DNA of 64,000 bases from an unicellular cyanobacterium SU2 (GTDB taxonomy: Bacteria > Cyanobacteriota > Cyanobacteriia > Cyanobacteriales > Microcystaceae), in assembly GCA_002110465.1 (NCBI GenBank), contig NEED01000009.1:62001-126000 (forward strand). Direction: 5' to 3'. Below are positions 1 through 64,000 of the stretch, piece after piece. Within the stretch, counting starts at the first letter, position 1. The number at the start of each line of letters is the position of its first letter. The position numbers and the translations under genes are program-made. The notes under the pieces were generated by a model. That model worked only from the letters and a program-made list of their open reading frames with translations. It made no database searches and was not told where the DNA came from.

Positions 1-41
1 AGGTATTCTTAAACCTTTGTATAATAAGGATTTGCTATAAA

Positions 42-115
42 TCGGAGCGGCGGGATTTGAACCCACGACCCCCACTACCCCAAAGTGGTGCGCTACCAAG
101 CTGCGCTACGCCCCG
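42..115 (-). tRNA. tRNA-Pro (anticodon GGG)
   Basis: The minus strand folds as a full cloverleaf of 74 nt. The 7-bp acceptor stem CGGGGCG/CGCTCCG has one G-T pair and the discriminator is A. The anticodon stem CCACT/AGTGG closes the loop TTGGGGT, giving anticodon GGG (codon CCC). The T arm carries GGTTCAAATCC. No 3' CCA is encoded, as is usual in cyanobacteria. Confidence 0.95.
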
Positions 116-235
116 TTGTTTGCCGGATATCATTATAAACTAGATGAGATTTAAAATGCAAGCCTTTACTGAAAATTATCAATCAACATAGGATGTTGAA
201 AACACCTTCGACGACAGACATCTGAGTTGATCAAT

Positions 236-295
236 ATGCCTGCGATTGCCCCTAATCTCTTTTCTTAGCAAGACTTCAGAGCAAATCACAGGCAT
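236..295. repeat. Imperfect inverted repeat downstream of petD
   Basis: An arm at 236-249 (ATGCCTGCGATTGC) is nearly complementary to 281-295, with one bulge. It lies just past the petD stop codon on the transcribed side. It could be a processing or termination structure of the petBD transcript, but no T-tract follows, so its role is uncertain. Confidence 0.35.
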
Positions 296-316
296 CTATC
301 ATAAACCTCGAATTTC

Positions 317-799
317 CTAGAATAACCCTAGGGTTAGAGACTCGTCAATGGGGAAGGTTGCACCTGCACCCAACCAGAGGGTAACAACGGTTCCAAAGAG
401 GAACATAGCAGTTGCCACAGGACGACGGAAAGGATTTTGGAATTTGTTGACACTCTCAATGAATGGAATCAACATTAAACCCAAAGGAATCGCTGCTTGA
501 CAAGCAATTCCTAAAAGTTTGTTGGGAAGAATCCTTAAAATTTGGAAAACGGGATAGAGATACCATTCCGGTAAAATTTCGAGGGGAGTAGCGAACGGAT
601 CAGCCGGTTCACCAATCATAGCAGGATCGAGAACGGCTAAACCAACTACTAAACCGAGGGTTCCGAGAATCACCACGGGAAATACATAAAGCAAGTCATT
701 AGGCCAAGCGGGTTCACCGTAGTAGTTGTGACCCATGCCTTTGGCCAGTTTAGCGCGTAGTTTAGGATCGCTAAGATCTGGCTTTTTTTCAGTTGCCAT
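317..799 (-). CDS. petD: Cytochrome b6-f complex subunit IV
   Basis: The 160-aa product has the normal length of PetD. It starts with the typical charged N-terminus ([20 protein letters not shown]) followed by the family stretch [19 protein letters not shown], then three hydrophobic helices. Subunit IV is the C-terminal half of a bc1-type cytochrome b and forms the quinol-oxidation site of the thylakoid b6-f complex together with cytochrome b6; the PEWYLYP motif is visible near residue 77. It is the second gene of a petB-petD operon, 122 bp behind petB on the same strand, the usual cyanobacterial arrangement. Confidence 0.97.
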
Positions 800-921
800 T
801 GGATAAATTTCTCCTTATCAAAACTGAGGATCAGCAGGATATATGTCTAGTATTAGTGACCAGTCTTCAATTATCAAAGATTTCCCAATAATTAACTGTT
901 CACTGGCCACCATTCATCTCT

Positions 922-1590
922 CTACAAAGGGCCAGAAATCCCTTGTTTGCGGATCATTAAGAAATGTAGCAGCATAAAGACTGCAATTAACCAGGGGAAA
1001 ACAAAGGTATGTAAGCTATAAAAACGAGTCAAGGTGGCTTGTCCTACACTTTGACCACCCCGAAGGAGTTCGACCATTTGATCGCCCACCACGGGAATAG
1101 CAGCAGGAACACCAGAAACGATTTTAACCGCCCAGTAACCAACCTGATCCCAAGGGAGAGAGTAGCCTGTTACCCCAAAAGAAACGGTGATAACGGCTAA
1201 GACAACCCCAGTAATCCAAGTTAACTCACGGGGCTTTTTAAAGCCACCGGTTAAGTAAACACGGAAGACATGAAGGATCATCATCAACACCATCATACTG
1301 GCAGACCAGCGATGGACTGAACGGATTAGCCAACCGAAGTTAACCTCGTTCATAATGTATTGAACTGAGGAAAAAGCTTCAACAACCGTTGGTTTGTAAT
1401 AAAACGTCATGGCAAATCCAGTAGCAAACTGGATTAAGAAGCAAACTAAGGTAATTCCACCCAAACAGTAAAAAATGTTGACGTGGGGAGGAACGTATTT
1501 GGTGGTGATATCGTCTGAAATCGCCTGAACTTCGAGGCGATCATCGAACCACTTGTAGATGGGGGAATCAGTAACTTGTTTAGAGAACAT
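922..1590 (-). CDS. petB: Cytochrome b6
   Basis: The 222-aa protein matches cytochrome b6 over its full length and has four membrane helices. Histidines that bind the two b hemes are seen in the pairs [10 protein letters not shown] / LHVFRVY and [10 protein letters not shown] / LLHFLMIR. Cys42 in FYCLGG is the conserved cysteine that covalently holds heme c(n). It carries electrons across the membrane in the b6-f complex during linear and cyclic flow. It is the first gene of petBD; the promoter should lie in the region 1591-1992. Confidence 0.97.
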
Positions 1591-1715
1591 TGAAGCTATA
1601 ATTCGCTATCGAATGGATGATCAAGGATTGATATTGTTTGACTTCTTCGGTGAAATATGCCGATTGAGTGAAGTCAACATTTGCCTATATATTAAGCGTA
1701 CTATGCCGTTGCTTA

Positions 1716-1827
1716 CCTACGAAAATACAGCAGAATTTTCAACTGGTAAACAGAATACCTCAAGTGAAGTATTCTTTTGTTGGTCAGATGGGCCAACGAC
1801 AAAGACTATTATATCGTTCTTCGTAGG
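1716..1827. other. Nested inverted repeats in the petB upstream region
   Basis: The 402-bp gap 1591-1992 between petB and the next gene holds no convincing gene. Within it, an 8-bp helix (1716-1723 CCTACGAA with 1820-1827 TTCGTAGG) encloses two hairpins: a near-perfect 22-bp palindrome at 1753-1774 and a GTTGG/CCAAC hairpin at 1779-1797. The arrangement resembles a multi-branched RNA or a small palindromic element. Which strand would be transcribed is unknown, and chance is possible. Confidence 0.3.
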
Positions 1828-1992
1828 AACTACCATTGTCTGAAACATCGAAGTTAATTTGCCCTATAGAGTAGTAATTATTACTCATTTTCCTATTGAG
1901 GCAGCATTTACATATCTCAATCAAAGACGAAGAGTTAGGAACTCCTACCTGATAAGATCGAAGAGAAATCTTAAAAAAAACTTAAAAGTTAT

Positions 1993-2232
1993 ATGACTCC
2001 TTCTTCGTTAAACCAACATACTCTCGAGTTGCTTTTGTCTTTCGTTCTCCCTTATGGATGTTCCCTGTCGGTAGTTTCTGGTTCCACTTATCGAATTCAT
2101 TGTCCTGATTATGAAATTGCTCATCAAGTTTGGGAAAATCGGGTTAACTGTATTTGTCCTTTGCTTCAACCAGGAGAAGTCCTTGAGGTGGTAGCATCGG
2201 ATTATTATGCGAGAAGCTATCCCAAAGTCTAA
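1993..2232 (+). CDS. Conserved hypothetical protein (79 aa)
   Basis: A 79-aa soluble protein with no recognised domain. The composition looks coding (PDYEIAHQVWENRVNC, LQPGEVLEVVASDYYARSYPKV). It looks like the small uncharacterised proteins conserved in cyanobacteria, but I cannot name a family. It is followed after 14 bp by the TspO-like gene, so the two are probably co-transcribed. The start is an ATG; a purine-rich stretch (AAAAAAAACTTAAAAG) precedes it without a strong ribosome binding site. Confidence 0.6.
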   Translation: MTPSSLNQHTLELLLSFVLPYGCSLSVVSGSTYRIHCPDYEIAHQVWENRVNCICPLLQPGEVLEVVASDYYARSYPKV

Positions 2233-2246
2233 ATACTTAAATAATT

Positions 2247-3023
2247 ATGGAAATTAACCGAGATTGGGTCAGACAATGGGTCAATTTTGTAGCTATTATC
2301 GCCGCTTTTAGCACGAATGTCTTAGCGAATGTTGCCCCAATCAATGATTTAACTATCGGGGAAATTTCTCAAACTTTTTTTGGAGAAGTCTTAATTACCC
2401 CGGCCAGTTATGCTTTTGCCATTTGGGGATTAATTTACCTGGGTTTAATTAGCTTGGCTATCTATCAAGTTTTACCCGCAAATCAACAACATCCTCGTTT
2501 GCGTCGGATGGGTTGCTTTCTAGCTGTTAGTAGTTTAGCTCAAATTGTCTGGGTCTTTCTTTTTCAATACCGATTATTTGTGTTATCAGTCCTAGGGATG
2601 ATTGCTATTTTAATTCCTTTAATTTGGCTTTATCTGCGGTTGGAAATTGCCCTCGAATCTGTTTCCTCAAAACAACGATGGTTAGTTAACTTTCCTGTGA
2701 GTATTTATCTTGGATGGATTAGTGTCGCTACTATCCTTAATATTGCCCTAGGACTTTATCACTTAAAATGGAATGGGTGGGGAATTAGTCCTCAATTTTG
2801 GACAATTATAATGGTAGTAGTCGCTAGTTTGATAGCAGGAATTATTCGATTAAAACGCCAAGATCTAGTTTATTGTGGAGTTTCTGTCTGGGCTTTAATT
2901 GCAATCGCTATTCGTCATTTAGATACAGTTTCTATCGCAGCTACAGCGTTAACTTTAGCAGTTTTACTGATTTTTATAATGGTTATCCCAAAGCTCTATC
3001 AATTGAAACAACGTCGGGAATAA
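2247..3023 (+). CDS. TspO/MBR-related tryptophan-rich membrane protein
   Basis: The 258-aa protein is almost entirely hydrophobic, with about seven predicted helices. It has the family-like segment TPASYAFAIWGLIYLGLISL near residue 50 and a tryptophan-rich second half. Cyanobacterial homologues are annotated as tryptophan-rich sensory proteins and are longer than the 160-aa, five-helix TspO core. TspO proteins bind porphyrins, bilins and cholesterol-like ligands; a role here in tetrapyrrole or stress response is inference. The gene lies 14 bp after a small hypothetical gene. Confidence 0.65.
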   Translation: MEINRDWVRQWVNFVAIIAAFSTNVLANVAPINDLTIGEISQTFFGEVLITPASYAFAIWGLIYLGLISLAIYQVLPANQQHPRLRRMGCFLAVSSLAQIVWVFLFQYRLFVLSVLGMIAILIPLIWLYLRLEIALESVSSKQRWLVNFPVSIYLGWISVATILNIALGLYHLKWNGWGISPQFWTIIMVVVASLIAGIIRLKRQDLVYCGVSVWALIAIAIRHLDTVSIAATALTLAVLLIFIMVIPKLYQLKQRRE

Positions 3024-3037
3024 CTATTGATTATCAA

Positions 3038-3946
3038 CTATTCATTCAAATGTTTAGCTAAAAAATTGGTAGTTTTTTCCCAAGCTTTTTCAGCAGCTTC
3101 AGCATTATATAGATTACCTGATGGATTAGCAAAAGCGTGTCCAGCATTTTCATAGATATAAATTTCTGCTGATTTATTGAGGGAATTAAGAACTTCTTCA
3201 AACTGTTTAACCGTTTCGACAGAAGGATTTTTATCCTGTTGTCCAAATAATCCTAAAATTGGCATTTGTAACGTTTTTAATTGTTCAGCATCAGTGGTTA
3301 TTCCTCCTCCATAATAAATGACGGCAGCATCAAGCTTTTCAGGAAATAATAAAGCTGTATTGAGAGACCATGTTCCCCCAAAACACCAGCCTATACTTCC
3401 AACTTTTGGGGCTTTTTGTTCTTGATCTAGATATTGATAAGCAGCTTGAATATTACCTTCTAAAGCTTGACTTTGATGCATTGCTTGTGTTACCAATTCT
3501 CTAGCTTTTTCAGGGGTTTCTGCGGACTCTCCTTGATAAAGATCAACTGCTAAAGCCGTATATCCTTCCCCTGCTAATCTGCGAGTCATGGCTTTAATAT
3601 TATCATTAAGACCCCACCATTCATGAATCACAATTAAACCAGGTAAAGGACGATCAACATCGGTGGGAGTAGCTAAATACCCTACCAAAAGCTTATCATT
3701 TAAACTTCCATAATTCACCGTTTCTTCAGTAATAGAAACCCTCGGATTTTGAGCCAGTATAGGTGACGGAATAGGAGAGTCTTTTTGATGAGATAACCAC
3801 ATTTGATGATCTGATTTTTGAGCCATAGTTGGCTGAGTCATAGGAGTAACAAAAAAATGTCCTACAACGATTAATAAGAAAGTTCCCACGATTAATCCTA
3901 ATAATTTACTCATGATTGATCTAAAACTAAACAAGATTTTCATCAA
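3038..3946 (-). CDS. Dienelactone hydrolase family protein, membrane-anchored or exported
   Basis: The 302-aa alpha/beta hydrolase has the dienelactone hydrolase triad: Cys in GWCFGG, Asp in GQQDKN and His in NAGHAF. The HEWWGL segment of the oxyanion region is also present. The N-terminus has one hydrophobic helix (LLGLIVGTFLLIVVGHFFV), so the enzyme is probably exported or tethered, with a 40-residue linker before the catalytic domain. The natural substrate is unknown; family members cleave lactones and other esters. It converges with the TspO-like gene, 14 bp away. Confidence 0.85.
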   Translation of the reverse strand: MMKILFSFRSIMSKLLGLIVGTFLLIVVGHFFVTPMTQPTMAQKSDHQMWLSHQKDSPIPSPILAQNPRVSITEETVNYGSLNDKLLVGYLATPTDVDRPLPGLIVIHEWWGLNDNIKAMTRRLAGEGYTALAVDLYQGESAETPEKARELVTQAMHQSQALEGNIQAAYQYLDQEQKAPKVGSIGWCFGGTWSLNTALLFPEKLDAAVIYYGGGITTDAEQLKTLQMPILGLFGQQDKNPSVETVKQFEEVLNSLNKSAEIYIYENAGHAFANPSGNLYNAEAAEKAWEKTTNFLAKHLNE

Positions 3947-4170
3947 ATAATGATAGATGAATTTTGTTAAAAATTAAAAAAAAGCAATCTCGATTATAAA
4001 TTATATAATTGGCAGAATTTTGAGAAATAATCAATGTTGATGTACTGTTGCTACATCTAGATAGCCAATCTAAAATCTACAATCTACAATCCCCTGACCT
4101 TCTCAGTCTTGTGGTAATTTGTTCTAGGAGTCGTTATTAAGATTGATGAAAATCATCGGAGAATCAAACC

Positions 4171-4812
4171 TTGGGAGTTGAATTACGCAGCTACGTTTAT
4201 TTAGACCGATTACAATCTCAACACGCCGCCTACATTGGTACGGTAGCATTGGGATTTTTACCTCTACCGGGGGATGCTTCTCTATGGATTGAAATTTCTC
4301 CAGGAATTGAAATTAACCGCATTACAGATGTCGCATTAAAGTCTGCTGTCGTCCGTCCCGGGGTGCAATTTGTTGAACGTCTCTATGGACTTCTAGAGAT
4401 TCATTCCACCAACCAAGGGGAAGTAAAAGCTGCAGGAGGAGCAATTTTAGATGCTTTAGGGGTAAAGAGACGGGATTGTTTAAAACCTAGAGTGGTTTCT
4501 AGTCAAATTATCCGTAATATCGATGCTTATCAAGCCCAATTAGTTAATCGTAATCGACGAGGACAAATGTTATTAGCCGGAGAAACCCTTTATGTGTTAG
4601 AGGTTCAACCGGCGGCCTATGCAGCATTAGCGGCTAATGAAGCAGAAAAAGCCGCTTTAATTAATATTTTACAAGTTTCGGCGATTGGTAGTTTTGGTCG
4701 GTTATATTTAGGAGGAGAAGAACGGGATATCATTGCCGGTTCTCAAGCGATCTTGGCTTCTATGGAAAGTGTCCCTGGAAGAGTTCAAGGAGAAAAAGGT
4801 GATAATGAATAA
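4171..4812 (+). CDS. ccmP: Carboxysome shell protein CcmP (tandem BMC domains)
   Basis: The 213-aa protein matches CcmP of beta-carboxysomes in both length and sequence. It carries two BMC folds in tandem (BMC-T type); the second half contains the strongly conserved segments [18 protein letters not shown] and [20 protein letters not shown]. CcmP forms stacked pseudohexameric trimers thought to act as gated pores for 3-phosphoglycerate and RuBP. The start is a TTG (TTGGGAGTTGAATTACGC), chosen because [12 protein letters not shown] is the conserved N-terminus. It stands apart from the main ccm operon, as is usual for ccmP. Confidence 0.93.
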
Positions 4813-4850
4813 TTAACTCGATTAAATATTTTTTTTACATCTAATAATTT

Positions 4851-5528
4851 ATGGATTCGACATCAAAATCTATATTAAAATTCTCAGGGGTTAGTTTAGC
4901 GGATTTAAGGGATAAAGAGTATCTGTTAAGTAATATTTCTTTTCAAGTTAATAAGGGCGATCGCTTAGCAATTATTGGGGCATCAGGCTCAGGAAAAACA
5001 ACCCTATTACGATTAATTAATTGTTTACAAAATCCCACATCAGGGTTAATTGAATGGGATAATCAATCCATTAACAATATTCCTATTATTAAACTGCGCC
5101 AACAGATCGTTTTAGTCCCCCAAGAACCTAAATTATTGGGAATGACTGTCGAAGAAACCCTGAGTTATCCATTGAGATTACAACAATTACCTAAACCAGA
5201 AATTGAACAACGAATTAAGAAATGGCAATCAAAACTTTCTATTCCTGATGATTGGTTAAGTCGTAATGAATTACAATTATCTTTAGGACAGCGACAATTA
5301 GTGAGTATTGTGCGGGGATTGGTGATGAAACCGAAACTATTATTATTAGATGAACCCACTTCTGCTTTAGATAGCGATCGCGCTCAGGAATTAATAGAAG
5401 CCTTAATTGATTTGAATCAAACCAATCAAACCACTATAATAATGGTAAATCATCAAGAGAAATTTGTTAAACAATTTGCTCAAAGAATTGTTACATTAGA
5501 CAATGGAGAAATTAAGTTTATTTCTTAA
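4851..5528 (+). CDS. ABC transporter ATP-binding protein, FetA/YbbL-like
   Basis: A 225-aa single ABC ATPase domain with Walker A GASGSGKTTLL (about residue 43), a Q-loop in VLVPQEPKLLG, signature LSLGQRQ, Walker B LLLLDEPTSALD and H-loop MVNHQEK. Size and layout resemble E. coli FetA/YbbL, the ATPase of a putative metal exporter. No permease is adjacent, so its partner must lie elsewhere. It follows ccmP by 38 bp, and read-through from ccmP is possible. Confidence 0.8.
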   Translation: MDSTSKSILKFSGVSLADLRDKEYLLSNISFQVNKGDRLAIIGASGSGKTTLLRLINCLQNPTSGLIEWDNQSINNIPIIKLRQQIVLVPQEPKLLGMTVEETLSYPLRLQQLPKPEIEQRIKKWQSKLSIPDDWLSRNELQLSLGQRQLVSIVRGLVMKPKLLLLDEPTSALDSDRAQELIEALIDLNQTNQTTIIMVNHQEKFVKQFAQRIVTLDNGEIKFIS

Positions 5529-5639
5529 GAGATTTTTATTATCAGTTGTTGTTTTAAGAAAAAAGAGATATTTCCCCCTACATTAAAGAAATATTTATGG
5601 TATGGTACGGATTACTAGAATTATAGATTAAGTGAATCG

Positions 5640-6317
5640 ATGTCAGAGATTGAAACCTTAATTGCTCAAATTTTTCAAGAGGCTAAACGCGAACCATTTC
5701 CCATTGATACTCCTGTATATGAGGCAGTCAAAAAAGATCCGACTCAACCAATTCTGTATGGGGGAAACCTCAACAGTAAAATCTGTTTTTTTGGTCGAGA
5801 TCTTGGACGAGATGAAGTATACGCCGGTCAACCCTTAATTGGTGCCGCAGGAACCCTTGTTCGTAAAGGGTTTTACTGGGCAATGCATCACCAAGAAACC
5901 AACAACAAAGAGGAGCTACAAACCGTCTGTGATCGCTTGCTCCTCACCAATACTGTCCCCTATAAACCCCCAGGGAATAAAGCTTATACTACCAAAGTTA
6001 AAGAGCGATTTCGTCCTTTTGTGGAGCAATTATTAGTCATTCATTGGCAAGGAAATCAAATTATTACTTTAGGAAATGAAGCGTTTAAATGGTTTACTCC
6101 CTATGGAGAGAAGGGAGAACTTAATCAATTTTTTCAACAAGGCGATCGCTATCAGGCAAAATTACCCATAATTCTCCAAGCTACCGATAGGTTTGGGATG
6201 CACTATCAGCGTCAAGTAACGTTACTCCCTTTACCCCATCCTTCTCCTCTAAATCAGAAATATTATGCCAAATTTCCCCAAATGCTACAGCAGAGGCTCG
6301 ATGAATTTGAGTTTTAA
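5640..6317 (+). CDS. Uracil-DNA glycosylase family protein
   Basis: The 225-aa protein has a UDG-superfamily layout: an N-terminal active-site-like strand (ICFFGRDLGRDEVYAGQPLIG), the NTVPYKPPGNKAY segment, a central strand ITLGNEAFKWF and the C-terminal LPHPSPLNQ, equivalent to the HPS motif that contacts DNA. Such enzymes remove uracil or related bases from DNA in base excision repair. The exact UDG family is not clear from sequence alone, because the motif-1 residues are atypical. It starts at ATG and stands alone. Confidence 0.8.
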   Translation: MSEIETLIAQIFQEAKREPFPIDTPVYEAVKKDPTQPILYGGNLNSKICFFGRDLGRDEVYAGQPLIGAAGTLVRKGFYWAMHHQETNNKEELQTVCDRLLLTNTVPYKPPGNKAYTTKVKERFRPFVEQLLVIHWQGNQIITLGNEAFKWFTPYGEKGELNQFFQQGDRYQAKLPIILQATDRFGMHYQRQVTLLPLPHPSPLNQKYYAKFPQMLQQRLDEFEF

Positions 6318-6445
6318 TTGTGTGCTAAATCATATTTTCGGGAATTACCTCATAAAACAGTTAACTTGAAAATTAATGACTTGTAGAGTTGGCGTTACTA
6401 GGAGTAGAGGGTATACAATAATGAGGCGGTTAGTCTAAATATCGT

Positions 6446-6518
6446 GGGTGTGTAGCTCAATGGATAGAGCACCGACCTTCTAAGTCGTAGGTTACAGGTT
6501 CGAGTCCTGTCACACCCG
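6446..6518 (+). tRNA. tRNA-Arg (anticodon TCT)
   Basis: A 73-nt cloverleaf with acceptor stem GGGTGTG/CACACCC, D arm GCTC/GAGC and anticodon loop CTTCTAA (anticodon TCT, codons AGA/AGG). The T arm is ACAGG TTCGAGT CCTGT and the discriminator is G. The outermost anticodon-stem pair is a C-T mismatch. No encoded CCA. Confidence 0.95.
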
Positions 6519-6670
6519 TTAACCTTTTGCTTAATATTGACTTTCCAACCCTATATAGTCACAGGCAAACATAATACAGGGATAATCTGGATCAATTATT
6601 TAGACAGTCACGTAGAGAAGAATGAGCAGACTCACATCTTGCATCAGAACAAAAATACTTAATAATCAGA

Positions 6671-6710
6671 GGCAGAAGGCAGGGGGCAGGAGGCAGGAGG
6701 CAGGAGGGGA
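6671..6710. repeat. Heptameric tandem repeat (GGCAGGA) in the sodN upstream gap
   Basis: About five GGCAGGA-like heptads lie in the 503-bp gap 6519-7021, followed about 80 bp later by a CCTCCTGCCTC stretch of opposite sense (around 6791-6801). Short tandemly repeated heptamers are a known feature of cyanobacterial intergenic DNA. The rest of the gap holds no gene that I can see; the sodN promoter should lie in its last 150 bp. Confidence 0.8.
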
Positions 6711-7021
6711 GAAAAAAGTTGAAAAATAAGATTATTTACCTTATCAATATCTTATAATTGGCTATTTAACCTGATAACTAAGTATTAATCCTCCTGCCTC
6801 GGAGCCTTTCAACTCCTACCTCCAATCAAGACTAGGATTAAATTTGAAGGTGCAAGATGTCAGCAGAGGGAAAAAATCCAAAATTTAAGATCTGAAATCC
6901 CTACACTTTTCAGTTAGGATTAGAAATGAGGGAATTATCGGAACAATTTTCCCCTGGAAACCTCTTCTTATAGTTGCGTTTCCGAACTCTTTCTTAAAAG
7001 ATTAGTACATCATAGAAAACT

Positions 7022-7501
7022 ATGCTCAACAGAATTGCTACTCAGATTAAAAAGCACTTCCGTGCGCCAGAAGTTAGCGCTCACTGCGATGGACCTTGTG
7101 GTGTTTACGATCCCGCCTCTGCTCGTATTTACGCTGAAGCAGTGTACTCTATGACTAAGAAAATTGCAGATTTAGAAGCTAAAGTACCTCCTGCTGAGGA
7201 AAAAGCAGCTACGGTGGCTTACCACAATACCTTATCTCGCTATATTGCCATCAAAGAAAAGCAAGCGCAGAAAACCAAAGAAGAATTACTTATTCTTTGG
7301 ACTGACTACTTTAAGCCGGTACATTTAGAAAAGTATCCTGACCTTCATGATATGTTCTGGAAGGCAGCAAAGCTTTGCTCTTCTTGTAAAGTGGAAGTCA
7401 ACGAAGCTCATGCTCACCAATTACTAATGGCTGTGGAGAAAATCCACGGTATATTTTGGGCTACTAAAGAGCGGGATGTCCCCTGGGTTAAAGCTAGCTA
7501 G
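7022..7501 (+). CDS. sodN: Nickel superoxide dismutase
   Basis: The 159-aa precursor carries the diagnostic nickel hook HCDGPCGVYDP starting at residue 21, preceded by a 20-residue propeptide (MLNRIATQIKKHFRAPEVSA). Cleavage before His21 frees the amino group that, with His, Cys22 and Cys26, binds nickel. The remaining roughly 139 residues form the four-helix bundle of the homohexamer. The enzyme removes superoxide in the cytoplasm using nickel instead of iron or manganese. Its processing protease sodX follows 16 bp downstream, so the two form an operon. Confidence 0.97.
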   Translation: MLNRIATQIKKHFRAPEVSAHCDGPCGVYDPASARIYAEAVYSMTKKIADLEAKVPPAEEKAATVAYHNTLSRYIAIKEKQAQKTKEELLILWTDYFKPVHLEKYPDLHDMFWKAAKLCSSCKVEVNEAHAHQLLMAVEKIHGIFWATKERDVPWVKAS

Positions 7502-7517
7502 ATTTATTTAGTGTTAG

Positions 7518-7877
7518 GTGGTAGGTACAAAGTTGATTCCCACTAGCAGCAATAAAGAATTAGTCCTTTGGCTGTTACGGTTGCGTCAACGGTTTTGTGT
7601 CACGGGGGCTTCTATGTATCCTTTGCTTAAAGCGGGAGAGGAAGTTCTGGTAGATACAAGAGCCTACCGCCACTGTTTACCTAAAATAGGGGATTTAGTA
7701 ATAGCTAGGCATCCCCACAACCACAATTTAAGAATCATTAAACGAGTCGCTTTTGTTGATGATAATGGCGACTGTTTCTTATTAGGAGAAAACAAGAAAG
7801 AAAGTAGTGACAGTCGTTCCTTTGGGTCTGTCAATTTTCAAAAGATAATCGGTAAAGTGACTAGCAAATTTCCTTGA
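7518..7877 (+). CDS. sodX: Nickel-type SOD maturation protease (S26 family)
   Basis: A 119-aa protein of the signal-peptidase-like S26 family. The nucleophilic serine is in TGASMYPLL and the general-base lysine is in RIIKRV, the Ser/Lys dyad. A final GENKKESSDSRSFG box matches the family C-terminal motif (GDN..S.DSR.wG). It has no clear membrane anchor, as expected for SodX-type proteases that trim the SodN propeptide in the cytoplasm. The start at 7518 appears to be a GTG or TTG-type codon just after sodN; the exact start is uncertain. Confidence 0.9.
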   Translation: MVGTKLIPTSSNKELVLWLLRLRQRFCVTGASMYPLLKAGEEVLVDTRAYRHCLPKIGDLVIARHPHNHNLRIIKRVAFVDDNGDCFLLGENKKESSDSRSFGSVNFQKIIGKVTSKFP

Positions 7878-7888
7878 AACAATTTATT

Positions 7889-9169
7889 TTATTGATTATT
7901 CCAAGTCTCTGCTGCATCTTGAACTGCCTGTTTAACAGTTTTTTCTTGAACCATAGCAGCTTGTAAATTTTCATAGATAATCTTTTGTAACTGATTAATA
8001 TTTTTCATCGAGGGAATTAATACTTCAGCTTCTTCAAGCTGCATCGCACTAACTTGACGGGCTTGAGCAATGGAAGTAGACTCAGACTGTTGTTTGAGGT
8101 CTTCTAGATAAAGGTTGACGGCCTCGGTGGTAGAAGGAAGAACATTCGCTTGTTTAGCAAACTCCAATTGATTTTCTGTATTAGTCACAAACAGAGCAAA
8201 TTGCACCCCATCCTCTGGTTTATCGGTATCACGAGGAATAATTAAATTCATTACCGCTACATTTTTTTTTCCTGTTTTTCCAGTGATTTGGGGGGAAGCA
8301 GCAGAAACTTTAGCAATGGTGGGGGCATTATTTTCAATACTGGTTAAAGATTCGGCCCCAGAGGACAGTAAAGCCGTCTGTCCCGACTGATATAAGTCAA
8401 TCGCATGACGATGGCCTTGAGTCAAAACTTCAGGCGGTAACAACCCTTTTTGATACAAATCAACCCAATAACTAAAGGCTGCAATTCCTTCGGGGGTATT
8501 AAAAGCAGCCTTTCCCTGTTCATCGACTAACTGAACCCCCATCTGTACCAAAGACTCTAGAACTTCCCCAGAATCTCCAGGAACAAAAGTAACAAACATG
8601 GCATATTTACCCGTTTTATTGTGAAAATTAGCAGCAAACTCACCTAACTCAGCGAAAGTTTTGGGGGGGCTTTTAATATTTGCCTCGGAGAGTAAAGCTT
8701 GATTATAGAGAGTAATGCGGGTGGTTAGATACCAAGGAATGCCAAAAGTAACCCCATCAAGGGTACTTGCTTGCCAAATTTTCGGTAAATATTGTTGTTG
8801 AATATCGGGGGAAATTTGAGTATTTAAGTCTAACCAGGCGTTACGACTAGCCAATTGGGAAGCAAAATTAGGATTAAGGTTAACCACATCAGGAGCAGTT
8901 TTCGCCGAAACAGCCGTTAAAATCTTGCTTTCCATCGCTTCCCAAGGGACATCTATCCAGCGTACAGTTACGCCAGGATTTTCTTGCTCAAAGGTCTTGA
9001 TAATCTCCGTAAAATAGCGGGTAAACTTAGGTTGAAGCTGCATCGTCCAGAATTCTAACCCTTGATTAGAAGCCGTCGGCGGTCCTGGGTTACAACTGAT
9101 GAGCCAACTTACAACAAATCCTAATAAGCACCAGATACCCAATTGTCTACGCTTTACAAATCTATGCAT
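7889..9169 (-). CDS. Extracellular sugar-binding lipoprotein of an ABC transporter
   Basis: The 426-aa protein is of the solute-binding family 1 (maltose/multiple-sugar type). It starts with a lipoprotein signal peptide ending in the lipobox LISC at about residue 26, followed by EFWTMQLQPKFTRYFTEIIK and the typical FEQENPGVTVRWIDVPW. The binding protein captures an oligosaccharide or glucosylglycerol-like solute and passes it to a two-permease importer. No permease is adjacent; a matching permease-type gene lies 41 kb away at 50301-51134, but a link is only a guess. Confidence 0.85.
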   Translation of the reverse strand: MHRFVKRRQLGIWCLLGFVVSWLISCNPGPPTASNQGLEFWTMQLQPKFTRYFTEIIKTFEQENPGVTVRWIDVPWEAMESKILTAVSAKTAPDVVNLNPNFASQLASRNAWLDLNTQISPDIQQQYLPKIWQASTLDGVTFGIPWYLTTRITLYNQALLSEANIKSPPKTFAELGEFAANFHNKTGKYAMFVTFVPGDSGEVLESLVQMGVQLVDEQGKAAFNTPEGIAAFSYWVDLYQKGLLPPEVLTQGHRHAIDLYQSGQTALLSSGAESLTSIENNAPTIAKVSAASPQITGKTGKKNVAVMNLIIPRDTDKPEDGVQFALFVTNTENQLEFAKQANVLPSTTEAVNLYLEDLKQQSESTSIAQARQVSAMQLEEAEVLIPSMKNINQLQKIIYENLQAAMVQEKTVKQAVQDAAETWNNQ

Positions 9170-9360
9170 TATTTGCCAATGATAAATAGAAGAAATATTC
9201 TTAAGCTTAAGACTGATATTAGCATCTATGTAAGTTCACTTAAAAAACTGAAGGTTTTGGAAAAATTCAGTTAAATTAGATACTATACATAAAAAGTTGG
9301 TTCAAATAGTAACAAACCCGTTTTACAGCCATTGAACTATGCTACCTATTGAAAAAACGT

Positions 9361-10470
9361 ATGTTAGATACTTTAAAAACTTTATTTGGCGGAGACCCTA
9401 ATGGCTTTGGGCTAGAAATTACCCCCGAAAGGCTTAACCTCGCTCAACTATCTAGACACAAACAAAACTATAAATTATCTAAGTTTTGCACGACAGAAGT
9501 TCCTGAAAATGTTTTTGAAGAAGGGAAAATCCTCGATTCTCTCAGACTAGCCGAACTAATCCAAGAACTGTTAACCGAAAATAAGATTAACATAAAGCGT
9601 GTAGCAACGGCGGTTCCCATGCGCGAAGCTATTATTCGGGTTATTCCAATTCCGGCAGAACTCACCGACGAAGAATTACGGGAAATGGTATTAAACCATG
9701 AGGCGGAATTATATCTCCCCTATCCCAGGGAAGAAGTTGATCTCGACTACCAAAAACTGGGATTTTTTGAAGATGAAGATGGTATTGAAAAAGTCCGAGT
9801 ATTACTGGTAGCCACCCGCAAAGAAGTAACCGATGTTTACATGGAAACCTTCCGACAAGCTGGACTGGAAGTAGATGTGTTAGAAATCAACAGTTTTGCC
9901 TTAATTCGGACTATTCGGGAGCAGTTAAGACAATTTGGCTCTAAAGAAGCGGCTGTCTTAGTGGATGTGGAATTTGACAGCACGGAAATTGCCATTGTCG
10001 TCGATGGAGTTCCCCAATTTTCTCGAACCGTTCCTATTGGAACCTTTCAGATGCAAAATGCCCTATCACAAGCTATGAATTTACCCCCATCACGTAACCC
10101 CGAAATTCTCCAAGGAATGACCATTCCCGTGACTGAGTTTGATAGTTTAAGTACCCAAGGGACTGCTATTAACCCAGGAATGACAGCCCTGATGAGGGTT
10201 TTAAGAGAACTAACTGATGAACTACGACGCTCAATTAACTTTTATTTAAACCAGAGTGAAGATTTAGAAGTAGTACAACTCTTATTAGCCGGGCCTGGAG
10301 GGGGATTAATGCAATTTGATGAGTATTTAACCCATCGTTTAAGTATCCCCACAATCCAAGTTGATCCGGTGGCGGCACTTTCGTTGGAAGTAGATATGGA
10401 AATCTCCCCTGTTGAAAGACCAGGGCTAGGAACGGTTCTCGGATTAGGACTACGAGAGGTGAAAGCATAA
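9361..10470 (+). CDS. pilM: Type IV pilus assembly protein PilM
   Basis: An actin-like ATPase of about 369 aa of the PilM/FtsA fold. Visible features are GFGLEITPERLNLAQLSR at the N-terminus, LVDVEFDSTEIAIVVDGVPQFSRTVPIG (phosphate 2-like region) and LLLAGPGGGLMQFDEYLTHRL near the end. PilM sits on the cytoplasmic side and docks the short N-terminal peptide of PilN. I chose the ATG at 9361; an in-frame TTG at 9349 would add four residues. It is the first gene of pilM-N-O-Q. Confidence 0.95.
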   Translation: MLDTLKTLFGGDPNGFGLEITPERLNLAQLSRHKQNYKLSKFCTTEVPENVFEEGKILDSLRLAELIQELLTENKINIKRVATAVPMREAIIRVIPIPAELTDEELREMVLNHEAELYLPYPREEVDLDYQKLGFFEDEDGIEKVRVLLVATRKEVTDVYMETFRQAGLEVDVLEINSFALIRTIREQLRQFGSKEAAVLVDVEFDSTEIAIVVDGVPQFSRTVPIGTFQMQNALSQAMNLPPSRNPEILQGMTIPVTEFDSLSTQGTAINPGMTALMRVLRELTDELRRSINFYLNQSEDLEVVQLLLAGPGGGLMQFDEYLTHRLSIPTIQVDPVAALSLEVDMEISPVERPGLGTVLGLGLREVKA

Positions 10471-11198
10471 TGTATAGTTTAGACATCAATTTTCTCAAAG
10501 ATCGTCAACAACAAGACTTCAGTAAAATAAGCATTGCTGATAAAAAATCGGTACTTTCTGTCAAAGAAAATTTACCCATTATTATTGGCGGTGGTATTGC
10601 TGTTTTGTTACCAGGGTTAGCCGGAATATCTGTATTGATATTGGGTCAGTTATCGAACCAAACCCAAGCTAAGATTGAACAATTAGATGCCGAGTTAGTT
10701 AAATTAAATGCCCAAAGCAAAAGCTTTGAAGAAATTGAGGCACAAATTGAAGCCAACAAAAAAGAAATTCAAGCTTTGGTAACTGTCTTTAATCAAATTA
10801 AACCGTGGTCAGCGACTTTTCAAGAAATTGAAAATCAAATTCCTCCTAGTGTTAATGTTGAATCAATCAAACAAGATGGATTGGAATTAACAATTTCTGG
10901 TTATGCTCTTGACTACGATAATATTAATGACTTTGTATTACTGTTACAAAGCTCTAAAATGTTACAAGCTAATCAAACAGCCATTATTGATGCAAAGTTA
11001 GGGAGCCTTCCAGTCAAAAATCAAAATAAATCAGAGGATATAGAAATAAGTTATCCCCAAGTTGTGCAATACACGATAACTACACAATTAACTGAACGCC
11101 CTGCCTCTGAGTTACTTCAACAACTTGATAGTAATGGGGCAGTAGGGCTTGTTAGACGTATTAAAACCCTTGAACAGAAAGGAGTGTTTAAACCATGA
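10470..11198 (+). CDS. pilN: Type IV pilus assembly protein PilN
   Basis: The 242-aa bitopic inner-membrane protein begins with the PilM-binding peptide MYSLDINFLKDR. One transmembrane helix lies at about residues 36-58, followed by a coiled-coil segment (about 60-105) and a ferredoxin-like periplasmic domain. Its start codon overlaps the pilM stop by one base (TAATG), showing translational coupling. PilN pairs with PilO to connect the cytoplasmic motor to the secretin. Confidence 0.92.
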   Translation: MYSLDINFLKDRQQQDFSKISIADKKSVLSVKENLPIIIGGGIAVLLPGLAGISVLILGQLSNQTQAKIEQLDAELVKLNAQSKSFEEIEAQIEANKKEIQALVTVFNQIKPWSATFQEIENQIPPSVNVESIKQDGLELTISGYALDYDNINDFVLLLQSSKMLQANQTAIIDAKLGSLPVKNQNKSEDIEISYPQVVQYTITTQLTERPASELLQQLDSNGAVGLVRRIKTLEQKGVFKP

Positions 11199-11986
11199 CC
11201 TTTTCCGATAACTTGAACACAGACCAAGATGTAGATTTTGAGGAGGAAGAATCTAGTTATCCGGTTGCCTTTGGAATAACGTTTACTCCCCCAGTCAGTG
11301 GCATCGCCTTAGGTTTATTAGGGTTAGTGGTCGCTGTGTATATATTATTAACATTTTTTATGCCAGCCTTCGAGGAATACAATACCCTCAGAGAAGATGA
11401 GACAGATAAAGAAAGTCGGATCAATCAAGAAAAATCTGGTCAGATTGATCAAAAAATGGTTCAAGCTGAAATAAATCTCCAGGAATCTCAAGCTTTAAGA
11501 AACCAGGTCTTATCGTTATTTTCTAGTGAAAAAAGTTTAAAAACCCTTTTACTTGATATCAACCGATTTGTGGAAGCTAGACAGGTTACATTAAAAAGTT
11601 TTGAGCCAACTGGAAATGTTGCCATTGTCACCGATAACTCTCTTGGAAAAGACGTTAGGAATAAATTGAAACGCCAAAGTTTTGAAATTGAAATTGAAGG
11701 AAGTTTTGAAAAAACTCATGAACTCCTTCAGGATTTAGAAAGACTTCAACCCCTCTTGATTGTCAACAAGTTAGATTCTCAACGAGTAGCGGAAGCTTTC
11801 GAGGTAAAATTAATCAAAAGTCAGGACAATAATGGCGAGGTCGCAGTTCAAGGACAAGCCATTCCTGTTGGACTAGATCTAATTAAAACAACATTTACTT
11901 TAGATGCTATTCTTCCTTTAACTCCAGAAGAGATGGCCAAATTGGCTGCCTCTGCCAAAGAAAAAGAAGAAGAAAAAGAAAAATAG
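11195..11986 (+). CDS. pilO: Type IV pilus assembly protein PilO
   Basis: The 263-aa protein has an acidic cytoplasmic N-terminus, one membrane helix at about residues 35-55, a coiled coil and a periplasmic domain (LKSFEPTG… EIEIEGSFEKTHELLQDLERL). The tail is extremely Lys/Glu-rich (AKEKEEEKEK). It overlaps pilN by four bases (ATGA). PilN and PilO heterodimerise in the alignment complex. No pilP follows, in line with other cyanobacteria, which lack that lipoprotein. Confidence 0.92.
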   Translation: MTFSDNLNTDQDVDFEEEESSYPVAFGITFTPPVSGIALGLLGLVVAVYILLTFFMPAFEEYNTLREDETDKESRINQEKSGQIDQKMVQAEINLQESQALRNQVLSLFSSEKSLKTLLLDINRFVEARQVTLKSFEPTGNVAIVTDNSLGKDVRNKLKRQSFEIEIEGSFEKTHELLQDLERLQPLLIVNKLDSQRVAEAFEVKLIKSQDNNGEVAVQGQAIPVGLDLIKTTFTLDAILPLTPEEMAKLAASAKEKEEEKEK

Positions 11987-12091
11987 ACCTAATCATCAAA
12001 GTCAAAAATTTAGTCATTACCAATGGGAATGACTGCTAAAAAAATGTCGCTAACCCCATTTAGTTGACAGTTGTGTGTAGAGGAGTGAATT

Positions 12092-14299
12092 GTGAAAAAC
12101 TATCGTTATCCGCTAATGACCAGTGGAGCAATATCTTTAATGCTCCTCATCAGTCAACCTTCCGTGGCTGTTAATTCGTCTGAAAGCTCTCAATCTCAAG
12201 ACAAAGCAAGCACTGATGAGGTACTTTCTGGGAATCTGGAGCCTCAGATCGATTCTGAGTTAGATATCCTGTCCCAAAAACTTGATTGGGCTGCCAAAAT
12301 GGAGGAAATGTCACAAGAGCCTCTTTCCCTGGATATTCCTGTTGAAATCGCTCAAATGCCCCCCGCCTATCCCAATATCCCCCAGGGTTCCCCAACTCCG
12401 TCTCAATCTCCTGGCTTTTATCCGAATACGCCCAATCCTTTTCCGCGATCGCCCTCATCGGATGTCTTAGTCCCTCAACCGGAAGTGATCATCAAATCTA
12501 ACGGCTCTTCTGTTCCTGACAGTCTTAAACCCACGATGCCGATGGCTCCTACCTTACCGCGAGCCGTTGCTCCCCCTGTAGGAGATATGGCCATTTCTAA
12601 TATTAATGCTGCTGCTGATTTTATCGATTTAGGAACCTCTATCGTCGTTCCTCGCCTAGTTCTACGTCAGGCTCCTGCGAGGGAAGTGTTAGCAGTATTA
12701 GCTCGTTATGCGGGGATGAACCTGGTGTTTACTGACGATACAGCCCCAGGACTGCAAGGACAAGGACAAGGACAAGCGCCAGCCGGAGGACCGACGGTTT
12801 CGTTAGATTTAGAAAATGAGCCAGTAGAGGAGGTGTTTAACTCGGTATTGATGATTTCGGGGTTACAAGCAAACCGCCGAGGAAGAACCATTTTTGTTGG
12901 GTCCCAATTACCCCAAGAGGTGCGGAACTTAATTAGTCGTACCATTCGCCTCAACCAAGTTAAATCCTTCAATGCCGGGACTTTTTTAGCCTCCCAAGGA
13001 GCAGAATACCAACGTTTAGTAACCCAACGCGAAGATATTATTGACCCCTTAACTCAACGGGTGATTGGACAGCGAGAACTCCCTGCTGAACTTGAACCCC
13101 TCACATCAAAACGGGGAGAGAGATCGGGCGCGCCTCTATTGCTGACAGGGTTAACAGTATCCTCTGATGATCGTCTCAATACCATTACCTTAGTGGGAGA
13201 ACCCCGTGATGTTCAAGTGGCTACCTCTCTGTTAACCCAAATGGATGCTCGTCGCCGACAAGTGGCCGTTAATGTCAAGGTCGTTGATATTACCCTGACT
13301 AACGATCAGTCCTTCAGTAGTAGTTTTTCCTTTGGGGTCAATGATAGTTTCTTCGTTGTTGATGACGGGGCTGCATTTTTGCGTTTTGGGGGACCTGCTC
13401 CCATTCAAGAAGGGGAGTTTAATAGTGGGACCGGACGAGTTGGAGTACCGCCTGCTATTCCTAACCCTTTTATTGAAGATGGAAACATCTTTTTAAATCA
13501 AGGTTCATTTCAATTTCCTGTTTTAAGTGATGCAGGGTTGCCGCGAATTCCTGGAGCATCTCTGGGTATTTCCAATGACCCTGGAAACGCAGGGGTACTT
13601 GCTGAGCTAGACGCTGCTGACCCCGAATTCCTCTACGAGCTTCCCTCCTTTTTCGAGTTTCCCAGAAAGTTCCTTGCCCAAATCGAAACCACCATTGACA
13701 GTGGTAACGCCAAAGTGTTGACTGACCCCACCCTAGTGGTTCAAGAAGGTCAAGAAGCGACAGTGAAATTAACCCAAAAAGTCGTTGAAAACATTGTCAC
13801 TGAAGTTGATCCCCTTAGTGGTGTCAGAACGACTACCCCTGTTTTAGAAGATTCTGGATTAACCCTAGCGATTAACGTCGATAAAATCGATGATAACGGA
13901 TTTATTAGCCTAACCGTTAGTCCTACCATTGCGGCTCCTGGGGAACAAGTCCAGTTTGATAGTGGGGTGGGATCATCGAATACTTTAACCCTCTTATCAC
14001 GACGGGAGTTAACCTCTGGATTGATTCGTCTACGGGATGGACAGACCCTAATCTTGTCAGGGATTATCAGTGAAGTGGATCAGTCTTTGACCAGTAAGGT
14101 TCCGATTTTAGGAGATATTCCCCTCCTAGGTGCGCTTTTCCGTAGTCAAACTGATACGAAGGATCGCTCAGAAGTGGTGGTTCTACTGACCCCTCAAATC
14201 CTCCATGACAATGGACAATGGGGCTATAATTACACCCCAGGAAGGGCAGCTGCCGAAGTCTTGCGTGAACAAGGGTTCCCTGTTCAAATTGTTCCCTAG
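12092..14299 (+). CDS. pilQ: Type IV pilus secretin PilQ
   Basis: The 735-aa outer-membrane secretin has a signal peptide (residues 1-27, ending VAV) and a proline-rich linker (about 85-150). A STN/N0-like domain follows (LVLRQAPAREVLAVLARYAG), then N1-type repeats and the C-terminal secretin core with LTDPTLVVQEGQEATVKLTQ and SGLIRLRDGQTLILSGIISE, ending in KVPILGDIPLLGALFRS. It forms the gated channel for the pilus. The start is GTG at 12092. It is the last gene of pilMNOQ, 105 bp after pilO. The final bases overlap the convergent sixA. Confidence 0.95.
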   Translation: MKNYRYPLMTSGAISLMLLISQPSVAVNSSESSQSQDKASTDEVLSGNLEPQIDSELDILSQKLDWAAKMEEMSQEPLSLDIPVEIAQMPPAYPNIPQGSPTPSQSPGFYPNTPNPFPRSPSSDVLVPQPEVIIKSNGSSVPDSLKPTMPMAPTLPRAVAPPVGDMAISNINAAADFIDLGTSIVVPRLVLRQAPAREVLAVLARYAGMNLVFTDDTAPGLQGQGQGQAPAGGPTVSLDLENEPVEEVFNSVLMISGLQANRRGRTIFVGSQLPQEVRNLISRTIRLNQVKSFNAGTFLASQGAEYQRLVTQREDIIDPLTQRVIGQRELPAELEPLTSKRGERSGAPLLLTGLTVSSDDRLNTITLVGEPRDVQVATSLLTQMDARRRQVAVNVKVVDITLTNDQSFSSSFSFGVNDSFFVVDDGAAFLRFGGPAPIQEGEFNSGTGRVGVPPAIPNPFIEDGNIFLNQGSFQFPVLSDAGLPRIPGASLGISNDPGNAGVLAELDAADPEFLYELPSFFEFPRKFLAQIETTIDSGNAKVLTDPTLVVQEGQEATVKLTQKVVENIVTEVDPLSGVRTTTPVLEDSGLTLAINVDKIDDNGFISLTVSPTIAAPGEQVQFDSGVGSSNTLTLLSRRELTSGLIRLRDGQTLILSGIISEVDQSLTSKVPILGDIPLLGALFRSQTDTKDRSEVVVLLTPQILHDNGQWGYNYTPGRAAAEVLREQGFPVQIVP

Positions 14300-14823
14300 G
14301 ACTTTATAAACCATTTCGGAGCAGTTAACAAAAACAATTCACTCCCACCGATGGGTTTAGTGTTTTCGGGGAGAGTTACCCCAATAATCCCTGCTTTCTT
14401 AACGATTAATTTGTCTTGAGAATTCCCCCAAACTAGGATTTCAGTCCAGTTTCCTAAATCTGGTTGATGACCAACTAGGGCAAGATGGCTATTTTCTGTA
14501 TTGTAGGGGGAATTCAACCACCAATTGACCCAGGTTTGAATATCGCCACCAGGAGCAAGGGGTTGAAAAACTTCTACGATATTGCTCAGTCCGACTTGTT
14601 GAAAAATTTCTGCGGTTTGACGCGCTCTCACAAGGGGACTGGTTAAAATTACCTCAAAATTGACCCCGATCGCTTTCAAGCGTTGAGCGACTTTAGTGGT
14701 TTTTTCCCGTCCTATTTGAGTCAGGGGACGGTCTACATCGTTGGTGTATTCAGTCCTTTCTGCGGCAATTCCATGACGAATTAAATAGAGTTGTGCCATA
14801 TTAGCTCCAAAGGTGTCTGGCAC
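14296..14823 (-). CDS. sixA: Phosphohistidine phosphatase SixA
   Basis: A 175-aa histidine phosphatase with the RHG catalytic signature in LYLIRHGIAAER, the second arginine in LTSPLVRARQTAEIF and the second catalytic histidine in LALVGHQPDLG. SixA removes phosphate from histidine residues of phosphorelay (HPt) or PTS proteins. The conserved start may be the internal Met of MAQLYLIRHG (residue 9). Its stop codon overlaps the pilQ end by four bases, so the transcripts are convergent. Confidence 0.88.
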   Translation of the reverse strand: MPDTFGANMAQLYLIRHGIAAERTEYTNDVDRPLTQIGREKTTKVAQRLKAIGVNFEVILTSPLVRARQTAEIFQQVGLSNIVEVFQPLAPGGDIQTWVNWWLNSPYNTENSHLALVGHQPDLGNWTEILVWGNSQDKLIVKKAGIIGVTLPENTKPIGGSELFLLTAPKWFIKS

Positions 14824-14856
14824 TATTATGGAGTAACTTGATTTTCGTTAGGATCT

Positions 14857-15483
14857 ATGGTTAAAATCCGAAGTGATTTATCAATTTTTAACTCGATTAT
14901 GCTTAAAACTCCGATGATAACCTTACTCGCTCGCCTAAATCATGTTAGTAGAATTGTTCCGGTCTCCTTGGGATTATTAACGTTAGGGCTGTCCCCTGTT
15001 GCTGCGATCGCAGGTAGTGCAGCTTGGAATCAATTTGATGTTTGTGTGACTGAAATTGCTAACCATGGGGTAGCACGGAACACAGCCGCATCAGCTTGTT
15101 CTGATGCCCTGATTCCCAAAGAATTATCCCAATGTGTCACAATGATTCGTCGAGCCACTCCCATTGACGGAGATAATGCTCTCGGTGCTTGTTATCAGGT
15201 AAGACGACCTATTGATTTAGGTAACTGTGTGGCCGATGTTTATAATGCTATTCCTAGTCTATCCTCAGTATCGAGCGAAGATGAATTAACGACATCAGAA
15301 AATATTCCTTTGTTAACTCTATTGAATTCTTGTCGAGCGAGTTTGCGTCCAGGATATTATTCAGAATGTGTTATTGCGGTTAACCGAGATGTTCCTGATA
15401 TGACTCCCGTTAAAGCGTTAAATAAATGTCTTTCTGCTGAGGATTTTCCCCGTGATTTATTTCCAGCTTATGAAACACGATAG
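14857..15483 (+). CDS. Secreted cysteine-rich repeat protein, function unknown
   Basis: The 208-aa protein has a hydrophobic signal segment (VSLGLLTLGLSPVAAIAG) preceded by a long charged leader, so the true start may be an inner Met. The mature part has eight cysteines in four pairs within a repeated pattern of the type CV..I....…A..AC...I (FDVCVTEIANHG… SACSDALIPKELSQCVTMI… GACYQVRRPIDLGNCVADVY… NSC… SECVIAV… NKC). Disulfide-bonded repeats in the periplasm or outside are likely. I do not recognise the family; similar proteins occur in cyanobacteria. Confidence 0.7.
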   Translation: MVKIRSDLSIFNSIMLKTPMITLLARLNHVSRIVPVSLGLLTLGLSPVAAIAGSAAWNQFDVCVTEIANHGVARNTAASACSDALIPKELSQCVTMIRRATPIDGDNALGACYQVRRPIDLGNCVADVYNAIPSLSSVSSEDELTTSENIPLLTLLNSCRASLRPGYYSECVIAVNRDVPDMTPVKALNKCLSAEDFPRDLFPAYETR

Positions 15484-15639
15484 GTCATCATGTGCTATTG
15501 GGCGTTAGGGAAAAAACATTCAGGCAAACGTTGACTCAAATATAGTCCTAGACCATAGCAAAGTTTTTCTAAACAATACTTCAACTGCTATCAAAGAGTT
15601 GGTAGCCACAATAGCATTATAAGATGTAAAATTTGAAAG

Positions 15640-15704
15640 TTCGTAGTTAAGGCTTTAGCCTCGATTTAACCAGGATTTTAAGTCCTAAAGGATTGACTAC
15701 AAAC
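15640..15704. repeat. Dispersed palindromic repeat copy
   Basis: This stretch in the 255-bp gap before the DEP gene has the inner palindromes AAGGCTTTAGCCT and GGATTTTAAGTCC and ends in GACTACAAAC. Related copies occur at 33789-33845 and 42603-42628, each ending CTACAAAC. This is the kind of 'GTAGTAAGGGCTTTAGCCCTTACTACAAAC' element scattered in cyanobacterial genomes. Here it shows imperfect arms. Confidence 0.55.
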
Positions 15705-15738
15705 CTATATTAATTTTGCCTCACCGAGGAGTTTCTTT

Positions 15739-16305
15739 TTGAAAATATTAGGTCATCAACAAGTAACTTATTGTAATTTAGTCTCTCGAAGAGATAATAA
15801 TATAGAATATTTACCTGGTCTAATTTTTCAAAATAAGTTTTTTATTAAGGATAAAGTTTTTGCCCTTGATAAAAAAACCGAAGCTCAACAATACGGTAGA
15901 CAGGAATTTTTACAACACAAAGGACAAAAACAATATATTTTACTTGAAGACCCTACCGGATTAACACTTTCGACTCAAGATGATTCAGTAGAATTATTTA
16001 AACAATCTAACGAAGAAAATTCATCAGCGACCATTAATTTAAAAGAACTAATTTCAGTAATTCGAGGGGATAATGGGATTGAAATTAAAGAACGTCGCTA
16101 TCGACTCAAGCTTTATCCTGACTGTTTTGTTGGAAGTGAATTAGTAGATTGGATGGTTACAACTTTATCAATTCCTCCAGAAAAAGCTGTTCAAATTGGA
16201 CAACTTCTCATTGAGAAGAAATTAATTCACCATGTTCATGATGAACATTCTTTTAAAAATGAGTTTTTATTCTATCGCTTTTATTGTGATGAAAAAAATT
16301 CTTGA
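15739..16305 (+). CDS. DEP domain-containing protein
   Basis: The 188-aa protein has a C-terminal DEP domain at about residues 105-185. It is recognisable from IEIKERRYRLKLYPDCFVGSELVDWMV and the downstream AVQIGQLLIEKKLIHHV…FLFYRF. DEP domains mediate membrane or protein contacts in signalling. The first 100 residues are not recognised. The start is TTG at 15739, supported by a GAGGA ribosome binding site at 15726-15730; an ATG is not available nearby. Confidence 0.8.
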   Translation: MKILGHQQVTYCNLVSRRDNNIEYLPGLIFQNKFFIKDKVFALDKKTEAQQYGRQEFLQHKGQKQYILLEDPTGLTLSTQDDSVELFKQSNEENSSATINLKELISVIRGDNGIEIKERRYRLKLYPDCFVGSELVDWMVTTLSIPPEKAVQIGQLLIEKKLIHHVHDEHSFKNEFLFYRFYCDEKNS

Positions 16306-16307
16306 GT

Positions 16308-17651
16308 TTAATATAATTCTTGTCGTAATCTATAAATTAGGGTATCAGGATCAACTTGATTAATAATATTTTCCATGACCGTACTTGGACCCATAGGACC
16401 CCAACTACAACCTTTTTCTAAATACTCTTGAGCCGCTTTACCGACGATATAAGCATAGTATCCTGCAATTCCTCCTTGCATTACCGCCGTACTTCCATAG
16501 GTTGTTAAGGCAGCTGGATTTTCAAATAAACTTAAGGCTCCAGAAGCAGTTTTTCCTAGTCCTAACATTACTAAACTTACAACTTCACCTAATAATAATC
16601 CACCAGAACTAAAAATAATTTTTTTCCAGAGTTTACCCGCCTCATAACTGGTAATCGGAAGTCCATACAATTGGGCTAGAGAACGAATCAAAGCCAAATC
16701 AGCGATCGCTCCCCCAATTAAATCTAAAAAAGCAATGGGGTTCAGAGCCACCGCTAAGGCTTTTGATTTAGTATAATTCCAAATAATAGCTTCTGCTTCT
16801 TTCTGACGAATTTTCAAGGTCTTTTTGGCAATATTTTCTTCAGCTTGTTTAGCTTGCATTAAAGCATTTAAAGATAATAATGAGCGTCCTTCTTGATTTA
16901 AAATTGTCAATATTTTATTGCGTAATTCATCAACTTGAGGCGGTAGAGTTTCCCATTTTTCTGTTACTTTACCATCAGGATATTCAACCCGAACAGGGAT
17001 AGGTTGGGGGTCAGCCGCTATCCTAACAATTTCGTTGGCAGAAAGAATCGGATTGTTTTGATCTGAATTGATACTTTGTAATTGTTGATAAATCTCTTGA
17101 CAATCTTGATCAGGATAAAGATCAATTTTATTAAACACTAAAATTAAGGGTTTTTGACTTCCTTGTAGTTCCCGTAATGCTTCATATTCGGTACGGGTAA
17201 TATCACCGGACACTACAAACAGAATTAAGTCAGCTTGATAGGCCACTTCTCTAGCCATATTAGCCCGCGTTTCCCCTTCAATTTCATCTAATCCAGGGGT
17301 ATCAATAAACTCGACTTGAACTTTACCGCTAGGGGGTGTCCAACGAACAGATTTGGGCCACTGAGTGACCCCATGCAATGGACCCGCATCAAGAAGTTTT
17401 TGTCCAATTAAAGCATTAACAACGGCTGATTTACCCCGACTAACTAAGCCAAAAGTGGCAATTCTAATGACATTTTGTTCAAGTTTATTTAAGGCTCCTT
17501 TGAGAGTTTGTAAATCTTGACGGACAGCCCCTTGCAGTTCAAGATTAGGGGGATAATTCCAATGGCGACGAAAACTCGCATACCAAGATAACGCCTGTTG
17601 CAAACTGGCGCGAGCTTGTTGGAGATGGTTGTCTTGTTGAGAAGGGGACAT
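16308..17651 (-). CDS. GTPase of the Era/dynamin-like superfamily with DUF697-type membrane region
   Basis: The 447-aa protein has a GTPase domain with G1 GLVSRGKSAVVNAL (about residue 68), G3 FIDTPGLDE and G4 VFNKIDLY. The C-terminal third is hydrophobic with several helices (ALAVALNPIAFLDLIGGAIAD, GGLLLGEVVSLVMLGLG), as in DUF697 GTPases of cyanobacteria. The G1 P-loop is GxxxxGKS as expected. A role in membrane or chloroplast-like envelope processes is guessed. It converges with the DEP gene, 2 bp away. Confidence 0.83.
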   Translation of the reverse strand: MSPSQQDNHLQQARASLQQALSWYASFRRHWNYPPNLELQGAVRQDLQTLKGALNKLEQNVIRIATFGLVSRGKSAVVNALIGQKLLDAGPLHGVTQWPKSVRWTPPSGKVQVEFIDTPGLDEIEGETRANMAREVAYQADLILFVVSGDITRTEYEALRELQGSQKPLILVFNKIDLYPDQDCQEIYQQLQSINSDQNNPILSANEIVRIAADPQPIPVRVEYPDGKVTEKWETLPPQVDELRNKILTILNQEGRSLLSLNALMQAKQAEENIAKKTLKIRQKEAEAIIWNYTKSKALAVALNPIAFLDLIGGAIADLALIRSLAQLYGLPITSYEAGKLWKKIIFSSGGLLLGEVVSLVMLGLGKTASGALSLFENPAALTTYGSTAVMQGGIAGYYAYIVGKAAQEYLEKGCSWGPMGPSTVMENIINQVDPDTLIYRLRQELY

Positions 17652-17688
17652 TAGTTGGTATTTATGGACTTGAAATTTGGGGAGGATG

Positions 17689-18890
17689 TTACGGATGAAT
17701 CAACGATATTCTCATATTAGTGGAATCAGAGTCTTGTTTTAAAGTTTTATAGATAGCGATCGCTGCTCGACTTGTCAAGTCCATTGCTGAATGAGAGTAA
17801 ATTAAAAAACGCAATCCATCTACAGTTTTTGAAGCCTTTTTCTTATTTTTGATGAAATTAACTGTTTGTTTAATCTCTTCCTCAATAAAAGTGGTTGAAT
17901 CATCGACTATGAGTGAATGGATATCTCCAGAATTAATATTAATTCCAGATTGAACTAATTCAGGTTCACTCTTATGTTGAGTTTTTTGGAATCTAATTCT
18001 ATCAATTCTCTCAAAGGAAAATAGTCCTTTTTTTTCTTCATCTTCTATCTCATAACCTAGGTACCAAGCAATATTATGAAAGACGATTTGTAAAGGATAA
18101 GCTCTAAAGGTTTGTTGTGGGGTATCAGTCCATTTTTTTCACATAAAAAAGGATAATAAATAATAAAACGAATCGTTTTAATTAATCGTTCAAACCTCTC
18201 TAAATCATGATAACGATGGCTAATTAAATAAGGAGAATCAATCGACTCCATTTCAACTCAATCAGCCCGAACGTTACCGCCCCCTAAAATACCATTTTTC
18301 TTTAACCAGTTTAAGTTTTTTTCAATGGCTTTTGGATCAGCATAAACCCGATCATACTTTTTAGTAATAACTGCACACATTTCTTCAATAGAAGTGGTAA
18401 ACTCTGGCAATTTTTCGATGCCTAAAATAACTTTTAAGGTTTCTAGTTCAGTTTCTGATAAATTCCCTAAGCCTGGATAATTAATAATAACTGACATCAA
18501 GTGCATTAATCGTTCAAAGTCTAAAAAACGAGAATATTGATGAAAATTTTTATTCTTATTTAAGTTGGCTTGATTAGCTAAAAGACGATTAAATCCTTTG
18601 ATAATTTTACGAATTTTAGAGAGATCGAAACTGTTTTCTGTAATCGAAATAGGATAAATCTTTAATAGTCCTTCGTTAGAGCTTGGGGGAGCGTTTTGTA
18701 AACAAGCATTCATCCGCTCAATCACCTCATCAGGAACTTGGCGATCACGTTTTTTATTTCTTTGTTTACATTGCTCAATTGTAACCTGTAAATGCCATCC
18801 GATCCATTGAATATTAAATAAATTAACTGTTTTATAAAGAAAATCAAGTCGGCACTGCCGCACAACATTTGTGGCATCGTAAATCACTGA
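17689..18890 (-). pseudogene. P-loop kinase-like/WYL-domain protein, decayed
   Basis: Read on the minus strand, the remnant starts inside a polynucleotide-kinase-like domain (VIYDATNVVRQ, then QVPDEVIERMNACLQNAPP). It runs through a middle region to an in-frame TGA at 18258-18260 and continues in the same frame as SPYLISHRYHDLERFERLI. It then shifts frame near 18110-18130 into a clear WYL domain (RAYPLQIVFHNIAWYLGYE… SFERIDRIRF) and ends at 17689. The P-loop that should precede DATNV is missing because the 5' end is cut off 22 bp from a CRISPR repeat. Such ATPase-WYL proteins accompany type III CRISPR loci in cyanobacteria as likely regulators. Confidence 0.8.
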
Positions 18891-18911
18891 TTGATCTTAA
18901 AGCCAACGGAG

Positions 18912-19021
18912 GTTTCCATTCAACTGATTTCTCTTAATAAAAGAGAGTTAGCCAACACTTTTGATTTAAGAATAAACCTTATTAAGTTTCCATTCAACTG
19001 ATTTCTCTTAATAAAAGAGAG
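18912..19021 (-). CRISPR. One-spacer CRISPR array (two identical 36-nt repeats)
   Basis: Two identical 36-nt direct repeats occupy 18912-18947 and 18986-19021, separated by a 38-nt spacer (18948-18985). Read on the minus strand, the repeat ends TTGAATGGAAAC, the typical 3' end of cyanobacterial repeats, giving the 8-nt crRNA handle ATGGAAAC, so transcription is probably leftward. An internal CTCTT/AAGAG stem is present. No cas1 or cas2 lies nearby and no clear AT-rich leader remains. The array sits between two genes that have both lost their 5' ends. Confidence 0.88.
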
Positions 19022-19745
19022 ATACTTCAAAGTGCTGAGTATCATCGATGTCTTGATAAAGCAATAAATTGGAGACAAAATAATGACACTATTGAGTTTG
19101 TTGCTACATCAGGAACCCCTGTTATGAAATTAGGATGGGGTATTTTACAAGCTTTAGGATATGCTTCCAATAGTCGAATATGGCAAGTCAGAAATCCTAA
19201 AACAATGAACAATAATCAAGAAAGAGTTTTAGCGAATAGTGTTAATGTTTTCAAGAATCAATCTGACTTTAGAATTGTTAGAAATCAACTACAAAATTAT
19301 AATTATAGTGGTGCATTAGCAACCCTAGAAAATAGTGAGTTGCATAGTCAAATCACTCAAGCTTTAATGGAATATGGTTATTATCGTTTAGCATTTGATT
19401 TTAAATCTGCTAGAGAAATTAGCCAAGATTATCAGCAAAAAATTAATCAAGAATTAGTCAATAATATTGATAAATTATATGATGAAAATATTCTAGAATT
19501 ATTACAAGAGGTTTATTATAAAGGAAACTACTTCACTAATCAAACAATTAGAAACTTATTGTCAGGTTAGAAATGGATTAGTACACCATCTTCAGGGAGT
19601 TTCTGAACTTGATGATGAAGAAAAAATTATCAAAACTATGAGAGAAATTCTCTCGTTAGTAAAATCAGATTTTCAAACAATCAACCCCTTTAATTTACTC
19701 AACGAACAAATTGTCAATCAATTAACACCATTAGTAAGAGGTTAA
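19022..19745 (+). pseudogene. CARF-HEPN (Csm6/Csx1-like) RNase, 5'-truncated and frameshifted
   Basis: An open frame runs straight out of the last CRISPR repeat. From 19022 it reads TIEFVATSGTPVMKLGWG, the ligand-binding-type motif of a CARF domain (TSGTPxM), then LGYASNSRIWQVRNP. The frame stops at 19570, but a second frame from about 19545 continues QVRNGLVHHLQGVSELDDEE to 19745; RNGLVH fits the HEPN catalytic motif R-x4-H. The N-terminal part of the CARF domain is absent. In type III systems such proteins are activated by cyclic oligoadenylate made by Cas10. The remnant ends 4 bp before cmr4. The ATG at 19124 is not the true start. Confidence 0.8.
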
Positions 19746-19749
19746 ACTC

Positions 19750-20670
19750 ATGAAAGACTTTCGACTTGGTTACTTATACAGCTTATCTCCTATTCATTGT
19801 GGAGGCGAAGGAGACTTAGGCAACATACTAGAAATTGCCCGCGAAGTCCACACTAATTTTCCTTATATTCCTGGTTCTTCTCTTCGAGGAAGCATTAGAA
19901 ATGAAGTAGAAATTCTTAATGCTAATACTGCTAATAATCTATTTGGGAAAGAACTCGATAATGAAGGACAAATGGGTGTACATCAAGTTTGGTTTGGAGA
20001 TGCGAGGTTATTATGGGTTCCCATGCGAACCATGGCCCTCAATGGTAGTACAGATATCTTTACTTGGGTGAGTTGTCATTCTTTGATTCGAGATCATGCC
20101 ATTGTCTCTCAGCTACCCTTTGTCAATTTTCCTGATTATGCTGTGGGGACTCGTAGAGGTAAGTATGTTGTTGCTGATGCTCAAATTGAGATATCAAAAC
20201 TTGATGATCAACAAAAACAAGCGATCGCCTTTTCAGGAGCGTTTCCAGACTCTCTAAAAGATTCCGTTAAACCCACTTGGGAAAGTAATCATATTGTTCT
20301 TCCTGATGCCGATTTTCAAGTATTAATGGAACATTCCCTTTGGACACAGGTAAGAAATAAAATCCAAGAAGATAGTAATGGAGCAAATCAAGCGGGGTCG
20401 GCTGAAGTTTTTTGGACAGATGTTTGTCTTCCCCGTGACACCATTTTTTACCTACCTTGGGGCTATAGTTTATCCACCGAGCATCCTATTACTTCTCAAG
20501 AACATCAACTTTTAATGGAAGTTATTACAGGATTAGTTCAAGTTGGAGGACAAGCTAATGTTGGCCGTGGATGGGTACAAAGTTGGGTTAATGATAATAC
20601 TTTTAACTTCAATCAAAATCAAAACCAAGGAACACCTGCTACCTTAGTAGCTTCTAGCAGCAACGGTTAA
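19750..20670 (+). CDS. cmr4: Type III-B CRISPR RAMP protein Cmr4
   Basis: The 306-aa RAMP protein has the Cmr4 layout: GYLYSLSPIHCGGEGDLG at the N-terminus, the conserved thumb-proximal FPYIPGSSLRGSIRNEVE at about residue 38, VWFGDARLLWVPMRT and the glycine-rich loop VGGQANVGRGW near the end. Cmr4 forms the backbone of the effector and cuts target RNA every 6 nt. In an alignment by eye, the slicer aspartate of the usual IDLPIxRE motif is replaced by Ile in GNILEIARE, so cleavage activity is doubtful. The frame is intact. Confidence 0.88.
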   Translation: MKDFRLGYLYSLSPIHCGGEGDLGNILEIAREVHTNFPYIPGSSLRGSIRNEVEILNANTANNLFGKELDNEGQMGVHQVWFGDARLLWVPMRTMALNGSTDIFTWVSCHSLIRDHAIVSQLPFVNFPDYAVGTRRGKYVVADAQIEISKLDDQQKQAIAFSGAFPDSLKDSVKPTWESNHIVLPDADFQVLMEHSLWTQVRNKIQEDSNGANQAGSAEVFWTDVCLPRDTIFYLPWGYSLSTEHPITSQEHQLLMEVITGLVQVGGQANVGRGWVQSWVNDNTFNFNQNQNQGTPATLVASSSNG

Positions 20671-20732
20671 CAATAATACTTTTTACTTCAATCTTGTATC
20701 AAGACAACTTAGTAGAGGTTTAAAGAGAAATC

Positions 20733-21332
20733 ATGCCTAAAAAAAGTAAAAATAAACCCAAAAAATCTCATCAAAACCTGTCCTCAAAATCCGTTAAGAC
20801 GACAGCTACTCCTCCTACATCTAAACCAAATTTTTCATCTAATAAGGTAAACGCTATACCTCCTCAATCTAATTCAAATCCTCCATCTTCTATTACTGCT
20901 GTTTCTTCTGCGATGGTAAATTCGATGACTAATTCCCAAAGAGTTCAACCAGAACAAATGAGTTTATCGGCTCACGCAACTATTCAATCTTATCTGGAAA
21001 GGGCTAACCAAACCTATCTTTCTCAAGAAGATTTGAATGCCGTATTACGTTTATCTCAACATCTCAGAATTTTTGGTTTATTATCAGCCGTTGGCTATAT
21101 TAATCAATCTAATGATCAAGAAGGGAAAGTTCGTCAAAGAACCGTACCTGTTTGGCATTGTTTATTAGGAAAATTAATTGCACCAACCGAAGATTTAGAT
21201 CAAAGAGAATTGATGGATAAAATAGTTTCTTTAACCAAAGACACCCCCAGAGAATATATGGCTATGTGGCGTAAATCTTTAGTGCTAACACAGCATTGGA
21301 ATTTTTGGGCAAGAGCCTATTCTCAAGAGTAA
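20733..21332 (+). CDS. cmr5: Type III-B CRISPR protein Cmr5 with long N-terminal extension
   Basis: The last 120 residues are a Cmr5-type all-helical domain (LRIFGLLSAVGYINQSN… LIAPTEDLDQRELMDKIVSLT… PREYMAMWRKSLVLTQHWNFWARAY). Cmr5 is the small-subunit filament protein of the Cmr complex, normally about 130-150 aa. Here 199 aa include a low-complexity Lys/Ser/Pro/Asn-rich extension over about residues 1-75, probably disordered. The gene lies 62 bp after cmr4. The frame is intact, but its usual partners cas10 and cmr3 are not in the window. Confidence 0.85.
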   Translation: MPKKSKNKPKKSHQNLSSKSVKTTATPPTSKPNFSSNKVNAIPPQSNSNPPSSITAVSSAMVNSMTNSQRVQPEQMSLSAHATIQSYLERANQTYLSQEDLNAVLRLSQHLRIFGLLSAVGYINQSNDQEGKVRQRTVPVWHCLLGKLIAPTEDLDQRELMDKIVSLTKDTPREYMAMWRKSLVLTQHWNFWARAYSQE

Positions 21333-21490
21333 TCATTTTGTCTGTCAGCAATATTTATTAATTGTTGCTTTAGGCAAAATCGTTAAGGGCTTCTCCTTGA
21401 TAAATGAAGCCTTTATGAAAAATCTTTCAAAATACCCAACGTACTTAGAAACATAACTTGTCCCTATTATTCAGACTTTTTTAGAATATT

Positions 21491-23416
21491 ATGTATACAG
21501 GTAATAAATTAATCGAACTCCTAGAAAAGCAACAAAAAAGCCGAGGACAATCTGATTTACTAAAAACAGGAACTTTTACCATTCAATGGCGTGCAAAAGT
21601 GGGGTCTTATCCTCATCCTGATGGAGAAACCATAATTTCTGCCGGCGAACCTTGTGGAAATTGGAAACATGATAATACTGAAAAACTTAATGTTGGAGAT
21701 AATTATCAAAAGTTTTCAGATTTACCTTTAATTGGGTATATTCCTGGGTCTTCAATTCGAGGTTTAGTTAGAGCATGGGCTAAAAAATATCCTGATAAAT
21801 ACCAACGAATGAATGAATTATTAGGCTATCAAGATGATGAAAAAATAACCCCTGGAAAAATTGAATTTTTAGATGCTTATCCTCAAGAAGCCACTCGTTT
21901 AACTTTAGACATCTCCAAAAATTTGTAAGCTTTTAATATAAAGCCTTTTGGGTGATATTGGCTTTGCGATCGCCAAACCCTGAAATCCTAATTTTTCGTT
22001 CAAAATGTCTTCTAATGCAATTTCAGAAAAAAAGATAAGGTTTTTAAATCAAAATTTTTTAGGCTAAAACTCAATCCTAACAACTCTTTAGGCTCTTAGT
22101 TTATATTTTGGAGATGTCTTTTAGATATTGTTAATCCTCAACAAGACTTTCAAGTGTTTCATAGAGGACAAAGTAAGCCTTTATCTTTTTATACATTAGG
22201 TGATGGAGAAGATAAAATCAAGATAACAGTTGGAATTCGAGGAATTCTTAACCAAACAACAGCAGAGGAAGTTCAAGAAGTTTGGGAATGGGTAGAACAA
22301 GCACTAAGTCTTTATGGGGTAGGAAGTCGTACAGCTTCAGGATATGGTGCGATTAAATCTGATAATAAACCTAAGCTAAAGCTTCCCAAAGATGAATCTA
22401 TCAAAATCTTTAACTTTACTTTGTATAGTCAAGGTTGCTATGGAGCTAATCAAAAAGATGACGTACAATTACGTCCTTCTCATTGGCGAGGTTGGTTACG
22501 TTCTTGGGTATGGCGTTTTCTTCTAGGTATTATGTCACAAGATAATGCTAAAAAAACTTTAGGAGAATTACTGGGAAACATCGATGATGACAATGGGACA
22601 AGTAATAAAGGTTGCGTTTGTTTAGAACTTATTAAAAACTCAACTTGGGGAGAAGGTTCTGATGACCAACCCAGGTTTTACACTTGGCAAGGGAAGCTTA
22701 AAATTACTGCCCCAAAAGATATTTTAAATAAGATTATTTTCCCCATTATTAAGTTTGCTGTTAGTGTTGGTGGAGTAGGTCGAGGTTGGCGTAGACCTTT
22801 ACATATTTTTCAGATGAATAATGGTCACAATGCTTCCAGGGGATGTTATCTCAAACTATCTCATAAAGTTAAAAATCCAAACACAGGAAAACCTCAGATT
22901 CGTGGGTATCAATTATCCCCTAATAAACCTGAAACTTGGTGGAATACCTATCAAAAATGACTTGAAGCTGTTCAAGAAAAATGGTCTGATAGATTTGATA
23001 TCAATGCGAATGAAAACTTAGAAGCTGAGGTCTTTTCTCCTACGACTTGTTCAATTTATGCTGTTCCTGGTCCAGATGATAATCCCATCAATGAATCTGA
23101 GCAAAACTGGCAAAACATTCGTCGTAATGAGGAAACTCGTGGGGATGGAATGAACCTCATTTACAAAGATAAATATAAGCGAAAAACTGATGTTGGTGGC
23201 AGTGCTGGTCATGGTAATGCTCATTGTTCTTGGGTGAGTATTAGAAGAGTGAAAGCTCCTCATCCAACCATTGAGACTAACTGTCAAGAAATTGTCTGTT
23301 TATTTATGGGAGGAAAATCCTCTGACCATAATCACTTACGTTCTCAATTTCTCAAAGATTTATCAGTAATTCCAGACTCAACGTTATTATTTGGACTCTC
23401 CCATCATCATCCCTAA
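21491..23416 (+). pseudogene. cmr6-cmr1-like double-RAMP gene, broken by a MITE and a stop codon
   Basis: The reading frame (21491-21928) starts with a Cmr6-like RAMP (IGYIPGSSIRGLVRAWAKKY) and is interrupted by a 213-bp element. It resumes at 22124 with DIVNPQQDFQVFHRGQ and a glycine-rich loop YGVGSRTASGYGAIK. A second RAMP follows that resembles Cmr1 (QLRPSHWRGWLRSWVWRFLLG, then SVGGVGRGWRRPL). A TGA at 22958-22960 ends it, but the same frame continues open to 23416 (LEAVQEKWSDRFDINANENL… RRVKAPHP). Removing the element and one copy of its target duplication gives 569 codons apart from the one stop. Neither intact half has been seen to be complete, so the protein is likely non-functional. 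Confidence 0.8.
21907..22119. mobile_element. 213-bp MITE inserted in the RAMP fusion gene
   Basis: Perfect 14-bp terminal inverted repeats AGACATCTCCAAAA (21907-21920) and TTTTGGAGATGTCT (22106-22119) flank 185 bp of non-coding DNA with one HIP1 site. The target duplication is TTT (21904-21906 and 22120-22122). No transposase is encoded. Deleting the element plus one TTT restores the codons ACT TTA GAT ATT GTT in frame, so this is a precise, recent-looking insertion. The parent insertion sequence is unknown; a 3-bp duplication and these ends suggest an IS5-related family, with low certainty. Confidence 0.9.
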
Positions 23417-23623
23417 AAAGTTGTGAAGTGTTGACCATTATTGAAGGTAATGAAGAAAATGCCGTCTTCATTTTTTGTTACTGTACTGTAGAATATACCG
23501 ATAATTTACTGTTTAGTTAAGGTAATTAATCTATAAAGATGCTAAACAAAATAGAATTTTCTAAGAAGCTTTTGTTAAACTTTTGGGTGTCTTTTCATAT
23601 TTTGGATTTAAGGAACAAGTATT

Positions 23624-24403
23624 ATGTCAACACACTCTCTCAATGGTCAAAGGACTTCTGTATTCGGTGCGATCGCCGTTGCTTCAGTTTTATTCTTCTC
23701 CCCTGAATCAGCATTAGCTACAAATTTAGGGTTTGAGAATAATAACTTTGATGATTGGGAAACCACTGGAACAACCAGCGTTGTAGATAATACCTTTGGG
23801 GTTGAACCCACTGAAGGATCTTATCAAGCTTTATTATCTACCGGAGGCAGTCCGACTCCTGTCTTGCAACCACCGTTTTTGGGAACAAGTTTAGAAGGAG
23901 GAGAATCTTTAGGGACTCCTTTTTCTGGATTTCTCTTTTCTGATGGTCAAATTACTAATTTTGGTAATAGCTTATCTCCAGCCACTTCTTACACCGAAGG
24001 ATCAGCCATCAAAACAACTATTACTGCCAATGCTGGAGAGATCCTTACATTCGATTATAATTTCCTTACTAATGAAGATTCATCCCAACCAATCTTCGGT
24101 AATGACTTAGGCTTTTTTAGTATCAATAACCAACTGATTTCCTTAGCTGTCTTTAGTGATGTGGAATCTATCTTAGTACCTTCTGCTACTTCCTTTAGTC
24201 GAGAAACTGGGTATCAAGAGTATTCATATACTTTTTCAAGTTCTGGTACTTATACCTTAGGGTTTGGAGTGGTTGATGGCAATGATTCTAGTGGAGACTC
24301 CGCTTTACTTGTAGACCATATTCAAGTTGTCCCAGAACCCTTGACCATTTTAGGGACAGTGGCAGCGTTAGGCTTCGGTACTTTCTTTAAGAAGATAGTC
24401 TAA
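23624..24403 (+). CDS. PEP-CTERM sorting domain protein
   Basis: The 259-aa exported protein has a signal peptide (SVLFFSPESALA) and a C-terminal PEP-CTERM sorting signal: VPEP followed by a hydrophobic helix (LTILGTVAALGFGTFF) and KK. The body (LGFENNNFDDWETTGTTSV…) is a beta-sandwich-like NF-type 'choice-of-anchor' domain, typical of such secreted proteins. These proteins are processed by exosortase and exposed on the surface, often linked to exopolysaccharide. A 207-bp gap upstream (23417-23623) should hold the promoter. Confidence 0.85.
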   Translation: MSTHSLNGQRTSVFGAIAVASVLFFSPESALATNLGFENNNFDDWETTGTTSVVDNTFGVEPTEGSYQALLSTGGSPTPVLQPPFLGTSLEGGESLGTPFSGFLFSDGQITNFGNSLSPATSYTEGSAIKTTITANAGEILTFDYNFLTNEDSSQPIFGNDLGFFSINNQLISLAVFSDVESILVPSATSFSRETGYQEYSYTFSSSGTYTLGFGVVDGNDSSGDSALLVDHIQVVPEPLTILGTVAALGFGTFFKKIV

Positions 24404-24548
24404 CCCAAGATCAGAAAGAGAGCCAACGACTTTCCGTGTTTCGTCTTGACTCTCTTGCTGGTTCGCTCCTCACACTGGTCATAGTATATATAACTCACAC
24501 GTATTTGTCACTAGACTTAAAGAAAATTTTCGATTTCTGAAACGAGAA

Positions 24549-25442
24549 TCACAGTTGAAAACGGGGAAACTCTTCTCGGTGACTATACCACAGCCATTTT
24601 AATAAATGTTGACTCACGGCAATTAATCCTAATCGAGCTTGAGCTAATTGAGGATTATTTTGGGCTAGTTCCCCAAAAATACGGCAATAACGTTCAAAAT
24701 TCAATACAGATTCACTTAACTGAGTAGCCAGCTTGTTCCAACTCTCCGAAGCGTGATTAACGAATCTATCAACAGTGATTATTATCTGACTCAGGAGAAC
24801 TAAGGCCGTTCGATCCTGTAACCGTAATTGATGAGTATCTGTTAGCCAAGGAATGGGATTAGGATCTTTCCAAGGCCAGCTTAAATCAGCTAACGTCTTT
24901 GAATGGAGAGAGATTAATCCTTGTTGTTCTCCCAAACGCAATAAAGAGCAACAACGGGCATAAGTGTATTCAATAGGGAATAAATTTTCAGTATTACTTG
25001 AAATTTTAGGAGATTTCGGTTGTTTTAACATCCCTTCTCCCAAGAATTGTAACCAAAAGGCTAAGGCGCGATCGCTTACCTGAAAATCTAACCATCCTGG
25101 TTCAACCAGTTTCATCGTTAAGGTTAACTGGGGGAATTCGCCGTTGTCAGAGGTCAGTTGAGTCTCTAAGAAAGAAAACACCTGTTGTGAAATTTGCCAA
25201 GGAGATAGGGAACAGTGACGCGATAGTTGCATGGCGATCGCACAACGGTAAGTAATGGGGGTAACAGAAGATAAACGGGAGACAGATAAACCCTGCTGAC
25301 CGAAATTAGATAACAACCCCTCAAACCATTGTGAATTTCTTAATAAATGTGATAATTGATGCTGTAATTGTTGTTGTATAGATAACCTTTTTAAGGGAAA
25401 GTGAAAAGTCCCATAAGCGGAAGTCGAGCGATCATATTTCAT
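24549..25442 (-). CDS. DALR-anticodon-binding-domain-like protein (cyanobacterial, 297 aa)
   Basis: The C-terminal half resembles the helical DALR domain of arginyl/cysteinyl-tRNA synthetases (IEYTYARCCSLLRLGEQQGLI and the helices following to residue 290). No catalytic synthetase domain is present. The N-terminal part has ITYRCAIAMQLSRHCSLSPW, which looks like the Add domain of ArgRS. Such stand-alone proteins occur in cyanobacteria with unknown function. The gene is transcribed away from psbA, so the 266-bp gap upstream is a divergent promoter region. Confidence 0.65.
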   Translation of the reverse strand: MKYDRSTSAYGTFHFPLKRLSIQQQLQHQLSHLLRNSQWFEGLLSNFGQQGLSVSRLSSVTPITYRCAIAMQLSRHCSLSPWQISQQVFSFLETQLTSDNGEFPQLTLTMKLVEPGWLDFQVSDRALAFWLQFLGEGMLKQPKSPKISSNTENLFPIEYTYARCCSLLRLGEQQGLISLHSKTLADLSWPWKDPNPIPWLTDTHQLRLQDRTALVLLSQIIITVDRFVNHASESWNKLATQLSESVLNFERYCRIFGELAQNNPQLAQARLGLIAVSQHLLKWLWYSHREEFPRFQL

Positions 25443-25708
25443 AGTTAATAGTTATTCGTTATCTTGAAAAAGCTCTAGGGATCTATTAGGTCTTGCTGCT
25501 ACATAATATTGAGTTTTTTTTAGTTTTTATAAAAAAAGTAAATTCATCGCAGACCATACCCAATCTAGTTAACAAATTAATAAGAAGTTTCTAGACCATT
25601 CTAGTTCTTATTTACAATGAAAGTAAAATAAGTAAGTAGTGAATAAAGTACCTTTTTTTGACTCGATATATCCTTAAATAGACCTTTGTAATTTGGGAGT
25701 AATTGGGT

Positions 25709-26779
25709 ATGACTAATATGATTCAACGTTCCCGAGAATTGGACATTAGTAATTTATGGGAAGATTTTTGTCAATGGGTGACAAGTACCAATAACCGTAT
25801 TTATATCGGCTGGTTTGGCCTATTAATGATTCCTCCCTTAATTGCTGCTACTACCTGCTTTATTATTGCCTTTATTACAGCCCCACCTGTGGACATGGAA
25901 GGTATTCGAGAACCGATTATTGGTTCATTATTAGGAGGTAATAATATCATTTCTGCGGCAGTAATTCCTACGTCGGCGGCCATTGGCTTACATTTTTATC
26001 CCATTTGGGATGCAGCATCGATTGACGAATGGCTTTACAATGGGGGACCGTATCAACTGATCATTTTCCATTTCTTAATAGGAATTTGGTGTTATTTAGG
26101 TCGTCTTTGGGAATTGAGCTATCGTTTAGGAATGCGCCCCTGGATTTCCGTCGCGTTTTCTGCCCCAGTTGCTGCAGCGACTTCTGTATTCCTTATTTAT
26201 CCCATCGGTCAAGGAAGTTTTTCTGAAGGAATGCCTTTAGGAATTAGTGGCACGTTTCACTTTATGTTAGCCTTCCAAGCTGACCATAATATCTTAATGC
26301 ACCCGTTACACATGTTAGCTGTTGCTGGTATCTTTGGCGGTGCTTTCTTAGCCTCTTTACATGGTTCTTTGGTTACGTCTAGCCTCATTCGAGAAACCAC
26401 GGTTCAAGAATCTATTAATGAGGGTTATCATTTTGGACAAGAAGAAGGAACTTATAACTTATTGGCAGGTCACGCAGGATACTTAGGCCGAATTTTAGTA
26501 CCGAGTTTGGGATGGCGTAATAGTCGTTCAGTCCACTTTATTTTAGGGGCAATTCCTATTATTGGAATTTGGTGTGCTGCCTTGGCCATTGGCGTAATGG
26601 CTTTTAACCTCAATGGGTTTAATTTTAATCAATCTATTCTTGATAGCCAAGGTCATGTTATCCCTACCGATGCGGATGTTTTGAATCGGGCTAATTTAGG
26701 CATTCGGTCAATGCACTCCCCCAATGCGCATCATTTTCCTCTTACTTTAGCTAGTGGGGAAACTATTCCTCTGAGTTAA
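25709..26779 (+). CDS. psbA: Divergent photosystem II D1 protein (sentinel/rogue type)
   Basis: The 356-aa protein is a full-length D1 homologue with five helices and TyrZ (LIYPIG) and His190 and His198 kept. By canonical numbering several Mn-cluster ligands are changed: D170 to E (SFSEGMP), E189 to D (QADHN), E333 to S (MHSPNAHHF) and D342 to T. H332, H337 and Ala344 are kept. Other changes are Q/E130 to L, Y147 to F and a one-residue insertion in the QB loop, with S264/F265 altered (LVPSLGWRN). It therefore resembles the 'sentinel' D1 that makes photosystem II unable to evolve oxygen in the dark in diazotrophic strains. I chose the ATG at 25709 (GGGAG at 25695) over the TTG at 25703. Confidence 0.93.
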
Positions 26780-26813
26780 CCTTTGATTGTTATTTGGGAT
26801 TGTTTGTTCTTAG

Positions 26814-26845
26814 GCCTTTCCTATACTGGGAAAGGCAATTCTTTT
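26814..26845 (+). terminator. Probable rho-independent terminator after psbA
   Basis: An 8-bp stem GCCTTTCC/GGAAAGGC (26814-26821 and 26829-26836) with a 7-nt loop is followed by AATTCTTTT. It lies 35 bp after the psbA stop codon. Confidence 0.75.
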
Positions 26846-26853
26846 CAAGACTG

Positions 26854-27309
26854 TTACTCAACAGGAGGAAACCAAGTTTTATTGAGTAATTCTTCTGATG
26901 AATAAGGGCAGTTTTCTGGTAAATTTTTAAGTTGAGTTTTTCTTTGGACGATTAACCGTGCATTTTGATAAATCGTCGGTAATTCACTCAGTAAATAATT
27001 TTTTAAATTTGTCGTTAATCTATCTTCTAATTGTACCCGAAACGTTATAATTTCTCCCGCCCAATGGTTAGCGTTTCTTTCTCTTTCTAATTGCCAAAAT
27101 TGATATAATAATAAATGAATGATAATTTGTAATAGTAAACTTTTTACGGCACTTTTTTCACTGCGTCCCAACGCTTCTAATTCCTCAATTAAGTTCTCAT
27201 AATCTATCTGGTCTAAACGATGGTTTTTCAGTAGATTAATGACTTCTTCTAACCACTGATTATAGTCAAGTTCATAGAGGTATTTTAATTCAACAAGGTG
27301 AGATTTCAT
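26854..27309 (-). CDS. DUF29 family protein
   Basis: The 151-aa protein has the DUF29 pattern common in cyanobacteria: YELDYNQWLEEVINLLKNHR, then IDYENLIEELEALGRSEKSAVKSLL and LLLYQFWQLERERNANHW. The function is unknown; these helical proteins occur in many paralogues. It ends 9 bp from the psbA terminator and is transcribed toward it. Confidence 0.8.
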   Translation of the reverse strand: MKSHLVELKYLYELDYNQWLEEVINLLKNHRLDQIDYENLIEELEALGRSEKSAVKSLLLQIIIHLLLYQFWQLERERNANHWAGEIITFRVQLEDRLTTNLKNYLLSELPTIYQNARLIVQRKTQLKNLPENCPYSSEELLNKTWFPPVE

Positions 27310-27508
27310 CTTAGTTTCTATAGTTTCTAAAACTTAATGTTACCTATCTTTTTTGTTAACTGATATTAATTAAAGTAAAAAGAATAGACTAAAACGTTAC
27401 AAAGACCGAGGATCTTTTGAGCATTAGCTAAGATTATGATAGAAGCGTTTTCGTTAAGTAAATTCAATCAAACTAAGACATTCCTAAGAAAACAAGGAGG
27501 GTAAAATA

Positions 27509-27622
27509 ATGTCTACTGACTTGATACAAGCTTTAATGGTTATAGGAATTATTACAATTGCCTGTGTTATTTTATCGCCTCTTTTAGTATGGCTGTTAAA
27601 AGATCACAGAAAAGCAACTTAG
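27509..27622 (+). CDS. Small single-span membrane protein (37 aa)
   Basis: The 37-aa frame begins at ATG 27509 after a strong ribosome binding site (AAGGAGGG at 27494-27501). It encodes one membrane helix of about 20 residues (ALMVIGIITIACVILSPLLV) followed by a basic tail WLLKDHRKAT. It has the build of the small subunits of cyanobacterial thylakoid complexes, but it does not match the PetG/L/M/N, PsbX/Y or NdhP/Q sequences that I know. It is too short for most ORF calls and faces lpxB tail-to-tail. Confidence 0.65.
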   Translation: MSTDLIQALMVIGIITIACVILSPLLVWLLKDHRKAT

Positions 27623-27657
27623 ACTTTCAGCAAAGAGGTAATAATCGGTAGTGTTGG

Positions 27658-28821
27658 CTATTGATCTTTATAATGCAGAATTTCCGTTGCCACGCGATCG
27701 CACACCCCCACTTCCCCTAACATTGTACACATTTGCTCATAATCATCTAAAGTTTTTTGACGGCGTTCAGGGTTAAGCAGTAAGTCTAAAGATTCTTGAA
27801 CAATGCGGTCTGTTGTCGCTTCTTCCTGTAACAATTCCGGTACTATTTCCTCCATCACCACTAAATTAGGCGGAGACATAAAGGGAATGGAAAACTTGAG
27901 AATATTGCGCGCAATCCACATTGTTAAGGGATTGACCAAGCATAACACCAGTTGAGGAATTTTAAGTAACGCTAATTCTAAATTAACGGTTCCTGACTTG
28001 GCAATGGCAAAATCTGCCGCCGCCATAACATCTAATGCTTTGTGTCCTTCGAGTAAAGTCACAGAAAATTGATAAGCATTAACCGTTGCTTCAATAGTGC
28101 TGCGATATTCACTCAGAGAAACCGGAAGTAAAAAATGAAGATCAGGGATTTTTTCTTGGAGTTTTTGGGCTGCTTTGCACATTAGAGGAAGGTGATACTT
28201 CAACTCTTGATAACGGGAAGCAGGGAATAGGGCGACGACCGTTTGATTCGGGTCAATATTTAACCCTTGACGGGCTTGATCCCGACTAGGGGCTTTAGCC
28301 ATGCGATCAAGGAGGGGGTGGCCAACCCACTTAACTGTAACGCCTTTTTCCTCAAAAAATCGGGCTTCTTCAGGAAAAATTGCTAAAAGAAGATCGGTAA
28401 TCTGGGCGAATTGCTGAATCGTTTTACTATTAGGAGACCAGACCCAAGATTGGGGAGCAATATAGTAAATAATCGGAACTTCAGGTAAATTCTTGCGGGC
28501 ATATTGACCAAAAGCCGAATTAGGCCCCATGTAATCGATGAGGATCAGAAGATCGGGGGGATTTTCCCGCAAATATTGTTTAACCCGACGCTGCATTAAC
28601 CAGGTGGGAATAATAAACGGGAGAGACTCAACAATGCCGATTGAACCGATGGCTGCTGTATTCCCCAACAATTTTGCCCCTGCTTGCGCCATGAGATCGC
28701 CCCCTAGGGCGAGAATTTCTAAGGGAATGCCCTGACTTTCGGCCTGTTGGTAGAGGGCTTTCACCAACATTGATCCCTGTAAATCTCCAGAAACTTCCCC
28801 TGTACTCATAAAAATTCGCAT
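27658..28821 (-). CDS. lpxB: Lipid-A-disaccharide synthase
   Basis: The 387-aa glycosyltransferase of family 19 starts MRIFMSTGEVSGDLQGSMLV, with the conserved SAGEXSGD-like motif. It has YYIAPQSWVWSP in the middle and the conserved IAKSGTVNLELALLKIPQLV near residue 270, and joins UDP-diacylglucosamine and lipid X to the disaccharide of lipid A at the inner membrane. It is preceded by lpxA on the same strand, 53 bp apart. Full-length and normal. Confidence 0.95.
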   Translation of the reverse strand: MRIFMSTGEVSGDLQGSMLVKALYQQAESQGIPLEILALGGDLMAQAGAKLLGNTAAIGSIGIVESLPFIIPTWLMQRRVKQYLRENPPDLLILIDYMGPNSAFGQYARKNLPEVPIIYYIAPQSWVWSPNSKTIQQFAQITDLLLAIFPEEARFFEEKGVTVKWVGHPLLDRMAKAPSRDQARQGLNIDPNQTVVALFPASRYQELKYHLPLMCKAAQKLQEKIPDLHFLLPVSLSEYRSTIEATVNAYQFSVTLLEGHKALDVMAAADFAIAKSGTVNLELALLKIPQLVLCLVNPLTMWIARNILKFSIPFMSPPNLVVMEEIVPELLQEEATTDRIVQESLDLLLNPERRQKTLDDYEQMCTMLGEVGVCDRVATEILHYKDQ

Positions 28822-28874
28822 AGATTCCCCAAAAAATGTAAATGAACCCCATGGTTAATCAGTAACGCTTGGTG

Positions 28875-29705
28875 CTAGGTTCTCCCTGGAATAGGTCCGC
28901 GTCGTTTTTCTCCTGTGGTGGAGCCCATCAAAAAATGGTAGAGATACTCAACATATTCATTATCGGAGATCCCTGGTAATTGTTCTAAAGCTTCTTTAAA
29001 CGTCAAATCTGAATGGTAGAGAAGACGAAAAGCTTTTTTTAGGTATCCCACATCGTGGGTGGTTAGCCCTGCTCGTTTTAAACCCACTAAATTGAGCGAT
29101 CGCACCCGTGACGGATTACCTTCAATCATCATAAACGGAGGAGCATCTCGATCAATGCGACTCATCCCTCCAAGCATGGCATTACGTCCAATGCGAACAA
29201 ACTGATGAACCCCTAACGCCCCTCCTATAACCGCCCGTGGTTCAATGTGAACATGGCCAGCAAGGGCTACCGCATTGGCAATAATCACATGATCTTCAAT
29301 CACACAATTGTGGGCAACATGAACATAAGCCATCAACAGATTATGATCACCAATTTGAGTCACTTCATCGGCGTGGGTTGCCCGATTAATAGTGACAAAT
29401 TCCCGAATAGTATTGTGGTTCCCAATTTTGACCCAGCTGGCCGCTCCCTTATATTTTAAATCTTGGGGTTCTAAACCAATGACAGCACTGGGAAAAATAC
29501 GATTACCGACCCCAATTTCTATTGGACCTTCGATGATGGCATGGGCCCCAATGGTGGTTTGAGCATCAATTTTAACGTTTTCTCCAATCACGGCAAAAGG
29601 ACCCACTTCTACCGTTGGGTGAAGTTCTGCTTTGGGGTGAATAACAGCAGTGGGATGGATTGGGGTACTCAAAGGGGTATCTTCCTTGCTTTGATAGGTC
29701 AGCAT
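28875..29705 (-). CDS. lpxA: UDP-N-acetylglucosamine acyltransferase
   Basis: The 276-aa protein has the left-handed beta-helix hexapeptide repeats of LpxA (IHPTAVIHPKAELHPTVEVG, IGENVKIDAQTTIGAHAII) and the catalytic His in VAHNCVIEDHVIIANAVALAGHV. A C-terminal helical region follows from about residue 195. It puts the first 3-hydroxyacyl chain on UDP-GlcNAc, the first step of lipid A synthesis. It forms an operon with lpxB. Length fits the family (about 265 aa) with a short extra N-terminus before TPIHPTAVI. Confidence 0.95.
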   Translation of the reverse strand: MLTYQSKEDTPLSTPIHPTAVIHPKAELHPTVEVGPFAVIGENVKIDAQTTIGAHAIIEGPIEIGVGNRIFPSAVIGLEPQDLKYKGAASWVKIGNHNTIREFVTINRATHADEVTQIGDHNLLMAYVHVAHNCVIEDHVIIANAVALAGHVHIEPRAVIGGALGVHQFVRIGRNAMLGGMSRIDRDAPPFMMIEGNPSRVRSLNLVGLKRAGLTTHDVGYLKKAFRLLYHSDLTFKEALEQLPGISDNEYVEYLYHFLMGSTTGEKRRGPIPGRT

Positions 29706-29842
29706 TGAATTTTTGTTCTAGCTTACAGGGTATTGGGTTAAACAGACATAAAGCTGTATTGGTTTTATGTAAATATAAATCCTGTCACCAAAGGAGTCAA
29801 ACTTTAGTAAATTTGACCCGCTTTTGATGGGAAAAGTGCCTT

Positions 29843-30565
29843 TCAACTATGATAAGCCGCCCCTAAATACAATTGTCCAACTTTAGGATCATCAAGAAGA
29901 TCTTTCCCTGTCCCTTCAAAGCGATCGCGGCCATTTTCTAATACATATCCCCGATCAGCCATCATTAGAGCTTTTTTAGCGTTTTGTTCTACTAAAACAA
30001 TGGCTTTTCCTATTTGATTAATCCCTTGAATTTGTTCAAAGACGTTATTCACTAAAATCGGAGACAGGGCAGCCGAAGGTTCATCTAGGAGTAACAAGTC
30101 AGGATCAAGCATTAATGCCCGTCCCATGGCTAACATTTGCCTTTCTCCTCCTGATAAGGTTCCTGCTTTTTGGCGACGACGTTCCCCCAGACGAGGAAAC
30201 ATAGTGTAAATACGCTCTTTATCCTGTTTTAAAGACCCTTTTCTAATAAATGCTCCCATTTCTAAGTTTTCTTCAATACTTAGGGCTGCAAAAACATTAG
30301 AGATTTGGGGAACGTAGCACATTCCCTGATGGACAATTTGATCTGATCGCAGTCCGGCAATATTTTTTCCTTTAAAGATAATTTTGCCTTGGTTAGGAGT
30401 TAAAAGTCCAAAAATGGTTTTGGCTAAGGTAGATTTTCCCGCGCCATTAGGGCCAATTACTGCCACTAATTCTCCTGGGGCAATACGGAAGTTAATCCCC
30501 TGGAGGATATTTAAGTCTTTAAGGTATCCTGCATAAACATTTTCTACTTCTAAAATATTTTCCAT
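29843..30565 (-). CDS. ABC transporter ATP-binding protein, branched-chain amino acid type (LivF-like)
   Basis: The 240-aa ATPase has Walker A GPNGAGKSTL, signature LSGGERQMLA, Walker B LLLLDEPSAAL and the LivF family's typical ENLEMGAF and LVEQNAKKALMMADRGYVLENG. In cyanobacteria such proteins belong to neutral amino acid (Nat) or urea (Urt) importers. No partner subunits are nearby, as often for cyanobacterial natE. Confidence 0.88.
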   Translation of the reverse strand: MENILEVENVYAGYLKDLNILQGINFRIAPGELVAVIGPNGAGKSTLAKTIFGLLTPNQGKIIFKGKNIAGLRSDQIVHQGMCYVPQISNVFAALSIEENLEMGAFIRKGSLKQDKERIYTMFPRLGERRRQKAGTLSGGERQMLAMGRALMLDPDLLLLDEPSAALSPILVNNVFEQIQGINQIGKAIVLVEQNAKKALMMADRGYVLENGRDRFEGTGKDLLDDPKVGQLYLGAAYHS

Positions 30566-30703
30566 ATACTGTTTAAGTCATTCAAACTTTGAGCCTTGTT
30601 CTTAGAAATTTATTAGTCATTTTTTTAGGAGGCCAGCTAACAAAAATTCCCCCCTCTCTCTTGAGCGACAGTCGAAGCCCCTCTCCCCCTCTTTGTGCCA
30701 CAG

Positions 30704-30931
30704 TTACTCTGGCGTTTTTTGTAATTCAGGACGTTCTTCTGGAATAATTGCCTCTTCTACTGGACAAACTTGTAGACAAATTCCACAATCTATGCAGGTT
30801 TGAAAGTCTATCCAGTACCAGTCTGTTCCCTTAAGGTTTTTGCCAGGGCCTTCATGGATGCAAGCGACTGGACAAGCATCTACACAGTCAGCAACCCCTT
30901 CACAGGTTTCCGTAACAATGGTATGTGGCAA
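30704..30931 (-). CDS. Two-[4Fe-4S] cluster ferredoxin
   Basis: The 75-aa protein has two cysteine clusters, CEGVADCVDACPVACI and CIDCGICLQVCPVE, separated by a longer insert (HEGPGKNLKGTDWYWIDFQ), the layout of the bacterial-type or seven-iron-like ferredoxins of cyanobacteria. The start is TTG at 30931 (MPHTIVTETCEG), supported by GGGAGG seven bases upstream. An upstream TTG at 30952 would translate through the ribosome binding site. It acts as an electron carrier in the cytoplasm; the partner is unknown. Confidence 0.88.
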   Translation of the reverse strand: MPHTIVTETCEGVADCVDACPVACIHEGPGKNLKGTDWYWIDFQTCIDCGICLQVCPVEEAIIPEERPELQKTPE

Positions 30932-31017
30932 GATATTTCCTCCCAGTTTCAATCTTTAAGTTTTATTACTTTTTTATTGTGACAGACTTTCTGTGCAATA
31001 CAAATACAAATCAACGT

Positions 31018-31677
31018 TTAAGTAGGCAAATTCTGTTTTGCTTCTTTGGCAACTTGTTCAACAGAATCTTGTGTTAAGGTCGTCAGGGTTTCTTGGGCTT
31101 GTTTTCCCCCTAAACGTCCTAAGGCTTGGGCGAGGCGATAGCGAATTTGCCAATCTTGATCGGTCACTAAAGGAATTAATAAGGGGATCGCTTCAGGGTT
31201 TCCTAACTCTCCCAAGGCACTCACCGCAGACGCTTTCACCAACCCATTGTCAGAAGTCAACGCTTCTTTGAGTAATTCCAATCCCCTGGGTTCCCCTAAT
31301 TCTCCTAAAGCGGCCACAATACTCAACTGTAGCAACCAATCTGAGGTGTTATGGTAGACTTGCTCTAAATTTTCATAAGCAGCCCTTAGTTTAAGACCGC
31401 CGATGGCATCAGCCGCTGCCGCTTTGACATCAAGTTCGGAGTCATTAAACAAGCGATCGCGCAGTAAATCTAAAGCAACATCCAAATCTTGATTTCCTAA
31501 CGGATCTAATTGACTCACGGCTGCATAACGCACTCTTTCATTGGCATCCCTCACCAAGGGCTGCACCATGACAAAAGCACTTTTGGGATCAAGCTGACGC
31601 AGTTGATTGAGTCCTTTAATGCGATCGCCATAATCTTCGGAGGTTAGAAGTTGTTGTACTGATTCAGGATTAATCAT
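31018..31677 (-). CDS. nblB: HEAT-repeat phycobilisome degradation protein NblB
   Basis: The 219-aa protein is a row of about six HEAT-like repeats (QPLVRDANERVRYAAVSQLD, DVKAAAADAIGGLKL, LVKASAVSALGELGNPEAI, WQIRYRLAQALGRLGG). Length and starting sequence (MINPESVQQLLTSEDYGDRI) match NblB, which is related to phycobilin lyases and helps release bilins when phycobilisomes are dismantled in starvation. The 395-bp gap upstream (31678-32072) separates it from a divergent gene and shows no other gene. Confidence 0.85.
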   Translation of the reverse strand: MINPESVQQLLTSEDYGDRIKGLNQLRQLDPKSAFVMVQPLVRDANERVRYAAVSQLDPLGNQDLDVALDLLRDRLFNDSELDVKAAAADAIGGLKLRAAYENLEQVYHNTSDWLLQLSIVAALGELGEPRGLELLKEALTSDNGLVKASAVSALGELGNPEAIPLLIPLVTDQDWQIRYRLAQALGRLGGKQAQETLTTLTQDSVEQVAKEAKQNLPT

Positions 31678-32072
31678 AATTATTAACCGTAGCTTTAGGA
31701 ATATTATCTAACAAAATTTCCACTAATTAATGATTACTTGGTCACTCAGACAAAGATATTGACTGGTTTTTCTCAAGTAGCAGAATCTTGATTAATTGGG
31801 AGATATCAATCCACTAATAATCATTATAGATTTCGTGTTGATTCTTAACCGTCCATAATTACCGTTCTTATTTTTAAAATAAGAGAATCTAGAACCTGGG
31901 TAACATTGGGGTAACAATTAGGATCAAAGCCATCATCGTTAAAGTCAAAATTATTATCTGAACAATGGCAACAAATTTTAATTATAAAAATCTTTAATCT
32001 TAAATCGTTCATTAAATATCATCGCTACAATAGTGAATTAATGAACCATGGCTAGTGAGATTAACAAAAACC

Positions 32073-32510
32073 ATGAATGAATATCCTGAAAATACTCCCA
32101 ACTCTTCTGAAGAGGAACATTCTTCTGACTATAATCAACGTCAACAAGAACTTCAATTATATGAAGAGGAACTACGACTCAAAGAGGAAGAGAGACGACT
32201 CAGACAAGGAAGACGTAGCTTAATGGTTAGTCGTCTCATTAGAGGAATGTATTTTTTAGTGGGAGCCTTGATCACATTATTAGTGCTACGATTTCTTTTA
32301 AAGTTAAGTGGTGCTAATCCAGCGAATTTCTTTGCTCAAGTTATTTACGGTTTTTCAGAGCCTTTTGTTAGTCCTTTTACGAATTTATTTACTGATTTTC
32401 TCTTTAATGGAACAAATACTGTTGAAATTAATACTATTGCCGCTATTTTCATTTATGGGTTATTGGGAGTTTTGTCCGAACGGTTCATTACCATTATTGG
32501 AGGTGAATAA
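32073..32510 (+). CDS. YggT-like membrane protein
   Basis: The 145-aa protein has a charged N-terminus of about 55 residues rich in Glu, Arg and Gln with a coiled-coil stretch (RQQELQLYEEELRLKEEERR). Two membrane helices follow, with the YggT pattern ITLLVLRFLLKLSGANPANF and YGFSEPFVSPFTNLF between them. YggT proteins affect membrane or division processes in cyanobacteria. The start is ATG 32073; a GTG at 32055 would add six residues. Confidence 0.75.
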   Translation: MNEYPENTPNSSEEEHSSDYNQRQQELQLYEEELRLKEEERRLRQGRRSLMVSRLIRGMYFLVGALITLLVLRFLLKLSGANPANFFAQVIYGFSEPFVSPFTNLFTDFLFNGTNTVEINTIAAIFIYGLLGVLSERFITIIGGE

Positions 32511-32657
32511 GGCCAGTCCCCTAGCAGGGAGAATAGTCAATGGTTAAGCATAAACTATTAACTATTGAAAATAAATAAAATTTTTAAGGCAAATACCATA
32601 TAGGTTAAGATACAAAGAATTGGCTATTTGTAGACTTATTCTTCAGGATAATCATCA

Positions 32658-33485
32658 ATGACAACTGAATCTCTAATTCCAGTAGTAGTAAATGGGGCAG
32701 TCGGTAAAATGGGGCGTGAGGTCGTTAAGGCTGTTTCCCAAGCTGACGATATGATGCTAGTGGGGGCAGTGGATCATAATCCTGATTATCGTGGACAAGA
32801 TGCAGGAGACGTAGCTGGGTGTGGATCATTAGAGGTGCCAATCGTGGATGATTTACAAAGTATTTTAGTCCTAGCTACTCAAGAAAAGGTACAAGGGGTG
32901 ATGGTAGATTTTACCCATCCTGATAGTGTTTATGAGAATGTCCGCAGTGCGATCGCCTATGGGGTGCGGCCAGTGGTGGGAACAACAGGATTGAGCGAAG
33001 AACAAATCAAGGACTTAGGAGAATTTGCCGAAAAAGCTAGTACCGGATGTTTAATTATTCCCAATTTTTCGATTGGCATGGTGTTATTACAACAGGCTGC
33101 CATTCAAGCCTCTCAATATTTTGACCACGTAGAAATTATTGAACTTCATCATAATCAAAAGGCAGATGCTCCTAGTGGAACCGCCATCAAAACCGCTCAA
33201 ATGTTGTCAGGTTTAGGTAAAACTTATAACCCCTCTTCGGTGAAAGAAACTGAAACAATTCAAGGGGCTAGAGGGGGATTAGCTGATGAAAATATTAGAA
33301 TTCATAGTGTCCGTTTACCTGGATTAATTGCTCACCAAGAGGTTCTTTTTGGGGCAAAAGGAGAACTTTATACCCTACGCCATGATACTAGCGATCGCGT
33401 TTGTTATATGGCAGGAGTATTACTCGCTATTCGCCAAGTCACTCAACTACAATCTCTTGTTTATGGCTTAGAAAAAATTTTGTAA
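32658..33485 (+). CDS. dapB: 4-hydroxy-tetrahydrodipicolinate reductase
   Basis: The 275-aa enzyme has the N-terminal NAD(P) site [14 protein letters not shown], the [10 protein letters not shown] region and the catalytic [15 protein letters not shown] with the His and Lys. It reduces the dipicolinate intermediate of the lysine and meso-diaminopimelate pathway. It stands alone. A degraded GST fragment follows its stop codon. Confidence 0.95.
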
Positions 33486-33503
33486 ACGATAAAAAATAAA
33501 GAC

Positions 33504-33706
33504 ATGGAAGATCATCTTAGTCGAAATAAATTTTTTCTTGGCACTAATGTAACCATAGCAGATATTAGCTTATACGCTTATACTCATATACTCACGTTGC
33601 TGAGGAAGGAGGTTTTGAGCTATCAAAATACATCAATATTAAACGTTGGTTTCAAGACTTTGAATCTATTGCTGGTTATGTAGAAATGAATAGAGAAAAT
33701 GAATAA
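33504..33706 (+). pseudogene. Glutathione S-transferase C-terminal remnant
   Basis: The first frame reads MEDHLSRNKFFLGTNVTIADISLYAYTH, the GST C-terminal domain motif. It then shifts because of an 8-bp tandem duplication (33580-33587 ATACTCAT and 33588-33595 ATACTCAC). Skipping one unit restores AYTHVAEEGGFELSKYINIK, continuing as RWFQDFESIAGYVEM to 33706. The N-terminal thioredoxin-fold domain is missing, and the remnant sits directly behind the dapB stop. Confidence 0.75.
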
Positions 33707-34399
33707 TCTATATTTTACTTTTTTTGGTCATGCTTAAATTAAGTACCAAGACAAAATTATTTTTGTATTTTTTGTTCATTTTTTCAAAGTTCCTAGTAAG
33801 GACTTTAGTCATATCACACGAGTCCAAACATGACTCCCTACAAACATACAATTAATTTTGCTGACCTACTTATCAAAAATCATGAGAATCAATTAAGTGC
33901 GATCGCTCACTTCAAACTCAACTTAGTTATTGAATATTTGTTAAGTTAGATTAACTAAATTTGTTTTTAGATACAACTGTGGCATCCTAGTCTAGGATAT
34001 CACGAAGAGGAAAAACTATGTAGTATACTTTTGTAACCCTCATTCTTCTGTGGATAATTGAAAATTATTTTTAATAATTTAGCCAAAAAAGTCACTTTTA
34101 TGTATCAAAAGCTACAGTTTTGGAACAATAGGATTTGAAAACACTTTTTAAAGTTACAAATATAATACAATTTATAGAATAAATTTGACTTATCATAAGG
34201 AGTTAGGGACTGCTGTCTTAAATATTTGTGTTTTCCTATATATCCCTCTTCCATCACTCTTGGCAATTTTAAGGAAGGCAAACCATTTCAGCCAAGGAAA
34301 AATTAGGCTTTTACCCTAGTTTGACGAAATAGGAATATGAACAAACTAATAGGTTATATCTAAGATAATAAAAGAATTATCCGAATATGAAAGTAAAAA
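33707..34399. other. 693-bp gap without recognisable gene
   Basis: AT-rich, with one HIP1-like site near 33900 and a copy of the dispersed repeat at 33789-33845 ending CTACAAAC. No frame with convincing coding pattern is seen on either strand. The promoter of the downstream hydantoinase-B gene must lie in its end. It could also be decayed sequence: a hyuA-like partner would be expected here but is not found. Confidence 0.6.
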
Positions 34400-35947
34400 A
34401 TGTCTATCTCATTTCAACCTGATCCTATCTATCTCGAAATCTTCAAAAATCTTTATCAATTTATTGCCGAACAAATGGGAATTACCTTACAAAACACGGC
34501 ATCTTCTGTCAATATTAAAGAACGTCTTGACTTTTCCTGTGCAGTTTTTGATCAACAAGGATTATTAGTAGCTAATGCCCCCCATATTCCGGTGCATTTA
34601 GGGAGCATGAGTGAAAGTGTTAAAACTCTCCTTAAAGATCAAGGAAATAACCTTAAATTTGGCAATGTTTATATTTCTAATAATCCCTACAATGGAGGAA
34701 CTCATTTACCCGATATAACGGTTATAACGCCTGTTTTTCTAACTCCTGATCATCCTAAACCTATCTTTTATTTAGCATCCCGTGGTCATCAAGTAGATAT
34801 TGGGGGAATCACTCCAGGATCAATGCCTCCCCATTCCAAATCCATCACAGAAGAAGGGATTTTATTTGATAATTGTCTTTTAGTAGAATCAGGAATGTTT
34901 AAAGAAGAAGCAATTAGAAATATATTAAACAATAATGCCTATCCTGCACGAAATCCTAACCAAAATATTGCAGACTTTAAAGCTCAAATTGCGGCCAATG
35001 AAACGGGAGTCAAAGAATTACATCGGATGATTGCTCAATATGGACTCGATACCGTTCAAAATTATATGGGGTTTGTTCAAGATAATGCAGAAGAATGCGT
35101 TAGAAAAGCTATTAATCTTTTAACTGATGGAGAGTTTACTTATATTTTAGATCAGGGAGTTAAGATTAAAGTAAAAGTAACCATAGACCGTAAAAATCGT
35201 TTTGCTACCATTGATTTTACTGGAACGTCTCCTCAAACTAATAATAATTTTAATGCCCCCAAAGCAGTTACTCAAGCAGCAATTTTATATGTTTTTAGAA
35301 CCTTGGTTAAGGATAATATCCCTCTCAATGAAGGTTGTTTAAAACCCCTTGAGTTAATTATTCCTAAAGGTTGTTTCTTAAACCCAACCTATCCAGCCGC
35401 AGTTGTGGCTGGAAATGTAGAGACTTCCCAAGCAATTGTTGACGCTTTATATGGGGCATTAGGGATCTTAGCGGCTTCTCAAGGAACCATGAATAACTTC
35501 ACATTTGGTAATGAAAAATATCAATATTATGAGACAATTTGTGGTGGCTCTGGTGCTGGACCTAATTTTGAGGGAACCGATGCTGTTCATACCCATATGA
35601 CCAACTCTCGTTTAACTGATCCAGAGGTTTTAGAATCGCGTTTTCCCGTCATCTTAGAAAGCTTTACCATTCGCCCTGATAGTGGCGGTCAAGGATTACA
35701 TAAAGGAGGTAATGGGGTGATCCGTCGTTTACGCTTTTTAGAACCAATGACAGCCGCTATTTTATCGAGTCATCGTATTATTCCTCCCTTTGGGTTGGAA
35801 GGGGGAGAACCAGGAAAAGTGGGCAAAAATTATGTGATCAGAAAAGAAGGAACTACTGAAGACTTAGGAAGTACAGCTATAATCGAAATGAACCCAGGCG
35901 ATATTTTTGTTATTGAAACCCCTGGCGGAGGTGGCCATGGAACTTAA
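34400..35947 (+). CDS. Hydantoinase B/oxoprolinase-type protein (HyuB), lone subunit
   Basis: The 515-aa protein matches the HyuB half of hydantoinase/oxoprolinase enzymes: HIPVHLGSMSESVKTLL, SNNPYNGGTHLPDITVITP, RGHQVDIGGITPGSMPP, and near the end LSSHRIIPPFGLEGGEPG and ETPGGGGHG. These ATP-dependent enzymes open 5-oxoproline or hydantoin rings. The HyuA-type ATPase half is normally encoded next door or fused; here none lies within the window on either side. The frame is intact. A separate HyuA elsewhere is possible. Confidence 0.88.
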   Translation: MSISFQPDPIYLEIFKNLYQFIAEQMGITLQNTASSVNIKERLDFSCAVFDQQGLLVANAPHIPVHLGSMSESVKTLLKDQGNNLKFGNVYISNNPYNGGTHLPDITVITPVFLTPDHPKPIFYLASRGHQVDIGGITPGSMPPHSKSITEEGILFDNCLLVESGMFKEEAIRNILNNNAYPARNPNQNIADFKAQIAANETGVKELHRMIAQYGLDTVQNYMGFVQDNAEECVRKAINLLTDGEFTYILDQGVKIKVKVTIDRKNRFATIDFTGTSPQTNNNFNAPKAVTQAAILYVFRTLVKDNIPLNEGCLKPLELIIPKGCFLNPTYPAAVVAGNVETSQAIVDALYGALGILAASQGTMNNFTFGNEKYQYYETICGGSGAGPNFEGTDAVHTHMTNSRLTDPEVLESRFPVILESFTIRPDSGGQGLHKGGNGVIRRLRFLEPMTAAILSSHRIIPPFGLEGGEPGKVGKNYVIRKEGTTEDLGSTAIIEMNPGDIFVIETPGGGGHGT

Positions 35948-36047
35948 GAATTGAAACGATAGAATGCAGAACGACAAAATTTAAAGATTAGAATGATTGA
36001 GAATAACAAAATGATAAAATATTAACTTGATTCTATCTAGCTTTGTC

Positions 36048-36389
36048 ATGAGCGAAACAATTTTTTCCAAAATTATTCGTAAAGAAATTTCGGCTGATAT
36101 TGTCTATGAAGATGATATCTCTTTAGCGTTTAAGGATATTAATCCCCAAGCACCTGTTCATATTCTCCTAATTCCCAAAAAACCAATTGTCAACTTAAAT
36201 GAAGGGACTGAAGAGGATAAAACCTTATTCGGACATTTGTTATTAATTGTTCAAAAGGTAGCCAGAGAAGTTGGATTAGATAATGGCTATCGAGTGGTTA
36301 TTAATAATGGAAATGATGGGGGACAAACGGTTAATCATCTGCACTTACATATTCTAGGAAAACGTCAGATGACTTGGCCACCAGGTTGA
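36048..36389 (+). CDS. HIT family protein
   Basis: The 113-aa protein is a histidine-triad nucleotide-binding hydrolase. The triad is in NHLHLHIL (HxHxH) near the C-terminus, and the nucleotide-binding part is ISADIVYEDDISLAFKDINPQAPVHIL. It is of the HINT/PKCI type and cleaves AMP-amide bonds. The start is ATG 36048 (MSETIFSKI); the upstream TTG is not needed. Confidence 0.88.
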   Translation: MSETIFSKIIRKEISADIVYEDDISLAFKDINPQAPVHILLIPKKPIVNLNEGTEEDKTLFGHLLLIVQKVAREVGLDNGYRVVINNGNDGGQTVNHLHLHILGKRQMTWPPG

Positions 36390-36454
36390 TTTTTATTACA
36401 CTAATAAATAAGGTGGGCATTGCCCACCCTACTCATGAAATTAAAATAATCCAA

Positions 36455-36814
36455 TTAGAATGCGTCTAAATCTATTGCTTTGGAACCTCCTGCTTTTAAT
36501 TGTTGCAATACCTTTTCTAGCTGAATCCAAACTAAAGCAGCGATAAAAACCGTTAACGGCAAGGAAATTGCATAGCAGATCCACGGATCGAGAAGAAAGA
36601 TTTCTAACCCTGAGGAGAGAAAGACACAAATTCCCACACAAATCCCGCCAAAAGGTAACTCCAACCCTGAATTTTGAAGAATTTGATCGGCAGGTTTCTT
36701 TAACCATTCTTTCACTTGAGACTTAAGGGTTGCTTCAAAAGCCAAACCACAGGTTAGTCCAATAAATAAACCAACAAAAATCAAAAAATAAGGGGGTTGG
36801 GGTAAGTAGTACAT
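36455..36814 (-). CDS. Conserved membrane protein of unknown function (119 aa)
   Basis: Two or three hydrophobic segments (YFLIFVGLFIGLTCGLAFEA, LPFGGICVGICVFLSSGLEIF, LTVFIAALVWIQ) and a C-terminal amphipathic end. I do not recognise it; similar short membrane proteins are conserved in cyanobacteria. It is followed 47 bp upstream on the same strand by the large AarF-type kinase gene, and they may form a transcript. Confidence 0.6.
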   Translation of the reverse strand: MYYLPQPPYFLIFVGLFIGLTCGLAFEATLKSQVKEWLKKPADQILQNSGLELPFGGICVGICVFLSSGLEIFLLDPWICYAISLPLTVFIAALVWIQLEKVLQQLKAGGSKAIDLDAF

Positions 36815-36861
36815 AGAAGACAGAGGGTCATTATTTTTCTAAACAATTAATCATCATTAAT

Positions 36862-38580
36862 TTAGCGTATTTTGGTAGTTTTCGGAATAATCGCAGCCAC
36901 GCCAACACTAGAAAACTCCCGCAACGCATTAATGGCAGCATCTAATAAATTTTGAGGCTTTAAATCATCACTAACTAATCCCCAAATCCGTTGTACTTCC
37001 TCGGTGTGTAGGCGATCATCTTCTGTTAAAGCCAATAATAACTGACGGCGGAGATAGCGTCCTTCATCCGATAAGAGAAATTGTAATCCTAATTGGGCTG
37101 TTGGCAGTAGATCAAATTGCTCATCGGAACGGGCGATCGCAATCATATTTTCTAACCGTTGCCATTGGAATTTCCCATCTTTAAACAAAACTTCCAATAA
37201 CCGCCGACGCAGTTGGGGAGATTCTCCCGTTAATAATCTTCGGGAAACGTAAGGATAGGCAACTTCAACGATTTTGAAATTGGGATCAAGACTTAAGGCT
37301 AATCCTTCTTGGGTAATTAATGATCGAATAATTAAGGCAAATTTAGCGGGAACTCGGAAAGGATATTCATACATTAACTCCGAAAAATCATCAGTGATCG
37401 TTTTGAAGTTAAAATTCCCAACGCTTTGACCAATAGCATTCCCTAACACTCTTTGTAAAGCCGGAATAATTGGGGTAATATCTGTATCAGGAGTCAAAAA
37501 TCCTAGGTTCACAAAGTCTTGCGCTAAGGCATTATAATCTTGATTAATTAATTGAACCACAGAACTGGCAATCGTTTCTTTAGTCTCTTCTTCTAACTGA
37601 TCCATCATGCCAAAATCAATAAAAGCCATCCGTCCATCAAAAGTGGCAAATAAATTTCCTGGATGGGGGTCAGCATGGAAAAATCCATGTTCTAGAAGTT
37701 GGCGTAACCCTGATGTCACCCCAATTTTCACAATAGCGTAGGGGTCAAGACCAGCCGCTTTGATTTTCTCGGTGTCAGTTAATTTAAAGCCATTAATCCA
37801 TTCTAGGGTTAGAACTCGATTACTGGTATATTGCCAATAAATACAGGGAACTTTTACATCAAGATCATTGCGGAAATTAGCCGCAAATTTCTCAGCATTT
37901 TTCCCTTCATTAAGGTAGTCAATCTCTTCAAACAGCTTAATCCCAAATTCATCGATAATTAAGGTGAGATCATGACCTAAATTAAGGGGTAACCACTGAC
38001 CAAACTGATGGGCTGCCCATCGCATTAAAAAGAGATCACGCGTTAGGGTAGGACGTAAATTAGGCCGTTGTACTTTTACAGCTACTTCTTCTCCCGTGTG
38101 TAAAACTGCCCGATAAACTTGTCCTAAACTGGCCGCAGCTACTGGATGAGGAGAAATTTCTCGGTAAGCTTCATCTACGGTACACTCTAGGGAGTTTTCA
38201 ATAATGGCAAAAGCTTCTTCATTATCGAACGGGGGCAGTTGATCTTGGAGTTTGATCAATTCATCGAGAAAATCTGGTCGAATTAAATCAGGTCGAGTAG
38301 AAAGTGCCTGACCTACTTTAATGAAAGTTGGCCCTAGACGGGTGAGAATTTGTCGTAATTCCCTCGCGCATTTCTGTTTATTGAGTTGGTTATCATCAAA
38401 CCATTGTTCCCACTGGAGATGGATGAGAAACCAGCCAAATAACCAGATAATGTTTATCGCTCGCCAGATTACCTCCCAGGGTCGAACGTGATAATAGTTG
38501 GCGATTACCTGAGGGTCGTAACGCCGAATTTGTTTGATGTCTGAACTTGGGTCAGATGAGTCTTGTTGTTGCCAATTCAC
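36862..38580 (-). CDS. ABC1/UbiB/AarF family atypical kinase
   Basis: The 572-aa protein has the ABC1 kinase motifs: KxGQ in FIKVGQALSTRPDL, the Ala-rich nucleotide loop AAASLGQVYRAVL, invariant Lys in VAVKVQRPNL, catalytic HADPHPGNLF and metal-binding IDFGMMD. Members control quinone and tocopherol content in plastids and cyanobacteria. It has hydrophobic stretches near residue 50. Full length and intact. Confidence 0.92.
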   Translation of the reverse strand: MNWQQQDSSDPSSDIKQIRRYDPQVIANYYHVRPWEVIWRAINIIWLFGWFLIHLQWEQWFDDNQLNKQKCARELRQILTRLGPTFIKVGQALSTRPDLIRPDFLDELIKLQDQLPPFDNEEAFAIIENSLECTVDEAYREISPHPVAAASLGQVYRAVLHTGEEVAVKVQRPNLRPTLTRDLFLMRWAAHQFGQWLPLNLGHDLTLIIDEFGIKLFEEIDYLNEGKNAEKFAANFRNDLDVKVPCIYWQYTSNRVLTLEWINGFKLTDTEKIKAAGLDPYAIVKIGVTSGLRQLLEHGFFHADPHPGNLFATFDGRMAFIDFGMMDQLEEETKETIASSVVQLINQDYNALAQDFVNLGFLTPDTDITPIIPALQRVLGNAIGQSVGNFNFKTITDDFSELMYEYPFRVPAKFALIIRSLITQEGLALSLDPNFKIVEVAYPYVSRRLLTGESPQLRRRLLEVLFKDGKFQWQRLENMIAIARSDEQFDLLPTAQLGLQFLLSDEGRYLRRQLLLALTEDDRLHTEEVQRIWGLVSDDLKPQNLLDAAINALREFSSVGVAAIIPKTTKIR

Positions 38581-38718
38581 AAGCTAAACCTATACCTCTC
38601 AACGTAAAGGATAAAAAAGGTTGATGTTAAAAAATGGTATACAAAAATACAAATATCTTAATCTACTATTATTGCTGATTTTTAGGCTTTGTGCAACCTA
38701 TGTCAATATAGACTCCCT

Positions 38719-39465
38719 CTAGGAATTGTGAGTAATTTGTCCATCCCGAAACCAAATCGTCCGTTGACAGTGACGGGCAACTTCTGACTCATGAGTTACC
38801 ATCACCAGAGTAATACCCGTATCATTAAGTTCTTGAAAAATGCCCAGGATTTCTTGAGTGGTTTGGGAGTCGAGGGCCCCAGTCGGTTCATCGGCCAGAA
38901 GTAACAAAGGATTATTGACAATGGCGCGGGCAATGGCTACCCGTTGTTGCTGTCCGCCTGAGAGTTGATTAGGTTTGTTATTCAGACGATTTCCTAATCC
39001 TACTTTTTCTAGGGCAATTGTAGCGCGATCGCGTCGCGCTGGGGCAGAAATTCCCCCATAAATTAAGGGGAGGATGACATTTTCTAGGGCACTCATCTGA
39101 GGTAATAGGTGAAATTGTTGGAAAACAAAGCCAAGTTTGCTATTACGAATGGCTGCTAATTCTGTTTCTGGGAGTCCTGATACATCTAGGTTATCGAAGT
39201 AATAGCGGCCGGATGTCGGGCGATCGAGACAGCCAATAATATTCATTAACGTTGATTTTCCTGACCCAGAAGCTCCCATAATGGCACAAGATTCTCCTTT
39301 TTCAATGGTCAGGCTCACATTTTTAAGCGCATGGACAGTAGCATTACCACTACCATAAACTTTAGAAATTTCTTCTAACCGAATAATGATAGGGTGATAG
39401 TTATTAATTTTATTAGATTGATGATCAAAAGTATCTTTGGTGAGGGATAGACTGTCAGAGGTCAT
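38719..39465 (-). CDS. ABC transporter ATP-binding protein, MacB/LolD type
   Basis: The 248-aa ATPase has Walker [16 protein letters not shown], signature [14 protein letters not shown] and Walker [13 protein letters not shown], with the MacB/LolD-specific [16 protein letters not shown] and [21 protein letters not shown]. Such ATPases work with FtsX-like permeases in lipoprotein, peptide or glycolipid export. No permease is next to it. Confidence 0.88.
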
Positions 39466-39735
39466 AATGAAGTAACGGTTAACCCAAGCGATGTTTACAT
39501 GATCAATTATCCATTAGAATTGGAGATAAACCTTGGCACAGCTTTAATAAAAACCAATGTATCGTAAAGTGGAACAGCCTTCAACAACCCAAAAAATCAA
39601 GCCACTAAGTATGACTTCAATTTTATAAAAAGCCTACAGAAAATTAGTAAAATATTGATTTAAGTCCTAATCCCCTATGACTATTGAGATATGCAATAAT
39701 TTGGATTGGCTGGACAATTTTTAAATCAAAAATTA

Positions 39736-40227
39736 ATGACCAAAATTCAATGTGCGATCGCTTTAGGGAGTAATTTAGGGGACTCCCTCGATATTTTGGA
39801 AAAAACGCTTCAAATTTTCGACCAATTACCAGAAATCCATCTCAAATCCCATTCCCAATGGTATCAAACTGCCCCCATTGGACCCCCTCAACCAGATTAT
39901 CTAAATGGTTGTGCTATCTTAGAAACCCAATTAGTCCCTGATAAGTTATTACAAACTTTACTCAACATTGAACAACAATCGGGACGAGTACGCCGAGAAA
40001 GATGGGGACCGAGAACCCTAGATTTAGATTTACTGTTGTATGGAGATTTAATTCTAAAGACGGATACCCTGCAAATTCCTCATCCGCGCATGACACAACG
40101 GGGGTTTGTCCTGGTTCCTTTGGCAGAAATTGCCCCTAACTGGGTGCATCCTGTGACGAAAAAAGCGATCATCCAACTCCTTGACGGGGTAGACTGTTCT
40201 GGAGTCAGTCTCTACCAGCCCAACTAA
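39736..40227 (+). CDS. folK: HPPK, 2-amino-4-hydroxy-6-hydroxymethyldihydropteridine diphosphokinase
   Basis: The 163-aa folate enzyme has IALGSNLGDSLDILEKTL, the pyrophosphate-binding region RRERWGPRTLDLDLLLYGD and HPRMTQRGFVLVPL. It makes the pterin diphosphate for dihydropteroate synthesis. The start is ATG 39736 (MTKIQCAIALGSN); the upstream TTG at 39706 would add ten poorly conserved residues. It precedes the Nudix gene by 15 bp. Confidence 0.93.
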   Translation: MTKIQCAIALGSNLGDSLDILEKTLQIFDQLPEIHLKSHSQWYQTAPIGPPQPDYLNGCAILETQLVPDKLLQTLLNIEQQSGRVRRERWGPRTLDLDLLLYGDLILKTDTLQIPHPRMTQRGFVLVPLAEIAPNWVHPVTKKAIIQLLDGVDCSGVSLYQPN

Positions 40228-40242
40228 TCCTTACACAAATTT

Positions 40243-40803
40243 ATGTCTATCACCAACGAATCTCCTACCTATTTACAGCAACGTCTGTTTTATCGGGGAC
40301 GCAAATTCAATTTTGATGTTCATTCCCTACGCTTACCTAATGGGGTTGAGGGAGAATGGGAGTGTATTCGCCATCCAGGGGGAGCCTTGGCTGTTCCCAT
40401 TACCTCAGATGGTAAATTAGTGTTGGTGAAACAGTACCGTTTTGCTGTAGAAGGACGAGTGTTGGAATTTCCTGCAGGAACCCTAGAACCGAAAGAAGAA
40501 CCATCTGTTACTATTAAACGTGAAATTCAAGAAGAGACGGGATATCGGGCTAATACCTGGCATTCTCTCGGAAAATTTCCTTTAGCCCCTGGCTATTCTG
40601 ATGAGTATATCTATACGTTTTTAGCACGGGATTTAGAAAAGTTAGAACACCCTCCCCAACAAGATGATGATGAAGATATTGAAGTAGTTTTAATGACATT
40701 CTCGGAATTTGAACAAGCTACTTTAGCAGGAGAACTGATTGATGCTAAATCAATTACCAGTTTTTTGATGGCGCGACTATTTTTAGATAAAATCAATGAC
40801 TAA
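40243..40803 (+). CDS. Nudix hydrolase, ADP-ribose pyrophosphatase type
   Basis: The 186-aa protein has a perfect Nudix box (G, then five residues, E, seven residues, REIQEETGY) within [20 protein letters not shown], and [13 protein letters not shown] after it, as in ADP-ribose pyrophosphatases. It hydrolyses nucleotide sugars such as ADP-ribose. It overlaps the next gene, the photolyase, by eight bases, suggesting translational coupling of the folK-nudix-phr cluster. Confidence 0.9.
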
Positions 40804-42229
40804 TTTAATTATTTTTTGGCATCGTCGAGATTTGCGTATTTCTGATAATATCGGCTTATCTAAAGCCCGTCAGAAAAGTTCCCAAATAATTGGACTATTT
40901 TGTTTTGATCTGAATATTTTAGAAAGAGATGATATTGCCCCTGCAAGGATAACTTATATGATAGGTTGTCTAGAGGAATTAAAACAAAAGTATCAAGAAT
41001 TAGGTAGTAAACTATTATTTATTCAAGGAAAACCCAGTCAAGTTATTCCTAATTTAGCAGAAAATCTTAAGGCTGAATCAGTATTCTGGAATCGGGATGT
41101 TGAACCCTATAGCAGAAAACGAGATAAACAAGTCATTGAAGCTTTAGAAGAAAAAGGAATTCATCATCAAAGTTATTGGGATCAATTATTACATATTCCA
41201 GGGGATGTTATGACCCAATCAGGAGATCCTTATAAAGTTTATACTCCCTTTTGGAATAACTTATCTCAGCAAAAAAAAGCATCTATTCCTAGGGATATCA
41301 ATAGTTTAGAAGGATTAAGCGAAACCGAATTAAAAGAAGGGAAAAAAGTCGGGATAATTGAGTTACCATCAGCAACAGAATTAGGCTTTAGTTGGGATAA
41401 TCCTTTGATTTTATCTCCAGGGGAAACAGCAGCAAAGGAAAAATTAGAGTATTTTTGTGATTCCGCTATTAATGATTATCAAGAACAACGAAATTTTCCT
41501 GCTATTGAAGGAACCTCTCAACTGAGTGCCGCCCTAAAATTTGGCGCAATTGGTATTAGAAAAGTTTGGCAAGCAACCGTTAATCTTTATGAGAATAGTC
41601 GCAGCGATGAAACAAGAGAAAATATTAAAACCTGGCAAAAAGAGTTAGCTTGGAGAGAATTTTATCAACACTGTTTATACTTTTTTCCTGAGTTAGCCCA
41701 AGGACCTTATCGAGAAGAATTTAAAGCATTCCCTTGGGATAATAATGAAGAGAATTTTCAAGCTTGGTGTGAAGGAAAAACAGGATATCCCATTGTAGAT
41801 GCGGCTATGAGACAATTAAATGAAACCGGATGGATGCACAACCGTTGTCGAATGATTGTAGCAAGTTTCTTGACTAAAGATTTAATGATTAATTGGCAGT
41901 GGGGAGAAAAATACTTTATGCAACAATTAATTGATGGTGACTTAGCTTCTAATAATGGGGGATGGCAATGGAGTGCATCGAGTGGAATGGACCCTAAACC
42001 TTTACGAATTTTTAACCCGGCAAGTCAAGCACAAAAATATGATCCTGATGGGGAATATATTCGTCAATGGTTGCCTGAATTAAGTTCCCTTGATACAGGA
42101 GATTTAGTAACAGGAGAAATTTCTCCCATAGATTGTCATAGTTGTGGTTATCCTCAACCAATTGTGGATCATCAACAACAGCAAAGAAAGTTTAAACAGC
42201 GATATAAGGAAATTAAACAAGTAAATTAA
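40796..42229 (+). CDS. phr: Deoxyribodipyrimidine photolyase (class I CPD)
   Basis: The 477-aa protein has the N-terminal antenna domain ([18 protein letters not shown]) and the FAD-binding domain with [39 protein letters not shown] and [23 protein letters not shown], typical of class I photolyases. It repairs UV pyrimidine dimers with blue light. Length and residues are normal. Confidence 0.93.
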
Positions 42230-42648
42230 TGTTATTAAGATTTTAGCCAGCTGCTATATTGTTGACGACTAACTAGTCGGTCACAAGTAAAGTTAACTGT
42301 CAGATAGAATCTCCGCTTTAGTTCCTCCCTTATTAAGGGAGATAGAGGGGATGAGAACGCCGAAACAGGTAAGGATTTTAGCTTCGTTTGAATTAAGATC
42401 CCCGCGATCTTGACCACCAGCAAAAACACTAATAGTTGGTCTGACAGGAACAGCAAACTGATTAGAGATTTTGGCGATACCTGTTTAATTTTCTAAGGAC
42501 ACAGAGGATCTATCTCACCAAAACTCACGACAAGGTTGTTCATTCTTTCTAAATTCTTAATTCTAGGTTCTACTATAGGTAAGTCCCTTGAGAACTTGTC
42601 CAATAGGGCTGAAGCCCTTACTACAAACCTTGAAGGAGAAGGATTCTT
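42230..42648. other. Non-coding gap with dispersed repeat copy and hairpin
   Basis: No real gene is evident. A perfect hairpin CTCCCTT/AAGGGAG occurs at 42325-42341, without a T-run, and a dispersed repeat copy at 42603-42628 (GGGCTGAAGCCC then TTACTACAAAC). A 73-aa frame on the minus strand here looks like a chance frame through repeat DNA. Confidence 0.6.
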
Positions 42649-42828
42649 CTAAGCAGCTTCTAACCAATCAAACACCTGTTCTAACTGCCCTAAATTAATT
42701 AACCCGTATTGCCACAGCTTGATGGGTAACTGATGGGGAATGGCTTGGGTATGACGCAAAGCAAGCTCAACTTCTGATTTGGAAATATCTAAGTCATCTT
42801 GTAGGAAGCGAATTAATCTTTCTAACAT
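42649..42828 (-). CDS. DUF2949-like small protein (59 aa)
   Basis: Read on the minus strand: MLERLIRFLQDDLDISKSE, then VELALRHTQAIPHQLPIKLW and QYGLINLGQLEQVFDWLEAA. It matches the DUF2949 family of short helical proteins from cyanobacteria in length and in the WQYGLI..LEQVFDWL end. The function is unknown. It sits 3 bp from the next small frame upstream on the same strand, so both are likely on one transcript. Confidence 0.75.
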   Translation of the reverse strand: MLERLIRFLQDDLDISKSEVELALRHTQAIPHQLPIKLWQYGLINLGQLEQVFDWLEAA

Positions 42829-42831
42829 TGC

Positions 42832-42957
42832 TTAAAAACCCCTCTCATCAACACGAACAGGAATAACAAGGGTTTCTTGCTGTTTTTTACTCCGAATGCT
42901 TTTCAAAATAAGGGCTAAAGCGACGAGACCAGTCAACTCAACTAAGATAGTCATCAT
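42832..42957 (-). CDS. Putative small single-span membrane protein (41 aa)
   Basis: A frame of 41 residues from ATG 42957 (MMTILVELTGLVALALILKS) with one hydrophobic helix and a charged tail IRSKKQQETLVIPVRVDERGF. The stop at 42832 is 3 bp before the DUF2949 start. No strong ribosome binding site is visible. It is supported only by frame, composition and position. Confidence 0.45.
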   Translation of the reverse strand: MMTILVELTGLVALALILKSIRSKKQQETLVIPVRVDERGF

Positions 42958-44144
<1,187 letters not shown>

Positions 44145-44153
44145 AATCCTAAT

Positions 44154-45071
44154 TTACTCCTGATTTTGATTGATCTGAGAATGACAAAAATTTTCGATCG
44201 CCTCAATTTCAGGAAGAACTTCACCAAACCATTTTTTAAAGGTTTTTCTTGACTGAGCATCTTTAACAACCGAGTTAACAAATTTTTTCCATTGAAGATC
44301 ATCATCAGGAATAATCAAGCCGTATTCTTCACAATCTAGGGGAACTTTTGGAACCAGAATATAGTCTCTTCCAAAGTTTAAGCCTTGCAAAATTGCTTCT
44401 CCAATTAACAAAATGCTGTCACTGGCGAAAGCATCAACTTTTTCCCCTTGCAAGGCTTGTATTCCTCTAAACCTTCCAGTAATGCCTTGAAATTCTACAA
44501 GATTAGCAGATGGATATTTAGCTTCAATTAACTGTTGATTACTGGTGTTAGCAAGAACTCCAATATTAATGTTAGCTAAGTTACTATTTGGGTTGATATT
44601 TTTCTGATTATTTTTATTGATTAGAAATTGAGTTCCAGTTAAGAAGAATGATGTAGAAAAGGTGATTTTATAATCAGAAACTTGGCGAATTGTATTCGGA
44701 CCACATTCTAAATAAATAATGCCATCACTGACCAACTCAAACCGATTAAAAAGAGTTGACTTATATAACTTAACTAAGATCACTTCCTTGTTTAATCTTT
44801 CTTTTACTCTTTCCCTCAAAACATAAATAAAATCTAAACAAACGCCAGCAAGATTATTGTTCAAATCTCTGTAACCGAAAGGAACAGCATCTTCTCTGAT
44901 TCCAACTTTAAGTAATCCAGTACGATCAATCTCCTCTAATATCGTTTCTGATTGTGCATTAACTGGTATTTGCCAAGACAGGATTAAAATTAAATTAACC
45001 AGAAATTGAAAAAGTTTTGAGTTCATTTTTTTACGAAAAATAAGGATAACTAAGATAATAATTATACCCAA
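44154..45071 (-). CDS. Amino-acid-type solute-binding protein
   Basis: The 305-aa protein has a signal peptide (LFQFLVNLILILSWQIPVNA) and the family-3 solute-binding fold (LLKVGIREDAVPFGYRD… LAGVCLDFIYVLRERV… ISVGVLANTSN-like segment). It binds a polar amino acid or related compound in the periplasm. It overlaps the AI-2E gene by ten bases on the same strand, suggesting a transcript. No ABC permease is near. Confidence 0.83.
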   Translation of the reverse strand: MGIIIILVILIFRKKMNSKLFQFLVNLILILSWQIPVNAQSETILEEIDRTGLLKVGIREDAVPFGYRDLNNNLAGVCLDFIYVLRERVKERLNKEVILVKLYKSTLFNRFELVSDGIIYLECGPNTIRQVSDYKITFSTSFFLTGTQFLINKNNQKNINPNSNLANINIGVLANTSNQQLIEAKYPSANLVEFQGITGRFRGIQALQGEKVDAFASDSILLIGEAILQGLNFGRDYILVPKVPLDCEEYGLIIPDDDLQWKKFVNSVVKDAQSRKTFKKWFGEVLPEIEAIENFCHSQINQNQE

Positions 45072-46099
45072 TTATCTAAAATATCTTTGAATAAAACTTC
45101 ATCAATCCAAGTTTTAGCTACAACAGTTAAGGGGAGAGCTAATAGTAATCCCAATAAACCAAAGGACTGAGCAAAGAAAATTTGTGCCATCAGCGTAACA
45201 GCAGGTAACAGGGAAACTTGTTTAGCCATAATGGTTGGGGTTAACCAGTAACTTTCTAGATTTTGAATAATAAAATACCAAATTAAGATTGCCCAAATTT
45301 TCCAAGGTTCATCTAAGACAGCAACCATCACTGGAAAAATTACACTAGAAGCAGGTCCAATATTAGGAATAAAATTCAGTAATCCAGCCAGCAAAGCATG
45401 AACTAATACTAACTTAACTTGCAAAATCAGTAAACCTATGCCGCTAAGAATCCCAATAAATAAACAATTAATAGTAATTCCTGTGAGCCAATTTCCCAAA
45501 GCAATCTCTGATAAATTTAGAATTTCATCAACTCGATGACGATAGAAAGAGGGAAAAAGCTTTAAAGCAAATTTTCGATACCCTTGGGGATTAATAACCA
45601 TCATAATGGTCAACGCCAATACAAAAAGTAATTGAAAAATCGCTGCTAATGAGTTAGAGAAAAAAGCAAAAAAGTTTCTAAATATTTCTCTAAATAAAGG
45701 CTGTAGCTGTTCAATCACATTTTTTAAAGACGGAGGAGGGGGTAGCCAATCTAACCGAGATTGTTTTTGTGCTAACGAAATTACAATTCTCCGAAGAGTT
45801 TCCCAAACCGTGGGAACTAATTCAAGAAATTTTTGAAATTGTTCAATAAAAGACGGAACAATTAATAAGAAAAATAGACTGGTTAACAATGAAAGGAGTA
45901 AAAGAATGATCACAAGAGCTAGTTTTCGCTTAATAGCGATTCCTTTGATCTGAAATGTTCCTAACCATTTAACCAGTCGATTTAGTGCCGTCGCAAAAAC
46001 AACTGCTGTAAAGACTAATAACAGAAGTTGACGAATTTCCCAGAGAATATAGCCGGAAATTATTAAACTAGAGAGTCCAAGATACTGACCAAGCTTCAC
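45062..46099 (-). CDS. AI-2E family transporter
   Basis: The 345-aa membrane protein has about eight helices and the AI-2E exporter pattern, including the C-terminal GLLNFIPNIGPASSVIFPV and LESYWLTPTIMAKQVSLLPA. The family exports small molecules or ions, with varied substrates. It overlaps the solute-binding protein gene that follows on the same strand. Confidence 0.88.
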   Translation of the reverse strand: MKLGQYLGLSSLIISGYILWEIRQLLLLVFTAVVFATALNRLVKWLGTFQIKGIAIKRKLALVIILLLLSLLTSLFFLLIVPSFIEQFQKFLELVPTVWETLRRIVISLAQKQSRLDWLPPPPSLKNVIEQLQPLFREIFRNFFAFFSNSLAAIFQLLFVLALTIMMVINPQGYRKFALKLFPSFYRHRVDEILNLSEIALGNWLTGITINCLFIGILSGIGLLILQVKLVLVHALLAGLLNFIPNIGPASSVIFPVMVAVLDEPWKIWAILIWYFIIQNLESYWLTPTIMAKQVSLLPAVTLMAQIFFAQSFGLLGLLLALPLTVVAKTWIDEVLFKDILDNWV

Positions 46100-46417
46100 A
46101 GGTTTATTAGATTAAGAGGTCTACATTATTGATTATTGTAATTATAAATTTTAAAGGAAACTTGATCGAGAGAAGAAGAGAGAGAATGGCGATCGCCACC
46201 AACTTTTCCTCGGAGATCGGTTAAAATGTCACAAACCAACCAATATAAGTTACCTAACATCTTGTTAGATTTCAATTAAATTATGATTAAGATTTTCAAA
46301 AATAATTATCAGAATAATGAGAGTCATTAATGTAATAGTGCTTAACCTTTGACATTCTGTCTATTGAAAATTGAGTGAATATTTTCTAGTATAACGGTTA
46401 ATTCAAGACAACCTAAT
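46100..46417. other. 318-bp divergent intergenic region
   Basis: Between the AI-2E gene (leftward) and a TPR gene (rightward). It holds one HIP1-like octamer near 46190 and otherwise AT-rich sequence. It should carry both promoters. No RNA gene or repeat is apparent. Confidence 0.55.
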
Positions 46418-47407
46418 ATGGGGAAAGTCTTAAAAGTAAATGACATCAACCACTCTATTTTTGAGGACAAGATAGTGACAAAAAAGTATCAAGTTTTACT
46501 GAAAATTTGCTGTATTTGTGTTGTTTTATTTTTCTGTTTAGAGCAACCTATTAAAGCCGTTTCTAAAATCACTCCAGTATCGGAGTCATCTAAATTATTA
46601 GCTCAGGGAATAGAAAATATAAAAAATCATGATTATCAGCAAGCTCTTGATAATTTAACCCAAGTGATTAATTTAGATAATACGTTAGGTGCGGTAGCTT
46701 ATAGTAATCGATGTTTAGTAAATCTCCAATTAAGCCGATATAAAGCTGCAAAACTTGACTGCATTGCTGCCTTACAATTTAATCCTAATAATAAAGAAGC
46801 TTATCTCAATCGGGGATTGGCTGAATACCGCTTAGGGAATTATGAGCAAGCTTTAGCACAGTATCAAGAAGTTATTCAAAGAGACAAAGGAGATTATCGA
46901 GCGTATTATAATCAAGGATTGACTCATTTTACCCTAGAAAAGTATGATAAAGCGTTAGCAGATTACAAGCAAGCTTTACAGTCAAATCGCTTAAGAGTAA
47001 AGACGGAAAAAGCGATTATTTATCATGATAGAGCCTTAGTTCATGTTAAATTAAATCATATTGAGGAAGCGATCGCTGATCTGACTGAGTCTATCACCTT
47101 AGATAACATTAACGAGATAGGCTATTATAATCGTGGTTGTCTCTATGCTCAAAACAGAAATTATCAAGCTGCTCTTGCCGATTTTACCCAAGTCATTCGC
47201 TTAAATCCTCAGTCTGCTCTATCTTATCTTAATCGGGGAAAAGTTCATTATAAAATTGGATTAATACAAGCTGCTTTTAAGGATTTGCAGATTGCCCTTA
47301 GTCAGTTGAAAGAGCAAAATCAAATGGGAACTTATCGTCAAACGTTAATGTTAATTAATCAATTGAGGCAAATCATTGAACAATCTAACCGAAGTCTTAT
47401 TTCTTGA
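46418..47407 (+). CDS. Tetratricopeptide repeat protein
   Basis: The 329-aa protein has a hydrophobic N-terminal segment (ICCICVVLFFCLEQPIKAV), so it is exported or anchored, and then about seven TPR units (ALDNLTQVINLDNTLGAVAYSNR, AYLNRGLAEYRLGNYEQALAQYQEVI, AYYNQGLTHFTLEKYDKAL, IGYYNRGCLYAQNRNYQAALADF, ALSYLNRGKVHYKIGL). It probably holds protein complexes in the periplasm. Partner unknown. Confidence 0.85.
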   Translation: MGKVLKVNDINHSIFEDKIVTKKYQVLLKICCICVVLFFCLEQPIKAVSKITPVSESSKLLAQGIENIKNHDYQQALDNLTQVINLDNTLGAVAYSNRCLVNLQLSRYKAAKLDCIAALQFNPNNKEAYLNRGLAEYRLGNYEQALAQYQEVIQRDKGDYRAYYNQGLTHFTLEKYDKALADYKQALQSNRLRVKTEKAIIYHDRALVHVKLNHIEEAIADLTESITLDNINEIGYYNRGCLYAQNRNYQAALADFTQVIRLNPQSALSYLNRGKVHYKIGLIQAAFKDLQIALSQLKEQNQMGTYRQTLMLINQLRQIIEQSNRSLIS

Positions 47408-47612
47408 ACTACTCCAGGTTACTACCCTGAAACAGCGGTTTTCAGGAGTTGAAGACGGTTGGTAAATAGAATCTAATTTTTATAGATGTTAGGCTAATAC
47501 TTAATTGTATCTATACATTAAGATTAAATTAGGATGGATAATACTGAGAAAAATAGTTGAATAAGAATTGCTACTGTTTCCTAGAAAATGCCACCCTGGG
47601 TTTTATCTTTCC

Positions 47613-48167
47613 TTATCGCTGACCAATGGTTTCTTGAAAAGCGGGACGGTCAGTCATCCGTTTAATGTAGTCTAAAACAGCAGGATAATCGCTTAAATCT
47701 AATTTTAACATAATAGGAACATAGGCTAAAATAGACCCCACGGCTACATCTGCTACCGTAAAATCATCTCCCATAATATAGGGTTGACTAGCAAAAATTT
47801 TGTTTAATGCTGTTAGTAATTTCGGGGCTTCTCTTTCTCGACTTGCTTCCACAAATAGCCCAGTGGCTAAAGTTGAATTACCAAATAATACCCATTGAGT
47901 AAAAATACTTTTTTCTTCAAGAGAATTAGGTAATTGACCGTTTTTTTCAGCTAAATAAAGTAAGATCGCCCCAGACTCCCATAATTTAAAGTCTCCATCA
48001 ACAATTGTGGGAACTTTCCCCATAGGATTAAGGGCTAAAAAGTCTGGTTGACGATGTTCCCCTCCTTCCATATCTAATAAGACAAACTCATAGGGTACGC
48101 CCAATTCTTCTAAATACCATTGAACAATGGAAGCTCGACTGCGTTTTCCGCCGTATAATTTCAGCAT
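47613..48167 (-). CDS. Glutathione S-transferase family protein
   Basis: The 184-aa protein has the N-terminal thioredoxin fold (MLKLYGGKRSRASIVQWYLEE, NPMGKVPTIVDGDFKLWESGAILLYLAEKNG) and the C-terminal helical domain (DDFTVADVAVGSILAYV). It lacks a clear N-capping change, so it is full length and intact. It differs from the remnant at 33504. Substrate unknown. Confidence 0.88.
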   Translation of the reverse strand: MLKLYGGKRSRASIVQWYLEELGVPYEFVLLDMEGGEHRQPDFLALNPMGKVPTIVDGDFKLWESGAILLYLAEKNGQLPNSLEEKSIFTQWVLFGNSTLATGLFVEASREREAPKLLTALNKIFASQPYIMGDDFTVADVAVGSILAYVPIMLKLDLSDYPAVLDYIKRMTDRPAFQETIGQR

Positions 48168-48223
48168 TAGTAATTATTCTCCGATTAATAGTTAATTATT
48201 ATCAAATTTATTCTATTAATTCC

Positions 48224-48258
48224 TAACTATTAACTATACACTATCAACTATCAACTAT
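48224..48258. repeat. Heptameric tandem repeat (TAACTAT/CAACTAT)
   Basis: Five heptads (TAACTAT twice, ACACTAT, CAACTAT twice) directly abut the thiO-thiG stop codon at 48259. The same sort of repeat, read in the other sense, occurs at 59567-59608. Confidence 0.75.
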
Positions 48259-50226
48259 TTAAGAGACAGTTCCGGTTAGAGGGGAACTAGCATTAGCATA
48301 GGTTTTAACAGGGATGCGTCCCCCTAAATAAGCCAACCGTCCGGCCTCAGTGGCCATTCCCATAGCCTTAGCCATCCCGACCGGGTTTTTAGCTAAGGCG
48401 ATCGCACTATTAATTAACACCGCATCAGCCCCCAATTCCATGGCAGCGGCAGCTTCACTGGGAGTTCCTATCCCTGCGTCCACCACCACCGGAATCTTGG
48501 ATTCTTCGATAATAATGCTAATATTAGCCTCATTGCGGATACCTTGCCCTGAACCAATAGGAGATCCTAACGGCATCACGGTAGCACATCCGACCGCTTC
48601 TAAACGCTTGGCTAAGAGGGGATCGGCGTTGATATAAGGAAGCACCGCAAAGCCTTCTTTAACCAGTTGTTCTGCTGCTTGTAGGGTTCCTATAGGATCG
48701 GGTAGTAAGTATTTAGGATCGGGGATCACTTCTAGTTTGACAAAGTTATTGTCTTCTTGTCCCAACAATTTTGCCATTTCCCGTCCTAACCTAGCGACTC
48801 GGATAGCTTCTTCGGCCGTTTTACACCCTGCGGTATTAGGCAACATCCAAATCTTACCCCAGTCGAGGGCTTCAGCTAACCCTTCATGGCCGGGGGCTTT
48901 GGTTTGAACTCGCCTGACTGCAACGGTAACAATTTGGCAACCACTAACGGCTACACTGTCTTGCATACTTGGGATGTTAGGGTATTTTCCTGTTCCTGTC
49001 ATCAAGCGCGATCTAAACTTGTGTCCAGCGATAACTAAATTATCCTCAGTGTTAGGGGATAGTTCCCGATAAGTCGATGAGCCGTTAAGGGGAGTGGGAA
49101 TAGCAGGGTTAAAAGCCGTCATAATAACAGGGGTAGGAGTCGGTTGAGTGTAGAAGCGATCGCCTCGAAAAGCCTCAAGAAGGGGATCAGTTTTCTGGTT
49201 AATAATTAAATCAGCAATTAAGGAAGCAGTCACAGGAGCGAGTAAAATGCCATTACGATAATGTCCCGTGGCCAAGATAAGATTCTCGCAGTAACTTTGA
49301 CCCAAAATTGGCATTTCATCAGGAGTCCCTGGACGATAGCCCCACCAAAATTCCTCAATTGGCCAGTTAGCTAACTCAGGATAAAGTCGGATCGCCCTAG
49401 TTAGCAGAGTATCAATGCCTTGAGGGGTATTGTGGGGAGTCCATCCGATATCTTCAGAGGTTGCGCCGATAATTAAACGACCATTACGACGAGGTACTAA
49501 ATACGTTTGAGGACCGTATAACACCCGTTGTAGGGGAAAAGGTTCCTCTGGTTGCTCAGGCATAGTCACTGCCAACATTTGTCCTTTGATGGGACGGACA
49601 GGCAACGGAAGAATTTGACTAGCCCAAGATCCACTGGCGATCACATAGGTTTGGGCTTCAATGTCTCCTTCAGACGTTACAATGTTGGTTACTTTGCCTT
49701 GTTTTTGTTGAAGGGTTTGGACTGTAACCCCATCGCGGATATCAATACCTAATTGTTGAGCAGCTTGACCTAAAGCTTCCATAACCTTACGGTTGTCCAC
49801 TTGTCCATCTTCGGGATACCACCATCCTCCGACCACGTCATCTCCTAACCCAGGTTGATAGAGACGAATAGCGGTTTTATCTAACCATTGGGCAGTGGCA
49901 GTGTTATGTAACTCTTGGTGGGGGAGATCATAAACTGGGGCGAGGATACCACAGGGATTGTATCCTAGATCTAGGCTAGTAAGGTTTTGAAGTTTACGAA
50001 CCCATTCAGGGTATAGCCAGCGAGACTTGAGGCATAAGTCCAAAAGGGGGCCCGGAGAAAGGGCTTCTGCGTGGGGGGCTAACATTCCTGCGGCTGCTTG
50101 GCTTGCCGTTTGGGGAAAGTTGCGGTTGAGGAGAGTAACAGACGCGCCTCTGAGTTTAAGGTCTACAGCGATAGACAGGCCAACAATGCCACCGCCAATG
50201 ATGAGAATGTCGTTGCTTGGGTTCAT
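48259..50226 (-). CDS. Bifunctional glycine oxidase / thiazole synthase (ThiO-ThiG fusion)
   Basis: The 655-aa protein begins with a FAD-dependent glycine oxidase, with the dinucleotide site [20 protein letters not shown] (1-30) and [21 protein letters not shown] near 330. It ends with a thiazole synthase of about 270 residues ([79 protein letters not shown]). The catalytic Lys of ThiG lies in VKLEVI. ThiO makes iminoglycine that ThiG uses directly for the thiamin thiazole. The fusion is known in cyanobacteria. Confidence 0.93.
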
Positions 50227-50300
50227 GTGTTATTCCGTAATTTCACCCCTTGTTTACCTATTGTAGAGCATGGAAGGGAGGCGATCGCGATCAAGTCACT

Positions 50301-51134
50301 TTACCCTTTAACCCCACTTCCTGCATCAGTGGGAATAATATATCGTTGCACAAAGACAAATAATAATAGGGCTGGGGTAATGGAAATAACTGAACCAGCT
50401 GCAATTAACCGCCAGTCGAGATCTAAAGCACTGGCTAACTTAGCAACTCCTAAGGGTAACGTATAATATTCAGGGCGATCAAGAACAATTAACGGCCATA
50501 AAAAGTCACTCCATGCCCCAATAAAAACAAAAATCGCCAGGGTAACTAAGGCAGGACGTACCGCAGGAATCATAATGTGCCACCAAATGCCTAATTCTGA
50601 ACAACCATCAATACGGGCGGCTTCTTCTAATTCTTGGGGAACTCCTTGAAATGCTTGACGTAATAGAAAAATCCCAAACGCAGAGGCTAAATTAGGGAAA
50701 ATAATGCCCAGATAAGTATTGCGGAGTCCTAATTGTACCGTCAGGATATACAAAGGAATCATGACAATTTGGAAAGGGATCATGATGGTAGCCACAATGA
50801 CGGCAAATAAAAGATCTCGCCCCTGAAAATTGAGTCTGGCGAGGGGATACGCAGCCAGAGAACAAAATAATAGGTTTAAGCTGACGGTTAAAACCGCAAC
50901 CACTGTACTGTTATATAAATAACGTCCAAAGGGGTAAGTTTGCCAGACGGATAAAAAATTATCCCAGGTGGGGTTTTGGGGAAGCCATTGCCAGGAAATG
51001 GTAAAAATATCTTCGGTAGGAGATTTAAAGGCGGTACTCAGCAACCAAAAGAGAGGAAAAAGCATTCCTAGGGCAATAATAGTTAAAAGTAGGTAGCGAA
51101 TAACAGTTTGATTAAAAAATTTAAAGTTGATCAT
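50301..51134 (-). CDS. Carbohydrate ABC transporter permease (MalG type)
   Basis: The 277-aa inner-membrane protein has six helices and the EAA loop ELEEAARIDGCSELGIWWHIMIP, the signature of the MalG-type permeases. It would pair with a second permease and binding protein for sugar or glycoside uptake. It stands alone here; the solute-binding lipoprotein at 7889 could be of the same system, but distance makes that a guess. Confidence 0.88.
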   Translation of the reverse strand: MINFKFFNQTVIRYLLLTIIALGMLFPLFWLLSTAFKSPTEDIFTISWQWLPQNPTWDNFLSVWQTYPFGRYLYNSTVVAVLTVSLNLLFCSLAAYPLARLNFQGRDLLFAVIVATIMIPFQIVMIPLYILTVQLGLRNTYLGIIFPNLASAFGIFLLRQAFQGVPQELEEAARIDGCSELGIWWHIMIPAVRPALVTLAIFVFIGAWSDFLWPLIVLDRPEYYTLPLGVAKLASALDLDWRLIAAGSVISITPALLLFVFVQRYIIPTDAGSGVKG

Positions 51135-51297
51135 TTTTTGAAAATTAACGAGTTTGAGTAAGCTTTGGACTTTGGTAATGATACTTTTTTGTAAGTAACC
51201 TGAGTTCGGGTTAAGTAGGTAGGAATTAGGTTCCTCCTACATGAAGTACGGCAAAACAAGGGAATGAATATAATATAATTTGGATCACTATTTAATC

Positions 51298-52203
51298 ATG
51301 AAAAAAACAATAATCAACAGCGATCGCTCTAAAACAGCGTTAATGTCTCTTCCTCGGTGGCTGAAACGTCCTCTTGGTAAAGCTAGTGAAATTTCCACGG
51401 TTCAGCGCATTATTAAACAACGTAACATTCATACTATCTGTGAAGAAGGCCGTTGTCCTAATCGAGGAGAATGTTACGCTCAGAAAACCGCTACTTTTTT
51501 GTTAATGGGTCCAACTTGCACCCGATCTTGCGGCTTTTGTCAAGTTGATAAAGGTCATGCTCCAATGGCATTAGATCCGTTAGAACCGCAAAAAATAGCA
51601 GAATCAGTTGATTTATTAGAATTACGCTATGTTGTCTTAACTTCGGTGGCGCGGGATGATTTAAACGATGGTGGTGCTGGTTGGTTTGTTAAAGTAATAG
51701 AGTCCATTCGTCAGAAAAACCCGCAAACGGAAATTGAAGTGTTAACCCCTGACTTTTGGGGGGGTAAAGAAGGAGAAATTAGTCAAAAACAACGAGTAAA
51801 CACCATTGTTGCAGCTAACCCTGCTTGTTATAACCACAATATTGAAACCGTGAGACGATTGCAAAATCCCGTCAGACGAGGGGCAAAATATGAGCGTTCC
51901 CTGAAGGTTCTGAAGTGGGTAAAAGAACTTAATCCCTCAATTCCGACCAAATCGGGCTTAATGTTGGGACATGGGGAAACAGAAGCCGAAATTATCGAAA
52001 CCCTCCAAGATTTAAGAAAAGTGGGCTGCGATCGCCTCACCCTAGGACAGTATATGCGTCCCTCATTAGAACATCTCCCTGTGCAAAAATACTGGACTCC
52101 CGAAGAATTTGAAAAATTAGGAGAAATTGGGCGATCATTAGGATTTTCTCACGTTCGTTCAGGTCCGTTAGTTCGCAGTTCCTATCATGCAGGGGAAGCC
52201 TGA
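51298..52203 (+). CDS. lipA: Lipoyl synthase
   Basis: The 301-aa radical SAM enzyme has the two iron-sulfur motifs: [12 protein letters not shown] (auxiliary cluster) and CTRSCGFC (SAM cluster, CxxxCxxC), with [18 protein letters not shown] and [10 protein letters not shown] later. It inserts sulfur into octanoyl groups of lipoyl domains. Start at ATG 51298; the upstream TTG (51280) adds six residues. Confidence 0.94.
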
Positions 52204-52264
52204 ATTATCATTAGGTTGCTACCCTAGTAGAAAGAACGACCTTTGATCGGGGTAACTGTCAGCG

Positions 52265-54280
52265 ATGGGTGTTAAAGATAAATTTCAACTACTTCCAATT
52301 CCCCCCGTTGGAAGTCTTTTATTAGCCTCAGTAGGGATTTTAGTCATAGGATCTATGTTTTGGCCGCGATCGCCTAAAATTCCTCTAAAGCCTTATAGTC
52401 AGTTTCTTGATGAAGTCGAACAAAATCAAGTCTTGTGTGTTCGAGTAGAACCCAACCGTATTGTCTATCAACTTAAAAGTCCCTTAGATACTTTTCCTAA
52501 TACCCAAGTTCCTTTTTCTCAACCCCAAGATTCTCTTCCCTTACCCAACACTTCTACTAACCCCTTCCACAGTAGCCCCAACTTTTCTTCTGAGGATTCC
52601 TTCGATAATCTAAAGAGTCGATGTCATTTAACTGAATTGGATCGAGTATTCACAACGATTCCCCTGAATGACCCAGAATTACCTAAACTTTTGCGGGATA
52701 AAAACATTTTATTTGGGGCGGTACAACCCACTAATAACTTTTTAATGACGTTGTTAGCTTGGGTGATTCCCCCATTAATTTTAGTCTTTGCTATGCAGTT
52801 TTTCGTATATCGTAATGAAGATCGTCATTCTTTAGCATTTAGTAAAAGCAAAGCCAAAGTTTATGTCGAAGGAGAAGAAGCCCGTATTACCTTTGCAAAT
52901 GTAGCGGGGGCTGAAGAAGCAAAAGCAGAATTAGTGGAAATTGTCGAGTTTCTTAAAAATCCAGAACGTTTTAGTAAAATTGGGGCGCGTATTCCCAAGG
53001 GCGTTTTATTAGTCGGTCCTCCTGGAACTGGAAAAACCCTATTAGCCAAAGCGGTTGCTGGAGAAGCAGGGGTAACTTTTTTTAGTATCTCTGCCTCAGA
53101 ATTTGTAGAATTATTTGTAGGAACTGGGGCAGCACGAGTTAGGGATTTATTTGAACAGGCTAAAAAGCAAGCCCCCTGTATTATTTTTATTGATGAATTA
53201 GATGCCATCGGGAAGTCCCGTAGTGGAGGAAATGGCATGACTGGAAGTAATGATGAACGCGAACAAACCTTAAATCAACGTTTAACCGAAATGGACGGGT
53301 TTAATGCAGGGGATGCTACGGTGATTGTTTTAGCAGCCACCAATCGCCCAGAAACCCTCGATCAGGCTTTATTACGCCCAGGGCGTTTTGATCGTCAAGT
53401 TTTAGTAGATCGCCCAGATCTATCAGGAAGACTGGCAATTTTAGAAATTTATGTTGATAAGATTCCCTTAGGAGAAGGGGTAAATCTTAAAGATATTGCC
53501 ACCCAAACCCCAGGATTTGCTGGGGCAGATTTAGCCAATTTAGTCAATGAAGCTGCCCTTTTAGCAGCCCGTAACCAACGAGAATACGTCATTCAAGAGG
53601 ACTTTAAAGAAGCCATTGAACGAGTCATAGGAGGGTTGGAAAAGAAAAGTCGCGTATTGAGCGATCGCGAGAAAAAAGTAGTGGCTTATCATGAAGTTGG
53701 CCACGCTTTAATCGGGGCAGTGATGCCTGGCGGCGGAAAAGTCTCTAAAATTTCGATTATTCCCCGTGGTTTATCGGCTTTAGGTTATACTTTAAAGCTT
53801 CCTACAGAAGATCGGTTTTTAATCAGTGAAGAAGAATTCCGCGAACAAATTGTGATGTTACTAGGGGGTAGGGCAGCAGAAGAACTTATCTTTGGAACAG
53901 TGACTAATGGGGCTTCAGATGACTTACAACGAGCGACTGATATTGCTGAACGAATGGTTAGTACCTATGGGATGAGTAAGATACTCGGTCCGTTAGCTTA
54001 TGATAAACGACAACAGACTAATTTTTTGGGGAATGGGGCAGGTAATTTACGACGCTTGGTAAGTGAGGAAACAGCGAAGGCTATTGATACGGAAGTTAAA
54101 CAAATTGTCCAGTCAGGCTATGATCAAGCCTTAGCTATCCTTAACGATAACCGACAGCTGTTAGAAGAAATCAGTCAACATTTACTCAAAACTGAAGTAA
54201 TTGAAGGGGAACAATTGCAAGATTGGCTCAATCGAGTCAAACATCAAAACTCTCGAAACACTGCCAACTCAATATTTTGA
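52265..54280 (+). CDS. ftsH: ATP-dependent zinc metalloprotease FtsH
   Basis: The 671-aa protein has two transmembrane helices (about residues 15-35 and 160-185) flanking a lumenal/periplasmic part with a Ser/Pro-rich insert (residues 85-115). The AAA domain follows with Walker [14 protein letters not shown], Walker [12 protein letters not shown] and [23 protein letters not shown]. The protease has the zinc motif HEVGH ([11 protein letters not shown]). It degrades membrane proteins, in cyanobacteria including damaged D1. Which paralogue it is cannot be decided here. Start ATG 52265. Confidence 0.95.
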
Positions 54281-54344
54281 AGTGTTTAACCGATTCTCCT
54301 GATGATAAACTACATATGATATAAGACTTTTATCTATAAGCATC

Positions 54345-54830
54345 ATGAGTGTAGTTAGCCAAGTTATTCTCAAAGCAGACGACGAACTCCGATATCCTAG
54401 TAGTGGCGAGCTTAAGGGCATTCAAAGTTTTGTCAAAACAGGAGAACAGCGTATCCGAATAGCAGAGACTCTAGCCGAAAATGACAAAAAAATTGTTGAT
54501 CAGGCTCAGAAAAAGTTGTTCCAAAAGCGTCCTGATTTTCGAGCCCCAGGCGGTAATGCTTACGGTCAGCGTCAGTATAATCAGTGCTTGCGCGATTATA
54601 GCTGGTACCTGCGTTTAGTGACCTACGGGGTCTTAGCTGGGGACAAAGAACCCATCGAAAAAATTGGGTTAATCGGAGTTAAGGAAATGTATAATTCCCT
54701 CAACGTTCCTCTTCCTGGAATGGTCGAAGCCATTCGGTGTCTAAAAGAAGCTGCTTTAGGATTGCTCAATAATGACGATGCAAGTGAAGCCGCGCCTTAT
54801 TTCGATTATATGATTCAGATCATGTCTTAA
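54345..54830 (+). CDS. apcD: Allophycocyanin-B alpha subunit
   Basis: The 161-aa phycobiliprotein matches ApcD, with [20 protein letters not shown] at the start, the bilin-binding cysteine in [21 protein letters not shown] (about residue 81) and [20 protein letters not shown]. It is one of the terminal emitters of the phycobilisome core that pass energy to photosystem I or II. It stands alone, as apcD usually does. Confidence 0.95.
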
Positions 54831-54850
54831 AAGACGATCTTAGGGATCTT

Positions 54851-54872
54851 AGGGTACGAAACATCGTGCCCT
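54851..54872 (+). terminator. Hairpin after apcD, possible terminator
   Basis: A 9-bp stem AGGGTACGA/TCGTGCCCT with a 4-nt loop (AACA) begins 21 bp after the apcD stop codon. Only one pair is a wobble. It lacks a T-run, so it may be a processing hairpin instead of an intrinsic terminator. Confidence 0.5.
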
Positions 54873-54937
54873 TCCCCAAGCCTTAAAATAACCAATAGTT
54901 TTAGGGAGATTGAAAACTTTGCCTTTAAAATACAAAT

Positions 54938-55432
54938 ATGGCTTGGTTAATTAATTCTCCGCTACTCTCCCTAAGTATCGTTTTCGCGACCTATTGTATT
55001 TTTGGCTGGAACGTAGGGAACAATGCTTTATCCTTAACTCATTCTTTGGTTGAACAGGGAAAAACCTGGGGATGGCTTCTCGAATATGACACAGTCTTTT
55101 TAGGGTTACATATCCTAGCAGGAATTCTTGTATTGTCAATTACTGCCAGTTTAGTTGCACCAGTTGCTTTAATTACTATTGTCTTTGGTAGTGGATTTAA
55201 ATCTGACAATCGTGCGATGGTGTCAGTCTTGTGGTGGACTTTTGCCGTTGTTTTGATGGTTTGTTGGTTAGGATATTTTGTAAGGATACTGGTATTATTG
55301 TGTGCAGCTGTCCTAGGAAAGTTAGAACTACAAAATCAACGATATCCTCAATGGCAAGTGTTACTAATGTTAATGATGATTTGTTTGGGTGGCTTTGGAT
55401 TGGGATTATTTGCCTTTTATATCAGAATTTAG
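54938..55432 (+). CDS. Integral membrane protein of unknown function (164 aa)
   Basis: Four or five hydrophobic helices (LLSLSIVFATYCIFGWNVGN, LGLHILAGILVLSITASLVAP, VSVLWWTFAVVLMVCWLGYF, VLLMLMMICLGGFGLGLFAF). I do not recognise the family. Its last codons overlap the start of a heptad-rich stretch (GAATTTAG). Start ATG 54938. Confidence 0.65.
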   Translation: MAWLINSPLLSLSIVFATYCIFGWNVGNNALSLTHSLVEQGKTWGWLLEYDTVFLGLHILAGILVLSITASLVAPVALITIVFGSGFKSDNRAMVSVLWWTFAVVLMVCWLGYFVRILVLLCAAVLGKLELQNQRYPQWQVLLMLMMICLGGFGLGLFAFYIRI

Positions 55433-55448
55433 AATCTAAGACTAAAAA

Positions 55449-55469
55449 TTTAGAATTTAGAATTTAGAA
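55449..55469. repeat. Heptameric tandem repeat (TTTAGAA)3
   Basis: Three TTTAGAA heptads just after the stop codon of the membrane-protein gene, with more degenerate copies on both sides. The same heptad trio recurs at 58485-58505 in the N-ATPase operon. Confidence 0.8.
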
Positions 55470-55580
55470 TGTAAGATTAAAAATGGATAACCTAATCGTG
55501 AATGAGTTTGAGGAATTTAACTTGTCCTAAGCTCAATCCCTAGTTCTATAAAATAAAAATTTATCTTAAAATTTTAAATT

Positions 55581-55994
55581 ATGTCTAATAATCCCCAAAA
55601 GCCTCTTCAAAGAGTCGTGGTAATTGTTTCAGGTCTGGCTTTGCTAGGAGTTATGACAGTTCCCTTGTTTCGTTCAATGGATCAATCTTCATCTTCATCA
55701 GTAACTTCTACGACTAATAGTTTGCAACAAGAAAAGTTACAGGCGATCGCGACTGGATATGAACAAGTGTTAAAACGAGAACCAGAAAATCCTACCGCAC
55801 TACAAGGATTAGTAGAAGCTCGACTGCAACTTAATGACTTAGAAGGAGCAATTGAGCCAATGGAAAAGTTAGTTGAACTCTTTCCACAAGAAGAGCGACT
55901 CGCAACTATTTTAGAAACGATGAAACAAGAATTAGAAATGCAAAACAATCCATCCCCTCCGCCATCTTCTGATGAGAATCAAGAACAGCCCTAA
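55581..55994 (+). CDS. Membrane-anchored tetratricopeptide protein (137 aa)
   Basis: A hydrophobic helix at residues 11-30 (VVIVSGLALLGVMTVPLF) is followed by a TPR-like region (ATGYEQVLKREPENPTALQGLVEARLQLNDLEGAIEPMEKLVELFPQ) and an acidic, Pro-rich tail. It is likely attached to the membrane with its TPRs outside or in the periplasm. Partner unknown. It ends 41 bp before the N-ATPase gamma gene, convergent. Confidence 0.75.
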   Translation: MSNNPQKPLQRVVVIVSGLALLGVMTVPLFRSMDQSSSSSVTSTTNSLQQEKLQAIATGYEQVLKREPENPTALQGLVEARLQLNDLEGAIEPMEKLVELFPQEERLATILETMKQELEMQNNPSPPPSSDENQEQP

Positions 55995-56035
55995 ATTGAC
56001 ATAAACTAGCGAACCTGTAACCATAACCAAGATAA

Positions 56036-56935
56036 TTAACTTAAAGCTTCAAATCCAGCTACCACATCTAGTAATTCTGAAGTAATCGCACTTTGACGTT
56101 GACGACGATATTGAGAATTAAGATCCTCAAGACGTTCTTCCACATTTTTCTGTGCCGACTGCATAGCAGCAAGACGACTAGCATTTTCGCTAGTTAGAGA
56201 GGCAGCTAGTGCGCGATAAAGCGAGACAAATAGGTATTGACTAATGAGTTCTGACAAGAGTTCTTGCCAGTTGATCATTAAGGTGGGAACTTGAGATGCT
56301 GGCCACCGTTTTTGTTCTAGGGACAGTAACCATTGATGATCAAGGGGTAATAATTGTTGATGAAGGGAGCAAAAGGAAGCACCAGAGGATGGGTGGTTAT
56401 AAAATAAAATTATTTTGCTAATTTTTTCTTTTTCTTGCCAATTATCTAATAAAAGTAGTAGATCTCTTACCGTTTCATTAATAGCGATCGCCGAAGTCGG
56501 GAGGGTAAATTGTTCTGTTATTAGATAAGTGGTGTTTTTAAGATAAGGTAACAAGCGAGAACCCACCACGGCCAGCAAGATTGATTTTGAGCCAGAAAAC
56601 TGTTTTAAATGATTTTTGGCATATTGAGCAATCTGCTCATTAAATTGACCACATAATCCCTGATCAGACCCCAAAACGATTACCCCGAGCTTTGTTTGAG
56701 AATGATCGAGGGTTTCCTTGAAATTTAAGGAAAGGGGTTGTCCAGAAAAATATCGTTGATGAAGCAGAATTTGAAACCCCATCTCTACGGTACGATTGTA
56801 TTGTGCTAAAGACTTTACCGCTTCTTCATACTGTCGAATACTAACAGCAGCCAGAGCTTTCATGGTTTTGACCACAGAATACAAGTCTTGGACGCTATTA
56901 ATAGTAGATTTAAGGGATTCAGGGGTTGTAGTCAC
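56036..56935 (-). CDS. atpG: N-ATPase gamma subunit
   Basis: The 299-aa gamma subunit has the long coiled-coil ends: SLKSTINSVQDLYSVVKTMKA at the N-terminus and ASRLAAMQSAQKNVEERLEDL with the RRQRQSAITSELLDVVAGFEAL end at the C-terminus. A Rossmann-like centre has GSDQGLCGQFNEQI. It is the rotor shaft joining F1 to the c ring. It is the ninth and last gene of the operon, 19 bp after atpA. Confidence 0.93.
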   Translation of the reverse strand: MTTTPESLKSTINSVQDLYSVVKTMKALAAVSIRQYEEAVKSLAQYNRTVEMGFQILLHQRYFSGQPLSLNFKETLDHSQTKLGVIVLGSDQGLCGQFNEQIAQYAKNHLKQFSGSKSILLAVVGSRLLPYLKNTTYLITEQFTLPTSAIAINETVRDLLLLLDNWQEKEKISKIILFYNHPSSGASFCSLHQQLLPLDHQWLLSLEQKRWPASQVPTLMINWQELLSELISQYLFVSLYRALAASLTSENASRLAAMQSAQKNVEERLEDLNSQYRRQRQSAITSELLDVVAGFEALS

Positions 56936-56954
56936 GATTTTTGTGTTTATTCTT

Positions 56955-58478
56955 TTAATTGGAGTAGAACGATTGACAAACTTTTCTTAACAACTGCAAC
57001 AATGTTTCATGGTCATTTTCTGTAAGAGACTTTCCTTGTTGAATGCGATCGCAGATGTTGGGAAGTTGTTCAATAACCGTTCGACGAATTGCCATTTGTG
57101 CGGCTTGAATTTGGTCTAAGGGGATCTCATCTAACACCCCTTCATTAACTGATAAAAGAACCGCAATTTGTTCCGCAACCGATAGAGGTTGAGATTGGGG
57201 TTGTTTGAGAATTTCTCGGACTCGTCGTCCTCGTTCAAGGGTTTGACGGGTATCTTCATCAAGTTGAGTACCAAATCGAGCAAACACTTCTACCTCTTGA
57301 AATTGGGAATAGGATAAACGCAAATCCCCAGCCACCTCTCCATAAGCAGGTAATTGAGTTTTCCCCCCAACCCGTGAGACGGATTTACCGACGGAAACAG
57401 CTGGTAAAATCCCTTTTTGATAGAGGTCAGGCGATAAATAAATTTGACCATCAGTGATAGAAATTAAATTAGTGGGAATGTAAGCAGAAATATTTTGCCC
57501 TTGGGTTTCGATGATGGGTAATGCGGTTAGGGAACCCCCCCCTAATTTTTGGCATAGATGAGTAGACCGTTCTAACAGACGAGAGTGAATATAAAAAATA
57601 TCTCCTGGGTAAGCTTCTCTCCCAGGAGGACGGCGCAAAAGCAGGGATAGTTCTCGATACGCCCAAGCATGACGGGTTAAATCGTCGTAAACAATTAAGA
57701 CATCTCGTCCCCTCTCCATAAAATATTCTCCAATAGATGTGGCAGCATAGGGAGTGATATATTGTAGACCAGGGGGATCTTCGCCATCAGCGACAACAAC
57801 AATTGAGTAATTTAGGGCATCCCCTTGTTTTAATTGTTCGATCACTTTGGCCACTGCTGAAGTTCGCTGACCAATGGCGCAGTAAATACAAATTACGTCT
57901 TGATCTTTTTGATTGAGAATGGTGTCAACAGCGATCGCGGTTTTTCCCGTTTGGCGATCGCCGACAATTAATTCTCGTTGTCCTCGTCCGACGGGAATTA
58001 AGGCATCAACGACTTTTAAACCGGTTTGTAGGGGAACTTTAACCGGAGCGCGATCAATAAAAGGTCGTGCTTTGCGTTCAATGGGTAAACGATCTTTACT
58101 GGCGATCGCTCCTTTATCATCAAGGGGACGACCTGTCCCGTCGATAATGCGTCCTAAGAGGGCTTCCCCTACGGGTATTTGTAACACTTGTCCGGTGCGT
58201 TTAACTTCTTGACCAGCTTCTAACCCTTCGTGAGATCCCAATAAAATGACCCCTAATTGGTCACTATCTAAATTAAAAACCAGACCTAACACCCCTGTTT
58301 CAAAGCGCACGAGTTCATCCGCTTCTGCTTTTGGCAAGCCGGTTATTGTAGCAACTCCTTGATCAATCGATTTCACCCAACCAATTTCTTGAGGTTGAAT
58401 TTGCAGATGATAAGTCGTTAATCCTCGTTCAAATTGAGTAAATGTTTTCTCTAAAACTTTTTTTAATGCGTTTTCCAT
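56955..58478 (-). CDS. atpA: N-ATPase alpha subunit
   Basis: The 507-aa subunit has Walker [35 protein letters not shown], the [32 protein letters not shown] catalytic-site region and the alpha-type [13 protein letters not shown]. It is shorter than a housekeeping alpha by only a few residues. The translation start region has no Shine-Dalgarno and directly abuts TTTAGAA heptads at 58485-58505. Confidence 0.94.
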
Positions 58479-58484
58479 AGAAAA

Positions 58485-58505
58485 TTTAGAATTTAGAATT
58501 TAGAA
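58485..58505. repeat. (TTTAGAA)3 heptads abutting the atpA start
   Basis: Three TTTAGAA heptads end six bases before the ATG of atpA (58478 on the minus strand). They occupy the place of a Shine-Dalgarno between atpF and atpA. Confidence 0.8.
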
Positions 58506-58533
58506 AATTAAAATAAATAGTAAAGCTTAAAAT

Positions 58534-59286
58534 TCATTCTACATTCTTGAGATGTTGGCGAAGAGACTGCACATAATGCTGTAAGTTCCACGGAATTTTA
58601 TAGTCCCTCCCTTGTAGTTCAATACCGCAAATCAAATCCGAACTAGTGACAAACTGTAGATTATTGTCCTGATAAATTTGTTCTTGATGTAAAGCGTTGA
58701 CAATTTTTTCGCGGCTTTCTGCATTCAAATGGAAACTACTCCGAATAATTAAGCCATTATCAGCTTTTTCTAAGGATTGAGCTAAATTTTTTCTTTCTTG
58801 TGGGTCTAAGGTTTCTAATCGCTTGATAAACGTGGCAATTATTTGCTGTTCTAGAGGAACATCTGCCAAGTCTTGCAAAGCGTGGCTAAGAATTTCATAG
58901 AGTTGTTCGGTCACTTTTTGTTGGAGGGTCTCTATAAATTCCTCCTGTTGTTGAGCGATCGCGTCTGACCAAGCTGCTTGCTTTTTATCTACTGCTTGGC
59001 GAGCTTGTTGCAGAAGATTATGATATTCTTGCTCGGCTTTTGCTTGAGTTTGAGCCATTATTTCTTGTTGTTTTTGTGCTAATTCCTCCTGTTTCTCTTC
59101 ATAGGAGACTGCTATAACTTGAGCAGCTTTCCGTTGTTCTTCAGCTTCTTGCCAACGATGATCGATATCTTGTTGACGAGTTTGAATCGTTTTGACAATG
59201 GGTCGATACAAAAAGCGATGGAGAAGAAAAATAAGGATTAGAAAATTAATTAGTTGGGCAACAATAGTAAACCAATCAATTAACAC
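58534..59286 (-). CDS. atpF: N-ATPase b subunit with C-terminal delta-like extension
   Basis: The 250-aa protein begins with a transmembrane helix (WFTIVAQLINFLILIFLL), then a charged coiled coil (about 35-130) and a C-terminal part (about 140-250) that resembles the delta subunit. N-ATPases lack a separate delta gene and fuse it here. Its length is well above the 160-180 aa of usual b subunits. It is the stator arm. Confidence 0.9.
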   Translation of the reverse strand: MLIDWFTIVAQLINFLILIFLLHRFLYRPIVKTIQTRQQDIDHRWQEAEEQRKAAQVIAVSYEEKQEELAQKQQEIMAQTQAKAEQEYHNLLQQARQAVDKKQAAWSDAIAQQQEEFIETLQQKVTEQLYEILSHALQDLADVPLEQQIIATFIKRLETLDPQERKNLAQSLEKADNGLIIRSSFHLNAESREKIVNALHQEQIYQDNNLQFVTSSDLICGIELQGRDYKIPWNLQHYVQSLRQHLKNVE

Positions 59287-59289
59287 GCT

Positions 59290-59565
59290 CTAGCCTCCAT
59301 TTTCTACAAAATAATTCCAAAAAGGATTAGCAAAAATCAAAATCATTGAGACAACAAAACAATAAATAGCGGTTGATTCTACTAGGGCTAACCCCACAAA
59401 TAAAGTGCGAGTAATCGTGTTTGATTGATCGGGCTGTTGAGCCAGGGCGCGTAGTGCATTGGCTAGGGCTAATCCTTCTCCAATAGCAGGGGCTACCGAA
59501 CCGATAGCAATGGTAATACCAGCAGTAATAATTGAAGCGATGCCAGTTAAACCAAGATTGTCCAT
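59290..59565 (-). CDS. atpE: N-ATPase c subunit, predicted sodium-binding
   Basis: The 91-aa proteolipid has two helices. In own numbering, Glu30 (PAIGEG) and Glu63-Ser64-Thr65…Tyr68 (VESTAIY) form a sodium-site signature seen in N-ATPases. I chose ATG 59565 (MDNLGLTGIASI); the TTG at 59574 would add three residues read from repeat DNA. No Shine-Dalgarno precedes it; instead heptads occupy the region (59567-59608). Confidence 0.93.
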   Translation of the reverse strand: MDNLGLTGIASIITAGITIAIGSVAPAIGEGLALANALRALAQQPDQSNTITRTLFVGLALVESTAIYCFVVSMILIFANPFWNYFVENGG

Positions 59566-59566
59566 A

Positions 59567-59608
59567 ATAGTCAATAGTTAATGGTAGATAGTTGATAGTG
59601 AATGGTTA
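59567..59608. repeat. Six ATAGTTA-type heptads abutting the atpE start
   Basis: Units ATAGTCA, ATAGTTA, ATGGTAG, ATAGTTG, ATAGTGA, ATGGTTA run from the atpE start (59565 on the minus strand) toward the atpB stop. They replace any normal ribosome binding site. Confidence 0.8.
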
Positions 59609-59617
59609 ATAAAAACT

Positions 59618-60313
59618 TTATTCTGGTGTCTCGTTACGGGTTTTGCGATCCTGAAAACGCATTCCTGATGCAATATAAACCATGGCCAAAATTGTAAAAA
59701 CATAAGCTTGAATTACCCCAACTAACACACCAAATAAGGTCATAACTACAGGAAAAAATAAAGGAACAATAGAGATTAAAATTGCTACTAACAAACTCGT
59801 ACTCATAACGTTACCAAATAAACGAACAGCTAGAGAAACAGTTCGCGAGATTTCACCGATCAGGTTAAAGGGCAACATGATAGGAGTCGGTCGAACATAA
59901 TGCCGTAAATAATTGCCAAGACCGACATTTTTAATCCCATAAATGGGGACTGCTACAAACACACATAAGGCTAACGCGGTGGTGGTTGAAAGAGAACCGG
60001 CAGGAGATTGATAACCAGGGATAATGGTTAATATATTGGCCGTAGCAATAAATAAAAACAAAGTGCCGATAAAGGGCAAAAATTGTCCAGATTCTCCCCC
60101 ACTTGCGTCACGAATTTGATTTTGGATTTGCTCGATAATAATTTCTAAGGTGGTTTGCCAACGAGAGAGGGGCGGTTTTACGGATAATTGTCGAGTAATC
60201 AGCCAAGATCCCATAACCAGAAGGATCATGAGCAACCAGGTAAAAACGATGGTTGCATTGAGAGTAAACCATTGCCATTGCCAAAAAATAATACTGTCAG
60301 GGGTAATATCCAT
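59618..60313 (-). CDS. atpB: N-ATPase a subunit
   Basis: The 231-aa membrane subunit has the essential arginine in SLAVRLFGNVMSTSLL (helix 4) and IIPGYQSPAGSLSTTTALALCV. It forms the ion channel next to the c ring. It lies 5 bp after atpR. Confidence 0.93.
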   Translation of the reverse strand: MDITPDSIIFWQWQWFTLNATIVFTWLLMILLVMGSWLITRQLSVKPPLSRWQTTLEIIIEQIQNQIRDASGGESGQFLPFIGTLFLFIATANILTIIPGYQSPAGSLSTTTALALCVFVAVPIYGIKNVGLGNYLRHYVRPTPIMLPFNLIGEISRTVSLAVRLFGNVMSTSLLVAILISIVPLFFPVVMTLFGVLVGVIQAYVFTILAMVYIASGMRFQDRKTRNETPE

Positions 60314-60317
60314 AAGA

Positions 60318-60623
60318 CTATTTGTTCTGAGACAGGTTAATATCGAGTGATCGCTGAGGATGCCAGAGGTTAGTCAACCATATTCGCGCAGCGATAAACC
60401 CGACCAAGGCAGTTATCACTCTTTGCCATTGTCCATCCATGATCAGATAAAATCCGAGTAACGTAACTGCTAAACGACCTAACCAACTACCAATAAATAA
60501 ACGAATGGGATAGGTTGTCCTCGGAAGTTGTCGCACTGTAATCCAAAGACTGCCAAAGTAGAAGACACCAAGGATAGACCCTGGAATCAAGGCAGATAAT
60601 ACCGATAGTATTGTTTCAATCAT
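60318..60623 (-). CDS. atpR: N-ATPase-associated membrane protein AtpR
   Basis: The 101-aa protein has three hydrophobic helices with conserved arginines in helix one and two (GSLWITVRQLPRTTYPIRLF, GSWLGRLAVTLLGFYLIM). AtpR occurs only in N-ATPase operons and is thought to assist c-ring assembly or sodium handling. Position and length match. Confidence 0.88.
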   Translation of the reverse strand: MIETILSVLSALIPGSILGVFYFGSLWITVRQLPRTTYPIRLFIGSWLGRLAVTLLGFYLIMDGQWQRVITALVGFIAARIWLTNLWHPQRSLDINLSQNK

Positions 60624-60705
60624 GCTTTTTCCTCTTAAAAATATCTGAGTTCGGGGTTAAGCTGTCTGCTCCTTATCTGCTCACCTCCTCACCCGATCTG
60701 TGTTA

Positions 60706-61006
60706 TTACTCCTTACTTTCCCGTTGAATCCAATACCAAGCATTGAGACAACCGAGAACAACACCGACAAATAACATCATCAGTGTCCAAGAATAAGGAT
60801 CATCAAGGGTTACATCGAGCCAAATGCCAATAGCAATACCGATAAGGGTAGGAATGGTCACTGACCAGCCAACAATGCCAAACAGTCCTAATTCATACCA
60901 AATACTGCGATCGCCTTCTTGTCGTGCTTTTAATTTGCGTGATGCTTTATCTTTTACCTGACGATGAAATTTTTGCTGTCGCTGTTGATGTTGTTTTTGT
61001 TGAGAA

Positions 61007-61026
<20 letters not shown>
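60706..61026 (-). CDS. atpQ: N-ATPase-associated protein AtpQ (AtpI/AtpZ-like)
   Basis: The 106-aa protein has a strongly basic, Gln/His/Lys-rich N-terminus (residues 1-40) and two helices with the AtpI/AtpZ pattern (FGIVGWSVTIPTLIGIAIGIWLD, TLMMLFVGVVLGCLNAWYWI). It overlaps the end of atpC by 20 bases. Such proteins aid assembly or carry magnesium in related operons. Confidence 0.88.
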
Positions 61027-62877
<1,851 letters not shown>

Positions 62878-63039
62878 CTAAAAGTTAGACTGACTGCACA
62901 AAATAGTTAAAGGACAAAAAATAATCAAATCTGTTTGATGACTTACACTATTCTTTTATAATAATTTTTTGATCACCCAAAAATCTAGATTGAGACATAT
63001 TTTTACAAATCATTGAAGATTGCTATGTTAATTCGGGTC

Positions 63040-64000
63040 GTGCGATTCGTTGAGATGAAAAGTTTAGGGAATCATCCCAAACGTACATCTCGTAAGGCTT
63101 TTAGCCTTATAACTGTTAGTTAGTTGCCTAAAGGAGGTACACTCGGATTCAAAGGAAGAAATTCCTGAGAGCGACGACAATACCCTTCGTTTATAGATTA
63201 GTAACCTATGGATGAAAGCAGGGTATAAAGGAGAACCCTTACTGAAACAGCAGTATAAGGTGTTCTCCAAGTCAATTGGTCATGGTTAACGAAAGTGAAC
63301 TATTGGCTTGAACCCTCAAGATTGACAAGTAGCCAAAGCTGTTTGACAGGCTGCGTCCAAAAGGACACGGTGAAAAGGGGAAGCGTGTCCTAACTATCCA
63401 CACAGAATCCTGAAAGTAACCTGGGGGATAGATAGGTCAAAGAGTAATCGGAGACTAGGGAACAATCCCGAAACCTAAAGCCAATAAACCCTAACTAACG
63501 GAACGAAGTAACCCTTCAATTTCTCTTATCAATAAAAGGTCGAAATGATAAGTAGGGACAAACTTAACCACATGAATTGGAGGGGTGAGAAACAGTAAGA
63601 AGCTAATGCCTACTTGTAATGAGTATGGATATGCTGACGTACTAGCTGGTCGATTAGTAAGAAATAGTTGAGAGTAGCAATTCAATGCGTAAAGCGAGTT
63701 TAAAGACTACGATTCGATGGAATGAACTCCCCTGGGCAAAAATCCAAAGGAAGACATTCAAGTTGCAAAAACGAATATTTCAAGCTGCCAAACTCCGACA
63801 CAAAGCTAAAGCACGTAAGCTTCAAAAACTTCTGCTCAAATTATATTATGCAAAGCTCTTGGCTGTAAGAAGAGTAACCCAAGATAACCAGGGTAAGAAA
63901 ACTTTCTCTAGTGAAGACCATCATCTATGGAATATGCTAAGAGCATGGATAGTTAGCAGAATAGGGAAAGTCAACCATCAAAAGATAAGTAAATACTTTT
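63040..64000 (+). mobile_element. Group II intron, 5' part (continues beyond the window)
   Basis: The intron starts at GTGCG (63040), the standard 5' end of group II introns. It is followed by 645 bp of structured, GC-richer DNA of the ribozyme (domain I-IV region) and an encoded maturase-like frame from 63685. The end of the element is outside the window. Short frames in the ribozyme part are not genes. It lies 193 bp upstream of atpD on the other strand. Confidence 0.88.
63685..64000 (+). CDS. Group II intron-encoded protein, apparently internally deleted (partial)
   Basis: Open from ATG 63685 to the window end (105 codons). The first 72 residues are the typical N-terminal RT region of intron proteins (TIRWNELPWAKIQRKTFKLQ, AKLLAVRRVTQDNQGKKT). 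Normally AGVDGVKSLTP and the whole RT follow. Here the frame goes straight (about 63903) into FSSEDHHLWNMLRAWIVSRI then GKVNHQKISKYF, which looks like the domain-X-adjacent part (LWxxLxxWxxxRH…KYF). RT motifs 1-7 would be missing, so the protein would not be an active reverse transcriptase. Confidence 0.75.
   Translation, partial: MRKASLKTTIRWNELPWAKIQRKTFKLQKRIFQAAKLRHKAKARKLQKLLLKLYYAKLLAVRRVTQDNQGKKTFSSEDHHLWNMLRAWIVSRIGKVNHQKISKYF

Follow-up and report, generated by a model that had tools for sequence, protein, structure and literature searches.

The question raised by this locus is how a single repeat-spacer-repeat unit came to lie between two genes that point away from each other and are both truncated on the side facing it. 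In the preliminary description the arrangement was taken as the scar of a deletion between two CRISPR arrays. The analysis reported here does not support that reading; the two repeats are very probably the leftover of the locus's own array in a decaying type III-B (Cmr) locus. The positions of the features in the window (the whole stretch of DNA analysed, 64,000 nucleotides) are collected in Table 1.

Table 1. Features of the decayed locus, with their positions in the window.
Feature	Position	Strand	Basis or remark
Kinase (AAA_33)-WYL pseudogene	17690-18896	-	tblastn with the intact 832-aa G040 protein; domains taken from the intact form
15-bp gap from kinase homology to repeat 1	18897-18911		Not homologous to kinase relatives; occurs once in the window
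CRISPR repeat 1	18912-18947	-	Transcribed sense CTCTCTTTTATTAAGAGAAATCAGTTGAATGGAAAC; repeat family shared with type III-B relatives
Single spacer, 38 nt	18948-18985	-	No credible target
CRISPR repeat 2	18986-19021	-	Identical to repeat 1; would-be leader-proximal side; no leader there
CARF-HEPN (Csx1/Csm6-like) pseudogene	19022-19745	+	Alignment to 9 intact relatives; tblastn; PADLOC PDLC01806
cmr4, open	19750-20670	+	TIGR02580 (2.5e-24); Cmr4 models; 76% identical to Argonema antarcticum
cmr5, open	20733-21332	+	PADLOC Cmr5 (7e-66)
cmr6 pseudogene	21491-23416	+	tblastn with the intact 570-aa cmr6 (residues 1-144 and 142-565); pieces match Cmr6 models
MITE-like insertion in cmr6, 211 bp	21908-22118		13-bp terminal inverted repeats GACATCTCCAAAA

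The unit consists of two direct repeats (36 nt each, 36/36 identical, 74-nt spacing) around one 38-nt spacer, which agrees with the definition of an array as identical direct repeats of 23-47 nt with a unique spacer of similar length. No other exact 25-mer recurring at a spacing of 50-95 nt was found in the whole window, so that the pair of repeats is not a product of chance, and the two-repeat, one-spacer array of the preliminary description was confirmed. The repeat type GTTTCCATTCAA was aligned with the arrays of L054, L057, L174 and G110, and it belongs to a cyanobacterial type III-B family known from genuine multi-spacer arrays. A weak hairpin was predicted for the repeat, and a search of Rfam gave nothing meaningful. 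The orientation of the array was taken from the relatives with the order cas2-leader-array, in which the sense direction is ...GAATGGAAAC followed by the spacer; the repeats of the window are accordingly read on the minus strand. The leader would therefore be expected on the right, where CARF-coding sequence stands instead and abuts repeat 2 within 0-12 bp, with no leader beside it.

For the kinase-WYL gene, residues are numbered after the closest protein that is intact (G040, 832 aa). Homology begins at its residue 72, at window position 18896 and 15 bp from repeat 1, and the first 71 residues are gone, including the P-loop; the 15 bp in between may be a truncated spacer. The stretches aligned by tblastn correspond to residues 72-327 (73%, 18896-18129) and 740-829 (63%, 17970-17701), with about 165 codons deleted (about residues 328-496) together with a frameshift near 18130, a second large internal deletion (about 190 codons) near 17975 and an in-frame stop at 18258-18260. 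On the other side, the CARF frame is open straight out of repeat 2, and its homology (from residue 89 of 426 onwards) starts at 19022 according to BLAST and about 12 bp (four codons) later according to the PADLOC HMM; as the two starts differ, the 0-12 bp after repeat 2 are of uncertain origin. About 88 N-terminal residues of the CARF protein have been lost, as have about 85 internal ones (about residues 258-342), and a frameshift lies near 19522-19536, so that a complete CARF domain followed by a HEPN domain is no longer encoded; the 3' end is intact, with the HEPN motif and the stop codon. The gene stands directly 5' of cmr4, with a gap of 4 bp (19745-19750).

Relatives matching over their whole length are longer, mostly 675-832 aa for kinase-WYL and 416-449 aa for CARF, which establishes that both truncations are real, as had been proposed for the kinase-WYL gene cut off before its P-loop and for the CARF frame running out of repeat 2 with its N-terminus absent. 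The further lesions in both genes, i.e. the stop, the frameshifts and the deletions of roughly 85-190 codons each, had been left out of that account. These internal deletions indicate that ordinary deletions struck the locus repeatedly. Both repeats are undamaged although the neighbouring genes are heavily damaged, a contrast that counts against the decay of a native locus.

Recombination between repeats is a usual route of array shrinkage, and homologous recombination between the repeats of two arrays, leaving a scar of two repeats after one deletion, might also account for the disappearance of cas10 and cmr3. That mechanism removes only the sequence between the recombining repeats, so the outer flanks would be intact up to the outermost repeats. 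Here the coding sequences on both outer sides are truncated, at points beyond the outermost repeats, and the mechanism therefore fails; it would further require that kinase-WYL and CARF had each contained an array beforehand. Relatives were inspected for arrays next to each of the two genes: some of them (L169, L174 and L175) have a native array on the 5' side of kinase-WYL, whereas on the 5' side of CARF none was present in 25 loci. On the CARF 3' side an array was present in 19 of the 25 (18 of 24 distinct loci, as L069 and L181 are one locus counted twice). The scar of a deletion between two arrays is thus very unlikely. Arrays were also found directly upstream of cas10 in six further loci (L054, L056, L060-L062 and L073). 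An inversion of the normal CARF-array order was considered too and was rejected, since the orientation of CARF relative to cmr4 is unchanged.

The type III-B backbone genes cmr4, cmr5 and cmr6 are present to the right of the CARF gene, though cmr6 is broken twice, by the insertion at 21908-22118 and by an in-frame TGA at about 22958-22960. The MITE-like insertion may have given rise to a target duplication (TTTA); neither the window nor the retrieved loci contain a second copy of it. Among the cmr4 relatives, which were drawn from a named genome collection and a sample of the class, the order cas10-cmr3-cmr4-cmr5-cmr6 was found in every one with enough upstream sequence. In the window, cas10 (cmr2) and cmr3, both required in type III-B, are missing: a cas10 ortholog is absent from the locus and from the genome, where the one match, a distant one with 29% over about 239 residues, was on a separate contig close to another cas module, and cmr3 was absent in a search of the locus. 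That cas10 and cmr3 were lost from this locus, as already suggested in the preliminary description, is borne out by their position before cmr4 wherever the upstream sequence of relatives is available. The genome carries cas1 on three other contigs, and the arrays there have other repeats.

Since no complete Cmr complex can be formed without Cas10 and Cmr3, the locus is most likely inactive as an immune system now. A reduced yet working system, made of a minimal array and regulatory fragments, would fit with the open frames of cmr4 and cmr5; it is extremely improbable in view of the absent cas10 and cmr3, the broken CARF, cmr6 and kinase-WYL genes and the array without a leader. Three relatives from the genus have the same neighbouring genes but lack any counterpart of the island that runs from the end of the GTPase gene (17651) to about 24400, so the island was either acquired here or lost from those three.

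The spacer was searched against phages and plasmids, as had been suggested at the outset, and against IMG/VR and its own genome, and no credible target was obtained. Seed matches in IMG/VR (20-mer and 19-mer) were rejected as protospacers, because over the full spacer they had 13-14 mismatches, close to the 14-17 of shuffled sequences. The repeat had no match in IMG/VR and only a 20-nt match in plasmids.

Both truncations could also be explained by one event, i.e. a single deletion that fused kinase-WYL to CARF while repair took up, as filler, a repeat-spacer-repeat unit copied from another array. A similar unit adjoins a polyphosphate kinase gene without its last codon in G006, a genome of another species of the same genus. 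The window's own genome yielded no array that could have donated this repeat, just a single isolated copy of it (3 mismatches), and such a capture is unnecessary given the native arrays at this position in relatives; it is considered unlikely. The solitary copy (L052 7465-7500, equal to G000:C71:129464-129499) adjoins, from a reading of the translation, an apparent cas1-cas2 remnant that belongs to another CRISPR system (repeat ...GCCTTACGGCATCAAAGGTTGAGACAG), with no III-B genes beside it. The G006 unit (C3:4342777-4342890, equal to L109 9778-9891) sits between a LuxR-type regulator gene and the PPK2 (polyphosphate kinase) gene, whose product is without the final residue of its relatives and whose end is 7-10 bp from the repeat. 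Like the unit in the window, it has two repeat copies (with 1 and 3 mismatches to the repeat of the window) and one spacer; unlike it, the spacer is different, no cas gene is nearby and the neighbour is PPK2. It shows that one-spacer orphans without cas genes persist.

At least 7 lesions were counted within the 5.7-kb locus, and the history that would best account for them as the decay of a native type III-B locus is as follows. In the most likely ancestor, an array separated a kinase-WYL gene pointing left from a cmr operon pointing right, with cas10 and cmr3 presumably between the array and CARF. The array would have shrunk to one repeat-spacer-repeat unit, probably via ordinary recombination among its repeats, and illegitimate recombination would have produced at least two independent deletions that entered from the sides, the left one into kinase-WYL and the right one through the leader, cas10, cmr3, the 5' part of CARF and perhaps cas1-cas2, while further lesions hit the remaining genes. 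Both the sequence of these events and their mechanism are inferred. No close relative with an intact copy of the locus was found, so that the endpoints of the deletions cannot be read. Counting against the decay of a native locus, the ancestral order cas10-cmr3-CARF-cmr4 is undocumented among relatives: CARF stands before cmr4 in no relative fetched, cmr3 being the gene before cmr4 there and CARF following cmr6 when nearby. It is highly improbable that the right deletion was made by the adaptation integrase Cas1-Cas2, with a precise cut at the leader-repeat boundary joined to a site inside CARF and the start of the operon lost, to which the junction 0-12 bp from the repeat end and the G006 repeat unit near a shortened gene end would point.

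The locus is thus an ordinary genomic fossil and not a special scar. It carries little weight beyond annotation, as a case of cyanobacterial III-B decay in which two backbone genes can still be recognised along with the repeats, and as a warning that a repeat-spacer-repeat unit between truncated genes is by itself no evidence for recombination between arrays.

Full-length kinase-WYL and CARF genes occur in relatives in ordinary type III-B (Cmr) loci, two of which were compared with the window. In the III-B locus on the plasmid of Cyanobacterium aponinum PCC 10605 (NC_019777.1; G110, L043), kinase-WYL on the minus strand is likewise divergent from the cmr operon, CARF-HEPN is present, cmr4 is about 70% identical and the repeat is of the same family; unlike the window, the locus is complete, with cas10, cmr3 and full-length CARF and kinase-WYL genes, and its CARF and array lie downstream of cmr6. 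Cyanobacteria bacterium QS_4_48_99 (G109; L055/L111, L174) shares with the window a kinase-WYL gene on the minus strand, a 5' array matching in orientation and repeat family and a cmr4 of 74% identity, and differs from it by a complete cas10-cmr3-cmr4-cmr5-cmr6 together with cas1-cas2. One contig of this metagenome-assembled genome (L174) carries kinase-WYL (minus strand) with 800 bp from its 5' end to the array and breaks off within that array. The cmr contig (L111) opens with exactly the repeat of that array, followed by cas2 and cas1 (both minus strand), cas10 (plus strand), cmr3 and cmr4. Joined, the two contigs would give kinase-WYL (minus), array, cas2-cas1 (minus) and cas10-cmr3-cmr4-cmr5-cmr6 (plus), i.e. 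the layout of the window before deletion, and from this order the array between the kinase-WYL and cmr parts is probably native.
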